Of a stretch of 64,000 nucleotides of DNA, positions 1-64,000 are shown piece after piece. Both the position numbers and the translations under genes were made by a program. The notes beneath the pieces were generated by a model, which saw nothing but the letters and a program-made list of their open reading frames with translations, was not told the origin of the DNA and did not search any database. Origin of the DNA: an uncultured Roseburia sp. (GTDB taxonomy: Bacteria > Bacillota > Clostridia > Lachnospirales > Lachnospiraceae); the NCBI GenBank assembly GCA_945787015.1, contig CALZGM010000001.1, positions 62,001 through 126,000 on the forward strand. Direction: 5' to 3'. How positions within the stretch are numbered: the stretch's first letter is position 1; each line of letters opens with the position of its first letter.

Positions 1-1
1 T

Positions 2-160
2 ATGGAGCTGGTTTTTGGAGCGGAAAGCCCGGTTGTGGCAGTTTTTACCGGAGACAACCACTTTTACTATAAGGGAAATTTAACCGATTCCATTCCGCAG
101 TGGGTGATTGACCCAAGCTTTGCGGGAAATGGAACGATGATTAGAGTTAGAGGGAATTAA
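2..160 (+). CDS. 3' end of an unrecognised gene (partial)
   Basis: An open frame enters from the left edge and ends with TAA just 6 bases before the next ATG, giving a 52-residue C-terminus ending in IRVRGN. It has no membrane segment and I do not recognise the family. The tight spacing to the downstream polymerase-like gene suggests it belongs to the same operon, so a role in surface polysaccharide synthesis is likely by context only. Confidence 0.6.
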   Translation: MELVFGAESPVVAVFTGDNHFYYKGNLTDSIPQWVIDPSFAGNGTMIRVRGN

Positions 161-166
161 GAAATT

Positions 167-1570
167 ATGACGAAAAAAATGTTTCAGGTGTCTAGACTTA
201 TGGTAATCGGTATCGTCATTTTTGTATGCTGTAACCTGCTGATGGACCAAAAGGTCATGATGCTGGATGGTGACATCATAAGCAGATGCTTTATGTTACT
301 TTTAGCAGGGGTCACATTCTGGCTGATTTCTGTATTGTATGAAAAAAAGAAAAAAGTATTCAGCCCCGGCTATCTGATGCTGCTGGTGAATGTATTTATT
401 AACGGAATCGTTTGTCCCTGCTATCTGACCGGAAGCAGACTGAATGAGGGAACCAGAGAAGGAGTCATTCAGCCACAGGATTTCTGGAGTTTGTATCTGA
501 CAGTATATTTTTTAATTATGTTTGTGGTATTTCTTTACCTGATGTGGGCAAAGCATACAACGATGGAAATCCAAAAAGAGGATTTTATCCGGTACAGCCG
601 AACGGATGACGCAGCTGTATTCTTCATGGGAATCGTTGTTTTATTCTTTAATTTCCGGTTTGGCTCCACGGGAGTCGTCATGTTTGTCCCGGTACTCTGT
701 TATTTTGCCATGCGTTTTCTTTATACCGGGGGAAAACTGAATATATATACGATTTTTGACCTTTTGGCAGGACTGTACTGCATTTATCGCATTCGCTACA
801 GCCGCTACCTGATTGTCGAATATGTGGTGCCGGTTTTGTTGATGTACTTTGTACTTTCAGCAGTAAATGATAACAAAAAGAAGGGGAAAAAGGTTGTGCC
901 GCTTCTGATTGCGGGTGTCGTTGCTGTGCTGGCTTACGGAATGGTATCCGAACTGATTAAGCTGAATACCTACTGGGGCAGAAATTATAATTTGTTATAT
1001 GAGATTACAAATTTCAAAAGTATTATGGATGCCTGTGCGAGACAGGTCTACCGATTGTTTGGGATCTGGACAGAGTTAGGCGGAAACATCATTCATCATG
1101 TGAACCTCCACGGTTTTTATCATGGAATCACTTATGTGAAGTCCTTTGCCAATGTGCTTGGGTTCGAATATGTCAGTCTGCCGTTGATTTCTGCGAAGTA
1201 TATCTCAGCCGCTTATGCGCAGCCGGGACTTCTTGCAGAAGGCTATGCAAACTTCGGAATTTTCGGCGCAGTTTTAAATTTATTAGTTCCGTTTGCAATT
1301 GCTGAAGGCGCATTAAGCTGGTTTTTGAAAAAGCGGGATTCGCTTGCACTTATGATTTTAACCGTACCATTTACGAAAATCCTGTTAGATGGAGGAACCA
1401 TTAACAATATTGTTTTTGGTATTGCAACCTGTATTTTTGCATTTGCATTTTATATTGTATTGCATTTATTTAAGCTCGAATTGCATGTACCGGGAACGGG
1501 AGATTTGCATTTGATACGGAAGAAGAGAATAGAAAATGTGAATGGAGAACGAAATGGAACCGCTGATTAG
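167..1570 (+). CDS. Wzy-like O-antigen/capsule polymerase
   Basis: A 467-residue polytopic membrane protein with roughly ten to twelve hydrophobic segments, fitting the Wzy/O-antigen polymerase group in length and layout. A large loop before the last segments carries EGYANFGIFG near residue 358, a sequence style common in Firmicute polymerases. Such enzymes join lipid-linked repeat units on the outer face of the membrane. The flippase (3.7 kb) and Wzz-like gene (9.3 kb) in the same run support the assignment. The gene overlaps the next by about 17-29 bases depending on that start, implying coupled translation. Wzy proteins share little sequence, so the function rests on topology and context. 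Confidence 0.75.
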   Translation: MTKKMFQVSRLMVIGIVIFVCCNLLMDQKVMMLDGDIISRCFMLLLAGVTFWLISVLYEKKKKVFSPGYLMLLVNVFINGIVCPCYLTGSRLNEGTREGVIQPQDFWSLYLTVYFLIMFVVFLYLMWAKHTTMEIQKEDFIRYSRTDDAAVFFMGIVVLFFNFRFGSTGVVMFVPVLCYFAMRFLYTGGKLNIYTIFDLLAGLYCIYRIRYSRYLIVEYVVPVLLMYFVLSAVNDNKKKGKKVVPLLIAGVVAVLAYGMVSELIKLNTYWGRNYNLLYEITNFKSIMDACARQVYRLFGIWTELGGNIIHHVNLHGFYHGITYVKSFANVLGFEYVSLPLISAKYISAAYAQPGLLAEGYANFGIFGAVLNLLVPFAIAEGALSWFLKKRDSLALMILTVPFTKILLDGGTINNIVFGIATCIFAFAFYIVLHLFKLELHVPGTGDLHLIRKKRIENVNGERNGTAD

Positions 1571-2558
1571 TGTGATTATTCCAATTTATAAAGCTGAAAA
1601 ATATCTTGAAAAATGTGTCAGATGTGTGTTGGACCAGACCTACCGCAATCTGGAAGTGATTCTGGTGGATGATGGTTCACCGGATGGCAGCGGTGCAATT
1701 TGCGACAAATTAGCAGCAGAGGATTGTCGTATCCGGGTCATTCATAAAGAAAACGGTGGGGCAGCTACGGCGAGAAACGCAGGTCTGGATATCATGACCG
1801 GCGAGTACATTGCCTTTGTGGATGCGGATGATTACATGGAAGTAAACTATATCGAAGCCTTATACAGGACGCTCAAAGAAAATAATGCGCAGGTTTCCAT
1901 CTGCAGCTTTAAAACCATAGATGAGGAAGGCAACGCGGTAGAAATCGATGAGTTGCATCGAGAGGACTCCGGAAATGAAACCGGAAACGACATTCAGGTA
2001 TTTGATGGGAATGAAATTATCTTACAGGATTTGCAGGGACACTGGGAGCATGTGGCTCCGTGGGGAAAACTATATCAGGCAGATTTATTCGAGAATGTAC
2101 GATATCCGAAGTGGCCGGCATACGAAGATGAACCGGTGTTTATCCGTGTATTCGATCGAGTAGAGAAAGCCGCAGCAAGTAAGGAAAAATTGTATTATTA
2201 TGTACAGCATGCCGGTTCTCTTATGAATACTGCATATAGCGAAAAACAGCGCAGTACCACGATGAAGATGTGGAAAGAGCGTATCGAATACTATAGTGAT
2301 GGTGCACTCAGGCACAATGAACTTTTAAATTGCATTTTACAGGCATTTGTGGCGTGGAACGTGCTCTTCTTATCTTTGCATGCCCATGAGATGACAAAAG
2401 AGCAGAAGGCAGAATTGAAGGGAGAAATCAGAACGTATTTCGGCTGCTTGTTCAAAACACCGCATTTGTATAACAGCAAAGAAAGCATCAAATTAGCAGT
2501 TAAATGTGTACTGACCTTAATGAACACGAATATTTTAAGAAAGCGATATACAGAGTAA
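1554..2558 (+). CDS. GT2 glycosyltransferase
   Basis: Family 2 inverting glycosyltransferase with a GT-A fold: the N-terminus ISVIIPIYKAEKYL leads into VDDGSPDGS near residue 40 and the metal-binding FVDADD near residue 90. It would act at the cytoplasmic face, adding one sugar to the lipid-linked repeat unit. I chose ATG 1554 because GGAG lies six bases upstream; an in-frame ATG at 1542 would add MENE but has a weaker site. It overlaps the polymerase gene and its stop abuts the next ATG. The donor sugar cannot be told from sequence. Confidence 0.88.
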   Translation: MEPLISVIIPIYKAEKYLEKCVRCVLDQTYRNLEVILVDDGSPDGSGAICDKLAAEDCRIRVIHKENGGAATARNAGLDIMTGEYIAFVDADDYMEVNYIEALYRTLKENNAQVSICSFKTIDEEGNAVEIDELHREDSGNETGNDIQVFDGNEIILQDLQGHWEHVAPWGKLYQADLFENVRYPKWPAYEDEPVFIRVFDRVEKAAASKEKLYYYVQHAGSLMNTAYSEKQRSTTMKMWKERIEYYSDGALRHNELLNCILQAFVAWNVLFLSLHAHEMTKEQKAELKGEIRTYFGCLFKTPHLYNSKESIKLAVKCVLTLMNTNILRKRYTE

Positions 2559-3755
2559 ATGAAAAAAATAGCACTGGTTTTACCGGAAGTCTATCCGGTT
2601 CCTGCTGTAAAGGGCGGAGCGATAGAAGAACTGGTAACCATTTTAATCGAACAGAATGAAATCGAACAGAAGGCGGAATTCATCGTCTTTTCTATGGCGA
2701 ATGATGAGGCCAAAGAAAAAGCAAAGGCTTATCAGCACACAAAAATAGTATATATTCCAAAAACAAGCGTTGCAGATAGGGTGTTAAACCGTATACTACG
2801 CTATAGCAATCATTTCATAAAGGGAAAGACCCTGATTGATATCGCTTATTACCGCAGAGTATTTCGACATTTAAAAGCCAATCCGGTGGATGCGATTGTC
2901 GCAGAAGGCGGATTGTATCACGAAATGCGGCGGTTTGCAGAGGAATTTGGTAAGGAGAAGGTCTATCTCCATATCCACCATCATCTGCTTTGCGAACCAT
3001 ATATCGATTGTCTCTATGGCGGCGTAATTGGAATCAGTGAGTTCATAACGAAGGAATGGTTGCGTACAACTAAGGATCAGACGGTGCGCCCCTATACGGT
3101 ATATAACTGTGTAAACGAAGATAAATTCAATAAGAAAATTACCGCCGAGGAACGCGAACAGCTTCGCGCCGAATTTGGGTTTACACCGGAAGATACGGTA
3201 GTCATGTATTGCGGCAGAATCTTAGAAGTAAAAGGCGCAAGGGAATTAGTACAGGCTATTATCAATATCAATGATCCGCATATCAAGCTTCTTATGATCG
3301 GAAGTGCTATTTCCGGTGGAAATACGACGACTCCTTATGTGTCAGAAGTAGAAGCTCTGGTGGAGCAGGCAAAAGAGCGAATCAAGTTTACCGGATATAT
3401 CGATAACAAAGAATTGTACCGCTATTATCAGTCTGCGGACATGCAGGTGATTCCTTCCCTTTGGGAAGAAGCAGCGGGGCTTATTGCAATCGAAGGCATG
3501 CTGTCCGGTCTGCCACTCATTGTTACAAAGTCCGGCGGTATGATTGAGTATGCAACGAAGGATGTTGCTATCTGGGTAGAACGGGAAGGAATTGTCGCAA
3601 ACCTGGAGAAGGAAATTAAAGAACTGGCAGGAAATCTTAAGAAACGTGAAGAGATGAGAGAGGCTTCCCTTGGGCGGGCAAAGGTATTTCCAAAGAGCCG
3701 GTTTTATCATGATTTTATAGAGGTTTTTGAACATGAAGGAATTAGGAAAGAGTAA
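2559..3755 (+). CDS. GT4-family glycosyltransferase
   Basis: A 398-residue GT-B fold retaining glycosyltransferase. The N-terminal half opens with LVLPEVYPVPAVKGGAIEEL, the glycine-rich acceptor-side loop. The C-terminal half has GRILEVKGARELV near residue 217 and SLWEEAAGLIAIEGMLSG near residue 300, the E-x7-E nucleotide-sugar motif of family 4. It likely adds a sugar to the repeat unit in the cytoplasm. ATG follows directly on the previous stop, and the 3' end overlaps the flippase gene by 23 bases. Confidence 0.9.
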   Translation: MKKIALVLPEVYPVPAVKGGAIEELVTILIEQNEIEQKAEFIVFSMANDEAKEKAKAYQHTKIVYIPKTSVADRVLNRILRYSNHFIKGKTLIDIAYYRRVFRHLKANPVDAIVAEGGLYHEMRRFAEEFGKEKVYLHIHHHLLCEPYIDCLYGGVIGISEFITKEWLRTTKDQTVRPYTVYNCVNEDKFNKKITAEEREQLRAEFGFTPEDTVVMYCGRILEVKGARELVQAIININDPHIKLLMIGSAISGGNTTTPYVSEVEALVEQAKERIKFTGYIDNKELYRYYQSADMQVIPSLWEEAAGLIAIEGMLSGLPLIVTKSGGMIEYATKDVAIWVEREGIVANLEKEIKELAGNLKKREEMREASLGRAKVFPKSRFYHDFIEVFEHEGIRKE

Positions 3756-5271
3756 AGCACTGCTGATTAATACCATAGCCAGCTTTGTGACGTTTGCAGT
3801 TGGGCTTGGTATTACATTTTTCTTTACACCCTTTATCACCGATGCAGTCGGTGAAGAGGCATATGGTTTTGTTGGGCTTGGAAATAATATCATTAACTAC
3901 GTGACGATTGTGACCATTGCATTAAATTCTGTGGCTGGCCGATTCATTACCATCGAATATCATAGGGGAAAGAAACAGGAAGCAAGTGAATATTTTACTT
4001 CCGTTTTAGTGGCGAATTTGTCCATTATTCCAATCATTCTGGTAGTGGCGATTCCTGCAATATTAAATGTGGAGAGCCTTTTGAATGTACCGGCAGAATT
4101 GGTGCCTTCTGTAAAATGTCTCTTTTTCTTTATTTTGCTGAATTTCATTATTACACTGGTGAGCACGGTGTATAATGTGGCAACCTTCATCACAAACAGA
4201 CTCTATCTGAGCAGCATTGCAAATATTATTACTTCACTTTTGCGTGTTTTTCTTATGTGTCTGCTCTTTGGATTTTTACCTGCCAATGTGGCGTATGTAG
4301 GCATCTCGACCTGCATCTGTACCTTTGTGGGACTTGTGCTTAATATGTGGTATACAAAGCTTTTAGTGCCGGATATTAAGCTGAAAAAAGAGTACATACA
4401 CTGGACAAAGGTAAAAGAGTTAATCAGTGCAGGTGCATGGAACTCCGTGACAAAGCTTTCTCAGGTGTTGTCAGACGGGTTGGACTTATTAATTACAAAT
4501 ATATGGATTAGTGCCTCCCTGATGGGTTCACTCTCCATTGCCCAGCAGCTGCCCACCTACATCAGCACGCTACTTAATACCCTGATCAACCTGTTTAATC
4601 CAAACCTTACCATGTACTATGCAAAAAATGATATTGATGCAGTTGTAAAGGAAATGAAAATCAGTATGAAGTTTTCCTCCTTTTTTACCAATATTATTTT
4701 TTGCGGAATCGTAGTATTCGGAAGATATTTTGTAGGGCTTTGGGTGCCGAATCAGGATGTGGAATTAATCTACCGGTTGCTTTGTGTCATCATGATGAGT
4801 GTGGTGGTATCCGGTGTAACAACTTCCCTTAACAATATTTTTACAATTACAAATAAGCTAAAGGTGAATTCTATTTTTTGGCTCATCGTCAGCTTTACAA
4901 ATGTTTTACTGGTATTTATTTTACTGAACACGACACCATTTGGAATTTACGCGGTAGCAGGTGTAAGCAAGGCAACGGGAATCTTAGGGAACCTATTCTT
5001 TATTCCGATTTATGCATGTTATTGCTTAAAAATTAAATGGAATACCTTTTATCCGATTATTTTAAGATATATGGGAGTTACACTTGCAATGATGGCAGTC
5101 TTTTACGGAATCCGTACAATCGCTTTTGTGCCGTCGAACTGGGAAACTTTTGCACTACTGTGTGGTGCGGCAGGAATCGTTGGAGGTATTATGAACTTTT
5201 TCATTCTGCTAAATGGTGCGGAAAGAAAAATTCTTTCAAATAAAATTTTATCAAGGGTGAAAAAAGCATGA
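3733..5271 (+). CDS. Wzx-like polysaccharide flippase
   Basis: About 512 residues with some twelve to fourteen hydrophobic helices, starting MKELGKSKALLINTIASFVT, typical of MOP-superfamily repeat-unit flippases. It would move undecaprenyl-linked oligosaccharide across the membrane. ATG 3733 is preceded by AGAGG at a suitable distance; a TTG two codons earlier is possible but unnecessary. The gene overlaps the upstream GT4 gene and its stop overlaps the next ATG (ATGA), consistent with one translationally coupled operon. Confidence 0.88.
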   Translation: MKELGKSKALLINTIASFVTFAVGLGITFFFTPFITDAVGEEAYGFVGLGNNIINYVTIVTIALNSVAGRFITIEYHRGKKQEASEYFTSVLVANLSIIPIILVVAIPAILNVESLLNVPAELVPSVKCLFFFILLNFIITLVSTVYNVATFITNRLYLSSIANIITSLLRVFLMCLLFGFLPANVAYVGISTCICTFVGLVLNMWYTKLLVPDIKLKKEYIHWTKVKELISAGAWNSVTKLSQVLSDGLDLLITNIWISASLMGSLSIAQQLPTYISTLLNTLINLFNPNLTMYYAKNDIDAVVKEMKISMKFSSFFTNIIFCGIVVFGRYFVGLWVPNQDVELIYRLLCVIMMSVVVSGVTTSLNNIFTITNKLKVNSIFWLIVSFTNVLLVFILLNTTPFGIYAVAGVSKATGILGNLFFIPIYACYCLKIKWNTFYPIILRYMGVTLAMMAVFYGIRTIAFVPSNWETFALLCGAAGIVGGIMNFFILLNGAERKILSNKILSRVKKA

Positions 5272-6389
5272 AGCAAAAGAAAAAAATCGGCATTCTGACC
5301 TTCCATAATGCCCATAATTATGGGGCAGTATTACAGGCATATGCGTTGAAAACAAAGCTGAACCGTATGGGATACGAAGCGGCTGTTTTAAATTACCGAA
5401 ACAAATATATAGCAAAGACCTATCGGAAGGTTCTTCATATTGATTTCTGGAAACGGGATATTTTACCATCCCGCTGGGGAAAAGTGCTTCGTGAGATACG
5501 GGATGTGTTTTATGGATTGCCGGAGTGGCAGAGACAGTGGAAGGTATTTGAAGATTTTATTACCGATAAACTCCTGGATGGAAACCGAAAACAATTATCC
5601 TTAGAAGATGTGGCAAACAGTGACTGTGACATGTACATTCTCGGCAGTGACCAGATATGGTCAAGAGAATTGGCACATGGCATGGACCCGGTTTACTTTG
5701 GACAGTTTGCTCCGGAGAAAAAGAAAATTTCCTATGCTGCCAGTGTGCCAAACAGCAGTATTCCGGAAAACGAAAAACCATTTTTTAAGGAGTATTTACA
5801 GTCACTAAGTCATATTTCTGTCCGCGAAGAAAAATTGGCAGAGATTTTGCGTGAGTTAACCGGAAGAGAAGTAGAGACGGTGATAGATCCGACACTATTA
5901 CTTGAGCGGGAGGACTATGAACCGCTTTTGTATGAGAGACCAATAAAAGAAGGAAATTATGTATTCGCTTACTTTGTGGTAGAGAGCGAAGGGTTAAAGA
6001 CTTGCGCGAAGCGGGCAGCTAAGCTGCTTGGCTTTGAATTAATAGAACTACACTATAAGAAAACACCTGAAATTCAGGGAAAGAATATCATCTTAGATGC
6101 AGGTCCAATGGAATTCTTAACATACATTCGTGATGCAAAACTGGTATTAACCAATTCCTTCCATGGAACGGTATTTTCGATTCTTTTTCGGAAGAAATTT
6201 TACAGCGTTTATGGAGAAAACGGAAGAATTGAGAATCTGTTGGGATTTATGGGCTTAACGGATCGACATATCAAAGAGGAAACAGGAATTGCGCTTGATA
6301 AAGAGATTGATTATGGACAGGCAGAAGGAAAGCTGAAGGAATACCGGCAAAAGTCAGTAGAATTTTTAGAAAAGGGAATTGAGGAATAG
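5268..6389 (+). CDS. Polysaccharide pyruvyl transferase family protein
   Basis: A 373-residue protein with hallmarks of PF04230: an N-terminal HNAHNYGAVLQAYAL segment, ILGSDQIWS near residue 124, and NSFHGTVFS near residue 290. Family members transfer pyruvate from phosphoenolpyruvate to a sugar, forming a ketal and giving the glycan negative charge, although many members remain uncharacterised. It is coupled to the flippase gene (ATGA overlap) and is the last gene before an internal promoter, so it probably closes the first transcription block. Confidence 0.82.
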   Translation: MKQKKKIGILTFHNAHNYGAVLQAYALKTKLNRMGYEAAVLNYRNKYIAKTYRKVLHIDFWKRDILPSRWGKVLREIRDVFYGLPEWQRQWKVFEDFITDKLLDGNRKQLSLEDVANSDCDMYILGSDQIWSRELAHGMDPVYFGQFAPEKKKISYAASVPNSSIPENEKPFFKEYLQSLSHISVREEKLAEILRELTGREVETVIDPTLLLEREDYEPLLYERPIKEGNYVFAYFVVESEGLKTCAKRAAKLLGFELIELHYKKTPEIQGKNIILDAGPMEFLTYIRDAKLVLTNSFHGTVFSILFRKKFYSVYGENGRIENLLGFMGLTDRHIKEETGIALDKEIDYGQAEGKLKEYRQKSVEFLEKGIEE

Positions 6390-6399
6390 AAAACGAAAT

Positions 6400-6428
6400 T
6401 TGTCGGATGAGACTATTTATGATATAAT
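6400..6428 (+). promoter_or_regulatory. Internal sigma-A-type promoter
   Basis: TTGTCG (6400-6405), a 17-base spacer and TATAAT (6423-6428) lie in the 77-base gap before the HtrL-like gene, the first sizeable gap in the cluster. It would provide a second start for the genes from 6.5 kb onward. Confidence 0.6.
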
Positions 6429-6466
6429 AAAACGATTTACGATAAATATGGAAAAAGGAGCATGAA

Positions 6467-7402
6467 ATGGGAGAAATCACATTAGTAACTGACTTTTTTG
6501 ACATAGGACGCGGACAGGATAAAAACCAGGAGTTAAGAAAAACTGCTGAGAAATACCTGGATGCATTTAAACACTGGGCAAGAATCCAGAATAAATTGAT
6601 TGTCTATACAGATTCTAAAAGTGCAGGGAAGGTCATGGAAATCCGCGAAAGCTTTGGAAGGGGAGAGCAGACGATTATTATTGAGATTGATAATCTGTTT
6701 GAACTGGAAGGGGAATTATTTGAAAGAATGAAAAAAGCAGCGGAAAATCCTGCATTTTTGAATTTCAGATATCTTCCGGAAGCTTTTTCCAATAATCCGA
6801 AATACGATTATTTGTGGATGATGAAATACTATTTTATGAATGATGCCTATAACAGAGGACTCCTTTCAGACCAGGTCGCATGGATAGACTTCGGATTTGA
6901 TCATGGTGGTTTGCGCTATTATTCGGAGGATTTTGACTTTAAGTGGGAATATGATTTTGGAGATAAAATCAATATTTTCTGTTTATATTCGCCGGATTCA
7001 GTAGCAGGAATTGAGACCCTTCAATATCTTGACGACTGTGTAGAGGGAAGTATGTATGGGTTGCCGAGAGAATTGGTACCGACTTTCTGGCAATTAATCC
7101 GAAACGCGATGGAAGCGTTACTGATGTTAGACTGCGTGGATGATGACCAGTTGCTTGTCATGATGGCATATAAGGCAAGACCGGATTTGTTTAAGGTGGA
7201 AGTAACAGAATGGCAGATGGCTTTGAAATTACGTGGTGGCGACCATATGAGAGTGAAGCCAAAGAAAGTGTATAAACAGGAAAATAAATATAAGAGAATG
7301 CTAAGGCTTGCGGTTCGTAAGTTCATTCCAAATAAACACGACCCTAAGCGGTTATACGCGAAGCGATGTTATGATACTGCGGTGAAATTTTATGGAAAAT
7401 AA
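6467..7402 (+). CDS. HtrL/YibB-family protein (probable glycosyltransferase)
   Basis: A 311-residue soluble protein beginning EITLVTDFFDIGRG, the signature start of the HtrL_YibB family (PF09612). This family includes WlaTC-like proteins of surface glycan loci and is considered glycosyltransferase-like. WIDFGFDHGG near residue 139 supplies candidate acidic metal ligands. ATG 6467 follows AAAAAGGAGC at good spacing. Its end overlaps the next GT2 gene by 11 bases. The molecular function of the family is not firmly established, so the activity is inferred. Confidence 0.75.
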   Translation: MGEITLVTDFFDIGRGQDKNQELRKTAEKYLDAFKHWARIQNKLIVYTDSKSAGKVMEIRESFGRGEQTIIIEIDNLFELEGELFERMKKAAENPAFLNFRYLPEAFSNNPKYDYLWMMKYYFMNDAYNRGLLSDQVAWIDFGFDHGGLRYYSEDFDFKWEYDFGDKINIFCLYSPDSVAGIETLQYLDDCVEGSMYGLPRELVPTFWQLIRNAMEALLMLDCVDDDQLLVMMAYKARPDLFKVEVTEWQMALKLRGGDHMRVKPKKVYKQENKYKRMLRLAVRKFIPNKHDPKRLYAKRCYDTAVKFYGK

Positions 7403-8390
7403 GATAGTTTCAGTCATTATTCCGGTATACAATGTAGAAAAATATATAGATGCTTCTTTAACAAGTATTTGTGGACAAACCTATCCGGAGTTAGAGATAT
7501 TGCTGATTGATGACGGTTCCACAGATGCCAGCCTCGAAAAATGCAGAGAATGGGCAGAAAGAGACGAACGCATTCAAGTGTATTATCAGGAAAATGCAGG
7601 CGCATCGGTAGCACGAAATAAGGGAATAGAATTGGCAACAGGAAAGTACCTTCTATTTATGGATGCGGATGACTGGATTGAAAAGAATATGATAGAAGTA
7701 CTGCTCACAGAAGCAGAAAAATATCAGGCAGATGCCGCATGTTGTATTTTACAGGAAGAACCAGAGAACGCATCATTCACGGAAGGCACAGATACCTCTC
7801 CATTAGAAGGGAAAATAAAAGTCGGTGTCAATAAAGCTGACAGCGGTTTGTTACTTCTTAGCGTTTGGGGACCGGTTTGTAAGCTTTACCGAAGAGAGGT
7901 AATCGGAAATTGCAGATTTGAAGATTATAAGGTGGCGGAAGATTTACTGTTTAATTCAAATGTTATTTGTGGGGATGCTTTTCAAAAGGCAGTATTAGTA
8001 GAATATCCATTTTACCACTATATTATTTATCAGGGAAGTGCCATGAAACAGAAGTTTCAGGAAAAATATCTGATTGCGATGGAAGTGGAAAAGCAATGCT
8101 ATGATATGCTGACGGCAGTTTCACCCCGATATGCAGATATTAATCTGATTGGATGCAGCGTAAGCCGTGTGTTCGAAAAGTACGCACAACTTTCAAAAGA
8201 AGAAAGAAGAATGCATAAAGCGGAATTTAAGTACTGTAAGAAATTTGCATGGGAGCATCGGAAACAATTATTAAATAGTTCTGACAGACACCGCAAAATT
8301 TCTGGAGCATTAAAAGTATATATTCCGGATATTTACTTGTGGTTACTAATTAGACGTTATCGTAAAAAGGAGAATCAGAGTGGAGTTTGA
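7392..8390 (+). CDS. GT2 glycosyltransferase
   Basis: A 332-residue family 2 glycosyltransferase: VSVIIPVYNVEKYIDAS at the start, LIDDGSTDAS near residue 40, FMDADDWIE near residue 90, then a variable acceptor-specific C-terminal half rich in aromatic and basic residues. It lacks membrane segments and would act on a lipid-linked intermediate in the cytoplasm. It overlaps genes on both sides by about 11 bases, so it sits inside a coupled operon. Confidence 0.88.
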   Translation: MENKIVSVIIPVYNVEKYIDASLTSICGQTYPELEILLIDDGSTDASLEKCREWAERDERIQVYYQENAGASVARNKGIELATGKYLLFMDADDWIEKNMIEVLLTEAEKYQADAACCILQEEPENASFTEGTDTSPLEGKIKVGVNKADSGLLLLSVWGPVCKLYRREVIGNCRFEDYKVAEDLLFNSNVICGDAFQKAVLVEYPFYHYIIYQGSAMKQKFQEKYLIAMEVEKQCYDMLTAVSPRYADINLIGCSVSRVFEKYAQLSKEERRMHKAEFKYCKKFAWEHRKQLLNSSDRHRKISGALKVYIPDIYLWLLIRRYRKKENQSGV

Positions 8391-9312
8391 TTTTTCAAAA
8401 GAGCCGGGGAGAACCCTTGAAAAAGAAAAAATCGTAAATGATGACCGGTTGGAACCGAAGTTATCGGTGGTAACTCCGTTTTATAATGCCGGTGAGCATT
8501 TTGAACAGACTTATAATTGCATCATCAATCAGACATTTGAAAATTTTGAATGGGTGATTGTAAATGATGGCAGTACAAAGCAAGAGGATGTAGCGCAATT
8601 GGAAAAATTAGCAGCTACAGACTGCCGAATCAAGCTGTTTCATCAGGAAAATGGCGGGCAGTCTATGGCAAAAAATTACGGGATTGCACAGGCTGTAACG
8701 GACATCATCGTATTTATTGACGCAGATGATTTGGTAGAGACCTTTTACCTGGAAGTGCTGTACCGTGCGTTACAGGAGCATCCAAAAGCCGGCTGGAGTT
8801 ATACGGATCTGGTGGGCTTTGCAGGGCAGGAATATGTATGGTGTAAGGCCTTTTCAGCCGGGCGCATGACATTTAATAATATTTTGGTAAACGCAGCAGC
8901 ATTTCGAAAAAGTGCTATCGAAGCAGTAGGCGGTTTCCCGGAAGTAGCTAAACACTATGACGAGGATTGGGCATTATATCTGAAATTGCTGAGCAAAGGA
9001 ATGCATCCGGTACATATTCCGGTGATTGGGTTCTGGTATCGGAAGAGTGAGAGTGGAATGCAGCAGACTGTGCGTAAGGATGAAAAACTGCGTGCGGAAT
9101 CTGATAACTATATAAAGGAATTGGCAAAGAGTGTAGATATTCATATCCAAGCCGAACAATATCGTGGAGAATTGCCGGAAATGGCGGTAAGAAGTGAGTA
9201 TAGGTGGTCTGACAGAGTTCTTACTGCTATTATGAAGGGGAGGCTCGGATTAAGAATCATTCATTGGATATATCAAAAAGAGAAAAGTAATATGCACAGG
9301 AATGCAGTTTAG
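8380..9312 (+). CDS. GT2 glycosyltransferase (GTG start)
   Basis: A 310-residue family 2 enzyme. A non-conserved leader of about 26 residues precedes LSVVTPFYNAGEHFEQ; VNDGST and FIDADDLVE are the nucleotide and metal motifs, and HYDEDWALYLK near residue 190 is the usual ED acid motif. The start is GTG at 8380, with AAGGAG seven bases upstream, overlapping the previous gene. It probably adds one sugar of the main chain or a branch. Confidence 0.87.
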   Translation: MEFDFSKEPGRTLEKEKIVNDDRLEPKLSVVTPFYNAGEHFEQTYNCIINQTFENFEWVIVNDGSTKQEDVAQLEKLAATDCRIKLFHQENGGQSMAKNYGIAQAVTDIIVFIDADDLVETFYLEVLYRALQEHPKAGWSYTDLVGFAGQEYVWCKAFSAGRMTFNNILVNAAAFRKSAIEAVGGFPEVAKHYDEDWALYLKLLSKGMHPVHIPVIGFWYRKSESGMQQTVRKDEKLRAESDNYIKELAKSVDIHIQAEQYRGELPEMAVRSEYRWSDRVLTAIMKGRLGLRIIHWIYQKEKSNMHRNAV

Positions 9313-9323
9313 GAGGATATGAA

Positions 9324-10811
9324 ATGGACAGCAATAAGAAAATGGGTAAATTTGATATTGATATAGAGATAAAAGATGTATTGTGGGAGTTTGCAAGAAG
9401 ATGGAGGTTGATTGTAGTACTGGCAGCTCTATGCGGTCTGGTCCTGACTGCTTATCAGTATCGTTTAGATATGGGAAAAACGGATGTGGTTACGGTTAAA
9501 AAATCACAAGAAGAACTTGAAACATCCATGGGCAGGCAGGATTTGGATGAGGTAACTGCAGCAGTGGCATTAAAACGGCAAATGGACGAAAAGAGCGCAT
9601 ATATGGAAGCGTCTGTGTTAATGCAGATGAATCCTTATGAAGAACATGCTGTTATCTTGCAATACTATGTGAATGCTGATAATAAAGAGACAGCTGCTGA
9701 TGCAGCGGATTCTTACCGTGCTTATATAAACAATTATTCTTTCGCACAGGAAATCTCTGTAAAAGGGAAATTGGAACTGGAGCCGGCATATCTTGCAGAA
9801 CTCGTAAGCATAACAAAAGACGAGAGCAATTTATATATTAATGCTGAAAATACTGCCGAAAGTATCAACTTGAAGGTAGAAGGAAGCGAAGCGGAACGTT
9901 CTTTTTGCGTAAAGATTGTTGGAACAACCGCTGAGGAAGCAAATATCATTTCTTCTGAAGTAAAGCGGGTATTAGAAGAATACCAAAACGTGGTAACAAC
10001 CACGATAGGAATACAACAGCTAAAGCTTATGGAAGAAAGCAGTAATGTAATTGTAGACCAGAGCCTGGCAGAACTTCAAAACCGGAATGCAACTGCAATA
10101 AAAACCATTGGTAACAATCTTGACAAAATGAAAAATGAGATGACCAGTGACCAGATTTCCTTATATGTCTATAGAACAACAGTTCCAACTGAGAAATCAG
10201 AAAACAGCTCTGCCGGAAGCGTTACTACACAGAAAGGTGCGCAGATTAGTTTCAAACATCTCTTTATCGGAATTATAGTAGGAATCATTTTGGCATGTGG
10301 CCTAATCTTCGTTCTTTACCTCTTTGCTCCGGCACTTCGCAATAGCGAAGAGATAAAGACACTTTACGGAATAAAGGTGATAGGGCTTGTTCATGATAAC
10401 AAGTTTCAAAAGAAAAAGTTGTTTGGTTTTATAGACCAATTTATTGAAAAGCTTCAGAACAGAAGGAAGAAATGTCTAAGCTATGAACAGGAAATACAGA
10501 TAGTTTGTGCGAATATTTTATTGGATTGCAAAAAAAATGAAATAAAGGAAGTCTTTTTGACAAGTAGTACCAGCGAAGATATTCCGGAAGAAATCCGGAA
10601 TGCGATTGCAATGAAATGTGAAGAAAAAGGCATTCATATAACATTAGGAAATGCAATTCATTATGATGCAGAGGCATTGGAACAATTGGCGCAAATTGGA
10701 AATGTAATATTTATTGAGAAGAAACGTAGTTCACTCTATGATGAGCTTTATAGTGAGATTTCATTATGTAAAGAACACGATATTCATGTGATTGGAATGA
10801 TAGTTTTATGA
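9324..10811 (+). CDS. Wzz-like chain-length protein with degenerate kinase-like C-terminus
   Basis: A 495-residue protein with two membrane segments (about residues 29-45 and 313-333) flanking an extracytoplasmic coiled-coil-rich region, the layout of Wzz/CpsC-type polysaccharide co-polymerases. The cytoplasmic tail (about 335-495) resembles a bacterial tyrosine kinase: VFLTSSTSEDIPEEI aligns with the strand and P-loop of CpsD/EpsB proteins, and LAQIGNVIFIEKKRSSLYDE with the segment after Walker B. The Walker A GxxGxGK/T is absent and no tyrosine cluster ends the protein, so kinase activity is unlikely. It probably controls chain length with the Wzy-like protein. AGGAGG precedes the ATG. Confidence 0.78.
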   Translation: MDSNKKMGKFDIDIEIKDVLWEFARRWRLIVVLAALCGLVLTAYQYRLDMGKTDVVTVKKSQEELETSMGRQDLDEVTAAVALKRQMDEKSAYMEASVLMQMNPYEEHAVILQYYVNADNKETAADAADSYRAYINNYSFAQEISVKGKLELEPAYLAELVSITKDESNLYINAENTAESINLKVEGSEAERSFCVKIVGTTAEEANIISSEVKRVLEEYQNVVTTTIGIQQLKLMEESSNVIVDQSLAELQNRNATAIKTIGNNLDKMKNEMTSDQISLYVYRTTVPTEKSENSSAGSVTTQKGAQISFKHLFIGIIVGIILACGLIFVLYLFAPALRNSEEIKTLYGIKVIGLVHDNKFQKKKLFGFIDQFIEKLQNRRKKCLSYEQEIQIVCANILLDCKKNEIKEVFLTSSTSEDIPEEIRNAIAMKCEEKGIHITLGNAIHYDAEALEQLAQIGNVIFIEKKRSSLYDELYSEISLCKEHDIHVIGMIVL

Positions 10812-11815
10812 TACTGATTTGCAGAACACTACTGTTACTGTTTGTGGAATTAATAATTGAATATTCTTTTGGAACAATGCTTTCCAAATTTATAATAAAA
10901 AAAGCTGTGAATCCATGTTTGAATCTGTTGATGGGATTTGTTGCTTATCAGGCATTGTTCCAGGTGATGACGCTGGCAGTAGTAGTTACTACAAGAGTCC
11001 TTCATCATTTAAGTATGGTTTGGGCAGGTTGTCTTATAATATTGATTCCATTGAGCTTTTGGTATGGACACCATGTAATGTTGCAGCAATTGAAAGAAAC
11101 GGTGAGCATATTAAGAAAAAAGAAATGGGTTATCGCGTTGTTCTTTCTAGTTATGATTGCTTTCTGCTATTATGTGTCTATTAATGGGGAACAGAATGAC
11201 GATGCAAACTATTACATTGGATTAATGACAACCACGGTAGATACGGACTCGCTTTTTCAATATAATGCCTATACAGGACAGGAAATGGAATCATTATATC
11301 TAAGAAGAGTATTGGCGACATTTGAAATTCATAGTGCAGTTCTGAGCCAGATGACAGGAATCCATCCACTTCTTATTGCCCGCATATTTAGGGCATGCCA
11401 GAATGTGATTTTAACGAGTGTAGCGGTAGTATTATGCAGTAAGGTGTTGTTTTGGCAGAAAGATGCGTTTGCAATAGAGAAATCTATCTATACAACATGC
11501 GTTTTCTGGATGCTTCAAATGCCTTTTTCGCATTCTATTTATACAGCGGCGCACTTTTTACTTTATAGGACCTATGAAGCAAAAGCTTTTACAGCAAATG
11601 TAGTGGTGCTTTTGGGATTATATCTTTGTGTAACATTGTTAAGAGAACCAAAGGAGAGATATTTTATTTTTATCGTAATTTATCTTTGGGGAAGTGCAGC
11701 ATTATCTACTTCCGCCATGGGCATAGCACTAGTAGAATGTGTCCTTTTATTAATGCCGGTTTGGATTCAAAGATGGGTTGCAAGAAGAAAACAGGAGAAG
11801 TTACATGCAGGCTAA
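10808..11815 (+). CDS. Polytopic membrane protein, N-terminal part (DUF6077-like)
   Basis: 335 residues with about eight hydrophobic segments and an acidic, aromatic outer loop (GEQNDDANYYIGLM) after the fourth, as in GT-C fold glycosyltransferases, where such acidic loop residues are catalytic. It resembles DUF6077 membrane proteins of Lachnospiraceae glycan loci. It ends on a basic loop (RRKQEKLHAG), and the next frame continues straight into further membrane segments, so these two frames may be halves of one ancestral protein. ATG overlaps the stop of the Wzz-like gene. No specific donor or acceptor can be named. Confidence 0.6.
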   Translation: MILICRTLLLLFVELIIEYSFGTMLSKFIIKKAVNPCLNLLMGFVAYQALFQVMTLAVVVTTRVLHHLSMVWAGCLIILIPLSFWYGHHVMLQQLKETVSILRKKKWVIALFFLVMIAFCYYVSINGEQNDDANYYIGLMTTTVDTDSLFQYNAYTGQEMESLYLRRVLATFEIHSAVLSQMTGIHPLLIARIFRACQNVILTSVAVVLCSKVLFWQKDAFAIEKSIYTTCVFWMLQMPFSHSIYTAAHFLLYRTYEAKAFTANVVVLLGLYLCVTLLREPKERYFIFIVIYLWGSAALSTSAMGIALVECVLLLMPVWIQRWVARRKQEKLHAG

Positions 11816-13178
11816 TTATTCTCTTTGGAATGTGCTTGGGCAATATTTTGAGAATAGCGCTCTATTACCATTGTTTGTGTTAGCACTTATATGGATAATA
11901 AATAAATGGAATAAAGATAGAAAAGTCGCATTCATTGCAATTGCCTGTGGAAGCGTTCTAGTGTTTAACGAAGTCGCATATCGCTTTTTTTCTGCGATTG
12001 GAGAAGGCAGCACATATTATCGTTTCCTTTGGATTATACCGTTGGTTCTTGTTGTGGCAGCTTTTTTAGTGAACTATGTGACAGTTGCAAATGCAGGAAA
12101 ACAGTACTTTGTTTTGGCTCTGACTTTGCTGGCGATTTGGATGTTCTCCGGACAGACAGGTGCGGAGTGGCTGACATTGCCGGAAAATATCTATCAGATT
12201 GAGCCAGATGTGATACAAGTTTCAGATTTATTAATGAAACTAACAGATAATCAGGCAACTTATTTGATTGATGACAGGTCTATTAGTAATACGATTAGAC
12301 AGTACAATGCAAAGGTAATGTGCACAGATATGGAACTGGCAGATATGGATATGATTTTGCAGGGAAACGATACCAATGCTTTGGGTAAGGATATACAGAA
12401 TGCAATTAACAATAATCGTTCCCGCTATATTGCCATAAATAAAGAAGACACAATCATTTATAAAGTTATGGAGAACGCAGGGATAAAATTAGCCGGAGAA
12501 ACGGACCATTATCGCTTGTACTATGTTCACTATAAACAACTTATTCCGGATGTAGAAGAAATGCAGAAATTATCAATAGGAGAAAGCGGACAGACCAACA
12601 TTGAGTATGTTCCGATTCAAGGTTTTACAAAGCGTTTGGAGTATGTTTATATTACCGATTTCGGGACAACAGAAAACGAAGAAGTTTACAAAAATGTATT
12701 GAAACAGATAGAAGAAATGCAGCCGGATGGGATTATTATTAATGCAGAGCTGTCAAAAAATTCGAATTGGCACAGGAAATATGAAACATTATTAGAAGAA
12801 CAGGGTATACCATATTATTGTAATGATACGGAATTTCAGGTAATATCAGAGGATGAGATAGAAATTTGTTTCATTGATAATAGAAGGACCATCTCGAAAA
12901 CGGCATTGAATTCCTTGGAAAATCTGATGAAAGAAGGAAAACCTATTTTATTGGTGCTGTCAGAAAATATTAGTGAAAGTGATTCATCAGATTTGGTAAA
13001 ACTAATTTCGAAACCGAATAGTACAGTTATACAGGTGTTGTCTGCTAAACAGGATACTTTTCAAAAAAATTTAATTGGAGAACAGATACTGCAATTTGCT
13101 ACTCCGACAGATAGTAATCAATTATTGAATCTTATTCGGATAGAGGGATTGGAACCGGATGAGATTATTGTGTATTAA
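11805..13178 (+). CDS. Polytopic membrane protein with C-terminal soluble domain (second part)
   Basis: About 457 residues from ATG 11805 (AGGAG seven bases upstream), overlapping the previous gene by 11 bases in a different frame. It begins with three or four hydrophobic segments and TYYRFLWIIPLVLV, then a soluble region. Residues about 270-457 include VYITDFGTTENEEVY and PDGIIINAELSKNSNWH, laid out like the first strands of a calcineurin-type phosphoesterase but lacking the metal-binding D-x-H and GD/GNH signatures, so at best a degenerate copy. The pair is either a coupled two-subunit protein or a frameshifted single gene. Confidence 0.55.
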   Translation: MQANYSLWNVLGQYFENSALLPLFVLALIWIINKWNKDRKVAFIAIACGSVLVFNEVAYRFFSAIGEGSTYYRFLWIIPLVLVVAAFLVNYVTVANAGKQYFVLALTLLAIWMFSGQTGAEWLTLPENIYQIEPDVIQVSDLLMKLTDNQATYLIDDRSISNTIRQYNAKVMCTDMELADMDMILQGNDTNALGKDIQNAINNNRSRYIAINKEDTIIYKVMENAGIKLAGETDHYRLYYVHYKQLIPDVEEMQKLSIGESGQTNIEYVPIQGFTKRLEYVYITDFGTTENEEVYKNVLKQIEEMQPDGIIINAELSKNSNWHRKYETLLEEQGIPYYCNDTEFQVISEDEIEICFIDNRRTISKTALNSLENLMKEGKPILLVLSENISESDSSDLVKLISKPNSTVIQVLSAKQDTFQKNLIGEQILQFATPTDSNQLLNLIRIEGLEPDEIIVY

Positions 13179-13193
13179 TAAAAGGATAAAAGT

Positions 13194-14909
13194 ATGAGAA
13201 ACAGAGTGATAAAAGTATGTGAATGGGGATTTGTGATTATTACATTTGCATTATTATTATATCGGATTACACTTCATGCAGATGTGTATGATGAGATAAT
13301 GAATTTAAGTATTTCCTATCGGATAACTCTTGGTGATATTCCTTTTTATCATATCCAGGAAGCATATCAGATTGGAGCTATTTTTACAGCTCCATTTGTT
13401 TGGTTGTTTGTAAAACTAACCGGAGGGACTACAGGAATTATTCTATATTCTCGAGTGATATATATTTTGACTTTGGTGGGATGTACAGTTTTGACATATC
13501 GTTTGTTGAAACATTATCTAAAGAAAGAAATTGCTTTTTTTCTGAGTTACATTATTGTTTTCTTTGAATTGTTCAGTTTATTTTATCTTTGGTATGATTC
13601 CGAAGCAGTTATTTTTTGTCTATTGGGTAATCTTTCTATTGTTAAGGCTTTAGAACAGAGCAAAAATAAAACACAAAGGTATGCTTATTTGCTGTTGGCA
13701 GGTATCATGCATTCCTGTATGGCAGCAGCACATGTGGCATTGATACCAATGGCGGTTGGAACTGCGATATGCATATTCATTTTGGTATACCTCTATTATG
13801 AAAAGAAAATCGCAACGGCCATGAAATGTGTTTTTGCATATGCATCATTTCCTGCAATTGTGCTTGCCATAGGGGTTCTATTTGCATTGGTTACGGGAAA
13901 TATGAAAATGATAGGCGGATATTTAGAAAGTATTCTCATTTCCAGAGGTGTGGGAGAGTTTCACCTTTTTACGACAATCAGAAGTGTGATAGAATCGTAT
14001 TTGAGTGTAAATCCTTATTTTTTAAAAATAACGGGCATATTATTGATTCTTTATGTATTGGCTTGGATATTTCCAAAAACATTTCCATTTTTTGCATTTG
14101 CATTGGTGGCGCTTCCAATTTATAATCAATACTTATTGCCTGAGACAAGCGTACGTGGGTTGCCAAATTATTTATCTTATCTTGCAGTGTGGGCTCCATT
14201 CTTATATGCAATGATACGAAAAAAACAATCACTTGACAGATGCTTACTCTTAATATTCTGGGTTCCGCCGATTTTGTCTGCATTATTTATCCCGCTTTTT
14301 TCAATGACAAGTTCTTATGGACCGATTAAGGCATGGCAGATGTGCCTGCCGGGTGCATTGGCAGCCTTATATTATCTGGCGATAGTTTGGAAAGAAAGAG
14401 TTGGCATGGGCAGTGTAGGAATCTGTAAGGCATTATATATGGTGGTGTCATTGACCTTGCTTTTAAACTCATATAAATTTGTTTATCTGAATCAGCCATT
14501 CATTGAGCCAGACAATAAACGTATTACAGAAGGGATTTATTGGGGAATTAAGGTGAATCCTGAAATGGAGTGTATGGTAGACATTCAGAGAATGGTAGAA
14601 GCATATAGCGAGGGATGTGATACAATATTGGCAAGTAGCGGAATCCGACCGATATATCTGATGACAGACCTAAAACCGTTTACAGGAACAACCGAATATG
14701 CCACTTTTTTCGATGGAGATATTCAACGGTGGCGCATACAACGAGAGTATTTTGAACGTTTTGGCGATCTTCCGGACATTATGTTTTTGGAATATTATGA
14801 TCTGCAGGACGAGTTTTTTGAAGACATTTTATATGTCAGATATGAACTGCTGGATGTTGAAACAATTGGTGCACATGAAATCTATGTATATAAGAAAATT
14901 ATGCAGTAG
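13194..14909 (+). CDS. GT-C-type membrane glycosyltransferase-like protein
   Basis: A 571-residue protein with about twelve hydrophobic segments. Directly after the first lies HADVYDEIMNLSISYRI (about residues 28-44), whose acidic residues match the outer-loop catalytic position of GT-C enzymes using polyprenyl-phosphate sugars. A soluble C-terminal portion of about 120 residues follows. It would act on the outer face, adding a side group to the exported polymer. GGATAAAAGT precedes the ATG. It is not closely assignable to a named family from sequence alone. Confidence 0.6.
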   Translation: MRNRVIKVCEWGFVIITFALLLYRITLHADVYDEIMNLSISYRITLGDIPFYHIQEAYQIGAIFTAPFVWLFVKLTGGTTGIILYSRVIYILTLVGCTVLTYRLLKHYLKKEIAFFLSYIIVFFELFSLFYLWYDSEAVIFCLLGNLSIVKALEQSKNKTQRYAYLLLAGIMHSCMAAAHVALIPMAVGTAICIFILVYLYYEKKIATAMKCVFAYASFPAIVLAIGVLFALVTGNMKMIGGYLESILISRGVGEFHLFTTIRSVIESYLSVNPYFLKITGILLILYVLAWIFPKTFPFFAFALVALPIYNQYLLPETSVRGLPNYLSYLAVWAPFLYAMIRKKQSLDRCLLLIFWVPPILSALFIPLFSMTSSYGPIKAWQMCLPGALAALYYLAIVWKERVGMGSVGICKALYMVVSLTLLLNSYKFVYLNQPFIEPDNKRITEGIYWGIKVNPEMECMVDIQRMVEAYSEGCDTILASSGIRPIYLMTDLKPFTGTTEYATFFDGDIQRWRIQREYFERFGDLPDIMFLEYYDLQDEFFEDILYVRYELLDVETIGAHEIYVYKKIMQ

Positions 14910-14920
14910 GGAGTGAGTGT

Positions 14921-15982
14921 ATGAAACGCAATTATGGAATTGATTTGCTGCGTATTATGCTAATGTTTATGATTGTTATGTTACATATATTGGGAGATGG
15001 TGGCGTGCTGGAAGCAGCAAGGCCGCTTTCTGTTAACTATAACGTAGCATGGCTAATCGAAAGCTTTGCTTATTGTGCAGTGAATGGTTACGCGTTGATT
15101 ACCGGTTATGTTTATTTTGAGGCTAAATATAAACTCTCTTCTCTGGTTACACTCTGGCTTCAGACACTCGTTTATTCAGCCGGAATTATGGCCTTCGCAT
15201 GGTTGATGAAACCGGAGCTGTTTTTTGTGGATGACTTACTTGATGCCTGTTTTCCTATTTCCAGAGGAACATATTGGTATTTGTCTGCATATGTCGGGCT
15301 GTTTTTCTTGATTCCGTTTTTGAATGCTGCAATTCGTACAATACCGGAACAAAGGATGAAGAAGATGCTGCTTATACTTTTGGCAGTATTCTCTGTATAT
15401 ACAACCATTTGTGGAGGAGATCCGTTTACACTAAATGGCGGATACAGCGTAATATGGCTTGTTTTGCTGTATATTGTGGGAGCATGTATTAAAAAATATG
15501 AATGGGGAACACAATTTTTGCCGGGGAAAGCACTTGGATTTTATACTGCGGCAATAGGAGTGTCATGGCTGATAAAAATCGGAATAGAGAGCTTGGGAAT
15601 GCGGATGTCGGGAACACTTTGGAATGGAAATATCCTGATATCTTATACCTCTCCAACTATGACGTTGGCAGCAGTTTTTCTGCTTTTAGCGTTCAAGAAA
15701 ATGAGATTATCTGACAAAGCAGCAAAGCTGGTCGGAGTGTTTTCCCCGGCAGCATTTGGAGTGTATCTGATTCATAAGCAGGAGTATGTTTCCGGACATT
15801 TTATCAGGGGAAGATTTGCAGCCTTTACACAACAGAATGTGATAATGATGGTGTTTGGTGTAGTAGTAGCGGCAGTAATTGTGTTTGTGATATGTATTCT
15901 GATTGACCGTATTCGTTACCAGGTATTTCGATTTTTAAAAATCAGTAAACGACTGGAAAAACTGGATGGAATCATCTATTAA
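14921..15982 (+). CDS. Acyltransferase family 3 (OafA-like) membrane protein
   Basis: 353 residues and about ten membrane helices; the N-terminus RNYGIDLLRIMLMFMIVMLH carries the R...H arrangement of PF01757 acyltransferases. These enzymes O-acetylate surface glycans using a cytoplasmic acyl donor. The SGNH extension seen in some members is absent, so it is the short form. GGGAGTG precedes ATG 14921. In this locus it most likely acetylates the polymer or its lipid-linked precursor. Confidence 0.85.
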   Translation: MKRNYGIDLLRIMLMFMIVMLHILGDGGVLEAARPLSVNYNVAWLIESFAYCAVNGYALITGYVYFEAKYKLSSLVTLWLQTLVYSAGIMAFAWLMKPELFFVDDLLDACFPISRGTYWYLSAYVGLFFLIPFLNAAIRTIPEQRMKKMLLILLAVFSVYTTICGGDPFTLNGGYSVIWLVLLYIVGACIKKYEWGTQFLPGKALGFYTAAIGVSWLIKIGIESLGMRMSGTLWNGNILISYTSPTMTLAAVFLLLAFKKMRLSDKAAKLVGVFSPAAFGVYLIHKQEYVSGHFIRGRFAAFTQQNVIMMVFGVVVAAVIVFVICILIDRIRYQVFRFLKISKRLEKLDGIIY

Positions 15983-15997
15983 ATAAGGAGCATTTAT

Positions 15998-16780
15998 ATG
16001 AAGGTTGTATTATTAGCAGGCGGTTACGGCACCCGTATCAGCGAGGAAAGCCAGTTCAAACCGAAGCCGATGGTGGAAATCGGCGGAAAGCCAATTCTTT
16101 GGCATATAATGAAAGAATATTCCTATTATGGATTTAATGAATTTATTATCTGTGCAGGATATAAACAACATGTGATAAAGGAATGGTTTGCAGACTATTA
16201 TCTTCACAATAGTGATATCACATTTGATTTTTCCAATGGTGGGGCAATGGAGGTACATAATAATGTCGCAGAACCATGGAAGGTTACCATTGTAGATACC
16301 GGACTAAATACGATGACCGGAGGCAGAATCAAACGTGTTCAGAAATATATCGGTGATGAAGATTTTCTGTTAACCTATGGAGATGGTGTTACCGATTTGG
16401 ATATTGCCAAAACAGTAGAATTCCATAAAAGTCATGGTAAGATAGCGACGATGACAGCAGTTCATGTAGAGCAACGATTTGGTGTTTTGGATATTGATAA
16501 GGAAAGCTTAGATGTTACTGCTTTCCGAGAAAAATCTTTGGCAGACGGCTCTCGTATTAATGCCGGATACATGGTGTTAAGACCGGAAATCTTTGATTAT
16601 TTAGAGGGTGATGAAACAATCTTTGAACAGGAACCGCTACGTCGGTTGGTGGCTGATGGAGAATTGAAGGCTTATAAGCACAATGGTTTCTGGCAGTGTA
16701 TGGATACAAAACGAGAAAAGGAGCAGTTAGAGAACATGATTGCAAGAGGAACGGCTCCTTGGATGGTATGGGAGAAATAA
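15998..16780 (+). CDS. rfbF: Glucose-1-phosphate cytidylyltransferase
   Basis: A 260-residue nucleotidyltransferase that makes CDP-glucose from CTP and glucose-1-phosphate. The N-terminal VVLLAGGYGTRISEESQ and KPKPMVEIGGKPILWHIM are diagnostic for RfbF, and TYGDGVTDLD near residue 128 carries the metal-binding Asp. Length equals that of characterised enzymes. It opens a four-gene CDP-sugar block with 3- to 20-base gaps (RfbF, RfbG, RfbH, ThDP enzyme). AAGGAG precedes the ATG. Confidence 0.95.
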   Translation: MKVVLLAGGYGTRISEESQFKPKPMVEIGGKPILWHIMKEYSYYGFNEFIICAGYKQHVIKEWFADYYLHNSDITFDFSNGGAMEVHNNVAEPWKVTIVDTGLNTMTGGRIKRVQKYIGDEDFLLTYGDGVTDLDIAKTVEFHKSHGKIATMTAVHVEQRFGVLDIDKESLDVTAFREKSLADGSRINAGYMVLRPEIFDYLEGDETIFEQEPLRRLVADGELKAYKHNGFWQCMDTKREKEQLENMIARGTAPWMVWEK

Positions 16781-16783
16781 TTC

Positions 16784-17830
16784 ATGTTAGAGTTTTATAA
16801 GGGTAAAAAGGTATTGGTAACAGGACATACAGGATTTAAAGGCTCCTGGCTTTGCAGAATTTTAATAAATGCAGGTGCGGATGTAACCGGATATGCATTA
16901 GAAGCTCCAACCAATCCGAACTTATTCGAACTTTGCGATGTTGAGAAAAGAATGCATTCTGTGATAGGAGATATCAGAGACTTAGCGCATTTACAAAAGG
17001 TATTTGATGAAGTACAGCCGGAGATTGTGTTTCATTTGGCCGCACAGCCGATTGTAAGAGATTCTTATAAAAATCCGGTTTATACCTATGAAACCAATGT
17101 GATGGGAACGGTAAATATCTGCGAGTGCGTCAGATTACATTCTTGCGTAAAGTCTTTTTTGAATGTGACAACGGATAAGGTGTATGAAAACAAAGAATGG
17201 GAGTGGGGTTATCGGGAAAACGAACCATTAGATGGCTTTGATCCCTATTCTAATAGTAAGTCCTGCTCAGAGTTGGTAACCCATAGCTATATCAACTCTT
17301 TTTTTACTGAAAGAAATCTGGCTGTATCCACGGCCAGAGCAGGCAATGTCATCGGCGGGGGTGATTTTGCGAATGACCGCATTGTTCCGGACTGCATCAG
17401 AGCAGCAGAGGGAAAGTGTGACATTATCGTCCGCAATCCACATTCGACCAGACCGTATCAACATGTATTAGAACCACTGGCAATGTATTTAACCATTGCT
17501 GCCAAACAGTATGAAAATTCGTCCTATGCAGGTTTTTACAATGTGGGACCGGATGACTGTGACTGTGTGACAACCGGACAATTAGTGGATTTGTTTTGTG
17601 AAAAATGGGGAGAAGGCATCAAGTGGGTGAATCAGAAGACAAACGGACCACATGAAGCTGCCTTCTTAAAACTGGACTGCTCCAAAGTAAAAAAAGTATT
17701 TGGCTGGAGTCCGAGATGGCATGTAGAAGAAGCCATTGAAAAAACGGTAGAATGGTCAAAAATCTATTTTGCAGGAGGGGATATTCCTGCCTGTATGGAC
17801 GAGCAGATTAAAGAATTTTTCCGTTTGTAA
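16784..17830 (+). CDS. rfbG: CDP-glucose 4,6-dehydratase
   Basis: A 348-residue extended short-chain dehydrogenase: VTGHTGFKGSWLCRIL is the Rossmann glycine motif, NVTTDKVYENKEW the active-site segment with Thr-Asp-Lys, and DPYSNSKSCSEL the Tyr-x3-Lys catalytic pair. It converts CDP-glucose to CDP-4-keto-6-deoxyglucose with tightly bound NAD. It starts three bases after rfbF with GGGAG upstream. Family identity is strong because of the neighbouring rfbF and rfbH. Confidence 0.95.
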   Translation: MLEFYKGKKVLVTGHTGFKGSWLCRILINAGADVTGYALEAPTNPNLFELCDVEKRMHSVIGDIRDLAHLQKVFDEVQPEIVFHLAAQPIVRDSYKNPVYTYETNVMGTVNICECVRLHSCVKSFLNVTTDKVYENKEWEWGYRENEPLDGFDPYSNSKSCSELVTHSYINSFFTERNLAVSTARAGNVIGGGDFANDRIVPDCIRAAEGKCDIIVRNPHSTRPYQHVLEPLAMYLTIAAKQYENSSYAGFYNVGPDDCDCVTTGQLVDLFCEKWGEGIKWVNQKTNGPHEAAFLKLDCSKVKKVFGWSPRWHVEEAIEKTVEWSKIYFAGGDIPACMDEQIKEFFRL

Positions 17831-17850
17831 GAAAGGGGGACAAGGACTGT

Positions 17851-19191
17851 ATGTTTGAAAATATGACCGAGGCTCAGGCAAAGAAACAAATATTAGATAT
17901 GGTATCCGAATACTGTGATAGGTATCATAATAAAAAGGAACCCTATAAAGAAGGGGACCGCATCCCATATGCATCCCGTGTCTATGATCATGAGGAGATG
18001 TGTAATCTGGTGGACTCTGCGTTGGAATTCTGGCTGACTGCGGGACGCTATACTGCAGAATTTGAAACGAAGTTTGCAGAATATTTGGGCGTAAAATACT
18101 GCTCTTTGGTCAATTCCGGTTCTTCTGCCAATTTAAATGCATTCATGGCGCTTACCTCTCCATTACTGGGAGAACGCCAAATCAGACGTGGGGATGAAGT
18201 GATAACAGTAGCAGCAGGCTTTCCGACTACGGTGACCCCTATTATTCAGTATGGTGCCGTTCCGGTATTTGTGGATGTTACCATTCCGCAGTATAACATT
18301 GATGTGAACATGCTTGAGCAGGCTGTATCAGAAAAGACAAAAGCAGTCATGATAGCGCATACGTTGGGAAACCCATTCGACCTGAAAGCAGTAAAAGCAT
18401 TTTGTGATAAATATCATCTGTGGTTGGTTGAGGACAACTGCGATGCGCTAGGCTCAAGATACACAATAGATGGTGAAGAACGCCTGACAGGAACGATAGG
18501 AGATATCGGAACCAGCAGCTTTTACCCACCACACCATATGACGATGGGAGAAGGCGGTGCCGTCTATACCAACAATCCATTATTAAATAAATGCATTCGT
18601 TCTTTCCGTGATTGGGGACGCGACTGCGTCTGTGCATCGGGACAGGACAATTTATGCGGACATCGGTTTGATAAACAGTACGGAGAACTGCCATTGGGAT
18701 ATGACCACAAATATGTATATTCTCATTTCGGATATAACTTAAAAGCAACCGATATGCAGGCAGCAATCGGCTGCGCGCAGATTAAAAAGTTCCCGGGTTT
18801 TGTGGAGCGAAGAATCCATAATTTTAATCGCTTATATGAAGCATTAAAAGGCTGTGAGGAGAAACTGATTCTTCCAAAAGCAGCAGAAAATTCTGTGCCA
18901 AGCTGGTTTGGATTTCCGCTTACCTGTAAAGAGGGATTAGAGCGTAATCAGGTAGTCCCATATATTGAAGGAAAAGGTGTTCAGACTCGAATGCTTTTTG
19001 CAGGAAATTTAACAAAACATCCATGCTTTGATCAGATGCGTGCCGAAGGACGTGGTTATCGAGTGGTTGGAAATTTAAAGAATACAGATTATATTATGAA
19101 CAATACCTTCTGGGTAGGTTTGTACCCAGGTATGACAGATGAAATGATTGATTATATGGCAAAAGTAATCCGGAAAGCAATCAATCAATAA
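17851..19191 (+). CDS. rfbH: CDP-6-deoxy-4-keto-glucose 3-dehydrase (E1)
   Basis: A 446-residue PMP/PLP-dependent, iron-sulfur dehydrase that removes the C3 hydroxyl in 3,6-dideoxyhexose synthesis. Two E1 hallmarks are visible. The usual PLP lysine is replaced by histidine (H228, in PPHHMTMGEGG). The cluster ligands C-x-C-x7-C are at 259, 261 and 269, with a further cysteine at 197. Spacing matches the Yersinia enzyme apart from a four-residue insertion between C197 and H228. The reaction normally needs an E3 ferredoxin-reductase partner, which is not in this window. AAAGGGGG precedes ATG 17851. Confidence 0.94.
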   Translation: MFENMTEAQAKKQILDMVSEYCDRYHNKKEPYKEGDRIPYASRVYDHEEMCNLVDSALEFWLTAGRYTAEFETKFAEYLGVKYCSLVNSGSSANLNAFMALTSPLLGERQIRRGDEVITVAAGFPTTVTPIIQYGAVPVFVDVTIPQYNIDVNMLEQAVSEKTKAVMIAHTLGNPFDLKAVKAFCDKYHLWLVEDNCDALGSRYTIDGEERLTGTIGDIGTSSFYPPHHMTMGEGGAVYTNNPLLNKCIRSFRDWGRDCVCASGQDNLCGHRFDKQYGELPLGYDHKYVYSHFGYNLKATDMQAAIGCAQIKKFPGFVERRIHNFNRLYEALKGCEEKLILPKAAENSVPSWFGFPLTCKEGLERNQVVPYIEGKGVQTRMLFAGNLTKHPCFDQMRAEGRGYRVVGNLKNTDYIMNNTFWVGLYPGMTDEMIDYMAKVIRKAINQ

Positions 19192-19210
19192 GTGACGATA
19201 AGGAGTAGCA

Positions 19211-21094
19211 ATGAAGCAGCGTTTAGCAGATTATGTAGCAGATTTTTTAACAGAACATGGAATCAAAGACTGTTTTATGGTAGTGGGTGGCGGTGCCATG
19301 CATTTGAATGATGCGTTGGGACATAAGGAAGGTCTGTGTTGTACTTACAATCATCATGAACAAGCCTGTGCGATGGCTGCTGAAGCGTATGCAAGAGTCA
19401 ATAATCGTATCGCCGCAGTTTGTGTGACGACCGGACCGGGTGGAACGAATGCGATTACCGGTGTGTTAGGTGGATGGCTGGATTCCATTCCTATGCTAAT
19501 TATTTCCGGACAGGTGCGATACGATACCACGGCTCGTTATATGTCACAGTTTGCAGGGGAACATGCTTACCGCGCCGTAGGTGATCAGGAGTATGATATT
19601 ACAAAATCAGTAAAGCATATGTGCAAGTATGCGGTCATGATAGAGGACCCGACAGAAATCCGGTATCATTTGGAAAAAGCGTACTATCTGGCATTGACGG
19701 GACGAAGAGGACCAAGTTGGATAGATATCCCTGTCAATTTCCAAGGTATGCTTATTGAAACAGAGGACTTAAAAGTTTTCTGCCCGGAAGAAGAGGGATA
19801 TGTGGATGAAAATCCTACTCCTTCTAATGAAGTCGTGACAGAGATTCTTGAGAAAATCCGACAGGCAAAACGCCCGGTATTCTATGCAGGCAATGGAATT
19901 CGTTTGTCTGAAGGATATGATGCATTTCGTAAGGCAATTGAAAAATTAGGTATCCCAGTTGTGACTTGTTGGGATTCTATTGATGCTATTGAAGATACAC
20001 ATCCGCTTTATGTGGGACGTGGCGGCATCATGGGAGATCGGGCCGGCAATTTTGCCGTGCAGAATGCAGACCTTGTTCTGGCAGTCGGAAACCGTTTATC
20101 GATTCGTCAGGTTGGTTATAATTTTAAGTCCTGGGCGAGAGAAGCCTATGTAATTATGGTGGATATTGACCCGGCAGAACTGAGAAAAAATACGATTCAC
20201 GTAGAAATGCCGGTGTGTGCAGATGCGAAAGCATTTTTGGAAGAAGTAAATGCACAGCTTACAGAAATTTTGCCAGACGAAAGAGCGGCTAAGGAGCAAA
20301 AACTGGGGGATAAGGTGCTATTTTGCGGCTCGGATTGGATTACGAAATGTCAGGAATGGAAAGTCAATTATCCGGTTACTCAGCCAAAGCATTGGGAGGA
20401 AGATGGCAAACATGCAAATGTGTATGCCTTTATCAAATATTTAAGCAGCAGACTGCCGGAGGAAAATCTTACGGTAGTGTCAAATGGCAGTGCCTGTGTA
20501 GTGGGCAGCCATAATTATGAGATAAAAAAAGATGCCAGATTTTTAATCAATAGCGGCGTGGCCAGCATGGGATATGGACTTCCGGCAGCAATCGGAGCCT
20601 GTATCGCCCATGACAGACAGACGACCATCTGCATAGAAGGAGATGGTAGTATTATGATGAATCTGCAAGAGCTGCAGACCATACTTACCAACCGGCTTCC
20701 AATCAAAATCTTTTTAATCAATAATGCCGGTTATCATTCCATCCGTCAGACCCAGAATAATTTGTTTAAAGAGCATGATAAGGTGGGCATTGGACCGGAG
20801 AGTGGCGACTTGTCGTTTCCGGATTTTAAAAAGCTGGCAGAAGCATTTGGTTATCCATATTTTTCGGCACACAGCAATTGTGAGATGAAGCAGATGGTGG
20901 ATAAAGCACTTGCTATGGGAGGCCCGGTATTTTGTGAAGTATTTGTATCTACGGAACAGAACTTTGAACCAAAGAGTGCGACAAAACGCTTGGAGGACGG
21001 AACTTTGGTTAGTCCGCCATTAGAGGATTTGGCGCCATTTCTGCCAAGAGAAGAAGTGCTTGGAAATCTGTATGTGAAACCGGTGGGGGAGTAA
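19211..21094 (+). CDS. Thiamine-diphosphate enzyme, YerE-like (acetolactate synthase fold)
   Basis: 627 residues with the ThDP enzyme layout: N-terminal Pyr domain with the catalytic Glu in NHHEQACAMAAEAYAR (E50), a central domain, and a C-terminal PP domain with GDG at 477-479 and NN at 504-505 (GDG-x24-NN). Directly downstream of rfbFGH, the best parallel is YerE, which decarboxylates pyruvate and adds the two-carbon unit to C4 of CDP-3,6-dideoxy-4-ketohexose in yersiniose synthesis. Acetolactate synthase is less likely: no regulatory subunit or branched-chain gene is near. AAGGAG precedes the ATG; a terminator follows. Confidence 0.78.
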   Translation: MKQRLADYVADFLTEHGIKDCFMVVGGGAMHLNDALGHKEGLCCTYNHHEQACAMAAEAYARVNNRIAAVCVTTGPGGTNAITGVLGGWLDSIPMLIISGQVRYDTTARYMSQFAGEHAYRAVGDQEYDITKSVKHMCKYAVMIEDPTEIRYHLEKAYYLALTGRRGPSWIDIPVNFQGMLIETEDLKVFCPEEEGYVDENPTPSNEVVTEILEKIRQAKRPVFYAGNGIRLSEGYDAFRKAIEKLGIPVVTCWDSIDAIEDTHPLYVGRGGIMGDRAGNFAVQNADLVLAVGNRLSIRQVGYNFKSWAREAYVIMVDIDPAELRKNTIHVEMPVCADAKAFLEEVNAQLTEILPDERAAKEQKLGDKVLFCGSDWITKCQEWKVNYPVTQPKHWEEDGKHANVYAFIKYLSSRLPEENLTVVSNGSACVVGSHNYEIKKDARFLINSGVASMGYGLPAAIGACIAHDRQTTICIEGDGSIMMNLQELQTILTNRLPIKIFLINNAGYHSIRQTQNNLFKEHDKVGIGPESGDLSFPDFKKLAEAFGYPYFSAHSNCEMKQMVDKALAMGGPVFCEVFVSTEQNFEPKSATKRLEDGTLVSPPLEDLAPFLPREEVLGNLYVKPVGE

Positions 21095-21116
21095 TTGATG
21101 AAGTAAAATTGGAATT

Positions 21117-21151
21117 CATCCTGCCTGCTTTGCCGGCAGGATGCGATTTTT
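21117..21151 (+). terminator. Rho-independent terminator after the CDP-sugar genes
   Basis: A perfect 9-bp stem (CATCCTGCC at 21117-21125 with GGCAGGATG at 21135-21143) is followed by a T run at 21147-21151, 23 bases after the ThDP-enzyme stop. It closes the long first operon. Confidence 0.85.
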
Positions 21152-21563
21152 ATCCGGATTCCCGGCATGCTGGTAGAGATTGGCTGGCTTTTTGACATGT
21201 TGGGGTAGAGATTGGTTGGATTTTCAAACAGCCAGGAGTGGCTTTAAGATGGATTGGGTACTGCAACAAGTTAAATTGCTCCAGTATCCAAAAAATGAGA
21301 CTTTTTTTGTGAAAATGAAGATTTATTTAAAATTTTGGACCCTATGAAGAAAAATTGACCACTGCGATACAAAAAACTAAATTTTTTGTATCTCAGTGAT
21401 TTTTTTACAAGTCTGGTACCCAAAACATAATGTTTACTTGATTTTCTTCTTATGAATATTTCGTCAAAATGTAGAAAATAGGGCATAACCTAACATATGA
21501 CTTTACCTACTGTCGGTTATGTGTTTTAATTAAGAAAAAATGGAAAGAAGGAGGGAAGTACGA
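21152..21563. other. Non-coding spacer after the first operon
   Basis: About 410 bases with no convincing reading frame. The only structure seen is the A/T-rich hairpin at 21361-21407, given separately. The sequence looks like decayed intergenic DNA between the operon end and a broken gene. Confidence 0.5.
21361..21407 (+). terminator. Long A/T-rich hairpin, possible bidirectional terminator
   Basis: An 11-bp perfect stem (GATACAAAAAA / TTTTTTGTATC around CTAAA) extends outward to 15 pairs with a single C/T mismatch, then a T-rich tract follows from 21400. The A and T runs in the two arms could terminate transcription in either direction. No gene ends close by, so it may be the remnant of a lost gene's terminator. 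Confidence 0.55.
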
Positions 21564-22270
21564 ATGTTTTATGAAAAGCTACAACGTGAAAAGCAGAAAC
21601 TGGAAACAAGAATAAATGTATTGGAAAAGCAATTAAAGACATATCCAGAAGGAAAGCTGATTTGTGTGAAAAACGGTGGATACAATAAGTGGTATCAAAG
21701 CGACGGAAAAACAAAAAAATATATCCCCAAAAAGAACCAACGACTTGCGGAACAATTAGCGATTAAAAAGTATCTGACACTTTTGGAAGAACTGAACCAT
21801 CTGAATATCAAAAATTACTTTCTTCATTTTTTAAACCCATCTCAAGAGAACTTCTCGAATGGCAAAATTCCCCTTTTACACAGAGTAAAGAACATCCGGA
21901 AAATTTAATTGTAAAGGCATGCTCCGGAAATATGGTACGCTCAAAATCTGAAGCCCTTATTCATATGTATCTATTTAAAAACAGAATTCCTTTTCGATAT
22001 GAGTGTGAATTGCATTTAGGAAACCAAATCGTATATCCGGATTTTACAATACGACACCCTAAAACAGGGAAATTGTATTACTGGGAACATTTCGGTTTAA
22101 TGGATGACAGAAACTACGCTAAAAAAACTTGCAAAAAATTATATGATTACAGTACACATGGAATCATTCCAATGATTCAATTGATTACAACTTATGAAAC
22201 GAAAGAAAATCCATTAACTGTTGAAACCGTAGAGGAAGTACTGGCACACTATTTTGATATAATGTTTTAA
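21564..22270 (+). pseudogene. Frameshifted nuclease-like protein
   Basis: Two frames encode consecutive parts of one protein. The first (ATG 21564, AAGGAGGG upstream) gives a coiled N-terminus and a WYQSDGKTKKYIPKKNQ segment. The second, one base off, can be read from about 21800 through SEYQKLLSSFFKPISRELL into VRSKSEALIHMYLFKN, YPDFTIRHPKTG and YYWEHFG. I know these from a roughly 240-residue family common in Lachnospiraceae; the E...D-x...E spacing recalls PD-(D/E)XK nucleases. The frame breaks near 21797-21803, and some residues expected between the halves seem missing. The native start of the 3' half is therefore not at 21932. Confidence 0.72.
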
Positions 22271-22296
22271 ATTTGGTTGTTATCAAAAATTCTATA

Positions 22297-22325
22297 TTGA
22301 AGAAAAATGGCTTGGCATTTATTAT
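22297..22325 (+). promoter_or_regulatory. Probable promoter of the SDR gene
   Basis: TTGAAG (22297-22302), a 17-base spacer and TATTAT (22320-22325) lie about 70 bases before the SDR start. It fits a sigma-A promoter and makes this gene a separate unit from the first operon. Confidence 0.45.
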
Positions 22326-22397
22326 ATTAGTAAAGAGTTTTTTGAAAAGGCTTTACCTTAAGATATGGGATGTAAATATAAAAGAAAGGACGCTTTG

Positions 22398-23315
22398 ATG
22401 AAACGAGTGATTATTACCGGACCGACCGGAGCGATTGGAGTTGCCTTGATACAGGAACTAATTCTTCACGATATCGAAGTAATAGCAGTAGTCAGACCCG
22501 GTTCCAATCGAAAAGAGAATATTCCAAAACATAAACTTGTTCGTGTTGTTGAATGTGGATTAAACCAACTGGATAAACTGCCAGGATTGATAGAGGAACC
22601 TTGCGATACCTTTTACCATTTGGGCTGGGATGGCACCTTTGGTAATTCCAGAAACAATATGCAGGGACAGCTGTTAAACATTCAGTATACCTTAGATGCC
22701 GTAAAAACAGCAAAACTGCTTGGTTGTAAACGCTTTGTTGGAGCAGGATCTCAGGCAGAATATGGAAGAACGGAGAAAAAGCTAAATGCAACAGTACCGA
22801 CATTCCCGGAGAACGGTTATGGAATCGCGAAGCTTTGCGCAGGACAGATGAGTCGCATTCAATGTGAACAGGAAGGGTTGGAACATATCTGGACCAGAAT
22901 TCTAAGTATTTATGGGCCATATGATGGAGAAAATACCATGATTATGTCTGTCATCCATACCTTACTAAGAGGTGAAAAGCCACTATCTACGAAAGGAGAG
23001 CAGCAGTGGGATTACCTGTATGCGAAGGATGCCGGGTATGCAATGTATTTGCTTGGAGAGCGTGGAATTAGTGGTAAGACCTATTGCATCGGCAGTGGGA
23101 AAACGAGACCGTTAAAAGAGTATATTACGATTATTCGTAATCAGATAGATGAAAGCTTGCCGCTTGGTATTGGTGAATTACCATATGCAGACAAACAGGT
23201 CATGCATTTGTGTGCAGATATTACAGAATTGGAAAAAGACACCGGATTCGCACCGAGGTATGTATTTGAAACTGGGATTGCAGAGACAATTGAGTGGGTG
23301 AAAAGGAATTTATAG
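22398..23315 (+). CDS. NAD(P)-dependent SDR epimerase/reductase, possibly YerF-like
   Basis: A 305-residue extended short-chain dehydrogenase: VIITGPTGAIGVALIQEL has the GxxGxxG Rossmann motif and NGYGIAKL the Tyr-x3-Lys pair. ATG 22398 has AAAGGA seven bases upstream; an earlier in-frame ATG at 22365 lacks a site. Lying just past the CDP-sugar block, it is the natural candidate to reduce or epimerise the branched 4-ketosugar product, the YerF step of yersiniose synthesis. That role is inferred from position; other nucleotide-sugar epimerisations are possible. Confidence 0.75.
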   Translation: MKRVIITGPTGAIGVALIQELILHDIEVIAVVRPGSNRKENIPKHKLVRVVECGLNQLDKLPGLIEEPCDTFYHLGWDGTFGNSRNNMQGQLLNIQYTLDAVKTAKLLGCKRFVGAGSQAEYGRTEKKLNATVPTFPENGYGIAKLCAGQMSRIQCEQEGLEHIWTRILSIYGPYDGENTMIMSVIHTLLRGEKPLSTKGEQQWDYLYAKDAGYAMYLLGERGISGKTYCIGSGKTRPLKEYITIIRNQIDESLPLGIGELPYADKQVMHLCADITELEKDTGFAPRYVFETGIAETIEWVKRNL

Positions 23316-23344
23316 TGAAAAAGAATTTATAGTTGTAAAGACAG

Positions 23345-23391
23345 AGCGTGAGTGCTATACTGATTTCATTCAGAAAGCATTCACGCTTTTT
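23345..23391 (+). terminator. Rho-independent terminator of the SDR gene
   Basis: A 12-bp stem with one G-U pair (AGCGTGAGTGCT at 23345-23356 with AGCATTCACGCT at 23376-23387) is followed by a T run to 23391, 30 bases after the SDR stop. Confidence 0.8.
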
Positions 23392-23511
23392 GAGTTCGGT
23401 TGTTATCGATAAACAGCCACTAGCCGGTCACCGGCATCTGCTTGGCAATTCTGACATCTCGTCAAAGAATCCCAAGGAATACGCATATAGCAGTGTGTGC
23501 ACAGGTTTAAC

Positions 23512-23562
23512 TTGAATTAAAAGAAAAAGCATGGTAAAATTAAGCAACTGAAAAATAGTTGC
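23512..23562 (+). promoter_or_regulatory. Promoter and palindromic operator of the hicAB unit
   Basis: TTGAAT (23512-23517), 17 bases and TAAAAT (23535-23540) are followed immediately by the inverted repeat GCAACT-N7-AGTTGC (23544-23562), and another TATAAT lies at 23567-23572. The palindrome at the expected transcription start is well placed as the site through which a HicB-type antitoxin represses its own operon. Confidence 0.6.
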
Positions 23563-23594
23563 ATACTATAATGAGATGGTGGTGACAATTATAG

Positions 23595-23855
23595 ATGCCT
23601 AAGAAAAAGGATTTATTAGAAAAATTATGTAGAAAACCAAGTCCCAAAAACTTCACAACTAGAGAACTGGATGCATTAATGGGAAAATGCGGGTGTATAA
23701 AATTCTCAGGAGGAAGGGGATCTGGAATCGGTTTCGTTCACGAGGATACAAAGAGAGTATTGCAATTTGACCAACCGCATCCTGGAAATGAACTGTATAG
23801 ATATCAGATAGATAAAGTAGTACAGTTTTTAAAAGATATAGGTGAAATAGAATAA
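23595..23855 (+). CDS. hicA: HicA-family toxin (mRNA interferase)
   Basis: An 86-residue protein of the HicA/YcfA family, a double-stranded-RNA-binding-like fold that cleaves mRNA. CGCIKFSGGRGSGIGFVHED is the glycine-rich strand with the catalytic histidine region and QPHPGNELYRYQIDKVVQFL the C-terminal helix signature. It is about the upper end of the family's 60-90 residue range. GGTGGTGAC precedes the ATG. It sits 16 bases before hicB and heads a three-gene unit. Confidence 0.85.
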   Translation: MPKKKDLLEKLCRKPSPKNFTTRELDALMGKCGCIKFSGGRGSGIGFVHEDTKRVLQFDQPHPGNELYRYQIDKVVQFLKDIGEIE

Positions 23856-23871
23856 GAAAAGAAGGGGTGAT

Positions 23872-24357
23872 ATGATGAATTCAATGCTAGAATATAAAGG
23901 ATATCATGCGTCTATTGAGTATGATGCAGAAGATAATATTTTTGTCGGAGAAGTATTTGGTATTACTGATTCTTTGAATTTTCATGGTACAACAGTTACA
24001 GAATTGCGAGAGATGTTTGAACAATGCATTGATAATTACTTGGCGTTATGTGAAAAAATAGATAAAAAACCAGATAAAGAATTTAAAGGAACATTTAATG
24101 TTAGAATTTCTCCGGAAATGCATAAAAAAGCTGCGTTGGAAGCTGCGAAACAAAAAATCACATTAAACCAGTATGTTATGAATGCAATTAATCAGTCTTT
24201 TGAAGTAAAAGAAAACACAAAGGAGACAGTAATTTATATACCATATGGGTTAAAACAAATAAATTGGGATAATCAAGTAGGACCCGACACTGCGTCAATG
24301 TATTATGATACAGCGGTTTGGATGAAGAAGGAGAACTTAGTGTATGCAGGAAATTGA
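23872..24357 (+). CDS. hicB: HicB-family antitoxin
   Basis: A 161-residue protein with two parts: an N-terminal partial RNase-H-like HicB fold (YKGYHASIEYDAEDNIFVGE) and a ribbon-helix-helix DNA-binding segment (FNVRISPEMHKKAALEAA, about residues 83-105). It then has a further 55 residues, longer than most HicB proteins. In toxin-antitoxin-chaperone systems such C-terminal extensions are the chaperone-binding part. AAGGGGTG lies upstream of tandem ATGs at 23872 and 23875. It overlaps the next gene by 14 bases, implying coupled translation. Confidence 0.85.
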   Translation: MMNSMLEYKGYHASIEYDAEDNIFVGEVFGITDSLNFHGTTVTELREMFEQCIDNYLALCEKIDKKPDKEFKGTFNVRISPEMHKKAALEAAKQKITLNQYVMNAINQSFEVKENTKETVIYIPYGLKQINWDNQVGPDTASMYYDTAVWMKKENLVYAGN

Positions 24358-24709
24358 TGCAAAAATCATAAAAAAAAGAATTATTAGCTCGGACATATTT
24401 GTCTCTGAAAGCTTAGCAAAAACTTTTGAACTTAGTATGAACTGTAGAGCACAAATGAAAACACCGAAGGATGAGAACGATAGAAGTGTTTTATTAAATA
24501 TTGAATTAAGCATTGATGCAAAAGGAGAAGAATTAAAAATAAAATTAGTTTCAGATTTTATTTTTGAATGTAGTCAGGTTCCGGATGATTATAACGAACT
24601 TGCAGAGCAAAATTTGACACCAATGGCAATGGAAGCTTTGCTGAATGATTTAGATGAAATGCTGGTCGTCATGGGATACAAAAAAATGGAGTTGGCGAAA
24701 AAAATTTGA
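24344..24709 (+). CDS. SecB-like chaperone associated with hicAB
   Basis: A 121-residue acidic protein without membrane segments. Its alternating strand pattern, with LNIELSIDAKGEELKIKL, a central FIFECSQVP and a C-terminal LTPMAMEALLNDLDEMLVVMG helix, resembles SecB-type chaperone folds. SecB-like proteins form the third component of toxin-antitoxin-chaperone modules, protecting an unstable antitoxin. The 14-base overlap with hicB supports joint function. The assignment is from fold-like pattern and context, with no strict sequence motif to confirm it. Confidence 0.65.
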   Translation: MQEIDAKIIKKRIISSDIFVSESLAKTFELSMNCRAQMKTPKDENDRSVLLNIELSIDAKGEELKIKLVSDFIFECSQVPDDYNELAEQNLTPMAMEALLNDLDEMLVVMGYKKMELAKKI

Positions 24710-24875
24710 CAAAGGATGGCATGTTAAAAGAATTAGCACAAAACATACAGAAATAAGTGATCAGCTTATGGAGAAAGCCTTGCCTGAAGTATCAACAATT
24801 GTTACAGTATATCGCATAAGTGAATGTTAGAAGTAACCTATCCAGGGAACTTTAAATTCATAGGAGGGCATTACC

Positions 24876-24913
24876 GCGCTCAGCCAAAGAAAAATTTGGC
24901 TGAGTGCTTTTTA
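24876..24913 (+). terminator. Rho-independent terminator after the hicAB-secB-like unit
   Basis: A 13-bp stem (24876-24888 with 24895-24907, one G-U pair) around a GAAAAA loop, then TTTTT. It isolates the toxin-antitoxin unit from the glycosyltransferases that follow. Confidence 0.87.
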
Positions 24914-25001
24914 TGTACAAGTAAAAGAAAATGTGATAATATAGGAATAGTATGACAAAACTTCATAGAGATATGATTATAGTAGTAGAAAAGAGAAAAT
25001 T

Positions 25002-25961
25002 ATGAAGAAAATTAGTGTTATGATTCCCTGCTACAACGAAACAGAAAATGTAGTGCCGATAAGCGAGGCGGTTGTGGCAGAATTTGAAAAAAGTTTGAAG
25101 CAGTATGATTACGAAATTCTGTTTATCGATAATTGTTCCACAGATGGAACCAGAGACAAGCTGGAAGAAATCTGTGCAAAAAATAAGAAAATAAAGGCTA
25201 TCTTTAACGTGACAAACTTTGGGCAGTTTAATTCACCATTTTATGGTATGTGCCAGACAACCGGAGATTGCACGATTACCATGTGCTGTGATTTCCAGGA
25301 TCCGGTTGAGATGATACCAAAATTTGTGGAAAAATGGGAAGAAGGACATAAGATTGTAAGCGGAGTAAAGACATCCAGTAAAGAAAATCCAATCATCTAT
25401 TTTCTTCGAACCGTTTATTATAAAGTCATCAAAAATATGTCCAGCGTAAAGATGATAGAACACTTTACCGGATTCGGCTTATATGATAAATCTTTTATCA
25501 AATTATTAAAGGAGCTGCATGACCCGGTTCCATTTATTCGTGGGATTGTTGCGGAATATGGTTCCGGCTTTAACCTGATTGAGGTAGAATATGAACAGCC
25601 AAAACGGCGTGCCGGAAAAACACACAATAATTTCTATAGCCTATATGATGCAGCAATGCTAAGCTTTACGTCCTATACGAAGGTTGGTTTAAGATTGGCT
25701 ACATGGCTGGGATTTATTAGTTCAGCGATTAGTTTGCTGATTGCATTTTTGTACCTTGTTCTAAAACTCGTGAATTGGAATTGGTTTCAAGCTGGTAATG
25801 TTCCTGTATTAATTGGTGTCTATGTGATTGGCTCATTACAGTTATTCTTTATTGGACTAATAGGAGAATATATCTTAAACATTAATACGAGAGTCATTAA
25901 TCGACCACTTGTTGTGGAAGAAAAACGTATTAATTTTGACACAGAAGATAAGGATTTATAG
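25002..25961 (+). CDS. GtrB-like GT2 with two C-terminal membrane helices
   Basis: A 319-residue polyprenyl-phosphate glycosyltransferase of the DPM1/GtrB/ArnC type. ISVMIPCYNETENVVPIS starts the GT-A domain and two hydrophobic segments (about 232-255 and 265-290) anchor it. Such enzymes move a sugar from a nucleotide donor to undecaprenyl phosphate. The usual DADLQDP metal motif reads CCDFQDP: its first Asp is Cys95, while Asp97 and Gln99 stay. The RNFGKEAA segment is also altered to TNFGQFNS. Either the donor or metal use differs. It starts a new operon after the terminator at 24.9 kb. Confidence 0.83.
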   Translation: MKKISVMIPCYNETENVVPISEAVVAEFEKSLKQYDYEILFIDNCSTDGTRDKLEEICAKNKKIKAIFNVTNFGQFNSPFYGMCQTTGDCTITMCCDFQDPVEMIPKFVEKWEEGHKIVSGVKTSSKENPIIYFLRTVYYKVIKNMSSVKMIEHFTGFGLYDKSFIKLLKELHDPVPFIRGIVAEYGSGFNLIEVEYEQPKRRAGKTHNNFYSLYDAAMLSFTSYTKVGLRLATWLGFISSAISLLIAFLYLVLKLVNWNWFQAGNVPVLIGVYVIGSLQLFFIGLIGEYILNINTRVINRPLVVEEKRINFDTEDKDL

Positions 25962-25969
25962 AGGTCAAT

Positions 25970-26968
25970 ATGGAGAGAGAGCCATTTTTAACAATTGGAA
26001 TTGCCAGTTATAATTATGGGAAATACTTGAAAAAAGCCTTTGAACAAATCAAAAAGCAAAAATTTAAAGACTTTGAACTGCTATATTGTGATGACGGTTC
26101 TACAGATGATTCCGTGGTAATTATAGAAAACATCATGAAAGAAAATCCTAATATGAATATTCGCCTGATAAAGGAGGAAAATGAGGGATTACTTGCAAAC
26201 AGAAATCGTATCTTAGAGCACGCAAAAGGAAAATATCTTTTAATATGTGATGCAGATGATTATATGTCAGATGATTGCCTGGAAAAACTTTGTACAAAGG
26301 CGAAAAAAGAGGATGCGGATTGTGTCATAGGAGGGTTCTGTGAAACGGATGGAGAGGGAAACACTTATAAAACCCATGTTCCGCCACAGGATGCCAATCC
26401 ATGGATTTATATATGGCATCATGCCCAAATCTATAAAATGGAGTTGGTAAGGGCACATGGAATAGCATTTGAAAAGATACCGGATGATGTATGCTTCATT
26501 CAGAGAATTCACCGGTATGCAAAAAAGATAAGCTTTGTATCGGAAAATCTGTATTGCTGGGTAAGACATGCAGATTCTACCAGCAGAGACATTGATACGA
26601 ATTCGGACTGGCATCCAAATAATCTTTGGAAGAGTATCGTAGCATGTATGCTTAAAATACAGGACGAACTGACGGGTGAGGACAACCTGTGGCAGCTTCG
26701 GTATTTTCTATATAAGTGGTATTATTTCAATGTAACGGATGAACCAGTGAAGGATAGAAAAGCATTGCATCGAAATATTAAGACCTTGCAGACGGACATG
26801 AAAAAAATCTGTCCAGATTATCGGAAACTGTCGGTGCTTAGACACACCCTAAAAGAGACAGATACCATTTTTGCAAAGACGGCAATTTTAGTTTGTTGGA
26901 TTATAGAGGGCGTCGGATGTATCACGTTACTGCCAATGCTTCGTAGTGCGCAGCAGGGTATGCGCTGA
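25970..26968 (+). CDS. GT2 glycosyltransferase
   Basis: A 332-residue family 2 enzyme: LTIGIASYNYGKYLKKAF, YCDDGSTDDS near residue 42 and ICDADDYMS near residue 90 are the nucleotide and metal motifs, followed by a helical C-terminal region. It begins eight bases after the GtrB-like gene with GAGGTC upstream. Predicted to extend a lipid-linked glycan in the cytoplasm; substrate unknown. Confidence 0.87.
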   Translation: MEREPFLTIGIASYNYGKYLKKAFEQIKKQKFKDFELLYCDDGSTDDSVVIIENIMKENPNMNIRLIKEENEGLLANRNRILEHAKGKYLLICDADDYMSDDCLEKLCTKAKKEDADCVIGGFCETDGEGNTYKTHVPPQDANPWIYIWHHAQIYKMELVRAHGIAFEKIPDDVCFIQRIHRYAKKISFVSENLYCWVRHADSTSRDIDTNSDWHPNNLWKSIVACMLKIQDELTGEDNLWQLRYFLYKWYYFNVTDEPVKDRKALHRNIKTLQTDMKKICPDYRKLSVLRHTLKETDTIFAKTAILVCWIIEGVGCITLLPMLRSAQQGMR

Positions 26969-26990
26969 GGATTCAAATGAGGGAATGATT

Positions 26991-27965
26991 GTGAAAGAAT
27001 TAAGTGTTTTATATATAACAGATGAGAAGTTTGCACCGCTTGTAGGAGTGTCTGTTACATCGCTATTTAAAAATAATCCGGTCGAATGTATTGCGCTGAC
27101 CGTTTATATCCTGACTACGAATATGAGCAGGAAAAACCAGGCTAAATTTGCAGATTTGGCAAAAGATTATGAACAGACGATTCAGATTATTAATGTGGGC
27201 GGTGAACTGGAGAGAATCGAAAAACTAAATTTATCAAAGTATCGTGGCTCTGCAATGACAAATTTACGATTATGCTTTGACAAATTTATACCGCAACAGG
27301 TTCAAAGGCTGCTGTATATAGATGCAGATACAATTATTTGCGGGAGCATAGAAGAACTGGCAGACTTCGATATGCAGGGTAAGATGCTGGGAATGGTCCA
27401 TGATGCCTATGGAAAAATCATTGCCGATAAGGAACACGAAGGCGATGCTTATTATAACGCGGGTGTGATTTTATTTGACTGTGTAAAATGGCGCAAAGGA
27501 ATGTGGCGCAAACGTATCATACGATATATTAATCATAATGGGGCGCAGTTTGCGCATCCGGATCAGGATATCTACAATATCCTGTGTAGAAAAGAAATTG
27601 TATGTTTACCGATTCGATATAATTTTCAGCCAATTCATCAGATGTACTCTGATCATGTGGTGTGCAGTCATCTGGGCAGATATGATTATTATTCGAAAGA
27701 AGAAATTGCAGAGGGAAGAGATGACCCGGCTATCTTACACATGGTTCGGGTATTTGGAAGAAATCCATGGCATAAAAAGAATGTTCATCCGTTTGATGCC
27801 CAATATAAGCGATATAAGGCATTGTCACCATGGAAAAAATATCCGGACGAGAAGATGAAAATCAGCTTCGTCATTCGAATTGAGATTTGGTTACATAAGC
27901 TATTGCCGGAAGCCGTGTTTTTCCCAATCTCACTTTGGGCGATACGGGTAAGTATGAAGAAATAG
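26991..27965 (+). CDS. GT8-family glycosyltransferase
   Basis: A retaining family 8 enzyme of about 324 residues. VLYITDEKFAPLVGVSVTSL is the characteristic start, LYIDADTIICGSIEEL holds the D-x-D metal motif, and YYNAGVILFDCVKWR the GT8 signature. I favour GTG 26991 because GAGGGA lies six bases upstream; ATG 26985 or ATG 26946, overlapping the previous gene, are alternatives. GT8 members include LPS and capsule galactosyl/glucosyl transferases. Confidence 0.87.
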   Translation: MKELSVLYITDEKFAPLVGVSVTSLFKNNPVECIALTVYILTTNMSRKNQAKFADLAKDYEQTIQIINVGGELERIEKLNLSKYRGSAMTNLRLCFDKFIPQQVQRLLYIDADTIICGSIEELADFDMQGKMLGMVHDAYGKIIADKEHEGDAYYNAGVILFDCVKWRKGMWRKRIIRYINHNGAQFAHPDQDIYNILCRKEIVCLPIRYNFQPIHQMYSDHVVCSHLGRYDYYSKEEIAEGRDDPAILHMVRVFGRNPWHKKNVHPFDAQYKRYKALSPWKKYPDEKMKISFVIRIEIWLHKLLPEAVFFPISLWAIRVSMKK

Positions 27966-27986
27966 AAATGACATGAGGAATAAACT

Positions 27987-29063
27987 TTGAAAGATAAAAT
28001 GAAAGTGCTATACTTTATGAATGTCGATTGGAGTTGGATACGACAAAGACCGCACATCCTTGCACAGGAATTAGATGAGATATATGATGTCACCGTATTG
28101 TTTCCACAATATATAACAAGACCGTGGAGAAAACAATATAAAACAAAAAAGACACGAAAATGTAAGCCAATATTTCAAATTCCTTTCGAACAAAAGAACT
28201 CTGTTTTAACAAAGATTCAAGAGAGGATGATTTGCTCTAAAATAGGAAATATTTATGAATATGATATTCTGTGGTTTAGCAGTCCCGTTTATGCAAAGTA
28301 TATACCGAATGACTATACCGGGATGGTTATTTATGATGACATGGATGACAATGTTGCTTTGCAGACGGATACAGTAATAGCTGAACGGGTGCGTAGTGGA
28401 CAGGATATTTTGTTTCAAAAGGCAGATGTAGTTTTTGTGACAAGTAATAATTTATTGAACCGTTTGCCAGAGTGGGTAAAAGAAAAAGCACATTTGATTC
28501 GAAACGGTAGTTGTGTTGAATTGTTAGAAAAAATTCAAAAACCAAACAAGAAAAACGTATTTCATATAGGGTATTTAGGAACAATTTCAGAGTGGTTTGA
28601 TTTTGGACTTATCAAAAAGTGTGCGGAATGCTATCCTAATATTAGGTTTGATTTGTTCGGACCGGATTTGGTGCCGATACCTCAAAATGAAGCAATTGTT
28701 TCACATGGAATTATAGAGCATAATACAATTGCAAATGCATTAGCAGAAATGGATTGCCTGATTATGCCATTTGTGCTTAATGATATTGTTTTAGCAGTTG
28801 ATCCGGTTAAACTGTATGAATATATTGGGCTGGGAAAATGTATTATTACTATCAAGTATCCTGAAGTTGAGAGATTTGAAGAGTTTGTATATTTTTATGA
28901 AGATGAGGATTCCTTTTTAGGCTTAATAAAAGAACTTGTGGAAAAAGGATTCCCACCGAAATATAATGAGGAAAAACAAAAATGCTTCTTAGCAGATAAT
29001 AGCTGGGAACAGAGAATAAAAGAAATAAACAATATAATCACTTCACATAGGAGGAATAATTAA
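27987..29063 (+). CDS. TuaH-like glycosyltransferase (TTG start)
   Basis: A 358-residue GT-B-type enzyme. MNVDWSWIRQRPHILAQEL resembles the start of teichuronic-acid TuaH-type proteins, and the C-terminal half has HIGYLGTISEWFDFGLI and DPVKLYEYIGLGKCI, typical nucleotide-sugar binding segments. TTG 27987 is favoured because GAGGA lies seven bases upstream; ATG 27999 would leave the site too far away. The middle domain of the large fusion protein at 32.3-35.5 kb belongs to the same type. The stop is one base from the next ATG. Confidence 0.75.
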   Translation: MKDKMKVLYFMNVDWSWIRQRPHILAQELDEIYDVTVLFPQYITRPWRKQYKTKKTRKCKPIFQIPFEQKNSVLTKIQERMICSKIGNIYEYDILWFSSPVYAKYIPNDYTGMVIYDDMDDNVALQTDTVIAERVRSGQDILFQKADVVFVTSNNLLNRLPEWVKEKAHLIRNGSCVELLEKIQKPNKKNVFHIGYLGTISEWFDFGLIKKCAECYPNIRFDLFGPDLVPIPQNEAIVSHGIIEHNTIANALAEMDCLIMPFVLNDIVLAVDPVKLYEYIGLGKCIITIKYPEVERFEEFVYFYEDEDSFLGLIKELVEKGFPPKYNEEKQKCFLADNSWEQRIKEINNIITSHRRNN

Positions 29064-29064
29064 A

Positions 29065-30171
29065 ATGAAAAAAGTAATGTGTGTATTTGGAACAAGACCG
29101 GAGGCAATAAAAATGTGCCCGCTTGTTAAAGAGTTGGAGAATACCGAAGGAATAGAGACGATTGTGTGTTTGACAGGGCAACACAGAGAGATGCTTCAGC
29201 AGGTAATTGATATTTTTGGAACGAAAGTCGATTATAATTTAGATATTATGCAGCCGAGACAGACATTGACAACCATAACAAGCAGTATTCTTGAGAAAGT
29301 CGAACCGGTACTTATTAAAGAAAAACCGGATATTGTCTTGGTACATGGTGATACAACAACATCATTTGCAATTGCACTTGCAGCATTTTATCAACAGATT
29401 CCGGTAGGACATGTGGAAGCAGGACTTCGTACATTTGATAAGTATTCACCTTTTCCGGAAGAGATGAATCGAAATTTAACAGGTAAAATAGCGGAACTGC
29501 ATTTTGCACCGACTACAAATAACCAGAGAAATTTGTTTGAAGAAAAGATTACAAAGAATGTGTTTGTAACGGGAAATACGGTTATTGATGCTTTTAAGAC
29601 GACTGTGCGTCCGGATTATGAATTTAAAGTAGAAGAGTTAAAGTATGTTGACTTGGAAAACAAGAGATGTATCCTAATGACTGCACATCGAAGAGAAAAT
29701 TTGGGACAACCACTTATGAATATTTGCACAGCTGTTAAGAGACTAGTTGAAAAATATGATGATATTGAAGTGGTTTATCCGGTTCATTTAAATCCAGCAG
29801 TACAGGAAGTAGCACACGGAATATTGGATGGTGTTGACAGAGTGCATTTGGTTTCACCGCTGGATGTAGAGGATATGCATAACCTTATGGCAAAGAGCTT
29901 TTTAGTGATGACAGATTCAGGTGGATTACAGGAAGAAGCACCTGCATGCGGTGTTCCAGTATTAGTGCTTAGAACGGAAACAGAGAGACCGGAGGCAGTT
30001 GAAGCAGGAACAGTAAAAGTAGTAGGTGTAGAGGAAGAGGACATTTTTGAGAATGCATGTTTACTGTTGGATGACGCTGCAGAATATGAAAAGATGGCAA
30101 AGGCAGTTAATCCATATGGTGACGGACATGCCAGTGAGAGAATTGTGAAACATATCAAAGAATGGGCTTAA
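29065..30171 (+). CDS. wecB: UDP-N-acetylglucosamine 2-epimerase (non-hydrolysing)
   Basis: A 368-residue enzyme interconverting UDP-GlcNAc and UDP-ManNAc. VFGTRPEAIKMCPLVKEL is the signature start; VHGDTTTSFAIALAAFYQ, GHVEAGLRT and MTDSGGLQEEAP are all present, and length is as expected (about 370). It supplies ManNAc, a usual linkage-unit or repeat-unit sugar of Gram-positive wall polymers exported by ABC transporters, in accord with the ABC exporter genes that follow. AGGAGG precedes the ATG. Other symbols in use are mnaA. Confidence 0.95.
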   Translation: MKKVMCVFGTRPEAIKMCPLVKELENTEGIETIVCLTGQHREMLQQVIDIFGTKVDYNLDIMQPRQTLTTITSSILEKVEPVLIKEKPDIVLVHGDTTTSFAIALAAFYQQIPVGHVEAGLRTFDKYSPFPEEMNRNLTGKIAELHFAPTTNNQRNLFEEKITKNVFVTGNTVIDAFKTTVRPDYEFKVEELKYVDLENKRCILMTAHRRENLGQPLMNICTAVKRLVEKYDDIEVVYPVHLNPAVQEVAHGILDGVDRVHLVSPLDVEDMHNLMAKSFLVMTDSGGLQEEAPACGVPVLVLRTETERPEAVEAGTVKVVGVEEEDIFENACLLLDDAAEYEKMAKAVNPYGDGHASERIVKHIKEWA

Positions 30172-30177
30172 AATCAG

Positions 30178-30987
30178 ATGAGTAGAGTATTAAGTGTAAT
30201 CAAGGTTATTGAGGATATATGGAAAGATAGGCAACTGTTGATTTCCTTATCATTAAAGGATTTTCAAAGAAAATTTTCTGGAACATATTTTGGCATATTT
30301 TGGGCAATTGCTCAGCCATTATTAACAATTATTGTTTATTGGGTAGCTTTTCAATATGGGTTTAGAAGCGGCCCAATTGATGGTGTGCCATATGCAGTCT
30401 GGTTTATGTGTGGAATTGTACCTTGGTTATTTATTTCGGAAGCATTCAGTTCGGCAAGTAATAGTTTTATAGAATATAGTTATCTGATTAAGAAGGTAAA
30501 ATTTAATACCAATATTTTGCCATTGGTAAAGATTTTATCAGCTTTTTGTATACATGCACTATTTTGCTTAATTGTATTAGCAGTAGCAATGTTCTTTAGA
30601 ATTATGCCAACGAAATATTTGGTACAACTATTATATTATATGCTTGCAAATATTATTTTATTATTTGCTCTTTCATTAACAACGTCATCAATTGTGGTGT
30701 TTTTTAGGGATTTAAATCAAATTATTTCTGTTATTCTTTTAATGGGAATGTGGGGGACACCAATTGCATGGTCCTTGGATACATTTGATATAGGTGTTCA
30801 GAATGTATTTAAGCTAAACCCATTCTTGTATATCATAGAAGGATACAGAGATGCAATTCTTGGTAGAGAATGGTTTTGGGAAAAACCATTATTAAGCACA
30901 TATTTTTGGACGCTCGTATTAATTTTGCTCATTATTGGCGGAGTGCTATACACGAAATTAAAACCACATTTTGCAGATACAGTATAG
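30178..30987 (+). CDS. Polysaccharide ABC transporter permease (Wzm/TagG-like)
   Basis: 269 residues with six hydrophobic helices; the N-terminal amphipathic region LISLSLKDFQRKFSGTYFGI and FWAIAQPLLTIIVYW are typical of ABC-2 polysaccharide and teichoic acid permeases. It pairs with the ATPase 13 bases downstream to export a complete lipid-linked polymer. ATG 30178 is six bases after the epimerase stop. Confidence 0.93.
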   Translation: MSRVLSVIKVIEDIWKDRQLLISLSLKDFQRKFSGTYFGIFWAIAQPLLTIIVYWVAFQYGFRSGPIDGVPYAVWFMCGIVPWLFISEAFSSASNSFIEYSYLIKKVKFNTNILPLVKILSAFCIHALFCLIVLAVAMFFRIMPTKYLVQLLYYMLANIILLFALSLTTSSIVVFFRDLNQIISVILLMGMWGTPIAWSLDTFDIGVQNVFKLNPFLYIIEGYRDAILGREWFWEKPLLSTYFWTLVLILLIIGGVLYTKLKPHFADTV

Positions 30988-31000
30988 GATGAGATAATAA

Positions 31001-32323
31001 ATGGAAAATAAAGCAATTGTTGTCAAAAATTTATCAAAAACATTTGATATGTATAATAATTCTACGGATAAAATGTTAGAAGCGTTAAGTATTACACATA
31101 AAGTGCGACATACAGAATTTCATGCGTTGAGTGATATTAATTTCGAGGTCGAGAAAGGTGAGATTGTCGGAATTGTAGGGCGAAATGGCGCAGGAAAATC
31201 TACGTTATTAAAGCTAATAACTGGAATACTGGAACCATCTAGTGGAACCGTCAAAACCAGTACGCGTATTTCTTCTCTGTTGGAATTGGGTACAGGATTT
31301 AATATGGAATACACGGGACGCGATAATATATATTTTTATGGAACATTAATGGGATTTACCAAGAAACAGATGGACGAAAAAATAGATGATATTATTGCGT
31401 TCGCTGAGATTGGAGATTATATTGATCAGGTGGTAAAAACATATTCAAGCGGTATGTTTGCAAGATTGGCATTTTCCTGTGCCATTAATGTAGAACCTGA
31501 AATCCTGATTGTTGATGAAATTTTAAGCGTTGGAGATATGAGATTTCAAGCGAAATGCTTCAATAAGTTTAAAGATTTTAAAAAACAGGGTGTTACCATC
31601 TTGTATGTGGGGCATGATGTTGGTTTAATGCGCTCTTTCTGCGATAGATGCATTTGGTTGGATAAGGGAAAAATGGTAGCAGATGGTGAACCTACGTTTA
31701 TCACTGCTCAGTTTACGGAATTTATGTATTTGGATAACATCGAAGAGTTTACCACTTATAAGAAATTTAGTGACCAAGAGCAAAAGATGGAGGAAAAAGC
31801 AGAGACGAAAGAGCCAGAAGAACAGTTAGAGGTAGAAAAGGTAAGTTTAAAGCCTGTTGTGGCAGAAAAAAGTATGTTTAAGAATTGTCTGGCGCATTGG
31901 GGAACGGACGTAGGCATTATAACAAAGGTTGAAATGCTAGGCGAGGACGGTACTGAGCGTGGATACTTTGCTCCGGATGAGAAGATTAAAATTTGTATCG
32001 AGATTGAAGATAGAGATAACATTGATTATAAAAATGTATCAGTTGCCTTTTCAATAAAAAATAAAGAAGGAACGGATTTGTGTGTAAAGACAACCTATGA
32101 TAATGATATTTTCCTAGAGAGGAAAGAGAAACAAAGAATTGTTTTTGAAACAGCTTTGATGCTCGCAAAGGGTGATTATTATCTGGTTGTTGCAATTGAA
32201 AATCGTGAAAATGTAAATCCAACATATTATGAATATGTTGAGGGAGCCAAATTTTTTAAGATTTATTCAGATAAAAAAATATTTGGTATCTACGATGTGG
32301 ATGCCCAAATAACAATAGATTAG
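31001..32323 (+). CDS. Polysaccharide ABC transporter ATPase with C-terminal substrate domain (Wzt/TagH-like)
   Basis: 440 residues. The ATPase domain (about 1-245) has Walker A GRNGAGKST, the signature YSSGM and Walker B ILIVDEILSVGD. A charged linker (about 250-290) leads to a beta-rich C-terminal domain (about 295-440) like Wzt carbohydrate-binding domains. In known systems this domain recognises a terminal modification of the finished glycan, often a methyl group, before export. A gene with a methyltransferase domain follows immediately, which fits that logic. Confidence 0.92.
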   Translation: MENKAIVVKNLSKTFDMYNNSTDKMLEALSITHKVRHTEFHALSDINFEVEKGEIVGIVGRNGAGKSTLLKLITGILEPSSGTVKTSTRISSLLELGTGFNMEYTGRDNIYFYGTLMGFTKKQMDEKIDDIIAFAEIGDYIDQVVKTYSSGMFARLAFSCAINVEPEILIVDEILSVGDMRFQAKCFNKFKDFKKQGVTILYVGHDVGLMRSFCDRCIWLDKGKMVADGEPTFITAQFTEFMYLDNIEEFTTYKKFSDQEQKMEEKAETKEPEEQLEVEKVSLKPVVAEKSMFKNCLAHWGTDVGIITKVEMLGEDGTERGYFAPDEKIKICIEIEDRDNIDYKNVSVAFSIKNKEGTDLCVKTTYDNDIFLERKEKQRIVFETALMLAKGDYYLVVAIENRENVNPTYYEYVEGAKFFKIYSDKKIFGIYDVDAQITID

Positions 32324-32336
32324 TATGAGGTGTATA

Positions 32337-35300
32337 ATGCAAGTTAACTCAAAGGAATATTGGAATAATAGATTTGATACAGATTGGAATGAATTCTCTG
32401 GGGATAAGCAGACAGAATTTTTTGCAAAGCTTCTGTGTGAACAGTTACCAAGTGAATTTGTGAATGAAGTTAGATTTAAAGAGTATTCGGTATGTGATAT
32501 GGGATGCGCAGAGGGGGATGCAATTTCTATTTTTAGTAAAACACTAAATGTCATTGTAGATGGCATGGATTTTTCGGAGAGCGCCATAAAGAAAGCGAAA
32601 GAAAAGAATCCAACCAGTAATTTTTGGGTCGGTGATTTATTGTCATTGACATCAGAAAAGCAATATGATGTTGCTATATGTTCAAATGTCTTGGAACATT
32701 TTTCAACACCGTGGATAATATTTAAAAATTTAACTAAAATTGCAAAAGAATATATTGTTATCATGGTACCTTATAAAGAAAAGCTAGATATTAATGAACA
32801 TATGTATACCTTTTCGGAAGAAAACATTCCTTTGGCAGTAGCGGATTTTTCGTTGTGTTATGTTCGTACGGTAGATGGGGAAAAATATGAAGACTCTATG
32901 TATCCAGGACAGCAGATTTTATTAATATACAAGAAGAATGCTATGACATCTATTACTTTGGGACAAGTCACAGAGGGAATTGTTGATTCCTTTAAAAGAG
33001 AAGAAAGTAAAAGGAAAGAAGAAGAAAGGAAAATACATGTTGAAAAGTTAGCTGAAATTAGGCTAGAGCTAAATAACAAGGAAAAGGAATTACAAAAAAA
33101 CGAGAAGGAATTACAAGATACCGAAAAGAGATTACAGGAATTAAGTGATAGCTTTGAGAAAAATCAAGAAAGACTAATATCATGTGAAAACGAGTTGTTG
33201 GAATTAGGTAATATTTTTAAAGGCAATCAGGAGAGATTAATAGCATGCGATAATGCAATAAATAGAGCACGTTACGAATGCAGAAGAATTAATAATAAAA
33301 TTTCTTACAAATTTTTGTGCTTATTCACAAGATTCTTCCAACAATTTGTAGGGGGATCATGGGAGCAGAAAAAGAATTTTATGAGTATTTGTAAGAGTTT
33401 TTTGCAGCGTAAACCGGATACATTTTCGAAAAATGATGGATATAATATGATATTAAATATATCTAATATTTTAGAAACCGCCGGAAATGTAGACGGAAAA
33501 CAAAAACTGCCAAATAATGTGGAACCTTCAGTTGAGCGTGAATTGCCACAAGTGACAAAAGATATTTTGCAGCAAGAATATACAAAACAGGATGTAATAT
33601 TTCTTTCTGTGATTGACTATGATTTTAGATTTCAAAGACCGCAGCATTTTGCAAAACGCTTTGCAACAAATGGGCATCGTGTATTCTATGTAAATGCTAA
33701 TTTTGTTAGACCGGATACTGTTACTGTAAAAGAAGAAAACTTATATCTGACTGATTTTTCAAATGATGCTTATAATGCTATTTACATGATGGATGGTCAG
33801 TCTACTTTGGCGTGGATGAGAGAGAAATTTGACCGTCTCATATACAACTATGCAATCAGAGATGCAATCGTGGTTGTAGATTATCCTAACTGGGTATATG
33901 GTGCAGAATATTTAAGAGAACAGTATGGCTTTAAGATGATAACTGACTATATGGATGACTACACAGGTTTTTTGGGAACTACAGAAGACTTCTTGAAGAA
34001 CAATTGCATTCGTCTGTTATCAGGGAGTGATGCTATCGTAGTAAGCTCACAATTTTTAGCAGATGTAGCCAGCAAATATGCATCACCTGAAAAGATAAAG
34101 ATTGTTCGTAACGGAACAGAGGTAGAACATTTTTACCAGGCAACAAAGTTGAAAAGTGAAGATAAAAAGCGTAAAACAATCGGATATTATGGAGCGGTCT
34201 CACATTGGTTTGCATGGGAGAAAGTATGTTATTTAGCAGAGAAATTTACCGATTGTGATATCGTTATTGTGGGAGAAATTACAGAATATCGAAAGCAATT
34301 GGAGAAGTACAACAACATTAAACTTTTGGGCGAGAAGCCATATTCTGAATTGCCGAAATATTTAGCAGATTTTGATGTTTGTCTGATTCCGTTTGATACA
34401 TCAACAGATTTAATAAAAGCAACAAATCCGGTAAAATTTTATGAGTACTTAAGCGCAGGAAAAAAAGTTGTGGCTACAGAAATACCGGAACTTGAGCCAT
34501 TCAGAGATGATTATGTGTATATGTCTAACGATAATGAAAAATTTGCTGAATATGTGCGTCTATGCCTTGAGGGAAATGATACGCTTAAGGATAGTGATAC
34601 TTGTATTGCATTTGCAAAAGAAAACGATTGGCAGAAGCGATATGAAGCATTTGAGGAAACATGCTGTAACTGCATGCCAAAGGTTAGTGTAGTGGTGCTG
34701 ACATATAATAATTTGGCATTAAATAAAGAATGCGTAAAAAGTATTCTGACAAAAACTGCATACGCAAACTATGAGTTGATTATAGTGGATAATCAATCAA
34801 CAGATGGAACGATTGAGTACTTAAAAGAATTAGAAGCAAAAAAAATACCGAATGTTAAAATTATTTTAAATGATGAAAACTTGGGATTTGCAGGTGGAAA
34901 CAACCTTGGTATTGAAAAAGCGGATGGCGATTATGTTCTGTTATTAAATAATGATACAATCATCACTAGGGGATGGCTTACATCTATGGTAAAACATCTC
35001 GAGAATAATAAATCATACGGGATGTGTAACCCGGTGACGAATTCTATCGGAAACGAGTCTATGATTGCGGTTAATTATAGCTCAAAAGAAGAACTTGACC
35101 GATTTGCGTACTCTTATACCGGAATGCATATGAATGAGGAATACAAAGATGTTGACAGACTTCCGTTATTTGCAACTTTGATACGTAAGAGTATGGTAGA
35201 AAAAATTGGCGCATTGGATGCATCCTATAAGGTTGGGATGTTTGAAGATGATGACTATACCGAAGCTGCTTTACAGGCAGGGTATGGAATTGTTATTGTA

Positions 35301-35480
35301 GAGGATGCATTTATTCACCATGTTAATAATGCGTCATTCAAGAAGCTAGATGATGAAAAATATCGGAAGATATTTGAGGAGAATAAAGCAATATTTGAAA
35401 ATAAATGGAATAAAAAATGGGCTATGCCAAAGTATCGAGAAGGTGTGACGGCTGATTGTAATAGAGGATGCCATATATAG
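32337..35480 (+). CDS. Fusion: methyltransferase, coiled coil, TuaH-like GT and GT2
   Basis: About 1047 residues from ATG 32337 (GAGGTG upstream; ATG 32325 also possible). In order: SAM methyltransferase (1-200; motif I VCDMGCAEGDA); Lys/Glu-rich coiled coil (215-300); GT-B domain (415-770, VIDYDFRFQRPQHFAKRF then NPVKFYEYLSAGKKV); GT2 domain (780-1045, VSVVVLTYNNLAL, LLLNNDTII, FEDDDYTEAA). The order recalls WbdD-type terminators, in which a methyltransferase and coiled coil measure and cap a chain beside an ABC exporter. Here two glycosyltransferases replace the kinase. It follows the ATPase gene with no promoter between. Capping is inferred. Confidence 0.82.
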   Translation: MQVNSKEYWNNRFDTDWNEFSGDKQTEFFAKLLCEQLPSEFVNEVRFKEYSVCDMGCAEGDAISIFSKTLNVIVDGMDFSESAIKKAKEKNPTSNFWVGDLLSLTSEKQYDVAICSNVLEHFSTPWIIFKNLTKIAKEYIVIMVPYKEKLDINEHMYTFSEENIPLAVADFSLCYVRTVDGEKYEDSMYPGQQILLIYKKNAMTSITLGQVTEGIVDSFKREESKRKEEERKIHVEKLAEIRLELNNKEKELQKNEKELQDTEKRLQELSDSFEKNQERLISCENELLELGNIFKGNQERLIACDNAINRARYECRRINNKISYKFLCLFTRFFQQFVGGSWEQKKNFMSICKSFLQRKPDTFSKNDGYNMILNISNILETAGNVDGKQKLPNNVEPSVERELPQVTKDILQQEYTKQDVIFLSVIDYDFRFQRPQHFAKRFATNGHRVFYVNANFVRPDTVTVKEENLYLTDFSNDAYNAIYMMDGQSTLAWMREKFDRLIYNYAIRDAIVVVDYPNWVYGAEYLREQYGFKMITDYMDDYTGFLGTTEDFLKNNCIRLLSGSDAIVVSSQFLADVASKYASPEKIKIVRNGTEVEHFYQATKLKSEDKKRKTIGYYGAVSHWFAWEKVCYLAEKFTDCDIVIVGEITEYRKQLEKYNNIKLLGEKPYSELPKYLADFDVCLIPFDTSTDLIKATNPVKFYEYLSAGKKVVATEIPELEPFRDDYVYMSNDNEKFAEYVRLCLEGNDTLKDSDTCIAFAKENDWQKRYEAFEETCCNCMPKVSVVVLTYNNLALNKECVKSILTKTAYANYELIIVDNQSTDGTIEYLKELEAKKIPNVKIILNDENLGFAGGNNLGIEKADGDYVLLLNNDTIITRGWLTSMVKHLENNKSYGMCNPVTNSIGNESMIAVNYSSKEELDRFAYSYTGMHMNEEYKDVDRLPLFATLIRKSMVEKIGALDASYKVGMFEDDDYTEAALQAGYGIVIVEDAFIHHVNNASFKKLDDEKYRKIFEENKAIFENKWNKKWAMPKYREGVTADCNRGCHI

Positions 35481-35671
35481 TTGTTTGTAAAAAAATAAAT
35501 AACTGTTTAAATTTGAAGTGTAAATTTTACAAATAATGTAATATATGCTATAAATTTATACGTAAATTGATTGCTTTCTTTCTTAAAAATATTTCTAAAA
35601 ACAGCGTATAAATGTTTAGTTTATATATGTATATAATTACGCAGATGAGAATATGAATGGGAGTGGAGAAA

Positions 35672-35914
35672 ATGAAAAAAGTATTGATATGGCTGTTGTC
35701 CGCAAGCGCCTTCTTATACACTTTTATTAATGATTATGTAATTTTTAAACTGGAGAGCGATGGTGGATTTAATCTCAATGTTCCTTTTTATATCTTATGC
35801 AAAGGAATTGTTTTTATTCTTATTTTTTTGTTTTGGACTTTGGTGTTTAATCTTGGATTTGGACCGCCAGATGCTAAAACCTCTTTCCGGTACAGGAAAA
35901 ATGTATTGTTATGA
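35672..35914 (+). pseudogene. Truncated membrane-protein N-terminus
   Basis: ATG 35672 with GTGGAG upstream encodes two hydrophobic segments (KKVLIWLLSASAFLYTFI and ILCKGIVFILIFLFWTLVF), like the first helices of a GT-C protein. After about residue 62 (near 35850) the DNA switches to a phosphatase gene read in another frame, so the last 20 residues are out-of-frame noise. It appears to be the 5' remnant of a membrane gene cut by recombination. Confidence 0.6.
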
Positions 35915-36539
35915 TAGTCCGGAATATGTCAAGGATATGGGTACTCCGGAGCGATATATGGCAGTTTGCGAAGATTTTAAATCAGGAAAAGTAACGACGA
36001 GAAATCTTAAGAATAAGCAGAAAGCAATTTTCTTGGATTGTGATGGTGTCATTAACAAATACGTTGGTTTTTTAACAGATATTAATGATTTTGAACTGGA
36101 AGATGGTGTGACTGATGCCATTAGGAAAATAAATGAGAGTGAGTATCTTGCAATTGTTGTAACGAATCAGCCTGTGATAGCGCGAGGAGAAGTGACTTAT
36201 GAGGAATTAAGTGCAATCCATAATAAGATGGAAACTCTTCTTGGAAAAGAAGGGGCTTATTTGGATACGATTTATTATTGTCCGCATCATCCACACAAGG
36301 GATATGATGGAGAGATTCCAGAATTGAAAATTGAATGCGACTGCAGAAAGCCAAAGCCGGGAATGCTTATAAGAGCAGAAGAGGAGTTCAATATTGATTT
36401 GTCAAAATCATGGATAATTGGTGATGGCGAGAACGATGTCATGGCAGGAAATGCGGCAGGTTGCCGGACAATTCGAATTAAGGAAGAAGAGAAATCGTTA
36501 CAATCATTAAAAGAAGCGGTAGAGCTAATTTTAGGGTAG
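35760..36539 (+). CDS. HAD phosphatase domain, N-terminally truncated from a nucleotidyltransferase-HAD fusion
   Basis: From about 35850 the frame encodes DLDRQMLKPLSGTGKMYCYD, DMGTPERY and then a full HAD phosphatase (IFLDCDGVINKYVGFL, zinc-type CPHH...CDC, IIGDGENDVMAGNAAGC), like heptose-bisphosphate phosphatase GmhB. The part before the HAD domain is the characteristic tail of a sugar nucleotidyltransferase, as in HddC-GmhB-type two-domain proteins. The preceding domain is absent and replaced by a truncated membrane gene. ATG 35760 would give a non-native leader; ATG 35901, within GTGKMYC, is a plausible remaining start. The phosphatase motifs are complete, so it may still function. Confidence 0.68.
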   Translation: MVDLISMFLFISYAKELFLFLFFCFGLWCLILDLDRQMLKPLSGTGKMYCYDSPEYVKDMGTPERYMAVCEDFKSGKVTTRNLKNKQKAIFLDCDGVINKYVGFLTDINDFELEDGVTDAIRKINESEYLAIVVTNQPVIARGEVTYEELSAIHNKMETLLGKEGAYLDTIYYCPHHPHKGYDGEIPELKIECDCRKPKPGMLIRAEEEFNIDLSKSWIIGDGENDVMAGNAAGCRTIRIKEEEKSLQSLKEAVELILG

Positions 36540-36550
36540 GGAAAAAATTT

Positions 36551-37109
36551 ATGAAAAAATTTATGAAAAATATGGATATTGATTGCTGCAGTAGTGTGGT
36601 TAGTGGGATGTTACCTAATAGGACAGTATAGGTACCCGGATAGAGGAGAACAATTGGTTCAAGCTGAGCAGACTCAAGATGAGAATGTAAATCAGTCGGT
36701 CTGGAGTGAGTTTGATTTAGAGTTTGAGGGAAGTGAAAAGACTTCTGATAACCCGTGGGGATATACAACTGGAATTATTGATACAGATTTTGCAGGGGAA
36801 TGTATACTTCTAAATCCAAACACGTCAGTTACATTAAATATACCTGAGAATTTGGATTCACTTAATCTTGCTTTTAAAATACATCCTTGGGTAGCTGAAT
36901 CTTCGGATGGGGCTGGTATTATTGTTCAATATCTAGACTTAAACCAAAATATAGTTAAGGAAATCTGTTTAGATGTTATAAATGGAGAAGAATGGTTTAG
37001 TTATTCAATTGAATCAATAGATGAAAATGATACAAATGTTCGATTAACATGTAATAATGGTAAGAACAATAATGATACTGCAGATTGGGTTATAATTGCT
37101 CTGCATTAA
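36551..37109 (+). pseudogene. Membrane-anchored extracellular protein with N-terminal frameshift
   Basis: The main frame (from TTG 36579) encodes a hydrophobic segment IAAVVWLVGCYLIGQYRY, an acidic linker and a beta-rich domain of about 120 residues. No ATG is available in this frame: a stop lies at 36564. All nearby ATGs (36551, 36563, 36572) are one base off. Removing one A from the run at 36566-36570 would join ATG 36551 to the frame as MKKFMKIWILIAAVV, a normal signal-anchor. The ATGs lie in a 12-bp tandem repeat (36542-36565). I do not recognise the outer domain. Confidence 0.55.
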
Positions 37110-37262
37110 GGAGAATGTTTCTTATAAAGTTACAGGGAATAAGAATTTTTAAATTAACTAACACTTGCTATTTACTGTTTCATTAATATACCTAAGATTG
37201 TAAAAATTGGATGGAAGGCACTTGGAGATTTTGGATTATTTAAGAGAGGAATGAAGTAAGAA

Positions 37263-37715
37263 ATGGATTTTAAAATAAATGTAGAGAAGTATAAAGACGT
37301 TATTCCTTATTTGTTTTTTGGAGTATGCACTACATTAGTAAATGTAATTACATACTGGGTTTGTGCTCACCCATTAGGAATTAATACTATGGTAAGTACC
37401 ATTGTTGCATGGATATTAGCTGTATTATTTGCATATGTGACGAACAGAAAATGGGTATTCCATAGTGAAGCAAAAACTAAAAAAGAGATTGTTAAAGAGA
37501 TGGTTTCGTTTTTTGGTTGCAGGCTGGCAACCGGAGTGGTTGACTGGGGTTGCATGTTTGTGTTTGTGCAGATTCTTAGATGGAATGATGTTATAATTAA
37601 ATTTGTAGCCAATTTGTTGGTTATTATTCTCAATTATGTGGCGAGTAAGTTGGTTATCTTTAAAAATAATCAGAACTTTGATAGGAAAGATATGGGTGAT
37701 TCTGAGAATAGATAA
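37263..37715 (+). CDS. GtrA-family membrane protein
   Basis: A 150-residue, four-helix protein of PF04138: YLFFGVCTTLVNVITYWVC, AYVTNRKWVFHSE and LNYVASKLVIFKN are the family signatures. GtrA proteins are thought to move undecaprenyl-phosphate sugars made by GtrB across the membrane for GT-C enzymes. GAGGAATG lies upstream. It is followed by two GT-C genes (37.9 and 39.5 kb) and a GtrB (41.4 kb), which completes the three-part module. Confidence 0.92.
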   Translation: MDFKINVEKYKDVIPYLFFGVCTTLVNVITYWVCAHPLGINTMVSTIVAWILAVLFAYVTNRKWVFHSEAKTKKEIVKEMVSFFGCRLATGVVDWGCMFVFVQILRWNDVIIKFVANLLVIILNYVASKLVIFKNNQNFDRKDMGDSENR

Positions 37716-37839
37716 AATTAAACAGATAGACAAACTAATTGGAATACTTATTATGTTTGCCTTTACGCTGTTAATTGCAACCGATTATATTAATATGGAG
37801 ACCTTATGCAGTATCCGTCGATGCATACATGAAAACTGA
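37696..37839 (+). pseudogene. 47-codon membrane-protein fragment
   Basis: GTG 37696 with AGGAAAG six bases upstream overlaps the GtrA gene end and encodes one hydrophobic segment (LIGILIMFAFTLLIATDYI) before a stop. It looks like the N-terminus of a GT-C membrane gene whose remainder is gone. Whether it is translated is unknown. Confidence 0.35.
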
Positions 37840-37901
37840 CACACAGTGTGGAGGTGAGCGGGATTTTTTAAGCGAAGATTAGGTCTTTCAGGGAGCGAGA
37901 G

Positions 37902-39515
37902 ATGAGTGATTTAAAAGAAATGACTGCTAAAATCAGTAGAAAACTAATAGAAAACAGATACATATTGAATATGGAACAATATGTTTTTGGAATATTATAT
38001 TTAATGATTTTTTTTCAGATACTTATTGGAACGAAAGCTTGGTATTCTAAACTTCAGAGTGTTAGCACAGGCAGAATTGTAGGAGTGGCATTTGTAACAA
38101 TTATATTTTTAGTTGCATTTAAAAAACTAATTCGGCGGTTGAACTGTTCCTTTATGCTAATTTTGTGGATGATATGGATAGGTATTCAGATTATATATAT
38201 TTATACTACTTTCTCTCAGACGGGGTCTGATGCTTATGTTATAAATTACTATGCATATTGGATTTCTCAAAAAGAATTGGAAAATTTTTTTTATGGTTAT
38301 TTTGCAAGGTACCAGAATAATATTGGTTTAGTATGGATATTGCACTTGTTTTATGCGTTTGTTAATAATTTTATTTCTTTGGCATTTGAGGATACTTGGC
38401 TTTTGCTAGCGGTGTTAGCAGCAATATTTGCAGATATTGCTATCTACTTTACTGTAAAATTCTCCAGCGCATATTTGGGCAAGGAGTATGATGGTCTTGC
38501 TTTTGTTTTTTCCTGTTTGCTTATAGGATTGAGTGAAGAAGGCTCTATTTTCTATTCGGATATTGTATCCTTGTGGACAGTTCCGTGCTTTTTCTATTTG
38601 CTTACAAAAACCAGTCAGTTGGACATGGTAGGGAAGCAGACTTTTAAATACTACATTATTATGGGAGTTGTTTTAGGAATTGGTGGCTGGCTAAAGCCAC
38701 AAGTGCTTATTTGTTTTATTGCGTATGCTATTTTTAAAATATTCAGTAAAGATTCTGTAAAGAAAAAAGTGTATGCAATTTTGCTTGTTGGAAGTATTGT
38801 TTTGATGAGCCGATTTTTATTATCAACGTTATCTGATATGTGGTTTCAAGCAACATTGCCGGAGCAACTGGGAGATAGCCAGCAGTATATGGATGACTAT
38901 AAATACCCCATGATACATTGGCTGAATATGGGCGTTAATTATGAGGCGATGGGTGCATATAATTTTGATGATGACGAATATACAGAGTCTATAAAAGGAC
39001 TTGAAAATAAAAAAGCAGCATTGACAGAATCTCTAATAGATCGCTTGCAGTCACATACAATGAAGGAATGGTGTCAATATTTAAACAATAAAGTAATATC
39101 GGGGCTTCAGAATGGAAGTTTTAGTCAGGAATATGTGTGGAAGGGAGAATTACTGAATAAAGAACAGAATTCGTGTGTACTGCAAAAGTATTTTGTGGCA
39201 GCTAATGATGAATATTATAATTGTCTTGGAATTATCATACAAACTGTATATTTGCTTTGTATGTTCGGTGTAGCAGTAGTAGTATGGAAAAAAGACGATA
39301 AATTGTATGAAAATCCTGTGCTGGATGTTGGTACGATATCATTGTTGGGAATTATTATTTTTTTAGCTATATTTGAACGAAATATTCGTTATTTTTATAC
39401 ATATATTCCCGTGATAATTGTCTTGGGAATTTCAAGCTGGAAACGATATCAGTGTGAGACATATAAATCGGAGAATATTTGTGAGGGGAAAGGAAAGGCA
39501 AATGATGAAAAATAA
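37902..39515 (+). CDS. GT-C-type membrane glycosyltransferase-like protein
   Basis: 537 residues with about twelve hydrophobic helices. The acidic outer loop QTGSDAYVINYYAYWISQ (about residues 107-125) and YFARYQNNIGLVWILHLFY have the arrangement seen in GT-C enzymes that use lipid-linked sugars. GGGAGCGAG precedes the ATG. Its end overlaps the next GT-C gene by 14 bases. Together with gtrA upstream and gtrB at 41.4 kb it should form a side-chain addition module; sugar and acceptor are unknown. Confidence 0.7.
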   Translation: MSDLKEMTAKISRKLIENRYILNMEQYVFGILYLMIFFQILIGTKAWYSKLQSVSTGRIVGVAFVTIIFLVAFKKLIRRLNCSFMLILWMIWIGIQIIYIYTTFSQTGSDAYVINYYAYWISQKELENFFYGYFARYQNNIGLVWILHLFYAFVNNFISLAFEDTWLLLAVLAAIFADIAIYFTVKFSSAYLGKEYDGLAFVFSCLLIGLSEEGSIFYSDIVSLWTVPCFFYLLTKTSQLDMVGKQTFKYYIIMGVVLGIGGWLKPQVLICFIAYAIFKIFSKDSVKKKVYAILLVGSIVLMSRFLLSTLSDMWFQATLPEQLGDSQQYMDDYKYPMIHWLNMGVNYEAMGAYNFDDDEYTESIKGLENKKAALTESLIDRLQSHTMKEWCQYLNNKVISGLQNGSFSQEYVWKGELLNKEQNSCVLQKYFVAANDEYYNCLGIIIQTVYLLCMFGVAVVVWKKDDKLYENPVLDVGTISLLGIIIFLAIFERNIRYFYTYIPVIIVLGISSWKRYQCETYKSENICEGKGKANDEK

Positions 39516-41331
39516 AATAAAAAACAATATGATGCTTATATTATTTGGGGTATTTACAGTTCTTATTTACCTTCAGCATCAGTTTGTATATATGTATTTT
39601 GATGATTTTGGTTATGCAAGTCTGTCATATGGATATAGTGGCTGGGATGGTGGCATGAATTTTTCTGTTATTGATGTTTTGAAATTCTTGCTATGGCAGT
39701 ATTTTAATTGGGGAGGAAGGGTTATTCCATTTTTCTTTGAAATTGTATCTTTGAAAATAGGGCTTGGGTTTATTCGTATTGTACAAACAGTAATTATTTG
39801 CACAATAAATTTCATTCTATTTCAAATGCTTAAAGGAAAAGATCAATTTAATAATCTGATGGTGGTTGTTTTACTATTTTCTTTTTACGCTGGGATGGGA
39901 TTAGAAACTCTTCGAAATGGAGTATATTGGTTTACCGCGAGTGTACTGTATTTATGGCCGTTACTTTTTTTCTTTTTGGCAGTGTATTTATATGAAAAAG
40001 TAGAAAAATTAAGTGCTTTGTCGGTATGTGTGACAATATTGTTTTTTTTCGCAGCATTCTCATATGAACAAATAGCAGTTATGGTAGTTGTTTATGTCTT
40101 GGTTAAAACCGTTTATGAAACACTTAGGAATCGCAAGATAGAACGATATAGAGTTATTATTTTAGGAGGTGCAATATGTGGAGCAATGCTGGAGTTACTG
40201 GCACCGGGAAATTTTGCGAGAAGTAAAAATGAATCTTATACGGAGTTTTATAACACACCTTTTTTGAAGAGAACTTGTACGAATTTGTGTCGTGTTTTAG
40301 ATATTAATATTGGCAAAGATAATTATTTGTTGGCATTGTCAATAGGCATTGCAGTTGCAATAATAGCTGTTTTTTTATGGCAGAAGAGGAAAATTTCTTT
40401 CAGACTATTTATACAAGATGGGATTTTGATTGGTATACTGACTATATTATATGCAGTAAGCTTTTTAGGAATAATTAATAATGATATTATCAGGTTTTTC
40501 GGGTATGGAGTTTTAGCAATACTATTTATAATTCATGCTGTTGCGTATTTTATTGCTAAGGGAAAAAGTTGGATGATATGGCTTTTGCTTGCAGGTCTAT
40601 GTTCGCAAGGGATGATGATTTTTTCACCAACAATTCCTGAAAGATGTGCTATACCATTTGCATTTGTTCTTCATTTCCTGTTGACTTATATATTTGTAGA
40701 AGGAATTGATGGGGCAAAAAGAAAGTATTTTGTTCCGGTATTTACAATTGTTATTGTATTGTCTTGGATAAACTTTTTTGGAATCATGAATGGATATTAT
40801 GAAAATTCTCAAATTAATGAAATGAATCATTACGAATTATTGGAAAAATCAAAAAGAATTCAGCTTGGAGAAGATTGCAAACGAATTCTTTTATATAAAT
40901 TGAATGATGATAGATATGCTTCTGATATGCCTTATCAGCAGGATTATATGGAGTATTGGTGGAAGAGATATTATTCAATACCGCAAGAGGTCAATTTTAT
41001 TTGGATTGAGTATGATGAACCAAGTATATATCATGAAAAAATAGAGACGTCAGAATATAATTTGTTGTCAGTATGGCCAGACGTGATAGATTCGAGTTGC
41101 TCGTTTAATGAGGATGGAAGTATCAATATTTCAGCAACTCCTAATGTAATGTCAGATGATTTAGTGATTTGCATTAATGGTAAGCAATGCGAGACTGTAG
41201 TGGATGAATATTTTTTGTCGACATGTGTTCCCAAAAGTTTATTAGCAAGCGATTTGATAATACAAGTTAAAAGTACTGAAACAAATCAGATTACGGAAGC
41301 TGTTATCATGAAGGTCGAGTTAGACAATTAA
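39502..41331 (+). CDS. GT-C/DUF6056-like membrane protein
   Basis: About 609 residues from ATG 39502; the frame is open further upstream, but that part overlaps the previous gene. About eleven hydrophobic segments are followed by a soluble tail of some 170 residues. VYMYFDDFGYASLSYGY supplies the acidic outer-loop residues, RNGVYWFTASVLYLWPL and ELLAPGNFARS resemble the DUF6056 group. The tail (residues about 490-609) looks beta-rich. Probably transfers a lipid-linked sugar outside the membrane, in one unit with the previous gene. Confidence 0.68.
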   Translation: MMKNKIKNNMMLILFGVFTVLIYLQHQFVYMYFDDFGYASLSYGYSGWDGGMNFSVIDVLKFLLWQYFNWGGRVIPFFFEIVSLKIGLGFIRIVQTVIICTINFILFQMLKGKDQFNNLMVVVLLFSFYAGMGLETLRNGVYWFTASVLYLWPLLFFFLAVYLYEKVEKLSALSVCVTILFFFAAFSYEQIAVMVVVYVLVKTVYETLRNRKIERYRVIILGGAICGAMLELLAPGNFARSKNESYTEFYNTPFLKRTCTNLCRVLDINIGKDNYLLALSIGIAVAIIAVFLWQKRKISFRLFIQDGILIGILTILYAVSFLGIINNDIIRFFGYGVLAILFIIHAVAYFIAKGKSWMIWLLLAGLCSQGMMIFSPTIPERCAIPFAFVLHFLLTYIFVEGIDGAKRKYFVPVFTIVIVLSWINFFGIMNGYYENSQINEMNHYELLEKSKRIQLGEDCKRILLYKLNDDRYASDMPYQQDYMEYWWKRYYSIPQEVNFIWIEYDEPSIYHEKIETSEYNLLSVWPDVIDSSCSFNEDGSINISATPNVMSDDLVICINGKQCETVVDEYFLSTCVPKSLLASDLIIQVKSTETNQITEAVIMKVELDN

Positions 41332-41398
41332 CATTTATAAAAATAAAAAAGGAAGGAAAAAGGATTTTTTTGTTAAAGAAAAGCCTGAAGGAAATGAA

Positions 41399-42382
41399 AT
41401 GGAAAAGAAAGGATTGCCAATTTTATGGATTGTAATTCCGTGCTACAATGAACGTGAGGTGTTGCCGGTGGCCACTCCTCAATTTTTGGAGGAGTTAAAC
41501 AGTCTCATTTCAATGGGAAAAATAAGTGAGCAAAGTAAGATTTTATTTGTCAATGATGGATCAAAGGATGAGACTTGGGAAATTATATGCAAGTTGGCCG
41601 CAGAAAATAAACAGATTATTGGAATCAGCCAAAGTAGAAACAGAGGACATCAGAATGCTGTACTGGCAGGTTTGATGGAAGCAAAGGATAAGTGTGACAT
41701 TACAATTTCAATAGATTGTGATGGACAGGATGATATTACTGCGATGACACAAATGGTAGAAGAATATTTAAATGGTGCAGAAGTTGTGTATGGTGTGCGC
41801 AGCAAGAGAGATACAGATACATTTTTTAAGCGATTTACTGCGGAAGGATTCTATAAGTTATTAAATGCAATGGGGGCAGAGGTTGTATTTAATCATGCGG
41901 ATTATAGACTGATTAGTTCAAGAGTTTTGGAAGAATTTGAGGATTATCAGGAGGTGAATATCTTTTTAAGAGGATTAATCCCATTGGTGGGATTTAAGAG
42001 CTCTTCTGTATACTATGAGAGACATGAACGTTTAGCAGGGGAAAGTCATTATCCTCTTAGTAAGATGTTACACCTTGCTTTTGACGGAATTACAAGTTTG
42101 TCGGTTAAACCAATTTCTATGATTGCGGGAATAGGATGTATTGTGAGCGTAATAGGTTTTATTGGAATTGTATGGGCCTTTATTATGGCAATATTGGGGA
42201 ATACGGTTGCCGGATGGGCATCTATAATATGTGTAGTATGTTTTTTAGGTGGAATTCAACTATTATCATTAGGAGTAATTGGGCAATACATAGGAAAGAT
42301 ATATATGGAATCAAAACATCGTCCAAGATATATTATTAGTGATCGTACATGGGAAAAATATGAACGACATTATAAAGGCTAG
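41399..42382 (+). CDS. GtrB-like polyprenyl-phosphate glycosyltransferase
   Basis: A 327-residue GT2 with a full metal site (SIDCDGQDD), VNDGSKDETW and SRNRGHQNAVLAG, plus two C-terminal membrane helices (about 235-260 and 270-295). This is the donor-making enzyme of the gtrA/GT-C/gtrB module; it would charge undecaprenyl phosphate with a hexose. GAAGGAA precedes the ATG. A decayed region follows its stop. Confidence 0.9.
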   Translation: MEKKGLPILWIVIPCYNEREVLPVATPQFLEELNSLISMGKISEQSKILFVNDGSKDETWEIICKLAAENKQIIGISQSRNRGHQNAVLAGLMEAKDKCDITISIDCDGQDDITAMTQMVEEYLNGAEVVYGVRSKRDTDTFFKRFTAEGFYKLLNAMGAEVVFNHADYRLISSRVLEEFEDYQEVNIFLRGLIPLVGFKSSSVYYERHERLAGESHYPLSKMLHLAFDGITSLSVKPISMIAGIGCIVSVIGFIGIVWAFIMAILGNTVAGWASIICVVCFLGGIQLLSLGVIGQYIGKIYMESKHRPRYIISDRTWEKYERHYKG

Positions 42383-42567
42383 AGTATAGTAAGTATACTA
42401 ACAATTTAGATGAAGGGAATAATTGATAAGTTATCACATGAGGGCAATTGATAGTGATTCAGGTGGAGAGGAAGATTGTAAATCTGGTTTTACGATATAA
42501 GGATGTGATTTTCTTTTGAATAATAAGTATTCCTTCATTATTAGTACGATATAGTGGGAGCGATTTT
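42383..42567. other. Non-coding start of the recombination zone
   Basis: No reading frame or clear signal is seen between the GtrB stop and the GT-C relic; it is short, A/T-rich and contains several stop codons in every frame. Confidence 0.4.
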
Positions 42568-42705
42568 ATGACAGATGATATGGGAGGATTTTTATTGTCA
42601 AGGTATGATGAGATAAAGAGTAATGGTGGTTTTAGTGCATTGAAAAATCAAACGGGTGATTATAATTTGCTATATCAAACAATTATTGCTGCTATGACAT
42701 TGTGA
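42568..42705 (+). pseudogene. Relic of a GT-C membrane gene
   Basis: Forty-five codons read MTDDMGGFLLSRYDEIKSNG and then GDYNLLYQTIIAAMTL before a stop. An acidic stretch followed by GDYNxxY and a hydrophobic start is the layout around the first outer loop of bacterial GT-C enzymes. No initiator region or following helices remain, so this is best read as a deletion remnant. Confidence 0.5.
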
Positions 42706-42809
42706 ATATGGTAAATAAATTAATGTTATATTAGGAGTGAAAAGAAAACTGGCATTATAGCAAATATCAAGGAAAAGAACTGAAACGAATAGGGGAACAA
42801 AAGAAAACT

Positions 42810-43310
42810 ATGGATGATTATTTACATAAATGTGTATATTATATAGAATGGATTGCCCAAAATATTCTGCGGGTGATTTCTGCATTGCTACATAGAGATT
42901 TTGGCGAAGAGACTTTCAGGAATTTTCTACAATTTATAAAATTCGGGCTGGTTGGGGTAAGTAACGTTTTTATATCCTATGTGATATATGCTGTTTCCCT
43001 AGTGGTTTTGCAAAAAATGGGATTCTTTCACCCGGCAGATTACATCAGCGCGCAGATTTTTGCCTTTTTCCTTAGCGTATTGTGGTCCTTCTACTGGAAT
43101 AATCGGCTGGTTTTTATTGCCGGTGAAGGGAAAACGCGTTCTATATGGAAAGCATTAATAAAAACATATATTTCCTATTCCGTTTCCGGTCTGTTTGTTA
43201 ATAGCGCGTTGCTGTTACTCTGGATACAGGTATTTCAGGAAGACAAAAGGTGTCAGGTAAACAAAAGAAAAAATAAACTTTCTAAAATAACCATAAACCG
43301 TCTGTATTGA
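42810..43310 (+). pseudogene. Truncated GtrA copy with foreign 3' tail
   Basis: The first about 145 residues match the intact GtrA at 44.05 kb closely (IKFGLVGVSNVFISYVIYAV, SFYWNNRLVFIAGEGKTRS) and stop matching at LLLWIQVF. The remaining 21 codons (QEDKRCQVNKRKN onward) come from the 226-bp direct repeat starting at 43244. The last membrane helix of GtrA is thus lost. The about 60 bases before its ATG also match those before the intact copy, so the two arose by duplication. Confidence 0.8.
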
Positions 43311-43469
43311 GTCGATTTGGAAAGGATTAACCAACCAGATATTGTTTGGAATCATATCAAATTTTCAGGATGATTATGAAAATAAAAAGGTACCCGGTAC
43401 CATTAAATTCACCCGGCATTATAGCAGATATCAAGGAGAAGAACGAAAACGGATGGGGGAACAAAAGAA
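43244..43469 (+). repeat. 226-bp direct repeat, copy 1
   Basis: Matches 43824-44049 with one visible difference (G at 43455, A at 44035). It contains the palindrome GGTACCCGGTACC at 43389-43401 and cuts off the gtrA copy at its left end. Confidence 0.9.
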
Positions 43470-43519
43470 GCCAAAAAGGTTCTGCGGGTGATTTCTGCTT
43501 TGTTACATAGAGATTTTGG
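43470..43519 (+). repeat. Fragment of the gtrA 5' region
   Basis: This stretch repeats 44099-44147 (the codons around AKKVLRVISALLHRDF), joined straight to repeat copy 1 with the 49 bases holding the start codon missing. It is a second partial gtrA copy. Confidence 0.75.
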
Positions 43520-43536
43520 AAAAGACATGGAAAAGC

Positions 43537-43563
43537 CAAAAGGTGTCAGGTAAACAAAAGAAA
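43537..43563 (+). repeat. 27-bp repeat shared with both 226-bp copies
   Basis: Identical to the first 27 bases of the 226-bp repeats (43244-43270 and 43824-43850). It joins the gtrA fragment to the GT2 relic, so all three copies lie at gene breakpoints. Confidence 0.85.
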
Positions 43564-43564
43564 T

Positions 43565-43840
43565 ATCCCTTATAGAAAGGTAGTATATGCAAATTGTGGA
43601 CTCAAGACAGATAACATTAAATATGAGGTTGTAGGCGGTACTGAATATCATAGCGATAAAAAAGAGAAGAATTTTAGATCTAATCTTGCCGTAGATTCAT
43701 TGATTTTATTTACGAAGATGGGATATAGCTTTGCAAAAACAATGACAATGTTAATGATGTTTATGTCCGTGTTTATGATTATATATTCGATTGTAATTTA
43801 TTCTACATTCACCCCAGTAAACGCAAAAGGTGTCAGGTAA
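43565..43840 (+). pseudogene. Relic of a GtrB-like GT2 gene
   Basis: An open frame without start encodes IPYRKVVYANCGLKTDNIKY, then LAVDSLILFTKMGYSFAK and a hydrophobic MMFMSVFMIIYSIVIY. It matches residues of about 180-270 of the GT2 at 52411-53352 (IPYRKAIYMNCGLKTATLKY, LAEDSLILFTEVGYRFAS). Homology ends just before repeat copy 2. It is a clear C-terminal fragment of a paralogue. Confidence 0.78.
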
Positions 43841-44049
43841 ACAAAAGAAAAAATAAACTTTCTAAAATAACCATAAACCGTCTGTATTGAGTCGATTTGG
43901 AAAGGATTAACCAACCAGATATTGTTTGGAATCATATCAAATTTTCAGGATGATTATGAAAATAAAAAGGTACCCGGTACCATTAAATTCACCCGGCATT
44001 ATAGCAGATATCAAGGAGAAGAACGAAAACGGATAGGGGAACAAAAGAA
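43824..44049 (+). repeat. 226-bp direct repeat, copy 2
   Basis: Second copy, offset 580 bases from copy 1, carrying the same GGTACCCGGTACC palindrome (43969-43981). It runs up to the start of the intact gtrA gene, whose upstream segment forms its right end. Confidence 0.9.
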
Positions 44050-44053
44050 AAAC

Positions 44054-44575
44054 ATGGATAGTCACTTACAGAAATGTATAGATTATATAGAATGGATTGC
44101 CAAAAAGGTTCTGCGGGTGATTTCTGCTTTGTTACATAGAGATTTTGACGAAGAAGCTTTCAGAAATTTTGCGCAATTTATAAAATTTGGACTGGTTGGG
44201 GTAAGTAACGTTTTTATATCCTATGTTATATATGCTGTTTCCCTAATGATTTTGCAAAAAATGGGATTCTTTCACCCGGCAGATTATATCATTGCACAGA
44301 TTTTTGCCTTTTTTCTTAGCGTGTTGTGGTCCTTCTACTGGAATAATCGGTTGGTTTTTATTGCCGGTGAAGGTAAAACGCGTTCTATACGGAAAGCATT
44401 AGTAAAAACATATATTTCCTATTCCGTTACCGGTCTGTTTGTTAATAGCGCGTTGCTGGTACTCTGGGTACAGGTATTTCATATTTCAGAGTTCATTGCT
44501 CCGTTTATGAGTTTAATGATAAGTGTACCAATTAACTTTCTTATGAACAAGTTTTGGACGTTTCAGGATTGCTGA
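44054..44575 (+). CDS. GtrA-family membrane protein
   Basis: 173 residues with four helices and GtrA signatures FIKFGLVGVSNVFISYV, FYWNNRLVFIAGEGK and PINFLMNKFWTFQDC. ATG 44054 matches the start of the truncated paralogue at 42810; the longer frame from 43922 only reads through repeat DNA. It is the intact member of a duplicated pair. Its natural GtrB and GT-C partners are not adjacent any more, since the neighbouring genes are relics. It may serve the gtrB at 41.4 kb. Confidence 0.88.
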   Translation: MDSHLQKCIDYIEWIAKKVLRVISALLHRDFDEEAFRNFAQFIKFGLVGVSNVFISYVIYAVSLMILQKMGFFHPADYIIAQIFAFFLSVLWSFYWNNRLVFIAGEGKTRSIRKALVKTYISYSVTGLFVNSALLVLWVQVFHISEFIAPFMSLMISVPINFLMNKFWTFQDC

Positions 44576-44651
44576 GATTTGACAATCAAAATGAGCTTTT
44601 GTATAAATGTTTTTAACTTTGTGAAAAATAGAAGATATAGCTTAAAATCTG

Positions 44652-44680
44652 TTGACAGTATTATATTTGAGAGATATAAT
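44652..44680 (+). promoter_or_regulatory. Consensus promoter of HTH unit copy 1
   Basis: A perfect sigma-A promoter: TTGACA (44652-44657), 17 bases, TATAAT (44675-44680), about 40 bases before the first HTH start. In copy 2 the -10 reads TATGTT. Confidence 0.85.
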
Positions 44681-44721
44681 AATTAGACTATTAACAAATG
44701 GAGATAATGTGGAGGAATCAT

Positions 44722-45045
44722 ATGGTAGCTACTGGAAGAAGGCTTGGCGTTAATATTTTCACATTGATGCAGAAAGCACACATCAGTCGCGAAGATTTAG
44801 CCAAACAATTGGGGTATACGTATAGGGATGTATGCAGATTGACAGAGGGGCGGTTATTATTACCACCGAAGGAATTGTCAAAAATTGCAGAAAAATTAGA
44901 TACGACGAAGGAACATTTAATACACTACGAGTCCGATAGTTTGGTTTCTGAATTACAATATATGAAAGAATTTGAAAACCGAGACAATCTGGACAGAGTT
45001 TTGGATTTATTGGATGAGTATGTGGAATTAAGAGAGTCTATGTAA
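44722..45045 (+). CDS. HTH (XRE-like) regulator, copy 1
   Basis: A 107-residue protein: a helix-turn-helix (FTLMQKAHISREDLAKQLG and YRDVCRLTEGRLLLPPKEL, about residues 12-55) followed by an acidic C-terminal helix. ATG 44722 has GGAGG six bases upstream, so I prefer it to ATG 44698. The protein is identical to the copy at 46.2 kb. It is transcribed from a perfect consensus promoter and ended by a strong terminator. Its target is unknown, perhaps its own or the neighbouring genes. Confidence 0.8.
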   Translation: MVATGRRLGVNIFTLMQKAHISREDLAKQLGYTYRDVCRLTEGRLLLPPKELSKIAEKLDTTKEHLIHYESDSLVSELQYMKEFENRDNLDRVLDLLDEYVELRESM

Positions 45046-45048
45046 ATG

Positions 45049-45079
45049 AATGGCTGTACAGAGTGTACAGCCATTTTTT
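45049..45079 (+). terminator. Rho-independent terminator, copy 1
   Basis: A perfect 12-bp stem (AATGGCTGTACA / TGTACAGCCATT, loop GAG) then TTTTT, three bases after the HTH stop. Confidence 0.9.
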
Positions 45080-45097
45080 GGTTAAGGAGTTATTTTT

Positions 45098-45226
45098 ATG
45101 CAGTGGACGAAGGTAGTTGAAGCGCTTAATAATGTAATTATTCAGGTTCGTAAGGATTATGTGATTGGGGGACTTTTGTGCGGATGCCGGAGTAGGGGAT
45201 GCAGAGAACGTGAAAATATGTATTGA
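45098..45226 (+). CDS. 42-residue small protein, copy 1
   Basis: ATG 45098 with AAGGAG upstream encodes WTKVVEALNNVIIQVRKDYV and a cysteine/arginine-rich tail (GCRSRGCRERENMY). It is kept identical in both copies. It lies between the terminator and the next promoter. The N-terminal half looks like a helix and the tail may be out of frame, so it could also be the start of a truncated gene. No family recognised. Confidence 0.4.
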   Translation: MQWTKVVEALNNVIIQVRKDYVIGGLLCGCRSRGCRERENMY

Positions 45227-45251
45227 ATAATATTGTCACAGATGATATAAT
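45223..45251 (+). promoter_or_regulatory. Promoter of second HTH gene, copy 1
   Basis: TTGAAT (45223-45228), 17 bases, TATAAT (45246-45251), 30 bases before the ATG at 45281. Confidence 0.7.
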
Positions 45252-45280
45252 ACTAAATGAAATCAAGAGAGGGTGATGAT

Positions 45281-45544
45281 ATGTTTTTGGAAATTGAAAA
45301 TAATAAAAGAGATTATGAGATGGAGAAAGAGGCCAGGGAGAAAAGACTGATGGCATATGCTGAGACGATACAGAAGAGCACCCTGGAAGCATCATCACAG
45401 ATTATCAGGGAATTAGTAGAAGAGAGACATAGCCAAGGGATGACACAGCAGGATATAGCAGATATCACGGGAATTTTGCCATCCAATTTAGCCAGGCTTG
45501 AGAGGGAATTAAAGGTGCCTGGTACCATTAAATTAGATTTATGA
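45281..45544 (+). pseudogene. Truncated HTH antitoxin-like gene, copy 1
   Basis: Starts at ATG 45281 (AGAGAGGG upstream) and is identical to the intact copy at 46799 through NLARLE. At 45505 the sequence changes to GGAATTAAAGGTGCC and the frame ends after RELKVPGTIKLDL. The last part of the HTH domain and the C-terminus are lost, so DNA binding is doubtful. Confidence 0.75.
45514..45533 (+). repeat. GGTACC-type short repeat at a breakpoint
   Basis: GGTGCCTGGTACC followed by ATTAAATT resembles GGTACCCGGTACC plus ATTAAATT inside both 226-bp repeats (43389 and 43969). Here it separates the truncated HTH gene from the nucleotidase relic. Confidence 0.7.
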
Positions 45545-45553
45545 GGGCGCGCG

Positions 45554-45715
45554 AATGGTTATCTGCTAAAGGAAGGCGGGGACGGTTATTCCATGTTTAT
45601 GGATAATGAGTTCCTTTTTAGTGAAGGGATGCAGGACTATCAGGTGTTGACGACATATATGACGGAAATATTGAATGGAAGAATTGATGAGCGATATGCG
45701 AAGACTGAGGGGTGA
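45554..45715 (+). pseudogene. Relic of a 5'-nucleotidase C-terminus
   Basis: A start-less frame encodes NGYLLKEGGDGYSMFMDNEF, then YMTEILNGRIDERYAKTEG and a stop. GGDGYxMF followed by a LNGxI...Y region is the end of the 5'-nucleotidase C-terminal domain (PF02872). The upstream about 500 residues are missing. The fragment begins directly after the short GGTACC repeat. Confidence 0.65.
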
Positions 45716-45723
45716 ATTGTAAG

Positions 45724-46113
45724 ATGAAGACTTTTTTATATAAAGTGATTGAATGGATAACGAAATTTCACACCTTTTTTCTGAGCCTAAATGATAAATT
45801 TGAGTACCGGTTTTCGGACAAGGAGTTACACTTCTTAATTATAGGGTTTCTTGGAATGGGCTTTATTTTTGTGGTTTATCCGGTGTTCAAGTGGCTGGCG
45901 AAGCACAATCACATTATGACGATTGCATGGATATACGTATTTACACTTATCATTGTAATTACCTTTGCCATTGAGATAGGACAAAAGGTAAGTGGAACCG
46001 GAACGATGGATTTTGCAGATATTGTATTTGGTGTGGTCGGATTTATCTGCATGTTTTCGGTGCTTGCGGGTTTACGCGGTGTGTGGCATGGGATAAAAAA
46101 GATTATGAAATGA
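45724..46113 (+). CDS. VanZ-like membrane protein
   Basis: A 129-residue protein with three or four hydrophobic segments; ELHFLIIGFLGMGFIFVVY and GTGTMDFADIVFGVVGFI match the VanZ-like pattern, in which a conserved Asp precedes the last helix. GGGGTG precedes ATG 45724. A shortened copy is present at 48162. VanZ-like proteins are linked to glycopeptide tolerance and envelope maintenance, but most have no known function. Confidence 0.72.
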   Translation: MKTFLYKVIEWITKFHTFFLSLNDKFEYRFSDKELHFLIIGFLGMGFIFVVYPVFKWLAKHNHIMTIAWIYVFTLIIVITFAIEIGQKVSGTGTMDFADIVFGVVGFICMFSVLAGLRGVWHGIKKIMK

Positions 46114-46169
46114 GCTTTTGAATAAATGTTTTTAATTTGTGAAAAATAGAAGATATAACTTAAAATCTG

Positions 46170-46198
46170 TTGACAGTATTATGTTAGAGCGATATGTT
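46170..46198 (+). promoter_or_regulatory. Degenerate promoter of HTH unit copy 2
   Basis: TTGACA (46170-46175) is kept, but at the same 17-base spacing the -10 is TATGTT (46193-46198) in place of TATAAT. Transcription of this copy is probably weaker. Confidence 0.6.
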
Positions 46199-46239
46199 AA
46201 TTAAACTATTAACATATGGAGATAATGTGGAGGAATCAT

Positions 46240-46563
46240 ATGGTAGCTACTGGAAGAAGGCTTGGCGTTAATATTTTCACATTGATGCAGAAAGCACACA
46301 TCAGTCGCGAAGATTTAGCCAAACAATTGGGGTATACGTATAGGGATGTATGCAGATTGACAGAGGGGCGGTTATTATTACCACCGAAGGAATTGTCAAA
46401 AATTGCAGAAAAATTAGATACGACGAAGGAACATTTAATACACTACGAGTCCGATAGTTTGGTTTCTGAATTACAATATATGAAAGAATTTGAAAACCGA
46501 GACAATCTGGACAGAGTTTTGGATTTATTGGATGAGTATGTGGAATTAAGAGAGTCTATGTAA
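46240..46563 (+). CDS. HTH (XRE-like) regulator, copy 2
   Basis: Protein identical to the 107-residue regulator at 44722-45045, with the same GGAGG site and terminator. Only the promoter region differs, so the two copies probably differ in expression and not in binding specificity. Confidence 0.8.
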   Translation: MVATGRRLGVNIFTLMQKAHISREDLAKQLGYTYRDVCRLTEGRLLLPPKELSKIAEKLDTTKEHLIHYESDSLVSELQYMKEFENRDNLDRVLDLLDEYVELRESM

Positions 46564-46566
46564 ATG

Positions 46567-46597
46567 AATGGCTGTACAGAGTGTACAGCCATTTTTT
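46567..46597 (+). terminator. Rho-independent terminator, copy 2
   Basis: Same 12-bp perfect stem and T run as at 45049-45079, directly after the HTH stop. Confidence 0.9.
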
Positions 46598-46615
46598 GGT
46601 TAAGGAGTTATTTTT

Positions 46616-46744
46616 ATGCAGTGGACGAAGGTAGTTGAAGCGCTTAATAATGTAATTATTCAGGTTCGTAAGGATTATGTGATTGGGGGACTTTTGTGCG
46701 GATGCCGGAGTAGGGGATGCAGAGAACGTGAAAATATGTATTGA
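46616..46744 (+). CDS. 42-residue small protein, copy 2
   Basis: Identical to the small frame at 45098-45226, with AAGGAG upstream. No family is recognised. Confidence 0.4.
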   Translation: MQWTKVVEALNNVIIQVRKDYVIGGLLCGCRSRGCRERENMY

Positions 46745-46769
46745 ATAATATTGTCACAGATGATATAAT
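46741..46769 (+). promoter_or_regulatory. Promoter of second HTH gene, copy 2
   Basis: Same TTGAAT, 17 bases, TATAAT arrangement as in copy 1. Confidence 0.7.
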
Positions 46770-46798
46770 ACTAAATGAAATCAAGAGAGGGTGATGAT

Positions 46799-47116
46799 AT
46801 GTTTTTGGAAATTGAAAATAATAAAAGAGATTATGAGATGGAGAAAGAGGCCAGGGAGAAAAGACTGATGGCATATGCTGAGACGATACAGAAGAGCACC
46901 CTGGAAGCATCATCACAGATTATCAGGGAATTAGTAGAAGAGAGACATAGCCAAGGGATGACACAGCAGGATATAGCAGATATCACGGGAATTTTGCCAT
47001 CCAATTTAGCCAGGCTTGAGAGTGGGAGCAGAATACCGACATTGGTGGTATTACAGAAATATGCAGCAGCGGTTGGAAAGCATATTGAGTTGAAAATATG
47101 TGATGGAGTTGAATAA
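46799..47116 (+). CDS. HTH (XRE/HigA-like) regulator
   Basis: A 105-residue protein: a charged N-terminal helix (EIENNKRDYEMEKEAREKRL), then an XRE helix-turn-helix (HSQGMTQQDIADITGILPSN, ARLESGSRIPTLVVLQKYAA, about residues 57-95). The size and layout are those of HigA-type antitoxins, but no RelE/HigB-like toxin frame adjoins it. ATG 46799 has AGAGAGGG upstream. It is the complete member of the duplicated pair. Confidence 0.8.
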   Translation: MFLEIENNKRDYEMEKEAREKRLMAYAETIQKSTLEASSQIIRELVEERHSQGMTQQDIADITGILPSNLARLESGSRIPTLVVLQKYAAAVGKHIELKICDGVE

Positions 47117-47121
47117 TTAGC

Positions 47122-47152
47122 AGAAAAACAGAGAACTTTGTTTCTCTGTTTT
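47122..47152 (+). terminator. Hairpin terminator after the HTH gene
   Basis: An 11-bp stem (AAAACAGAGAA / TTCTCTGTTTT, 47125-47135 with 47142-47152) has A- and T-rich arms suited to termination on either strand. Confidence 0.7.
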
Positions 47153-47201
47153 ATGCAGAATATCATGGATGATAGTGTACAAATAAATAACACTAATGCT
47201 G

Positions 47202-47230
47202 TTGTGTAAAAAATAGTAAGAGGTTATAAT
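47202..47230 (+). promoter_or_regulatory. Promoter of the Rpn-family gene
   Basis: TTGTGT (47202-47207), 17 bases, TATAAT (47225-47230), about 20 bases upstream of the start codon, followed by AGAAAGGAAG as ribosome site. Confidence 0.65.
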
Positions 47231-47250
47231 AAATAGAAAGGAAGACTTAC

Positions 47251-48135
47251 ATGGAAAATCAAGCTTTAGATATAATTATGCAGGAAAATTTGCAAGTAAT
47301 TGCAAAGCTTCGTCTTTTAGATGATGATTTAATGACTTTGGTTTTTGACAAAAATATCGAAGCCACAGAGTTATTGTTAAGTATTCTTTTGCAACGTACA
47401 GATTTAAAAGTGTTAGAAGTTGTTGCTCAAAAGGAATATAAGAATCCAATGGCCGGTGGCCGCTCCATTATACTTGATATTTATGCAAAAGATGCCGATA
47501 ATAAGGTTTATAATATTGAAGTGCAGCGTTCAGATAGGGGATCAGATTTTCATCGGGCAAGATTTCATAGTAGTATGATTGATTCCAAAATGCTGAAGGA
47601 AAAACAGGATTTCAGGGAACTTCATGACTCCTATGTGATTTTCATTACAGAGAATGATGTTATTGGAGCAGGGCAATCTCTTTACCATGTTGACAGGGTG
47701 ATAAAAGAAACCGGTGATGATTTTGAAGATGGCTCGCATATTATATATGTGAATGGCAATTATAAAAATGATGATGACCCAATTGGAAAGCTAATGCATG
47801 ATTTTAGATGCATAAGCTCAGAGGATATGTATTATCCGTTGTTGGCAAGGCAGGTCAGACATTTCAAGGAAACAGAAGGAGGGCAAAAAGTCGTGTGTAA
47901 GGCAGTGGAAGAGCTAGTTGAAAAAAGAGCGGAAAAAAGGGCAGAAGAATTAGTGGAAGAGTTAGTTGAAAAAAGAGCAGAAAAGTTAGCAGAAAAAAGA
48001 GCGGAAGAATGTGTTTTGGAAGATAGAAAGAGAACTGCTAAATTACTTCTTTCAAAAGGAAATATGTCAGCAGAAGAGATTGCAGCAGTTTCCTGTCTTT
48101 CTGTAGATGAAGTGAAAGAACTGGTTGGATTCTAA
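47251..48135 (+). CDS. Rpn-family PD-(D/E)XK nuclease-like protein
   Basis: 294 residues. LLDDDLMTLVFDKN starts the Rpn/PDDEXK_2 transposase-like domain; ILDIYAKDADNKVYNIEVQR carries the D...E-x-Q nuclease motif, and RARFHSSMIDSKMLKEKQDF is typical. A Lys/Glu-rich tract with repeated EKRAE/EELVE units (about residues 215-255) links to a C-terminal helical domain (SAEEIAAVSCLSVDEVKELV). Rpn proteins in E. coli raise recombination independently of RecA. Its place in the most rearranged part of the window is notable, though causation is unproven. Confidence 0.85.
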   Translation: MENQALDIIMQENLQVIAKLRLLDDDLMTLVFDKNIEATELLLSILLQRTDLKVLEVVAQKEYKNPMAGGRSIILDIYAKDADNKVYNIEVQRSDRGSDFHRARFHSSMIDSKMLKEKQDFRELHDSYVIFITENDVIGAGQSLYHVDRVIKETGDDFEDGSHIIYVNGNYKNDDDPIGKLMHDFRCISSEDMYYPLLARQVRHFKETEGGQKVVCKAVEELVEKRAEKRAEELVEELVEKRAEKLAEKRAEECVLEDRKRTAKLLLSKGNMSAEEIAAVSCLSVDEVKELVGF

Positions 48136-48161
48136 TTTAAATGATGTCCACTGTGGAATAG

Positions 48162-48275
48162 ATGAAAACTTTTTTATATAAAGTGGTTGCATGGATATAC
48201 GTGTTTACACTTATTATTGTAATTACCTTTGCAATTTTGTGCAGTGTGTGGCATGGGATAAAAAAGGTTGTATAA
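48162..48275 (+). pseudogene. Internally deleted VanZ-like copy
   Basis: Thirty-seven codons: KTFLYKVVAWIYVFTLIIVI, TFAILC and SVWHGIKKVV, matching the two ends and middle of the VanZ-like gene at 45724 with two internal deletions (about 55 and 30 residues). All the remaining pieces are in frame. Confidence 0.75.
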
Positions 48276-48292
48276 TTAGGAAAAAGTATTAG

Positions 48293-48493
48293 AATAGAGA
48301 CAAGATATATGGGCTGCTCATTGAGGAGTCCATATATTTTAAATTGATATTCTACAATGGTAATAAAATATTGCGAGAACAATATGAGGAGGATGAAAGC
48401 TTTGTACAGAAACTTTATGAAGAATATAAAAAGTATAATGGTAGTTCGGAGGCAGAGATTTATCAAAGCGAAGAGCGTAAGTTAAAATTATAG
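48293..48493 (+). pseudogene. Unrecognised gene fragment
   Basis: A start-less 66-codon frame with normal-looking composition (DKIYGLLIEESIYFKLIFYN and EDESFVQKLYEEYKKYNGSS) ends at TAG 48491. I do not know the family. With the deleted VanZ copy beside it, it is probably another remnant. Confidence 0.3.
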
Positions 48494-48615
48494 TTACCGT
48501 CGCAGAGATGAAACGGTTTTCAGATTGCCCTTTACGAAATGGAGCATAATCTGCTATAGTTAATAAGTGATATTAATCACGTAGGATTACAAGCAGAGAA
48601 GAGGTAACAAGAAGT

Positions 48616-51123
48616 ATGTTTTTTGACAAGATGATAAAGACATTTGCAAAATTTTCAAAAATGCAGCTGGCAATGTTAAGTATCACGGGGGCTGTGACCA
48701 TTGGAGGAATCGGTACAGGTGCATACCTGTTGATAGATCATTTCACAGAGGCAAAAGAAGTTGCAACGATAGATACACAGACAGAGGAATTACTGGCAGA
48801 GGCAGAAGAAACGGAGACAGAAACAGAGACGGAAACTATGACCGAGACGGAAACAGAAACGGAGACAGAAACAGAGGCGGAAGTAGAACCGATCCTTGTT
48901 AAGCTTGTAGGTAGTTCCATCGAAAAGGATTTAAAAATTAAAATCCAGGATGAAAAACAAAATAATATTAAAGGTGTAGATTTCTATATTTCAGTTACTC
49001 CGGATAAGAAGAATGCAAAACCAAGTATTTATAATGACCATGACAATGATGGAATTATTTACATTAAGGATATGGAAGGCGGGGATTACCTGGTAGCTTT
49101 GTCAGAAATAGAAGGCTATTATACCGAAGAGGAATATATCAAGGTTACCGTGAAAGAAAGAATTGAGTATGTTGAGGTAGAAATTAAGGATGAAATCAAG
49201 TCGGAAGCGGAGGTCTCTCCGAGTGAAGACGCGGAAACCTCAAAGGATGTTGCAGAAGAAGAGGTGATTCAGGATACGGTTCCGTTATTAGATAGTACTT
49301 GTGTATCTACAGTGGTAGAGGCATCTTCTATCAATAAGGACAGATATATCACCAGTAAGGTTTCGCTTGGGGCAGCAGTCGAGAAGATACTGCCGGAGGG
49401 CACAGCAGTCGCATTCCGGAAAAATGTCACCAGAGTCGGAACGGAAGGAATGGAACCCGGAGCAGGAGATAATTCCGAAACTCAGAATCCGCCGGGAGAG
49501 GAAAACCAGAATCCGGGTGCTAACCCTCCGACTGATAGTAATACAATAACGGTTACGATTACACACGTATTCACAGATGGGACAGACTCTATTCCGCAGG
49601 AAGTGACAGGCACAGCGGATACAACAGTAAATGTGAATCAGTATGAAGGCTATACCTCGGATTACTCCGGAACGACTTATACAATACAAGAGGGAGCAAC
49701 TGATTTTACAATAACATGGACCAAAATAGTAGTCCAACCGGAAGAGATAACATGTACGATTACGCATACCTTTTCAGATGGAAAGGAATCTGTCTTACAG
49801 GTAGTAAAAGGTGTGGCAGGAACGGTTGTAGATGTAAATCAGTATGAGGGCTACACTACGAACTACGAAGGTGGAAACAAATACACGATAAAAGAAGGCG
49901 AGACAACTTTTACAATTGTCTGGACGAAAAAGGTTGTGAATGCAACTGCAAAGGTGTCGATGCCCGGCACAGCAAACCTGTTTGTTTCAAAACTTAGTTC
50001 TGCAAACAGTATGACACTTACTGTTACTGTCGAAGATAATAATGAAACGAAGCTGGTTGATGCAGCGGGAATTACATGGAGCCTAAAGGATGATGCAGTA
50101 GGCGGTATCGTATTAAGTGCGGCGACCGGTTCAAGTATATCCGTTGCGACAACAAGCGGCACTTCGAAGGAGGGAACGGTAACCGTAGTTGCTGCGGTTC
50201 CTTATAAGGTCGGTGAAGAGCAGAAGTTAGCCACACTGGAATGTGTGATAACGGTGAAAAATGATACATACGATGCTTCCAAGATTTTAACAGATGATGC
50301 AAACAGAATACTGTATACAGATTCAAACTGCACAAAAGTAGCTGTAGTAGCGGATTTAGTGGAAAAAGGTGTAACCACCTTCTATACAGATCCAAAGTAT
50401 ACCGGATGGCAGACACTTGATGGAAAGTTATATTATTACAATGCTAATAATCAGCCGGTAACCGGAGAACAGACGATTAGCGGAATTAATTATAGCTTTG
50501 GCCCGGACGGAGCATTGAAAAAGGGAGCAACTTCAACCGGTATTGATGTTTCAAAATGGCAGGGGAATATTGACTGGGATACGGTGAAATCAGCCGGAAT
50601 TGAATTTGCAATTATCCGTGTGGGTTACCGCGGTTCTGAAACCGGTGTCTTAGTAGAAGATCCATGTTTCAGACAAAACATTGATGGTGCTACGAGAGTG
50701 GGATTAAAAGTAGGTGTCTATTTCTTTACCCAGGCAATTACAGAGGCAGAGGCAATCGAGGAAGCAAGTATGGCATTAAGTCTTACTCAGGGCTATAATC
50801 TGTCATATCCGATTTTCATAGATTCAGAAAACGGAAGCGGTAATGCGAGAGCAAATGGCTTAGATAAGGCGACGCGAACCGCATGTGTGAGTGCTTTTTG
50901 TAAGACCATTCAGAATGCCGGGCGAAAGGCCGGTGTATATGCAAGCAGAAGCTGGTACAATAGTAAGCTTGATACCAGCCAGTTGAACAGTTACTGTATC
51001 TGGGTAGCACAGTACAATACGGAATGTACCTATACTGGCCGCTACAGTATCTGGCAATATACTTCAAAAGGAAATATTCCGGGAATCAAAGGAAACGTGG
51101 ATTTAAATATTAGCTATATGTAG
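48616..51123 (+). CDS. Membrane-anchored multidomain GH25 lysozyme
   Basis: 835 residues: membrane segment (18-40), Thr-Glu repeats (57-93), CnaB/SpaA-like beta domain (94-193), two 65-residue repeats (309-440; TITHVFTDGTDS and TITHTFSDGKES, each ending in a TxxxWTK strand), a BIG-like domain (443-550), one choline-binding-type wall repeat (GWQTLDGKLYYYN, 597-637) and a C-terminal GH25 muramidase (642-835). The catalytic D736-x-E738 is in IFIDSEN; GIDVSKWQGNIDW starts the barrel. No LPXTG is present, so the N-terminal helix is the anchor. Probably remodels peptidoglycan where the polymer is attached or displayed. Confidence 0.9.
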   Translation: MFFDKMIKTFAKFSKMQLAMLSITGAVTIGGIGTGAYLLIDHFTEAKEVATIDTQTEELLAEAEETETETETETMTETETETETETEAEVEPILVKLVGSSIEKDLKIKIQDEKQNNIKGVDFYISVTPDKKNAKPSIYNDHDNDGIIYIKDMEGGDYLVALSEIEGYYTEEEYIKVTVKERIEYVEVEIKDEIKSEAEVSPSEDAETSKDVAEEEVIQDTVPLLDSTCVSTVVEASSINKDRYITSKVSLGAAVEKILPEGTAVAFRKNVTRVGTEGMEPGAGDNSETQNPPGEENQNPGANPPTDSNTITVTITHVFTDGTDSIPQEVTGTADTTVNVNQYEGYTSDYSGTTYTIQEGATDFTITWTKIVVQPEEITCTITHTFSDGKESVLQVVKGVAGTVVDVNQYEGYTTNYEGGNKYTIKEGETTFTIVWTKKVVNATAKVSMPGTANLFVSKLSSANSMTLTVTVEDNNETKLVDAAGITWSLKDDAVGGIVLSAATGSSISVATTSGTSKEGTVTVVAAVPYKVGEEQKLATLECVITVKNDTYDASKILTDDANRILYTDSNCTKVAVVADLVEKGVTTFYTDPKYTGWQTLDGKLYYYNANNQPVTGEQTISGINYSFGPDGALKKGATSTGIDVSKWQGNIDWDTVKSAGIEFAIIRVGYRGSETGVLVEDPCFRQNIDGATRVGLKVGVYFFTQAITEAEAIEEASMALSLTQGYNLSYPIFIDSENGSGNARANGLDKATRTACVSAFCKTIQNAGRKAGVYASRSWYNSKLDTSQLNSYCIWVAQYNTECTYTGRYSIWQYTSKGNIPGIKGNVDLNISYM

Positions 51124-51178
51124 TTTTAAAAGAAGCTTAGCATATCCGTATTCATTGCACCACTTTATATGGTATAAT

Positions 51179-51215
51179 ACACGCAGAAGTCTGGGCGGAT
51201 TTCTGCGTGTTTTTC
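51179..51215 (+). terminator. Rho-independent terminator after the GH25 gene
   Basis: ACACGCAGAA (51179-51188) pairs with TTCTGCGTGT (51201-51210), then TTTTC. Confidence 0.8.
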
Positions 51216-51287
51216 TGTTAAGGCGATGGTATATGCCAGACAGCGGAAGATTACATGGAGACAGTGACAGATTGGTAGGAGAAAAGT

Positions 51288-52421
51288 ATGTCGATACAGT
51301 ACGATAAAATTATTATAGGAGCCGGATTATATGGTTTATATGCAGCTGACTTTTGTGCAAAACGCGGACAAACTGTGCTTGTGTTAGAGTGTGACTCCAC
51401 GCCTTTTGGTAGGGCTACCTATATTAATCAGGCGAGAGTACATCAAGGGTATCATTATCCGCGTTCTATTTCTACAGCGATGAAGTCGGCAGGATATTTT
51501 GAACGTTTTAACAGGGATTATGGGTTCTGTATTAATAGGGAGTTTGATAAAATTTATGCGACTTCAAGTCAGTATTCTTGGACAGATGGAGAACAGTTTA
51601 AAGATTTTTGCAGAGCAGCAGGAATTATGTGTGAGGAATTGCATGCAGAACGGTTTTTCAAAGAAGGTATGTGCGATGGAGCCTTCCTAACGAGGGAATA
51701 TACATATGATGCTTCTATCTTGAAAAACTATTTTATAGAAGAACTGACGAATTATCATAATGTTGAGATACAGTATGGTGTACATATCAAGGCTATTGAA
51801 AAGCAGCAGGAGAGCTACTTGTTACGTATGAATGATGGAAAGGAATACGTAACAGAATATTTGTTAAATGCGACTTATGCATCTACGAATCAGATTTTAG
51901 AGATGGCAGGATATGAAAAGTTTGGAATTAAGTACGAACTTTGTGAAATTATTCTATGTGATACGAATGAGAAATTAAAGAAGTATGGAATAACGGTCAT
52001 GGATGGACCGTTCTTTTCCATCATGCCATTTGGAAAGACGGGGCTTCATTCTCTGACTTCTGTTACTTTTACGCCGCATACGGTAAGCTATGAGGGTGTA
52101 CCGACATTTACTTGTCAGCAGGCGAGTGGTGGTTACTGTTCTCCAGAATTTTTAGGAAATTGTAATGATTGTTTGGCGAAACCTAAGACGGCTTTTCCAT
52201 ATATGGCAAATCTTGCCCGCAAGTATTTGAAGAAGGAGTATGGATTTTCCTATCATAGCTCGTTATTTTCCATGAAACCGATACTGATGAGTTCTGAAAT
52301 TGATGATTCCGGACCTACAGTCGTACGTGTTTATTCAAAAAATCCTACTTTTGTGAGTGTACTTTCAGGAAAGATTAATACAGTATATGATTTAGATGAG
52401 GTGTTAATAGATGGCGAATAA
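51288..52421 (+). CDS. FAD-dependent oxidoreductase (DAO-like)
   Basis: A 377-residue flavoprotein: KIIIGAGLYGLYAADFCAKR is the dinucleotide-binding GxGxxG motif, with an acidic residue (LVLECDS) ending strand two. ARVHQGYHYPRS and SIMPFGKTGLHSLTS resemble the DAO/glycine-oxidase group. No membrane segment. It overlaps the GT2 gene by 11 bases and lies in one unit with an SDR enzyme, so it probably oxidises a sugar or lipid-linked sugar and not an amino acid; that is inference. AGGAG precedes the ATG. Confidence 0.8.
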   Translation: MSIQYDKIIIGAGLYGLYAADFCAKRGQTVLVLECDSTPFGRATYINQARVHQGYHYPRSISTAMKSAGYFERFNRDYGFCINREFDKIYATSSQYSWTDGEQFKDFCRAAGIMCEELHAERFFKEGMCDGAFLTREYTYDASILKNYFIEELTNYHNVEIQYGVHIKAIEKQQESYLLRMNDGKEYVTEYLLNATYASTNQILEMAGYEKFGIKYELCEIILCDTNEKLKKYGITVMDGPFFSIMPFGKTGLHSLTSVTFTPHTVSYEGVPTFTCQQASGGYCSPEFLGNCNDCLAKPKTAFPYMANLARKYLKKEYGFSYHSSLFSMKPILMSSEIDDSGPTVVRVYSKNPTFVSVLSGKINTVYDLDEVLIDGE

Positions 52422-53352
52422 AGAAAAAAATTTTGTTTCAGCAGTAGTATACATACATAATTCGGAGGAAAGAGCCGCTCATTTTTTGAAAACCATTATT
52501 ACTATCTTGGAGGAAAATTTTGAAAACTCAGAAATTATTTGCGTGAATGATTTTTCGAGTGACGCCAGTGTAGAACAGGTAAAACTTGCCAGTGCAGCTG
52601 CAAAAGCTACAAACATATCGGTACTCAACATGAGTTATTTTCATGGCTTGGAAATGGCAATGAATGCTGGTGTGGATCTCTCTATTGGTGATTTTGTATA
52701 TGAATTTGACAGTACAAAGATGGATTATGATGTTGATGAAATTATGCGGGTATATCGGAAATCCTTAGAAGGATATGATATTGTGAGCGCGTCACCGGAC
52801 AAAAGAGAACGATTTACATCAAGATTTTTTTATGAAGTATTCGAGCACTTTACGGATTCGGCATATAAGATGAATACAGAGCGCTTTCGTATTCTAAGCA
52901 GAAGAGTGATTAACCGTATTAGTAGCATGAATAAGACCATTCCATATCGAAAAGCTATTTATATGAACTGTGGACTGAAAACTGCAACACTAAAATACCA
53001 ATGTAAAGATACGGATAAAAAGAATATTTCAGATAAGAAAGAGCGAAAATACAGAATGAAATTAGCGGAAGATTCGTTGATTCTTTTTACTGAGGTAGGA
53101 TACCGTTTTGCCAGTTCGATGACATTATTTATGATGTTTGCAGCAGTATTTATGATGGTTTATTCCTTAGTAATCTACTTAAACAGCAATCCGGTTCCAG
53201 GGTGGACGACTACCATTTTGTTTTTGTCCCTGGGATTTTTTGGCTTGTTTGGAATTTTAACGATTATAGTGAAATATTTACAGCTTTTGGTTGACTTGGA
53301 GTTTAGAAGAAAACGTTATACATTTGAGAGTATTGAAAAACTAACAAAATAG
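52411..53352 (+). CDS. GtrB-like GT2 with altered metal motif
   Basis: A 313-residue GT2 with two C-terminal membrane helices (about 228-250, 258-285), the GtrB plan. CVNDFSSDASVEQ stands for the usual NDGSxD motif. The D-x-D site reads EFDSTKMDYD, giving D100-S-T102 and losing the second Asp and the Gln of DADLQ. Either it uses an unusual donor or it is a non-catalytic partner. GAGGTG lies upstream within the FAD gene. A C-terminal fragment of a paralogue is at 43.6 kb. Confidence 0.78.
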   Translation: MANKEKNFVSAVVYIHNSEERAAHFLKTIITILEENFENSEIICVNDFSSDASVEQVKLASAAAKATNISVLNMSYFHGLEMAMNAGVDLSIGDFVYEFDSTKMDYDVDEIMRVYRKSLEGYDIVSASPDKRERFTSRFFYEVFEHFTDSAYKMNTERFRILSRRVINRISSMNKTIPYRKAIYMNCGLKTATLKYQCKDTDKKNISDKKERKYRMKLAEDSLILFTEVGYRFASSMTLFMMFAAVFMMVYSLVIYLNSNPVPGWTTTILFLSLGFFGLFGILTIIVKYLQLLVDLEFRRKRYTFESIEKLTK

Positions 53353-53361
53353 GAGAAAACT

Positions 53362-54279
53362 ATGAAAAAGGCTTTGGTGGGCTATACCGGATTCGTGGGA
53401 AGCAATCTTTATGCCTCGGGAGCATTTGATGCAGTATATAATACAAAAAATATAAAGGATGCTTATGGGACAAACCCGGATTTGCTTGTATATGCGGGAC
53501 TTCGGGCGGAAAAGTATTTGGCAAATACATTGCCTCAAAAAGATATGGAACTAATTATAGAAGCAGAAGATAATATGAAAAAGATCAATCCAAAGAAACT
53601 GGTACTTATTTCTACGATTGATGTTTTTAAAGTACCAAGGGATGTGGATGAGAATAGCCCAATTGAGACAGAAGGGCTGCATCCATATGGATACAATCGG
53701 TATGCTTTAGAATGCTGGGTAAGGGAACATTATCCGGATGCATTGATTATCAGGCTTCCGGGACTTTTTGGAGAGAACATAAAGAAGAATTTTATCTATG
53801 ATTTTATACACCGGATTCCTTTTATGTTAAAGGAAGAAAAAATGAAGGAATTATCAGCGCTTGATTCGGAATTGGTAAATTATTATACATTACAGGAAAA
53901 TGGATTCTATCAGGTAAATGCGCTCAATGACAGGGAAAAGGAAACCTTAAAGGAAAAATTTAAGGAAGTAGGTTTTAGTGCGTTAAACTTTACAGATAGC
54001 CGTAATGTATATCAATTTTATCCGCTGGCACGTCTTTGGTCAGATATCCAAATTGCACTAAATAATCAGATCCTTTTGTGGCATCCCGCTACAGAACCAA
54101 TCTCTGCAGGCGAATTATATCATTATCTAACAGGGGAAGACTTTGTAAATGAGTTAAAAGGGCCTTTGATGGATTATGATTATAGAACTGTTCATGATAC
54201 CCTATTTGGTGGGAAAAAGGGATATATCTGTTCAAAGGAAGAAATCTTAAGGGCGATTAAATTATTTTGCAATAGGTAA
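53362..54279 (+). CDS. Atypical SDR (epimerase/dehydratase family)
   Basis: 305 residues with a Rossmann start ALVGYTGFVGSNL and LVLISTIDVF (strand four, Ser/Thr). The catalytic pair normally Tyr-x3-Lys appears as Y109-GYN-R113 (HPYGYNRYALE), so Lys is replaced by Arg. The C-terminal part (res 170-305) is longer and more charged than usual. AGGAG precedes the ATG. With the FAD oxidoreductase and GtrB-like gene it may oxidise/reduce a sugar; function not established. Confidence 0.7.
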   Translation: MKKALVGYTGFVGSNLYASGAFDAVYNTKNIKDAYGTNPDLLVYAGLRAEKYLANTLPQKDMELIIEAEDNMKKINPKKLVLISTIDVFKVPRDVDENSPIETEGLHPYGYNRYALECWVREHYPDALIIRLPGLFGENIKKNFIYDFIHRIPFMLKEEKMKELSALDSELVNYYTLQENGFYQVNALNDREKETLKEKFKEVGFSALNFTDSRNVYQFYPLARLWSDIQIALNNQILLWHPATEPISAGELYHYLTGEDFVNELKGPLMDYDYRTVHDTLFGGKKGYICSKEEILRAIKLFCNR

Positions 54280-54287
54280 AATGGGAC

Positions 54288-56666
54288 ATGAAGAAACTTT
54301 TTAAGTGGCAAAAGATGCTATTACTTGCAATTGCGGTTATTGCAGTAATCAGAATGGGATATATTTTTAGCGAAAATGAAACTTCAAATTATGTTGTATC
54401 GAAGCATTTGGATGTTTTAACAGCGCGGGCAGTTCCATGTGAAAATATCAGCCAGACATTTCGGATGGATGGCAGACCGTTATATGCAATAGAGTTTATT
54501 TTAAATGGAATAGCAGAAGATAAAGCTGGTAAGATCAATCTGATGATTCATTCGGAGAACGAGTTAGTCTATCAGACAGAGTTGTCACTGCAAAACATAC
54601 AAAATTTAGAAATAAAACGGGTCTATATTAACTTTGTACCAAGGGAAGAGAAAGAATACAGGGTTACACTCAATGCAGAAGAATGCACACAGATACCGGA
54701 TATATTGGTGGTATCGGATGAGAATGCGTCTCCTGAGATAATAAATAGTTATGCAGACGGAAAAGAAATAGACGGTCAGCTTGCCGTAGGTTATGGATAT
54801 TTAGAGAAAACACCGGCAAAGGAAGTGTTTAAGGACGTAGTAATATGGTTCATAGTTTTCCTAATTCTGTCAGTTGTTGTTTGCGCCTTTTATAAAATAA
54901 AAAAGATAGTGGAACGTGTCTGGAAGAGCCTCCCGGATTGGAAATATCATTTTTTGCTGATAGCTCCGATAGAGCTTTTGTGTGGTGTTGTGATTATCAA
55001 TAAGAGCGGAATGCATTTTCAATGGGTGATACAACGGTTATTTCTTTTCTTATCGGTGGTTAGTGCATGGAATATGAAAGGAAGGACTGAATTCCTGACA
55101 ACTTTGCTGGATCAGTGGTGGAAAAAACTGGGCTTATGCCTGTTATATCTATATAGTGCTTTTTGTCTGGTTGGCCAGCGGATTTTTATTTATCCGTTGA
55201 ATGCGCCGGTGGCGAAAAAGGGAATTCTATTATTTGTCATTACAGTAATATGGTTTGTGCCGGTTGTGAATTCTCTCATATATGCATTTTTTAAATTAAG
55301 TAAAAGAATTGTAAAAAAGGAGCAAAAACGATTAAAAACGCCGGTATTAATCATGGCTTGTATTATTTTTTTGCTTTTACCGGCGGCACTACATCTATAT
55401 GCAAATAATCCTGGGATTACATCCCAGGATACCTATGACTCCATGCTCGTAAATGCGCACAATCTGCAGGGGATGGTGAACTGGCATCCGGCATTTTATT
55501 GCATGATTCTCAGATTGATTCTAAGTGTTTGGGATTCCACCTATGCGGTGATTTTAGTTCAATATCTCTTCTGGTCATATGTTTTATTGGAAGGGCTTCT
55601 GTATTTGAGAAAAAAGGGAATGAGTGATGGTACAATTCTACTTGCAGCATTCCTGTTCGGTATTTCTGTAGGAAATGTAACACATATTAATACCATTTGG
55701 AAAGATATCCTATACACGATATCTGTCCTATGGGTGGTGATTCTTCTTGCAAAGTTGACATTTGACTTTGAGGAGTATAAAGGAAATTGGTATTTATATG
55801 GAGAATTTATTTTAGCTTTGCTTGGTACTTATTTTTACCGGAAAAATGGAATGGTAACATTTGCCATTGTGGCAGTGACCGCATTCATTGTTTTGTATAA
55901 AAATAAAAAGATATGGGGGACACTTCTTATAACAGTAGCCTTGATACTTTTCATACAAGGGCCTGTCTATTCCTACTTTGAGGTGGAGGATACCGGACGA
56001 CGCGGAATGTATATCGGATTGGGGCAGGATATTCTGGGCGTGTATTATGCAAGAGGTGATGTATCGGAAGAGACGATGAAAATGATTACGGTAATGACAG
56101 ATTATAATAATGCAGAGTATGGCTATATTCCGACGTGGTCTTATCAATCGTATGATTTGGATGTGAGTCCGGTTATGTTTGTGCTGAATTATTTAGATAC
56201 GTTTATCAGAAACCCGGTTACTATGATTCGGGCAGTGGTTGCACGCGAAGATGCCATGTGGAATATTTTTCAAGGAGAAGATGCGACAGTCCGGTGTGTT
56301 AATTATACCAATACGATGGATGGTGAAGGAGAGTGGAATCTGTATTATCCGAAACGAATCAAAAATGAATTGTATACTCCAATGGCAAAAATATCGCAGT
56401 ATACAGTTGAGATGCAGTGGGTAAGTATTTGGGAGTGGAGAGTCGGTATATTTACATTATTTGGTATCATTGCTGTATGGACTTTGATAACGAAAAAAGG
56501 ATTTTGTAAGAACTTGATTATTACAGCGCCGATTTTGGGACATATACTGGGGCTTCTATTATCAACAGGCTGGTCTGATTACCGATATTTTTGGCCATTA
56601 AAGTTGATGAATCTATTTGTAATATTGCTGATATTAGTTACAATAAAAGAAGAAAACGAGGGATAA
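54288..56666 (+). CDS. DUF6020-like GT-C membrane protein
   Basis: 792 residues. After one N-terminal helix is an outer beta-rich domain (about 30-180), then about twelve helices. The loop NPGITSQDTYDSML (about residue 375) with a following NWHPAFY and NTIWKDILYT match the DUF6020 group, whose acidic loop residues fit a GT-C catalytic site. It would transfer the lipid-linked sugar made by the preceding genes onto the surface polymer. It begins eight bases after the SDR gene. Confidence 0.75.
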   Translation: MKKLFKWQKMLLLAIAVIAVIRMGYIFSENETSNYVVSKHLDVLTARAVPCENISQTFRMDGRPLYAIEFILNGIAEDKAGKINLMIHSENELVYQTELSLQNIQNLEIKRVYINFVPREEKEYRVTLNAEECTQIPDILVVSDENASPEIINSYADGKEIDGQLAVGYGYLEKTPAKEVFKDVVIWFIVFLILSVVVCAFYKIKKIVERVWKSLPDWKYHFLLIAPIELLCGVVIINKSGMHFQWVIQRLFLFLSVVSAWNMKGRTEFLTTLLDQWWKKLGLCLLYLYSAFCLVGQRIFIYPLNAPVAKKGILLFVITVIWFVPVVNSLIYAFFKLSKRIVKKEQKRLKTPVLIMACIIFLLLPAALHLYANNPGITSQDTYDSMLVNAHNLQGMVNWHPAFYCMILRLILSVWDSTYAVILVQYLFWSYVLLEGLLYLRKKGMSDGTILLAAFLFGISVGNVTHINTIWKDILYTISVLWVVILLAKLTFDFEEYKGNWYLYGEFILALLGTYFYRKNGMVTFAIVAVTAFIVLYKNKKIWGTLLITVALILFIQGPVYSYFEVEDTGRRGMYIGLGQDILGVYYARGDVSEETMKMITVMTDYNNAEYGYIPTWSYQSYDLDVSPVMFVLNYLDTFIRNPVTMIRAVVAREDAMWNIFQGEDATVRCVNYTNTMDGEGEWNLYYPKRIKNELYTPMAKISQYTVEMQWVSIWEWRVGIFTLFGIIAVWTLITKKGFCKNLIITAPILGHILGLLLSTGWSDYRYFWPLKLMNLFVILLILVTIKEENEG

Positions 56667-56670
56667 GTTT

Positions 56671-57459
56671 ATGCAGTTGTCTATTTCAAATATTGGCTGG
56701 GAGGCAGCTTTAGACCATGAAGTATATAAAAGAATGCAGCAATATGGGTATTCAGGTTTAGAAATAGCTCCGACCAGGATTTTTCCGGAAAAACCATATG
56801 AAAAATTAAAAGAAGCGAAAAGTTGGAGCGAAAATCTAAAAAAAGAATACGGATTTGGTGTGCCTTCGATGCAATCCATTTGGTTTGGAAGGACAGAAAT
56901 GCTGTTTGGCAGTAGCGAGGAACGAAAAATTCTTTTAGATTATACGAAAAAGGCGATTGATTTTGCTGCCGTAATAGGGTGTAAAAATCTGGTGTTTGGA
57001 TGCCCTAAAAACCGCAATCTGCCAAGTGAAGCAGACCCGGAAACTGCACTCCGCTTTTTTGAGGAAATAGGGGAATATGCATATGCAGCAGGAACGGTAA
57101 TCGGTATGGAAGCAAATCCTCCTATTTATCATACCAATTACATCAATGACACATATTCTGCTTTAGAATTAGTGAAACAGGTAAATTCGAAAGGATTTTT
57201 ACTGAATTTAGATGTGGGTGCGATGATTCAAAATGAAGAAAGCTTAGAGGTGTTAAGAGGGCAGATAAAATATGTGAACCATGTGCATATTAGTGAGCCA
57301 AATTTAAAGCTGATTCAGAAAAGAGAATTGCATAAACAGCTAATGGAACTATTGGTACAGGAAAAATATTCAAACTATGTATCAATTGAAATGGGAAGAA
57401 CAGAGGAGCTGGGCGTAATAGAAAATGTAATGGAATATGTGAGGATGGTATTTGCATGA
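56671..57459 (+). CDS. Sugar-phosphate isomerase/epimerase-like TIM barrel
   Basis: A 262-residue AP-endonuclease-2/xylose-isomerase-type barrel. Metal ligands are in place: Glu in GMEANP, Asp in NLDVGAM, His in NHVHISEP and Glu in SIEMGR. Family members isomerise or epimerise free or phosphorylated sugars and cyclitols. GAGGGATAAG precedes the ATG; its stop overlaps the next gene (ATGA). In this unit it probably prepares a precursor sugar. Confidence 0.82.
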   Translation: MQLSISNIGWEAALDHEVYKRMQQYGYSGLEIAPTRIFPEKPYEKLKEAKSWSENLKKEYGFGVPSMQSIWFGRTEMLFGSSEERKILLDYTKKAIDFAAVIGCKNLVFGCPKNRNLPSEADPETALRFFEEIGEYAYAAGTVIGMEANPPIYHTNYINDTYSALELVKQVNSKGFLLNLDVGAMIQNEESLEVLRGQIKYVNHVHISEPNLKLIQKRELHKQLMELLVQEKYSNYVSIEMGRTEELGVIENVMEYVRMVFA

Positions 57460-58250
57460 TTTATGAGAAACAGAGCGGGGTTCCAAGGTTTGAGTGTAAG
57501 GAATTTCAAGGGAAAAACAAAGATTACGTTGTATTGATTCCGATTATTAATGAGGGAGAGCGAATCAAAAAAGAATTGGAACGTGCATATACGGCACACA
57601 TATCCGATTATGCAGATATTGTTATCTGTGATGGCGGCTCGACAGATGGCAGCACAGAGTCAGAGCAGCTCATACCGTTAAAAGTAAATACGTTACTTGT
57701 GAAACAGGATATCGGAAAACAGGGTGCACAGCTTCGTATGGGTTTCTGGTGGGCGCTGCAGCGTGGCTATAAGGGAATTATTACAATAGATGGAAATAAT
57801 AAGGATAGTATCGAAGATGTGCCGCATTTTATAGAGAAGCTTGCGGAGGGATATGATTTTGTCCAGGGTTCCAGATTTATAAAAGGTGGAAAAGCGATTC
57901 ATACTCCGTTTATCAGATTAATATCGGTAAAATTCATACACACTCCGGTTATATCAATCACAGCGCACCAGCGCTTTACCGATACGACGAATGCTTATCG
58001 GGCCTATTCTGACAAATATTTACTGGATCAGCGTGTGCAGCCATTACGGGATATCTTTATGACATATGAGCTTTTAGCATATCTTTCTGTAAGAGCTACA
58101 CAGTTGGGATATAAAGCCTGTGAAATCCCCGTAACAAGGGCATATCCCAAAACCGGTAAGACTCCTACAAAGATTAGTTTTTTTAAGGGCAATAGTGAGT
58201 TGATGAAAATCCTAATTCGGAACATGTTCGGGGCATATAATCCGGAGTGA
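57456..58250 (+). CDS. GT2 (DPM1-like, no membrane helices)
   Basis: 264 residues: VVLIPIINEGERIKKELERA, ICDGGSTDGST and a metal region ITIDGNNKDS, in which the canonical DADLQ is D112-G-N114-N-K. The C-terminal part has FIKGGKAIHTPFIRL and VTRAYPKTGKTPTK, as in polyprenyl-phosphate mannosyl-transferase relatives. It lacks the membrane helices of GtrB. Its stop abuts the stop of the opposite-strand gene, with no room for a terminator. Confidence 0.78.
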   Translation: MIYEKQSGVPRFECKEFQGKNKDYVVLIPIINEGERIKKELERAYTAHISDYADIVICDGGSTDGSTESEQLIPLKVNTLLVKQDIGKQGAQLRMGFWWALQRGYKGIITIDGNNKDSIEDVPHFIEKLAEGYDFVQGSRFIKGGKAIHTPFIRLISVKFIHTPVISITAHQRFTDTTNAYRAYSDKYLLDQRVQPLRDIFMTYELLAYLSVRATQLGYKACEIPVTRAYPKTGKTPTKISFFKGNSELMKILIRNMFGAYNPE

Positions 58251-59264
58251 TTATTTTTGAGGAAACTGGCTTTCTAAAAGGCTTAAGAGCTCCTCAATAT
58301 TTTCATGAGTAACATACCATCCAAAGCCCTGCTCATAAAGGGTCTCATTTGGTATTTGACCTGCCATATACTCTAGCATTAAATCTCCGGTTTCTGCATT
58401 GTAGTGGCTGGTATCCACATAACAGTTGTGATTTAGGGTAATGTCATTTAAACCACTAAAATTATAAAAATTGGTTACAGATGCCAGCTTCTCGAGAAAG
58501 TCTTTGTAAGTGCTCCATGAATCATAGTATTTTGTATAGTGCATTGGATTAGTAAATACCACTAATTCAATGCCATTTTCTTCACATAAGTCTGTAAACT
58601 CTGCAATACTTTGGATGACATCGTCAACATAGCTGTATTCATAGACAACAGTGTTCACATTATCTTTATTAATCAGGCTTTCGCGACCATAATCACACCA
58701 CCATCCTAAATTATAAAAACGCTCGGTATAGCCCGGTTGAGAGACATAATTTCTGGTTATTTCTAATGATTTGAGTGCGGTATACGGGTCAAAATATAGG
58801 GTTAAAAAATCAATCGGATGTTCTTTCGCGTATTCATAAGAAATACGGGAATGTTCAGTTTGATGCTTTTTGGGGTTGATTGCATAAGAAAGGCTGTCAA
58901 CTCCAAGATAGACTCTTTTTGGAACAATATGATTGGCAAGGAGAGTCTTCAAATTCGCTAGATGTTCTTGCGGAATTCCCTCAGAGTAGGTCATGTTATA
59001 GCAGTTTACGTCGGCTATTTTTTCAGTGTGGATAGCACCTACCCTGGAAGAACCAAAGAGAAAAGCATCGAATTTATCCGGATTTTTCAATATATAGTTC
59101 ATTTTTATATAGTTTGTGTTTGGCTCAACGCCGTTATCCCGAATGCAATCTGCATGAAATACATTGTATGGATCAATGGCTATTGGAATAACAATCATAA
59201 AAATTCCACAGAACAGAGAAAAAAACAAAACTTTCTGAATAAATTTTTTCACGTGACACCTCAT
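58251..59264 (-). CDS. SGNH/DltD-like partner of the MBOAT acyltransferase
   Basis: A 337-residue protein with one N-terminal helix (KVLFFSLFCGIFMIVIPIAI) and an extracytoplasmic domain. FLFGSSRVGAIHT gives a GxS nucleophile region and YVDTSHYNAETGD a D-x-x-H catalytic pair, as in DltD/AlgJ-type SGNH proteins. Together with the MBOAT gene upstream it would O-acylate a wall polymer outside the cell. The ATG overlaps the MBOAT stop (TAATG); a GTG at 59252 with GAGGTG upstream is an equally plausible start. Confidence 0.78.
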   Translation of the reverse strand: MRCHVKKFIQKVLFFSLFCGIFMIVIPIAIDPYNVFHADCIRDNGVEPNTNYIKMNYILKNPDKFDAFLFGSSRVGAIHTEKIADVNCYNMTYSEGIPQEHLANLKTLLANHIVPKRVYLGVDSLSYAINPKKHQTEHSRISYEYAKEHPIDFLTLYFDPYTALKSLEITRNYVSQPGYTERFYNLGWWCDYGRESLINKDNVNTVVYEYSYVDDVIQSIAEFTDLCEENGIELVVFTNPMHYTKYYDSWSTYKDFLEKLASVTNFYNFSGLNDITLNHNCYVDTSHYNAETGDLMLEYMAGQIPNETLYEQGFGWYVTHENIEELLSLLESQFPQK

Positions 59265-60700
59265 TAAAACTGAAAATATACAAATGCTGCTTCCGTAGAA
59301 GATTTAAACAGCATAATGAAGACTAACATAGCAAAATAAATACTATAACGAACCACAATATGTCTGGAACTAATCCATCGAATCACATCTGTTTTTAGGG
59401 AGAAAAAGTCATATAATCCTAAAATGAAAAGTGAAATCGCAGGAATCATAATCGTTTCCATTGATAACCCAATATCATAAAATCCGTTTAAGAAGTACCG
59501 GACAGGATTTGAACAGCCGTAAAACAGATTGGCAATGATTAAATTCGCCTCGGCTAGAGTATTTGCACGGAAGAAAATCCAGGCAAAGGAGCAGAGGAAA
59601 AATACAAGGATTACTTGCAAAAACCATCTTAAGGAAAATCTTCTGGCAGGAGTGTTTTTAAATATTACCTTCTCAATTACTTGCAATAAACCGTGAATAC
59701 CACCCCAAATAACATAGGTCCAATTGGCCCCATGCCACAAGCCGCTTACGAAAAAGGTGAGAATCAGATTGAGATAGGTTCGAAGCTTTCCCTTTCTATT
59801 TCCACCAAGCGGGATGTAGACATAATCACGAAACCATGTAGATAAAGAGATGTGCCAGCGACTCCAAAATTCCTTAATACTGGCAGAAAAATAGGGGCTG
59901 TTAAAGTTCTGCATCAAATCAATATCTAAAAGCTTGGCACAGCCAATTGCAATGTCAGAATATCCCGAAAAATCGCAATAAATCTGAAAGGTGAATAAGA
60001 AGGTTGCCAAAACAAGAGAAAACCCCTTAAAGGCATGAGGAGTATTATATATAGCATCCACATAACCGGCAAAAACATCTGCAATCACTAATTTTTTAAA
60101 GAACCCCCATACCATTAATTTCATGCCATAAGAAGCTTTGTCGTAATCAAAATGATGTTCTGCTTTTATCTGCGGCAGTAAATTGGAAGTTCGTTCAATG
60201 GGACCTGCTACTAACTGTGGGAAAAAAGAGATGAAAGCAGCATATTTCCCAAAGTGATGCTCCGCAGAAATAGTTCCTCTATATACATCTATGACATAAC
60301 TGAGTGTCTGAAAGGTATAAAAAGAGATGCCTACCGGTAAAAGCAGCTTCAGGGTTGTTGGATGAAGCTGAATTGCAAAGGCATTTAAGATGACAGTTAT
60401 ATTTTCCTGAAAAAAATTAAAGTATTTAAAGAAAAATAGAATACCTAAGCTGATAGCAGCAGCAAGGGCCAGGAGTGCTCTTTTGTACTTGAGATTGTCT
60501 GTTTTTTCCAGCAGAAGTGCCGTCCCATAGGATACAATGGTTGTTGCAAGAATAAGTACTACATATTTTATATTCCAGCTCATATAGAAATAGTAGCTTG
60601 CTATGAGCAGAATCATCCATCGAAATCGATGGGGAAATGTCCAATATAAAATAAAAACGACTGGTAAAAAAATTGCAAATGAAAGTGAATTAAAAAGCAT
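59264..60700 (-). CDS. MBOAT O-acyltransferase (AlgI/DltB-like)
   Basis: 478 residues and about eleven helices. Signatures: FISFFPQLVAGPIERTSNLL, FWSRWHISLSTWFRDYVYIP, and SGLWHGANWTYVIWG with the catalytic His. Enzymes of this class accept an acyl group from a cytoplasmic donor and pass it across the membrane for attachment to alginate, teichoic acid or capsule. It forms a two-gene, opposite-strand operon with the SGNH-like gene. GAGGG precedes the start. Confidence 0.93.
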   Translation of the reverse strand: MLFNSLSFAIFLPVVFILYWTFPHRFRWMILLIASYYFYMSWNIKYVVLILATTIVSYGTALLLEKTDNLKYKRALLALAAAISLGILFFFKYFNFFQENITVILNAFAIQLHPTTLKLLLPVGISFYTFQTLSYVIDVYRGTISAEHHFGKYAAFISFFPQLVAGPIERTSNLLPQIKAEHHFDYDKASYGMKLMVWGFFKKLVIADVFAGYVDAIYNTPHAFKGFSLVLATFLFTFQIYCDFSGYSDIAIGCAKLLDIDLMQNFNSPYFSASIKEFWSRWHISLSTWFRDYVYIPLGGNRKGKLRTYLNLILTFFVSGLWHGANWTYVIWGGIHGLLQVIEKVIFKNTPARRFSLRWFLQVILVFFLCSFAWIFFRANTLAEANLIIANLFYGCSNPVRYFLNGFYDIGLSMETIMIPAISLFILGLYDFFSLKTDVIRWISSRHIVVRYSIYFAMLVFIMLFKSSTEAAFVYFQF

Positions 60701-60754
60701 GATAAACCCTCATTCTACTTAGAATAAATACTTTTCTAGTATCAAAACAGTATT

Positions 60755-60783
60755 ATATTATCAAAGATTAAGAGAATCTTCAA
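60755..60783 (-). promoter_or_regulatory. Promoter of the MBOAT operon
   Basis: On the minus strand TTGAAG (60778-60783), 17 bases and TAATAT (60755-60760); an overlapping TATAAT lies three bases further. It points away from the GtrII gene. Confidence 0.6.
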
Positions 60784-60823
60784 GGAAAATACTTCGTTTT
60801 CCCTAGATAAGAGGGCTTTATTG

Positions 60824-60832
60824 TGATATAAT
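60824..60832 (+). promoter_or_regulatory. Extended -10 promoter of the GtrII operon
   Basis: TGATATAAT (TG-n-TATAAT) 45 bases before the GtrII start; no good -35 is seen, as expected for an extended -10 promoter. Confidence 0.55.
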
Positions 60833-60876
60833 GCTTAAAGCATTTCCAGTCAGAAAGTAATAATGGGGAGAGTAAA

Positions 60877-62535
60877 ATGCCAAAGAAATTAAAAAACATA
60901 TGGTTTGTAATGTCCTTGATTGTATCTACTATAGCTGGATATGGTTATGTACTTACACATGGGACATGTGGTATAGATGATATTTCAATTGACTTATATT
61001 TTGAAAAGGGAATTGGGGTGGCAATTGGGCGCTGGCCTTATTATTTGATTAATAAAGTGATTCCGATTGCAGAATATACACCATTTATAGGAGATTTTAT
61101 TACAATAGTGCTCTTGATGATTTCAGCTGTTGCTTGGTGTACATTGTTCTGTATGCTTCTGCCGCAGGAGGTTTCTGTTTGGGCATATATTGTATTTGCT
61201 GCTTTGTTTATGAATTATTCCATGAATGCAGATGTATTTATTTTTTACCTGCAGAATGGATTGGGCTGGGTGCATTTATTCTCTGTATTATCTTTAATTT
61301 CATTCTTTTATTTATATAAAAATCGGGTAAAAGCGGGAAAGCAGATTGGAATTCGTATCAGCATCATTGTTATGCTGACACTTGCAATCAGCTTTTATGA
61401 GTCAGCTGCGAATCTTTTTTTGTCAGGAATCTTTCTTGTAGTACTTTTGGATTTGTATGTTAGAAAAAAAGAGTCTTGTTTTCGAGAAAAAGGATTTATA
61501 GGAGCTATTTTTTTCGCCTGCAGATATTTGGTTTATGCAATGGTATTTCGCCGTATTGCCAGAATGATAATCATGCGGGTATTTTCTATTCAGGCATATA
61601 CTTTTTATCGGAGTCCTTCAAGTATTGAATGGATAACAAAGGGGGATTTGGGGAACTTTTTGGCACAGCTTTTCTGTGACTATTTTGCGATGTCTGTAGT
61701 TTATTATCCTATTTTTTTATTTGTAATCTGCTCTATTGTGTTTGTGGTACTTCTGCTATACTGTACATGGAAGAGAAAAGACTGGTTATTGGCAGTCACA
61801 GGAATCGGGATGTATTTCTCTTTGTTTGCGCTAAGCGTGGTACAGGGAGACTCGATGGAGTACCGTGCGTGCCAGATTTTTACTATTTTTGTGGCTTTTG
61901 TTTTTATGCTGATGGTAATTATCTTAACGAAGCTGAAAAAACAGATAAAAATAGGCGGTGGTATACTCATCGCCTGCGCGATTATATATTCTACTTATGA
62001 TATGAATCAGTGGTTTGTGTTGGACTATGAGAAGACAGAGTATGAAATGGGAGTAGTTGATGAAATTGCAGCAGAACTTGAATCGGGGAAATACGATATA
62101 AAGGAAAAGCCTCTTGTTTTTGTAGGTGATTTTGAACTGCCTGAAGAAATATACGATAGATATTGCATTAAGAATACCGATTTTGGATGGAATATTGTTG
62201 AAACTGCGGCGAAAGCTGCTGATAGAGATTTTGGTGAGAAATATTGTTATGGACAGAATGACAGGTCTATCATAGACTGGAGCGTGAAGGCTTTTGCAAT
62301 GCATTGTGGCTATAATGTACCAATAAGACAGCTTTTTGAATATAGAGGATATGAATTCTTATGGGCAGATAATGAAGTGGTAAAAAGTGTTTTTAATACC
62401 TATTATCCGTTGGATTGGGATTATTATTCTTACACATATATTGAGAACTATACCGAAAATTATGGCGGTGCAGCCCAGTATCCTGAAAATGGATATATAG
62501 AGGAGACCCAGGATTGCATTATTATTCGCCTGTAG
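60877..62535 (+). CDS. GtrII-family membrane glucosyltransferase
   Basis: 552 residues, about ten helices, and a soluble C-terminal domain. HGTCGIDDISIDLYFEKGIG (about 29-48) with IGRWPYYLINK is the start of the PF14264 glucosyl transferase GtrII family; the acidic pair DD is the likely catalytic element. It would use undecaprenyl-phosphate-glucose made by the GtrB at 63.0 kb and moved by the GtrA at 62.6 kb. The three genes form a compact unit (36- and 13-base gaps) with its own promoter. Confidence 0.83.
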   Translation: MPKKLKNIWFVMSLIVSTIAGYGYVLTHGTCGIDDISIDLYFEKGIGVAIGRWPYYLINKVIPIAEYTPFIGDFITIVLLMISAVAWCTLFCMLLPQEVSVWAYIVFAALFMNYSMNADVFIFYLQNGLGWVHLFSVLSLISFFYLYKNRVKAGKQIGIRISIIVMLTLAISFYESAANLFLSGIFLVVLLDLYVRKKESCFREKGFIGAIFFACRYLVYAMVFRRIARMIIMRVFSIQAYTFYRSPSSIEWITKGDLGNFLAQLFCDYFAMSVVYYPIFLFVICSIVFVVLLLYCTWKRKDWLLAVTGIGMYFSLFALSVVQGDSMEYRACQIFTIFVAFVFMLMVIILTKLKKQIKIGGGILIACAIIYSTYDMNQWFVLDYEKTEYEMGVVDEIAAELESGKYDIKEKPLVFVGDFELPEEIYDRYCIKNTDFGWNIVETAAKAADRDFGEKYCYGQNDRSIIDWSVKAFAMHCGYNVPIRQLFEYRGYEFLWADNEVVKSVFNTYYPLDWDYYSYTYIENYTENYGGAAQYPENGYIEETQDCIIIRL

Positions 62536-62571
62536 TACAAGCGGAAATTGAGATGGAAAGCGGGAAATAGA

Positions 62572-63012
62572 ATGAGAAAAATAGTTGATTTTATTAAAAA
62601 ACTGATACTGTGGTGCTGGAATAATTCCGTTATGCGCTATATTTTCTTTGGCGGATGCGCTACACTGGTGAATTTAGGAACATACTATATTTTAAGACTG
62701 TTCACGAATTTAAATATGAATGTGGCAAATACCATATCCGTTGTAACCGCGATTATCTTTGCCTACTTTACAAATTCCAGATTTGTATTTGCATCAAAGG
62801 CTTCTAATTTGAAAGAACATTTTATTGAATTTGTGAAGTTTGTAAGTGCCAGATTAACGACCATGGTGATTGAGGTAGGGGGCGTATGGCTGATGGCTGA
62901 TATCATACATATGAATGATTATATTGCAAAATTCCTAATTCAATTTATCGTGTTGGCATTGAACTACGTGTTTAGTAAATTTTTAATTTTTACGAAAAAG
63001 AAAGAAAAATAG
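62572..63012 (+). CDS. GtrA-family membrane protein
   Basis: 146 residues, four helices: YIFFGGCATLVNLGTYYIL, AYFTNSRFVFASKAS and LNYVFSKFLIFTKK are the GtrA signatures. ATG 62572 is preferred; the frame extends back to a TTG with no better ribosome site. It lies between gtrII and gtrB and would flip the lipid-linked sugar. Confidence 0.92.
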   Translation: MRKIVDFIKKLILWCWNNSVMRYIFFGGCATLVNLGTYYILRLFTNLNMNVANTISVVTAIIFAYFTNSRFVFASKASNLKEHFIEFVKFVSARLTTMVIEVGGVWLMADIIHMNDYIAKFLIQFIVLALNYVFSKFLIFTKKKEK

Positions 63013-63025
63013 AGGTGGAATTCAA

Positions 63026-63964
63026 ATGAAATTATCTTTGGTGGTACCTTGCTATAATGAGGAAGAGAATGTGAAGGTTTTCACAGAGCAGGCAAGGAAA
63101 ATATTGCAGGGAATAGAGTATGAAATTGTATTTATCAATGATGGAAGCAAAGATCATACGATTCAGAAACTGAAAGAGATAAAGAAAGAAGAAAAAGAGA
63201 ATCTGGTCATTATTAATTTTTCTCGGAATTTTGGTAAAGAAGCAGGTCTATATGCAGGGCTACAGCATGCAGCAGGCGAGTATGTAGTCATTATAGATGC
63301 AGATTTGCAGCAGCCTATAGCAGTAGCACGGGAAATGTATGAGTTTTTAGAAGCAAATGAGGACTATGACGAGGTGGCGGCTTATCAGGAAGAGAGAAAA
63401 GAAGGAAAAATTTTAACTGGGTTTAAAACAGCCTTTTATGCACTGATCAATAAGATGTCGGATGTAGAATTATATAAAAATGCCAGCGATTTCCGCTGTA
63501 TGCGTCGAAATGTTGTGGATGCAATTTTAAGTATGTCAGAATATCATCGATTCTCGAAAGGAATTTTTGCGTGGGTTGGCTTTAACACATATTATCGTCC
63601 GTATCAGGTGCAGGAACGGAATGCAGGAACTACTTCATGGTCATTTTGGAAGCTGTTTAATTATGCGATAGAAGGTATGATTTCTTTTTCCACAAAACCC
63701 TTACGTGTAGTCACCACTTTAGGAATCGCGACTTCTACAATAGCGGTTTTGTACATGCTGGTGGTAATTCTGCAAACATTAATTCTTGGTAATGATGTTC
63801 CGGGATATCCTACAATCATTGTGTTAATCTTATTTTTGGGAGGAATCCAGCTTACAGTAATGGGAATTATCGGAGAATATTTGGCAAAGGTTCACATTGA
63901 GGTAAAGAACAGGCCGATTTATATTGCAAAAGAGATTATTCACAGTAACAAAACCGGAGAATAA
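63026..63964 (+). CDS. GtrB-family polyprenyl-phosphate glycosyltransferase
   Basis: 312 residues with the canonical motifs: LSLVVPCYNEEENV, INDGSKDHT, FSRNFGKEAGLYAGL and IDADLQQP, and two C-terminal helices (about 230-255, 265-290). It has the complete metal site, in contrast to three other GtrB-like genes here, so it is the most conventional of the set. AGAGGTGG precedes the ATG. Confidence 0.93.
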   Translation: MKLSLVVPCYNEEENVKVFTEQARKILQGIEYEIVFINDGSKDHTIQKLKEIKKEEKENLVIINFSRNFGKEAGLYAGLQHAAGEYVVIIDADLQQPIAVAREMYEFLEANEDYDEVAAYQEERKEGKILTGFKTAFYALINKMSDVELYKNASDFRCMRRNVVDAILSMSEYHRFSKGIFAWVGFNTYYRPYQVQERNAGTTSWSFWKLFNYAIEGMISFSTKPLRVVTTLGIATSTIAVLYMLVVILQTLILGNDVPGYPTIIVLILFLGGIQLTVMGIIGEYLAKVHIEVKNRPIYIAKEIIHSNKTGE

Positions 63965-63968
63965 AGAT

Positions 63969-64000
63969 ATGGCAGGTGAGAACAATTATTATCTGTCAGA
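63969..64000 (+). CDS. Start of a further gene (partial)
   Basis: ATG 63969, with CCGGAG about nine bases upstream, opens a frame MAGENNYYLS that runs off the window. Too short to identify; position suggests membership of the GtrII operon. Confidence 0.45.
   Translation, partial: MAGENNYYLS

Follow-up and report, generated by a model that had tools for sequence, protein, structure and literature searches.

The presence, in a Lachnospiraceae-type Firmicute, of genes for a CDP-activated 3,6-dideoxyhexose directly followed by a gene for a ThDP-dependent enzyme raises the question of whether this bacterium makes a sugar carrying a carbon branch at C4, or whether the gene found there by chance encodes an acetolactate synthase.

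Organization of the locus

In the window, i.e. the whole stretch of 64,000 nucleotides that was analysed, the ORF list gives the order RfbF-RfbG-RfbH-ThDP enzyme-SDR at positions 15998-23315, with the five pathway ORFs all full length:

15998..16780, + strand: RfbF, glucose-1-phosphate cytidylyltransferase (TIGR02623, 382.6 bits, cut-off 300.25)
16784..17830, + strand: RfbG, CDP-glucose 4,6-dehydratase (TIGR02622, 452.8 bits, cut-off 278.45)
17851..19191, + strand: RfbH (E1), CDP-4-keto-6-deoxyglucose 3-dehydrase (NF011936, 724.4 bits, cut-off 423)
19211..21094, + strand: YerE-like (JanthE-type) ThDP-dependent carboligase, putative sugar C4-branching enzyme
21095..22364, no strand assigned: region separating the ThDP gene from the SDR gene, containing two small ORFs (21540-21908 and 21932-22270) and a disrupted copy of a multi-copy element
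22365..23315, + strand: extended SDR, putative ketoreductase (or epimerase) for the step that follows the ThDP enzyme (PF01370; Ser129, Tyr152, Lys156)

RfbF, RfbG and RfbH had been named as such in the initial annotation, and each exceeds the cut-off of its curated NCBIfam model. The signature read in RfbH, His228 and four cysteines, is likewise present: His228 and His229 lie in SSFYPPHH, and the cysteines are arranged as C197-X61-C259-X1-C261-X7-C269, which departs by its X61 from the reference spacing that we take to be C-X57-C-X1-C-X7-C. The strict pattern C-X57-C-X-C-X7-C matched just 12 of 65 ORFs with the HH motif and is an unfair test, since the RfbH of the window itself has X61. The ThDP enzyme has the 627 residues and the place directly after RfbH that had been described, with three TPP Pfam domains (PF02776, PF00205 and PF02775), the catalytic Glu50 in an HHEQ motif, and GDG (477-479) separated by 24 residues from NN (504-505). 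The SDR gene said to follow is indeed found downstream, but it is not adjacent, as 1.27 kb containing the two small ORFs lies between.

The ThDP enzyme groups with YerE-like carboligases

JanthE from Janthinobacterium sp. HH01 (PDB 8rph, 8rpi and 8rpj), a characterised YerE-like enzyme, aligns with the ThDP enzyme at 442 bits and 38% identity, against at most 225 bits and 28-30% identity for any AHAS. Profile scores are 630 for JanthE, 463 for 5ahk, which we take to be PpYerE of Pseudomonas protegens, and 415 for the best AHAS. Alignment and tree building, the check proposed in the initial annotation, were carried out with 52 and 32 chosen rows: the branch of the window joins JanthE with a support of 100/100, and four AHAS rows, two of them from the genome of the window, separate from the YerE-like rows at 100/100. 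The second tree agrees on both this split and the JanthE grouping. PpYerE, of which the 5ahk sequence is only 29% identical to the ThDP enzyme, forms a separate branch, weakly placed outside the JanthE-window branch.

Examination of the active site region points in the same direction. Lys588 and Tyr303 stand at the places of K567 and Y297 of JanthE, and both residues are kept. At the places of Trp574 (At), Phe206 and Lys256, which we take to be AHAS site labels, the ThDP enzyme has Thr514, Asp125 and Val175, respectively, and JanthE also has a Thr at the first of them; a Trp is equally missing from this place in E. coli AHAS I and in one AHAS of the same genome, and the plant sequence used carries the mutation W574L. 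On the other hand, the window enzyme differs from JanthE by the usual GDG instead of CDG, by Arg299 instead of P293, and by Asp125, a polar residue, instead of V121.

Co-occurrence with RfbH in the family

Of 200 genomes surveyed in the family, the genome of the window among them, 65 encode the ThDP enzyme. Sixty-one of the 200 have both this enzyme and a true RfbH, 4 the ThDP enzyme only, 8 RfbH only and 127 neither (Fisher p 2.8e-37, kinship being ignored), and in some genomes the two genes are on different contigs. A tie of the ThDP enzyme to the CDP-3,6-dideoxyhexose pathway is thereby supported, as a genomic association, by both position and genome-wide co-occurrence.

Sixty loci were fetched, comprising 55 regions from 54 of the 65 positive genomes and 5 of the 13 positives of a phylum sample; 11 positive genomes, that of the window included, lie outside this set, and several contigs stop inside the cluster. 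Above 70 bits, these regions contain matches to the SDR in 44 cases (27 at 38% identity or more), to RfbF in 31, to RfbH in 27, one of which (L061) is just 25% identical, and to RfbG in 25. Among the 80 named loci, which are the best 80 of at least 588 confirmed relatives and overlap the genome set (e.g., L106 and L060, L116 and L084), RfbH is matched in 44, the SDR in 39 (25 at 38% identity or more), RfbG in 35 and RfbF in 34. As far as the partly surveyed literature goes, published structures may bear out the remark in the initial annotation that such a sugar would be unusual in a wall polymer of a gut-type Gram-positive; for the genes it does not hold, given the frequency of the ThDP enzyme in the family.

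The SDR gene and the stretch before it

Ser129, Tyr152 and Lys156 of the SDR are invariant in 16 aligned sequences, that of the window included. Its model (pLDDT 93) has a nucleotide-sugar SDR fold, and a fold search returned general nucleotide-sugar SDRs only, so that reductase and epimerase are not separated by fold. A 4,6-dehydratase was judged unlikely because its SQAEYG motif shows no Asp-Glu pair, a mark of RmlB-type enzymes. The SDR is matched in 40 of 65 genomes with the ThDP enzyme versus 3 of 135 without it and, among genomes with RfbH, in 38 of 61 versus 1 of 8 (p 0.018, small sample).

Counting SDR genes downstream within 4 kb of the ThDP gene, the gap is shorter than 150 bases in 36 of 45 pairs from relatives (35 of 44 without one duplicate); the SDR gene precedes the ThDP gene in L036, L039 and L049. 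The second small ORF of the 1.27-kb stretch (167 aa) has five more copies in the genome, with 61-84% identity and open frames of 197-329 aa, which makes the element a six-copy one. The stretch is most likely an insertion, judging from these comparisons.

Electron source of RfbH

In the yersiniose A pathway of Yersinia pseudotuberculosis, the partner of RfbH is presumably an E3 reductase of the AscD/RfbI type. None turned up next to the cluster or elsewhere in the genome, and neither the window nor 141 loci contain an ORF of 280-480 aa with CX4CX2C plus RX[YF]S, which we take to be the E3 motif and which was used without a positive control. A search for FAD_binding_6, which matched in 8 of 14 control genomes, detected a single protein in the genome, a 265-aa frame taken as PyrK because it lies beside dihydroorotase. 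Most of 20 other genomes of the family with both enzymes have FAD_binding_6 proteins no different in size from PyrK, or none at all, and the missing E3 is therefore not peculiar to this strain. Ten genomes reached via the loci gave a mixed picture: two lack a FAD_binding_6 protein, five carry a single one with a frame of 260-425 aa, and in three genomes, all Gram-negative, there are more, some of 337-383 aa, which could include an E3. The yersiniose-like order put forward in the initial annotation thus stands for the YerE-like enzyme following the CDP-dideoxyhexose genes, but as no AscD/RfbI-type reductase was detected, the set differs from that of the textbook yersiniose pathway.

A putative route to a C4-branched sugar

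Taken at face value, the gene set probably makes a CDP-activated 3,6-dideoxyhexose with a carbon branch at C4. RfbF would form CDP-glucose, RfbG would convert it into CDP-4-keto-6-deoxyglucose, and RfbH would take off the 3-OH to yield CDP-4-keto-3,6-dideoxyglucose. The ThDP enzyme would decarboxylate a 2-oxo acid, most likely pyruvate since no donor-making aldolase was found in the genome, and would add the acyl anion to the C4 ketone, giving a tertiary alcohol that bears an acyl branch, whose ketone the SDR would then most likely reduce; a role as epimerase is less likely. C4 branching of the keto sugar is favoured because the enzyme groups with JanthE and not with AHAS and because it co-occurs with RfbH.

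The genes leading from CDP-glucose to CDP-4-keto-3,6-dideoxyglucose and the ThDP carboligase after them are shared with the yersiniose A pathway, the hosts of which are Gram-negative, unlike that of the window; the sequence comparison with YerE-like enzymes covered JanthE and 5ahk. According to section 6 of PMC12247030, YerE uses pyruvate to attach two carbons to CDP-4-keto-3,6-dideoxyglucose. This kind of enzyme is already known; its host group here is little described, and the partly surveyed literature contained no report of YerE-like enzymes in Lachnospiraceae.

Neighbouring glycosyltransferases would build the sugar into a surface polysaccharide, and the following genes may take part:

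25002..25961, + strand: family 2 glycosyltransferase (PF00535)
30178..32323, + strand: Wzm/Wzt-type ABC exporter, membrane protein (PF01061) and ATPase with Wzt_C (PF00005 and PF14524)

Homologues of this glycosyltransferase occur in 41 of the 60 fetched loci, all 41 being matched by it, and the Wzm/Wzt exporter is the probable export route of the polymer. A lead pointing to 3,6-dideoxyhexoses in polysaccharides of Eubacterium saburreum was not confirmed, the paper concerned naming the species only for xylulose.

Alternative readings

The branch may differ in length from that of yersiniose. ErwE (erwiniose) and MMAR_2332 (caryophyllose), likened here by description only, perform YerE-like branching of 3,6-dideoxy keto sugars with longer hydroxylated donors; section 6 of PMC12247030 places MMAR_2332 in a mycobacterium and has ErwE taking 4-hydroxy-2-oxo acids, not pyruvate. 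The same C4 branching with such a donor, leading to an erwiniose-like rather than a yersiniose-like product, is unlikely here, yet it finds some echo in relatives. An HMGL-like protein resembling 4-hydroxy-2-oxo-acid aldolases lies near the ThDP gene, typically before it, in 17 of the 60 fetched loci, and a HAD-type hydrolase typically precedes that gene in 13, identities that were assigned by scanning one representative of each; for the HMGL-like one, the best NCBIfam model is 4-hydroxy-2-oxovalerate aldolase at 97.5 bits, below the cut-off of 229. The polar Asp125 at the Val place of JanthE would also suit a longer donor. Against this, no aldolase gene was seen among the window ORFs scanned, the aldolase of the relatives used as a query, without a positive control, had no match in the genome, and of its three HMGL-like proteins the two that were scanned (a 676-aa frame being the third) best match LeuA-like and oxaloacetate-decarboxylase models.

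Other readings call the branch itself into question. CDP-paratose and CDP-abequose routes (RfbF-RfbG-RfbH-RfbS/RfbJ) have the first three steps in common with our gene set and finish with a plain reduction at C4 in which no ThDP enzyme takes part. It is distinctly unlikely that the locus has two separate products, the SDR being a C4 ketoreductase that turns the RfbH product into an unbranched sugar of the abequose/paratose type and the ThDP enzyme acting on another keto sugar: the SDR fold leaves room for this, and RfbF-RfbG-RfbH-RfbS is predicted to give paratose in Clostridium butyricum in the part seen of PMC13317340, but the SDR tracks the ThDP enzyme and is rare where RfbH occurs without it, downstream SDR genes mostly abut the ThDP gene, and the occurrence of the ThDP enzyme follows that of RfbH. 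It is very unlikely that the route is decaying or silent, with the final step cut off by the insertion and RfbH left inactive for want of an E3; the broken element and the E3 searches speak for it, and the full-length ORFs, the checked catalytic residues of RfbH, ThDP enzyme and SDR, all in place, and the same lack of E3 in other genomes of the family speak against it. Finally, a chance placement here of an acetolactate synthase, or of some other carboligase that does not act on sugars, is extremely unlikely as an account of the ThDP enzyme. Its best NCBIfam model is TIGR00118 (acetolactate synthase), at 341.8 bits and below the cut-off of 538.35, and its Arg299 corresponds to the AHAS arginine, which is present in 5ahk too; the residues at the three AHAS places argue otherwise, as do two other proteins of the genome that group with AHAS, and an acetolactate synthase identity is rejected on the scores, the trees and the co-occurrence with RfbH. 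Judged from these comparisons, the enzyme is not an acetolactate synthase, and putative C4 branching of CDP-4-keto-3,6-dideoxyglucose is the reading we retain.

Implications

In section 6 of PMC12247030, YerE-like enzymes are the only decarboxylase-type ThDP subclass known to add to isolated ketones, and their sugars are placed mainly in LPS; yersinose is given for the Bacteroides fragilis capsule in the portion seen of PMC12413058. No branched octoses or larger sugars were met in sugar analyses of gut Gram-positives in the partly surveyed literature. We tentatively suggest, as a possibility short of even odds, that about one in three Lachnospiraceae, along with representatives of many other phyla, produce undescribed C4-branched 3,6-dideoxy sugars for surface polysaccharides, with a JanthE-type carboligase as common core, a branch varied by strain via donor-making genes (aldolase and phosphatase), C-methyltransferases or none, and an RfbH running on a housekeeping electron carrier rather than the classical E3. 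Since E3 is apparently lacking, where RfbH obtains its electrons in anaerobes can be put directly to the test. If the proposal is true, the genes would offer a large pool of carboligases, and a major human gut commensal family would display branched octoses or larger sugars, which might serve as immune epitopes or phage receptors.

Distribution of the ThDP enzyme and of the dideoxysugar route

The ThDP enzyme closely follows RfbH among genomes of Lachnospiraceae, the family to which the window is assigned. In a sample of 200 such genomes, its own included, the ThDP enzyme (counted at E up to 1e-80) occurs in 65 and RfbH (counted when over its cut-off) in 69, with both in 61, the ThDP enzyme only in 4, RfbH only in 8 and neither in 127. 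Since the two genes lie on separate contigs in several genomes (e.g. G132, G063 and G194), this association exceeds mere neighbourhood. In a sample of the phylum, the ThDP enzyme is present in 13 of 398 genomes, the window's own and two of its family among them. The five genes claimed by the initial annotation were recovered by ORF calling, here with the intervening stretch discussed below:

15998-16780, plus strand, RfbF
16784-17830, plus strand, RfbG
17851-19191, plus strand, RfbH
19211-21094, plus strand, ThDP enzyme (627 residues, YerE-like)
21095-22364, two-ORF broken copy of a multi-copy protein with five other copies in the genome
22365-23315, plus strand, SDR

RfbF, RfbG and RfbH exceed curated NCBIfam family cut-offs, and the signatures noted earlier are borne out, namely His228 and four cysteines (C197, C259, C261 and C269) in RfbH, and Glu50 with GDG-x24-NN in the ThDP protein.

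Furthermore, in 60 regions fetched around relatives of the ThDP enzyme, some on short contigs, matches above 70 bits were obtained for SDR (44), RfbF (31), RfbH (27) and RfbG (25), with 17 of the 44 SDR matches below 38% identity and one of the 27 RfbH just 25% identical. The 80 named loci, which span many phyla and are the best 80 of at least 588 relatives, hold RfbH in 44, SDR in 39, RfbG in 35 and RfbF in 34, matches below 38% identity being one RfbH, one RfbG and 14 SDR.

In a sister arrangement (loci L044-L046, L048, L072-L077, L079, L112, L114, L119 and L173), the ThDP enzyme (50-58% identity) is paired with a diverged SDR; RfbF/G/H were not found nearby, and some of these genomes have RfbH on another contig. 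A second SDR and a C-methyltransferase, matching PF08484 in the single case scanned, are present in some of these loci. A contig labelled Pacearchaeota archaeon (L166) carries a YerE-like enzyme with 41% identity, RfbF/G/H being undetected on the fetched stretch.

Position and proposed role of the SDR

The proposed order, ThDP enzyme then SDR, holds, direct adjacency does not: the SDR gene starts 1.27 kb downstream. Neither small ORF of the gap matches Pfam or NCBIfam (E 0.001); the second has five further copies in the genome (61-84% identity), with open frames of 197-329 aa vs 167 aa here. Of 45 ThDP-SDR pairs in the fetched loci, counting SDRs that lie downstream and share 38% identity or more, 36 are spaced by less than 150 bases (median -1), or 35 of 44 without one duplicate; the SDR precedes the ThDP gene in three loci (L036, L039 and L049). 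Given the multi-copy second ORF and this usual proximity, an insertion is the most likely origin of the gap. Beyond the SDR, a HicB-family protein (PF05534, 23872-24357) precedes a glycosyltransferase, and a small ORF before the HicB gene resembles HicA by eye, so that 23597-24357 is possibly a HicAB module.

Ser129, Tyr152 and Lys156 of the SDR do not vary across 16 aligned sequences, and its structure model is confident (pLDDT 93), epimerases and dehydratases being matched alike in fold comparison. The SDR could be a plain C4 ketoreductase or act after branching. Counted at E up to 1e-45, it occurs in 43 of the 200 family genomes, 40 of which also have the ThDP enzyme. Within the RfbH-positive set, the SDR is present in 38 of 61 genomes that have the ThDP enzyme vs 1 of 8 that lack it (p 0.018, small sample). 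As its distribution follows the ThDP enzyme in this small sample, a step after branching is favoured over plain C4 reduction.

Possible donors of the proposed branch, and electron supply

ErwE uses donors of 4-hydroxy-2-oxo acid type, as described in section 6 of PMC12247030. Close to the ThDP gene, 17 of the 60 fetched regions encode an HMGL-like protein and 13 a HAD-type hydrolase, one representative of each having been scanned; for the former, the nearest model is 4-hydroxy-2-oxovalerate aldolase, with a score under that model's cut-off. Both the aldolase-like (4-hydroxy-2-oxo-acid) protein and the hydrolase are encoded upstream of the ThDP gene in L056, L058, L062, L064, L065, L129, L131 and other loci, and this pair may serve as a module that makes donors for longer branches. 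Enzymes sharing 66-69% identity with that of the window can likewise have an aldolase-like gene on their contig (L097, L101-L103 and L141). The window cluster showed no such gene, and a search of the genome with the aldolase of the relatives, run without positive control, gave no match. Of the genome's three HMGL-like proteins, two were scanned, and their matches are LeuA-like and oxaloacetate decarboxylase models. Pyruvate would be the simplest donor.

The classical E1 (RfbH) requires an E3 reductase (AscD/RfbI). A search of the window and of 141 loci for ORFs with the E3 motif, run without positive control, gave none. The single FAD_binding_6 protein of the genome, a 265-aa frame adjoining dihydroorotase, is taken as PyrK. 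Among 20 other family genomes with both ThDP enzyme and RfbH, such proteins occur in 13, giving 15 matches whose frames span 259-312 aa except for one of 409; the remaining 7 have none. Ten further genomes, reached via named loci, include two without and five with one each (260-425 aa); the other three, Gram-negatives, carry more than that, and those of 337-383 aa among them could include an E3. From motif search and FAD_binding_6 counts, E3 looks absent from the family, the window's genome and 20 others being covered, and RfbH there would thus probably draw electrons from a general carrier.

Probable polymer and relation to known systems

Genes around the pathway encode glycosyltransferases, a polysaccharide pyruvyl transferase, an acyltransferase, a UDP-GlcNAc 2-epimerase and a Wzm/Wzt-type exporter that includes a Wzt_C domain. 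Of the glycosyltransferases, the one at 25002 shares 69% identity with one of the 41 homologues from relatives' loci. Judging from gene content, the product is likely a surface polysaccharide.

YerE-like enzymes are placed in mycobacteria too by PMC12247030, and antibiotics of Gram-positive bacteria contain C4-branched octoses, whose branch is ascribed to a different, two-protein system (PMC4753412). In view of this literature the kind of enzyme is already known; against these sources, what appears to be new is the host group of the window and the scale of the enzyme's spread there.
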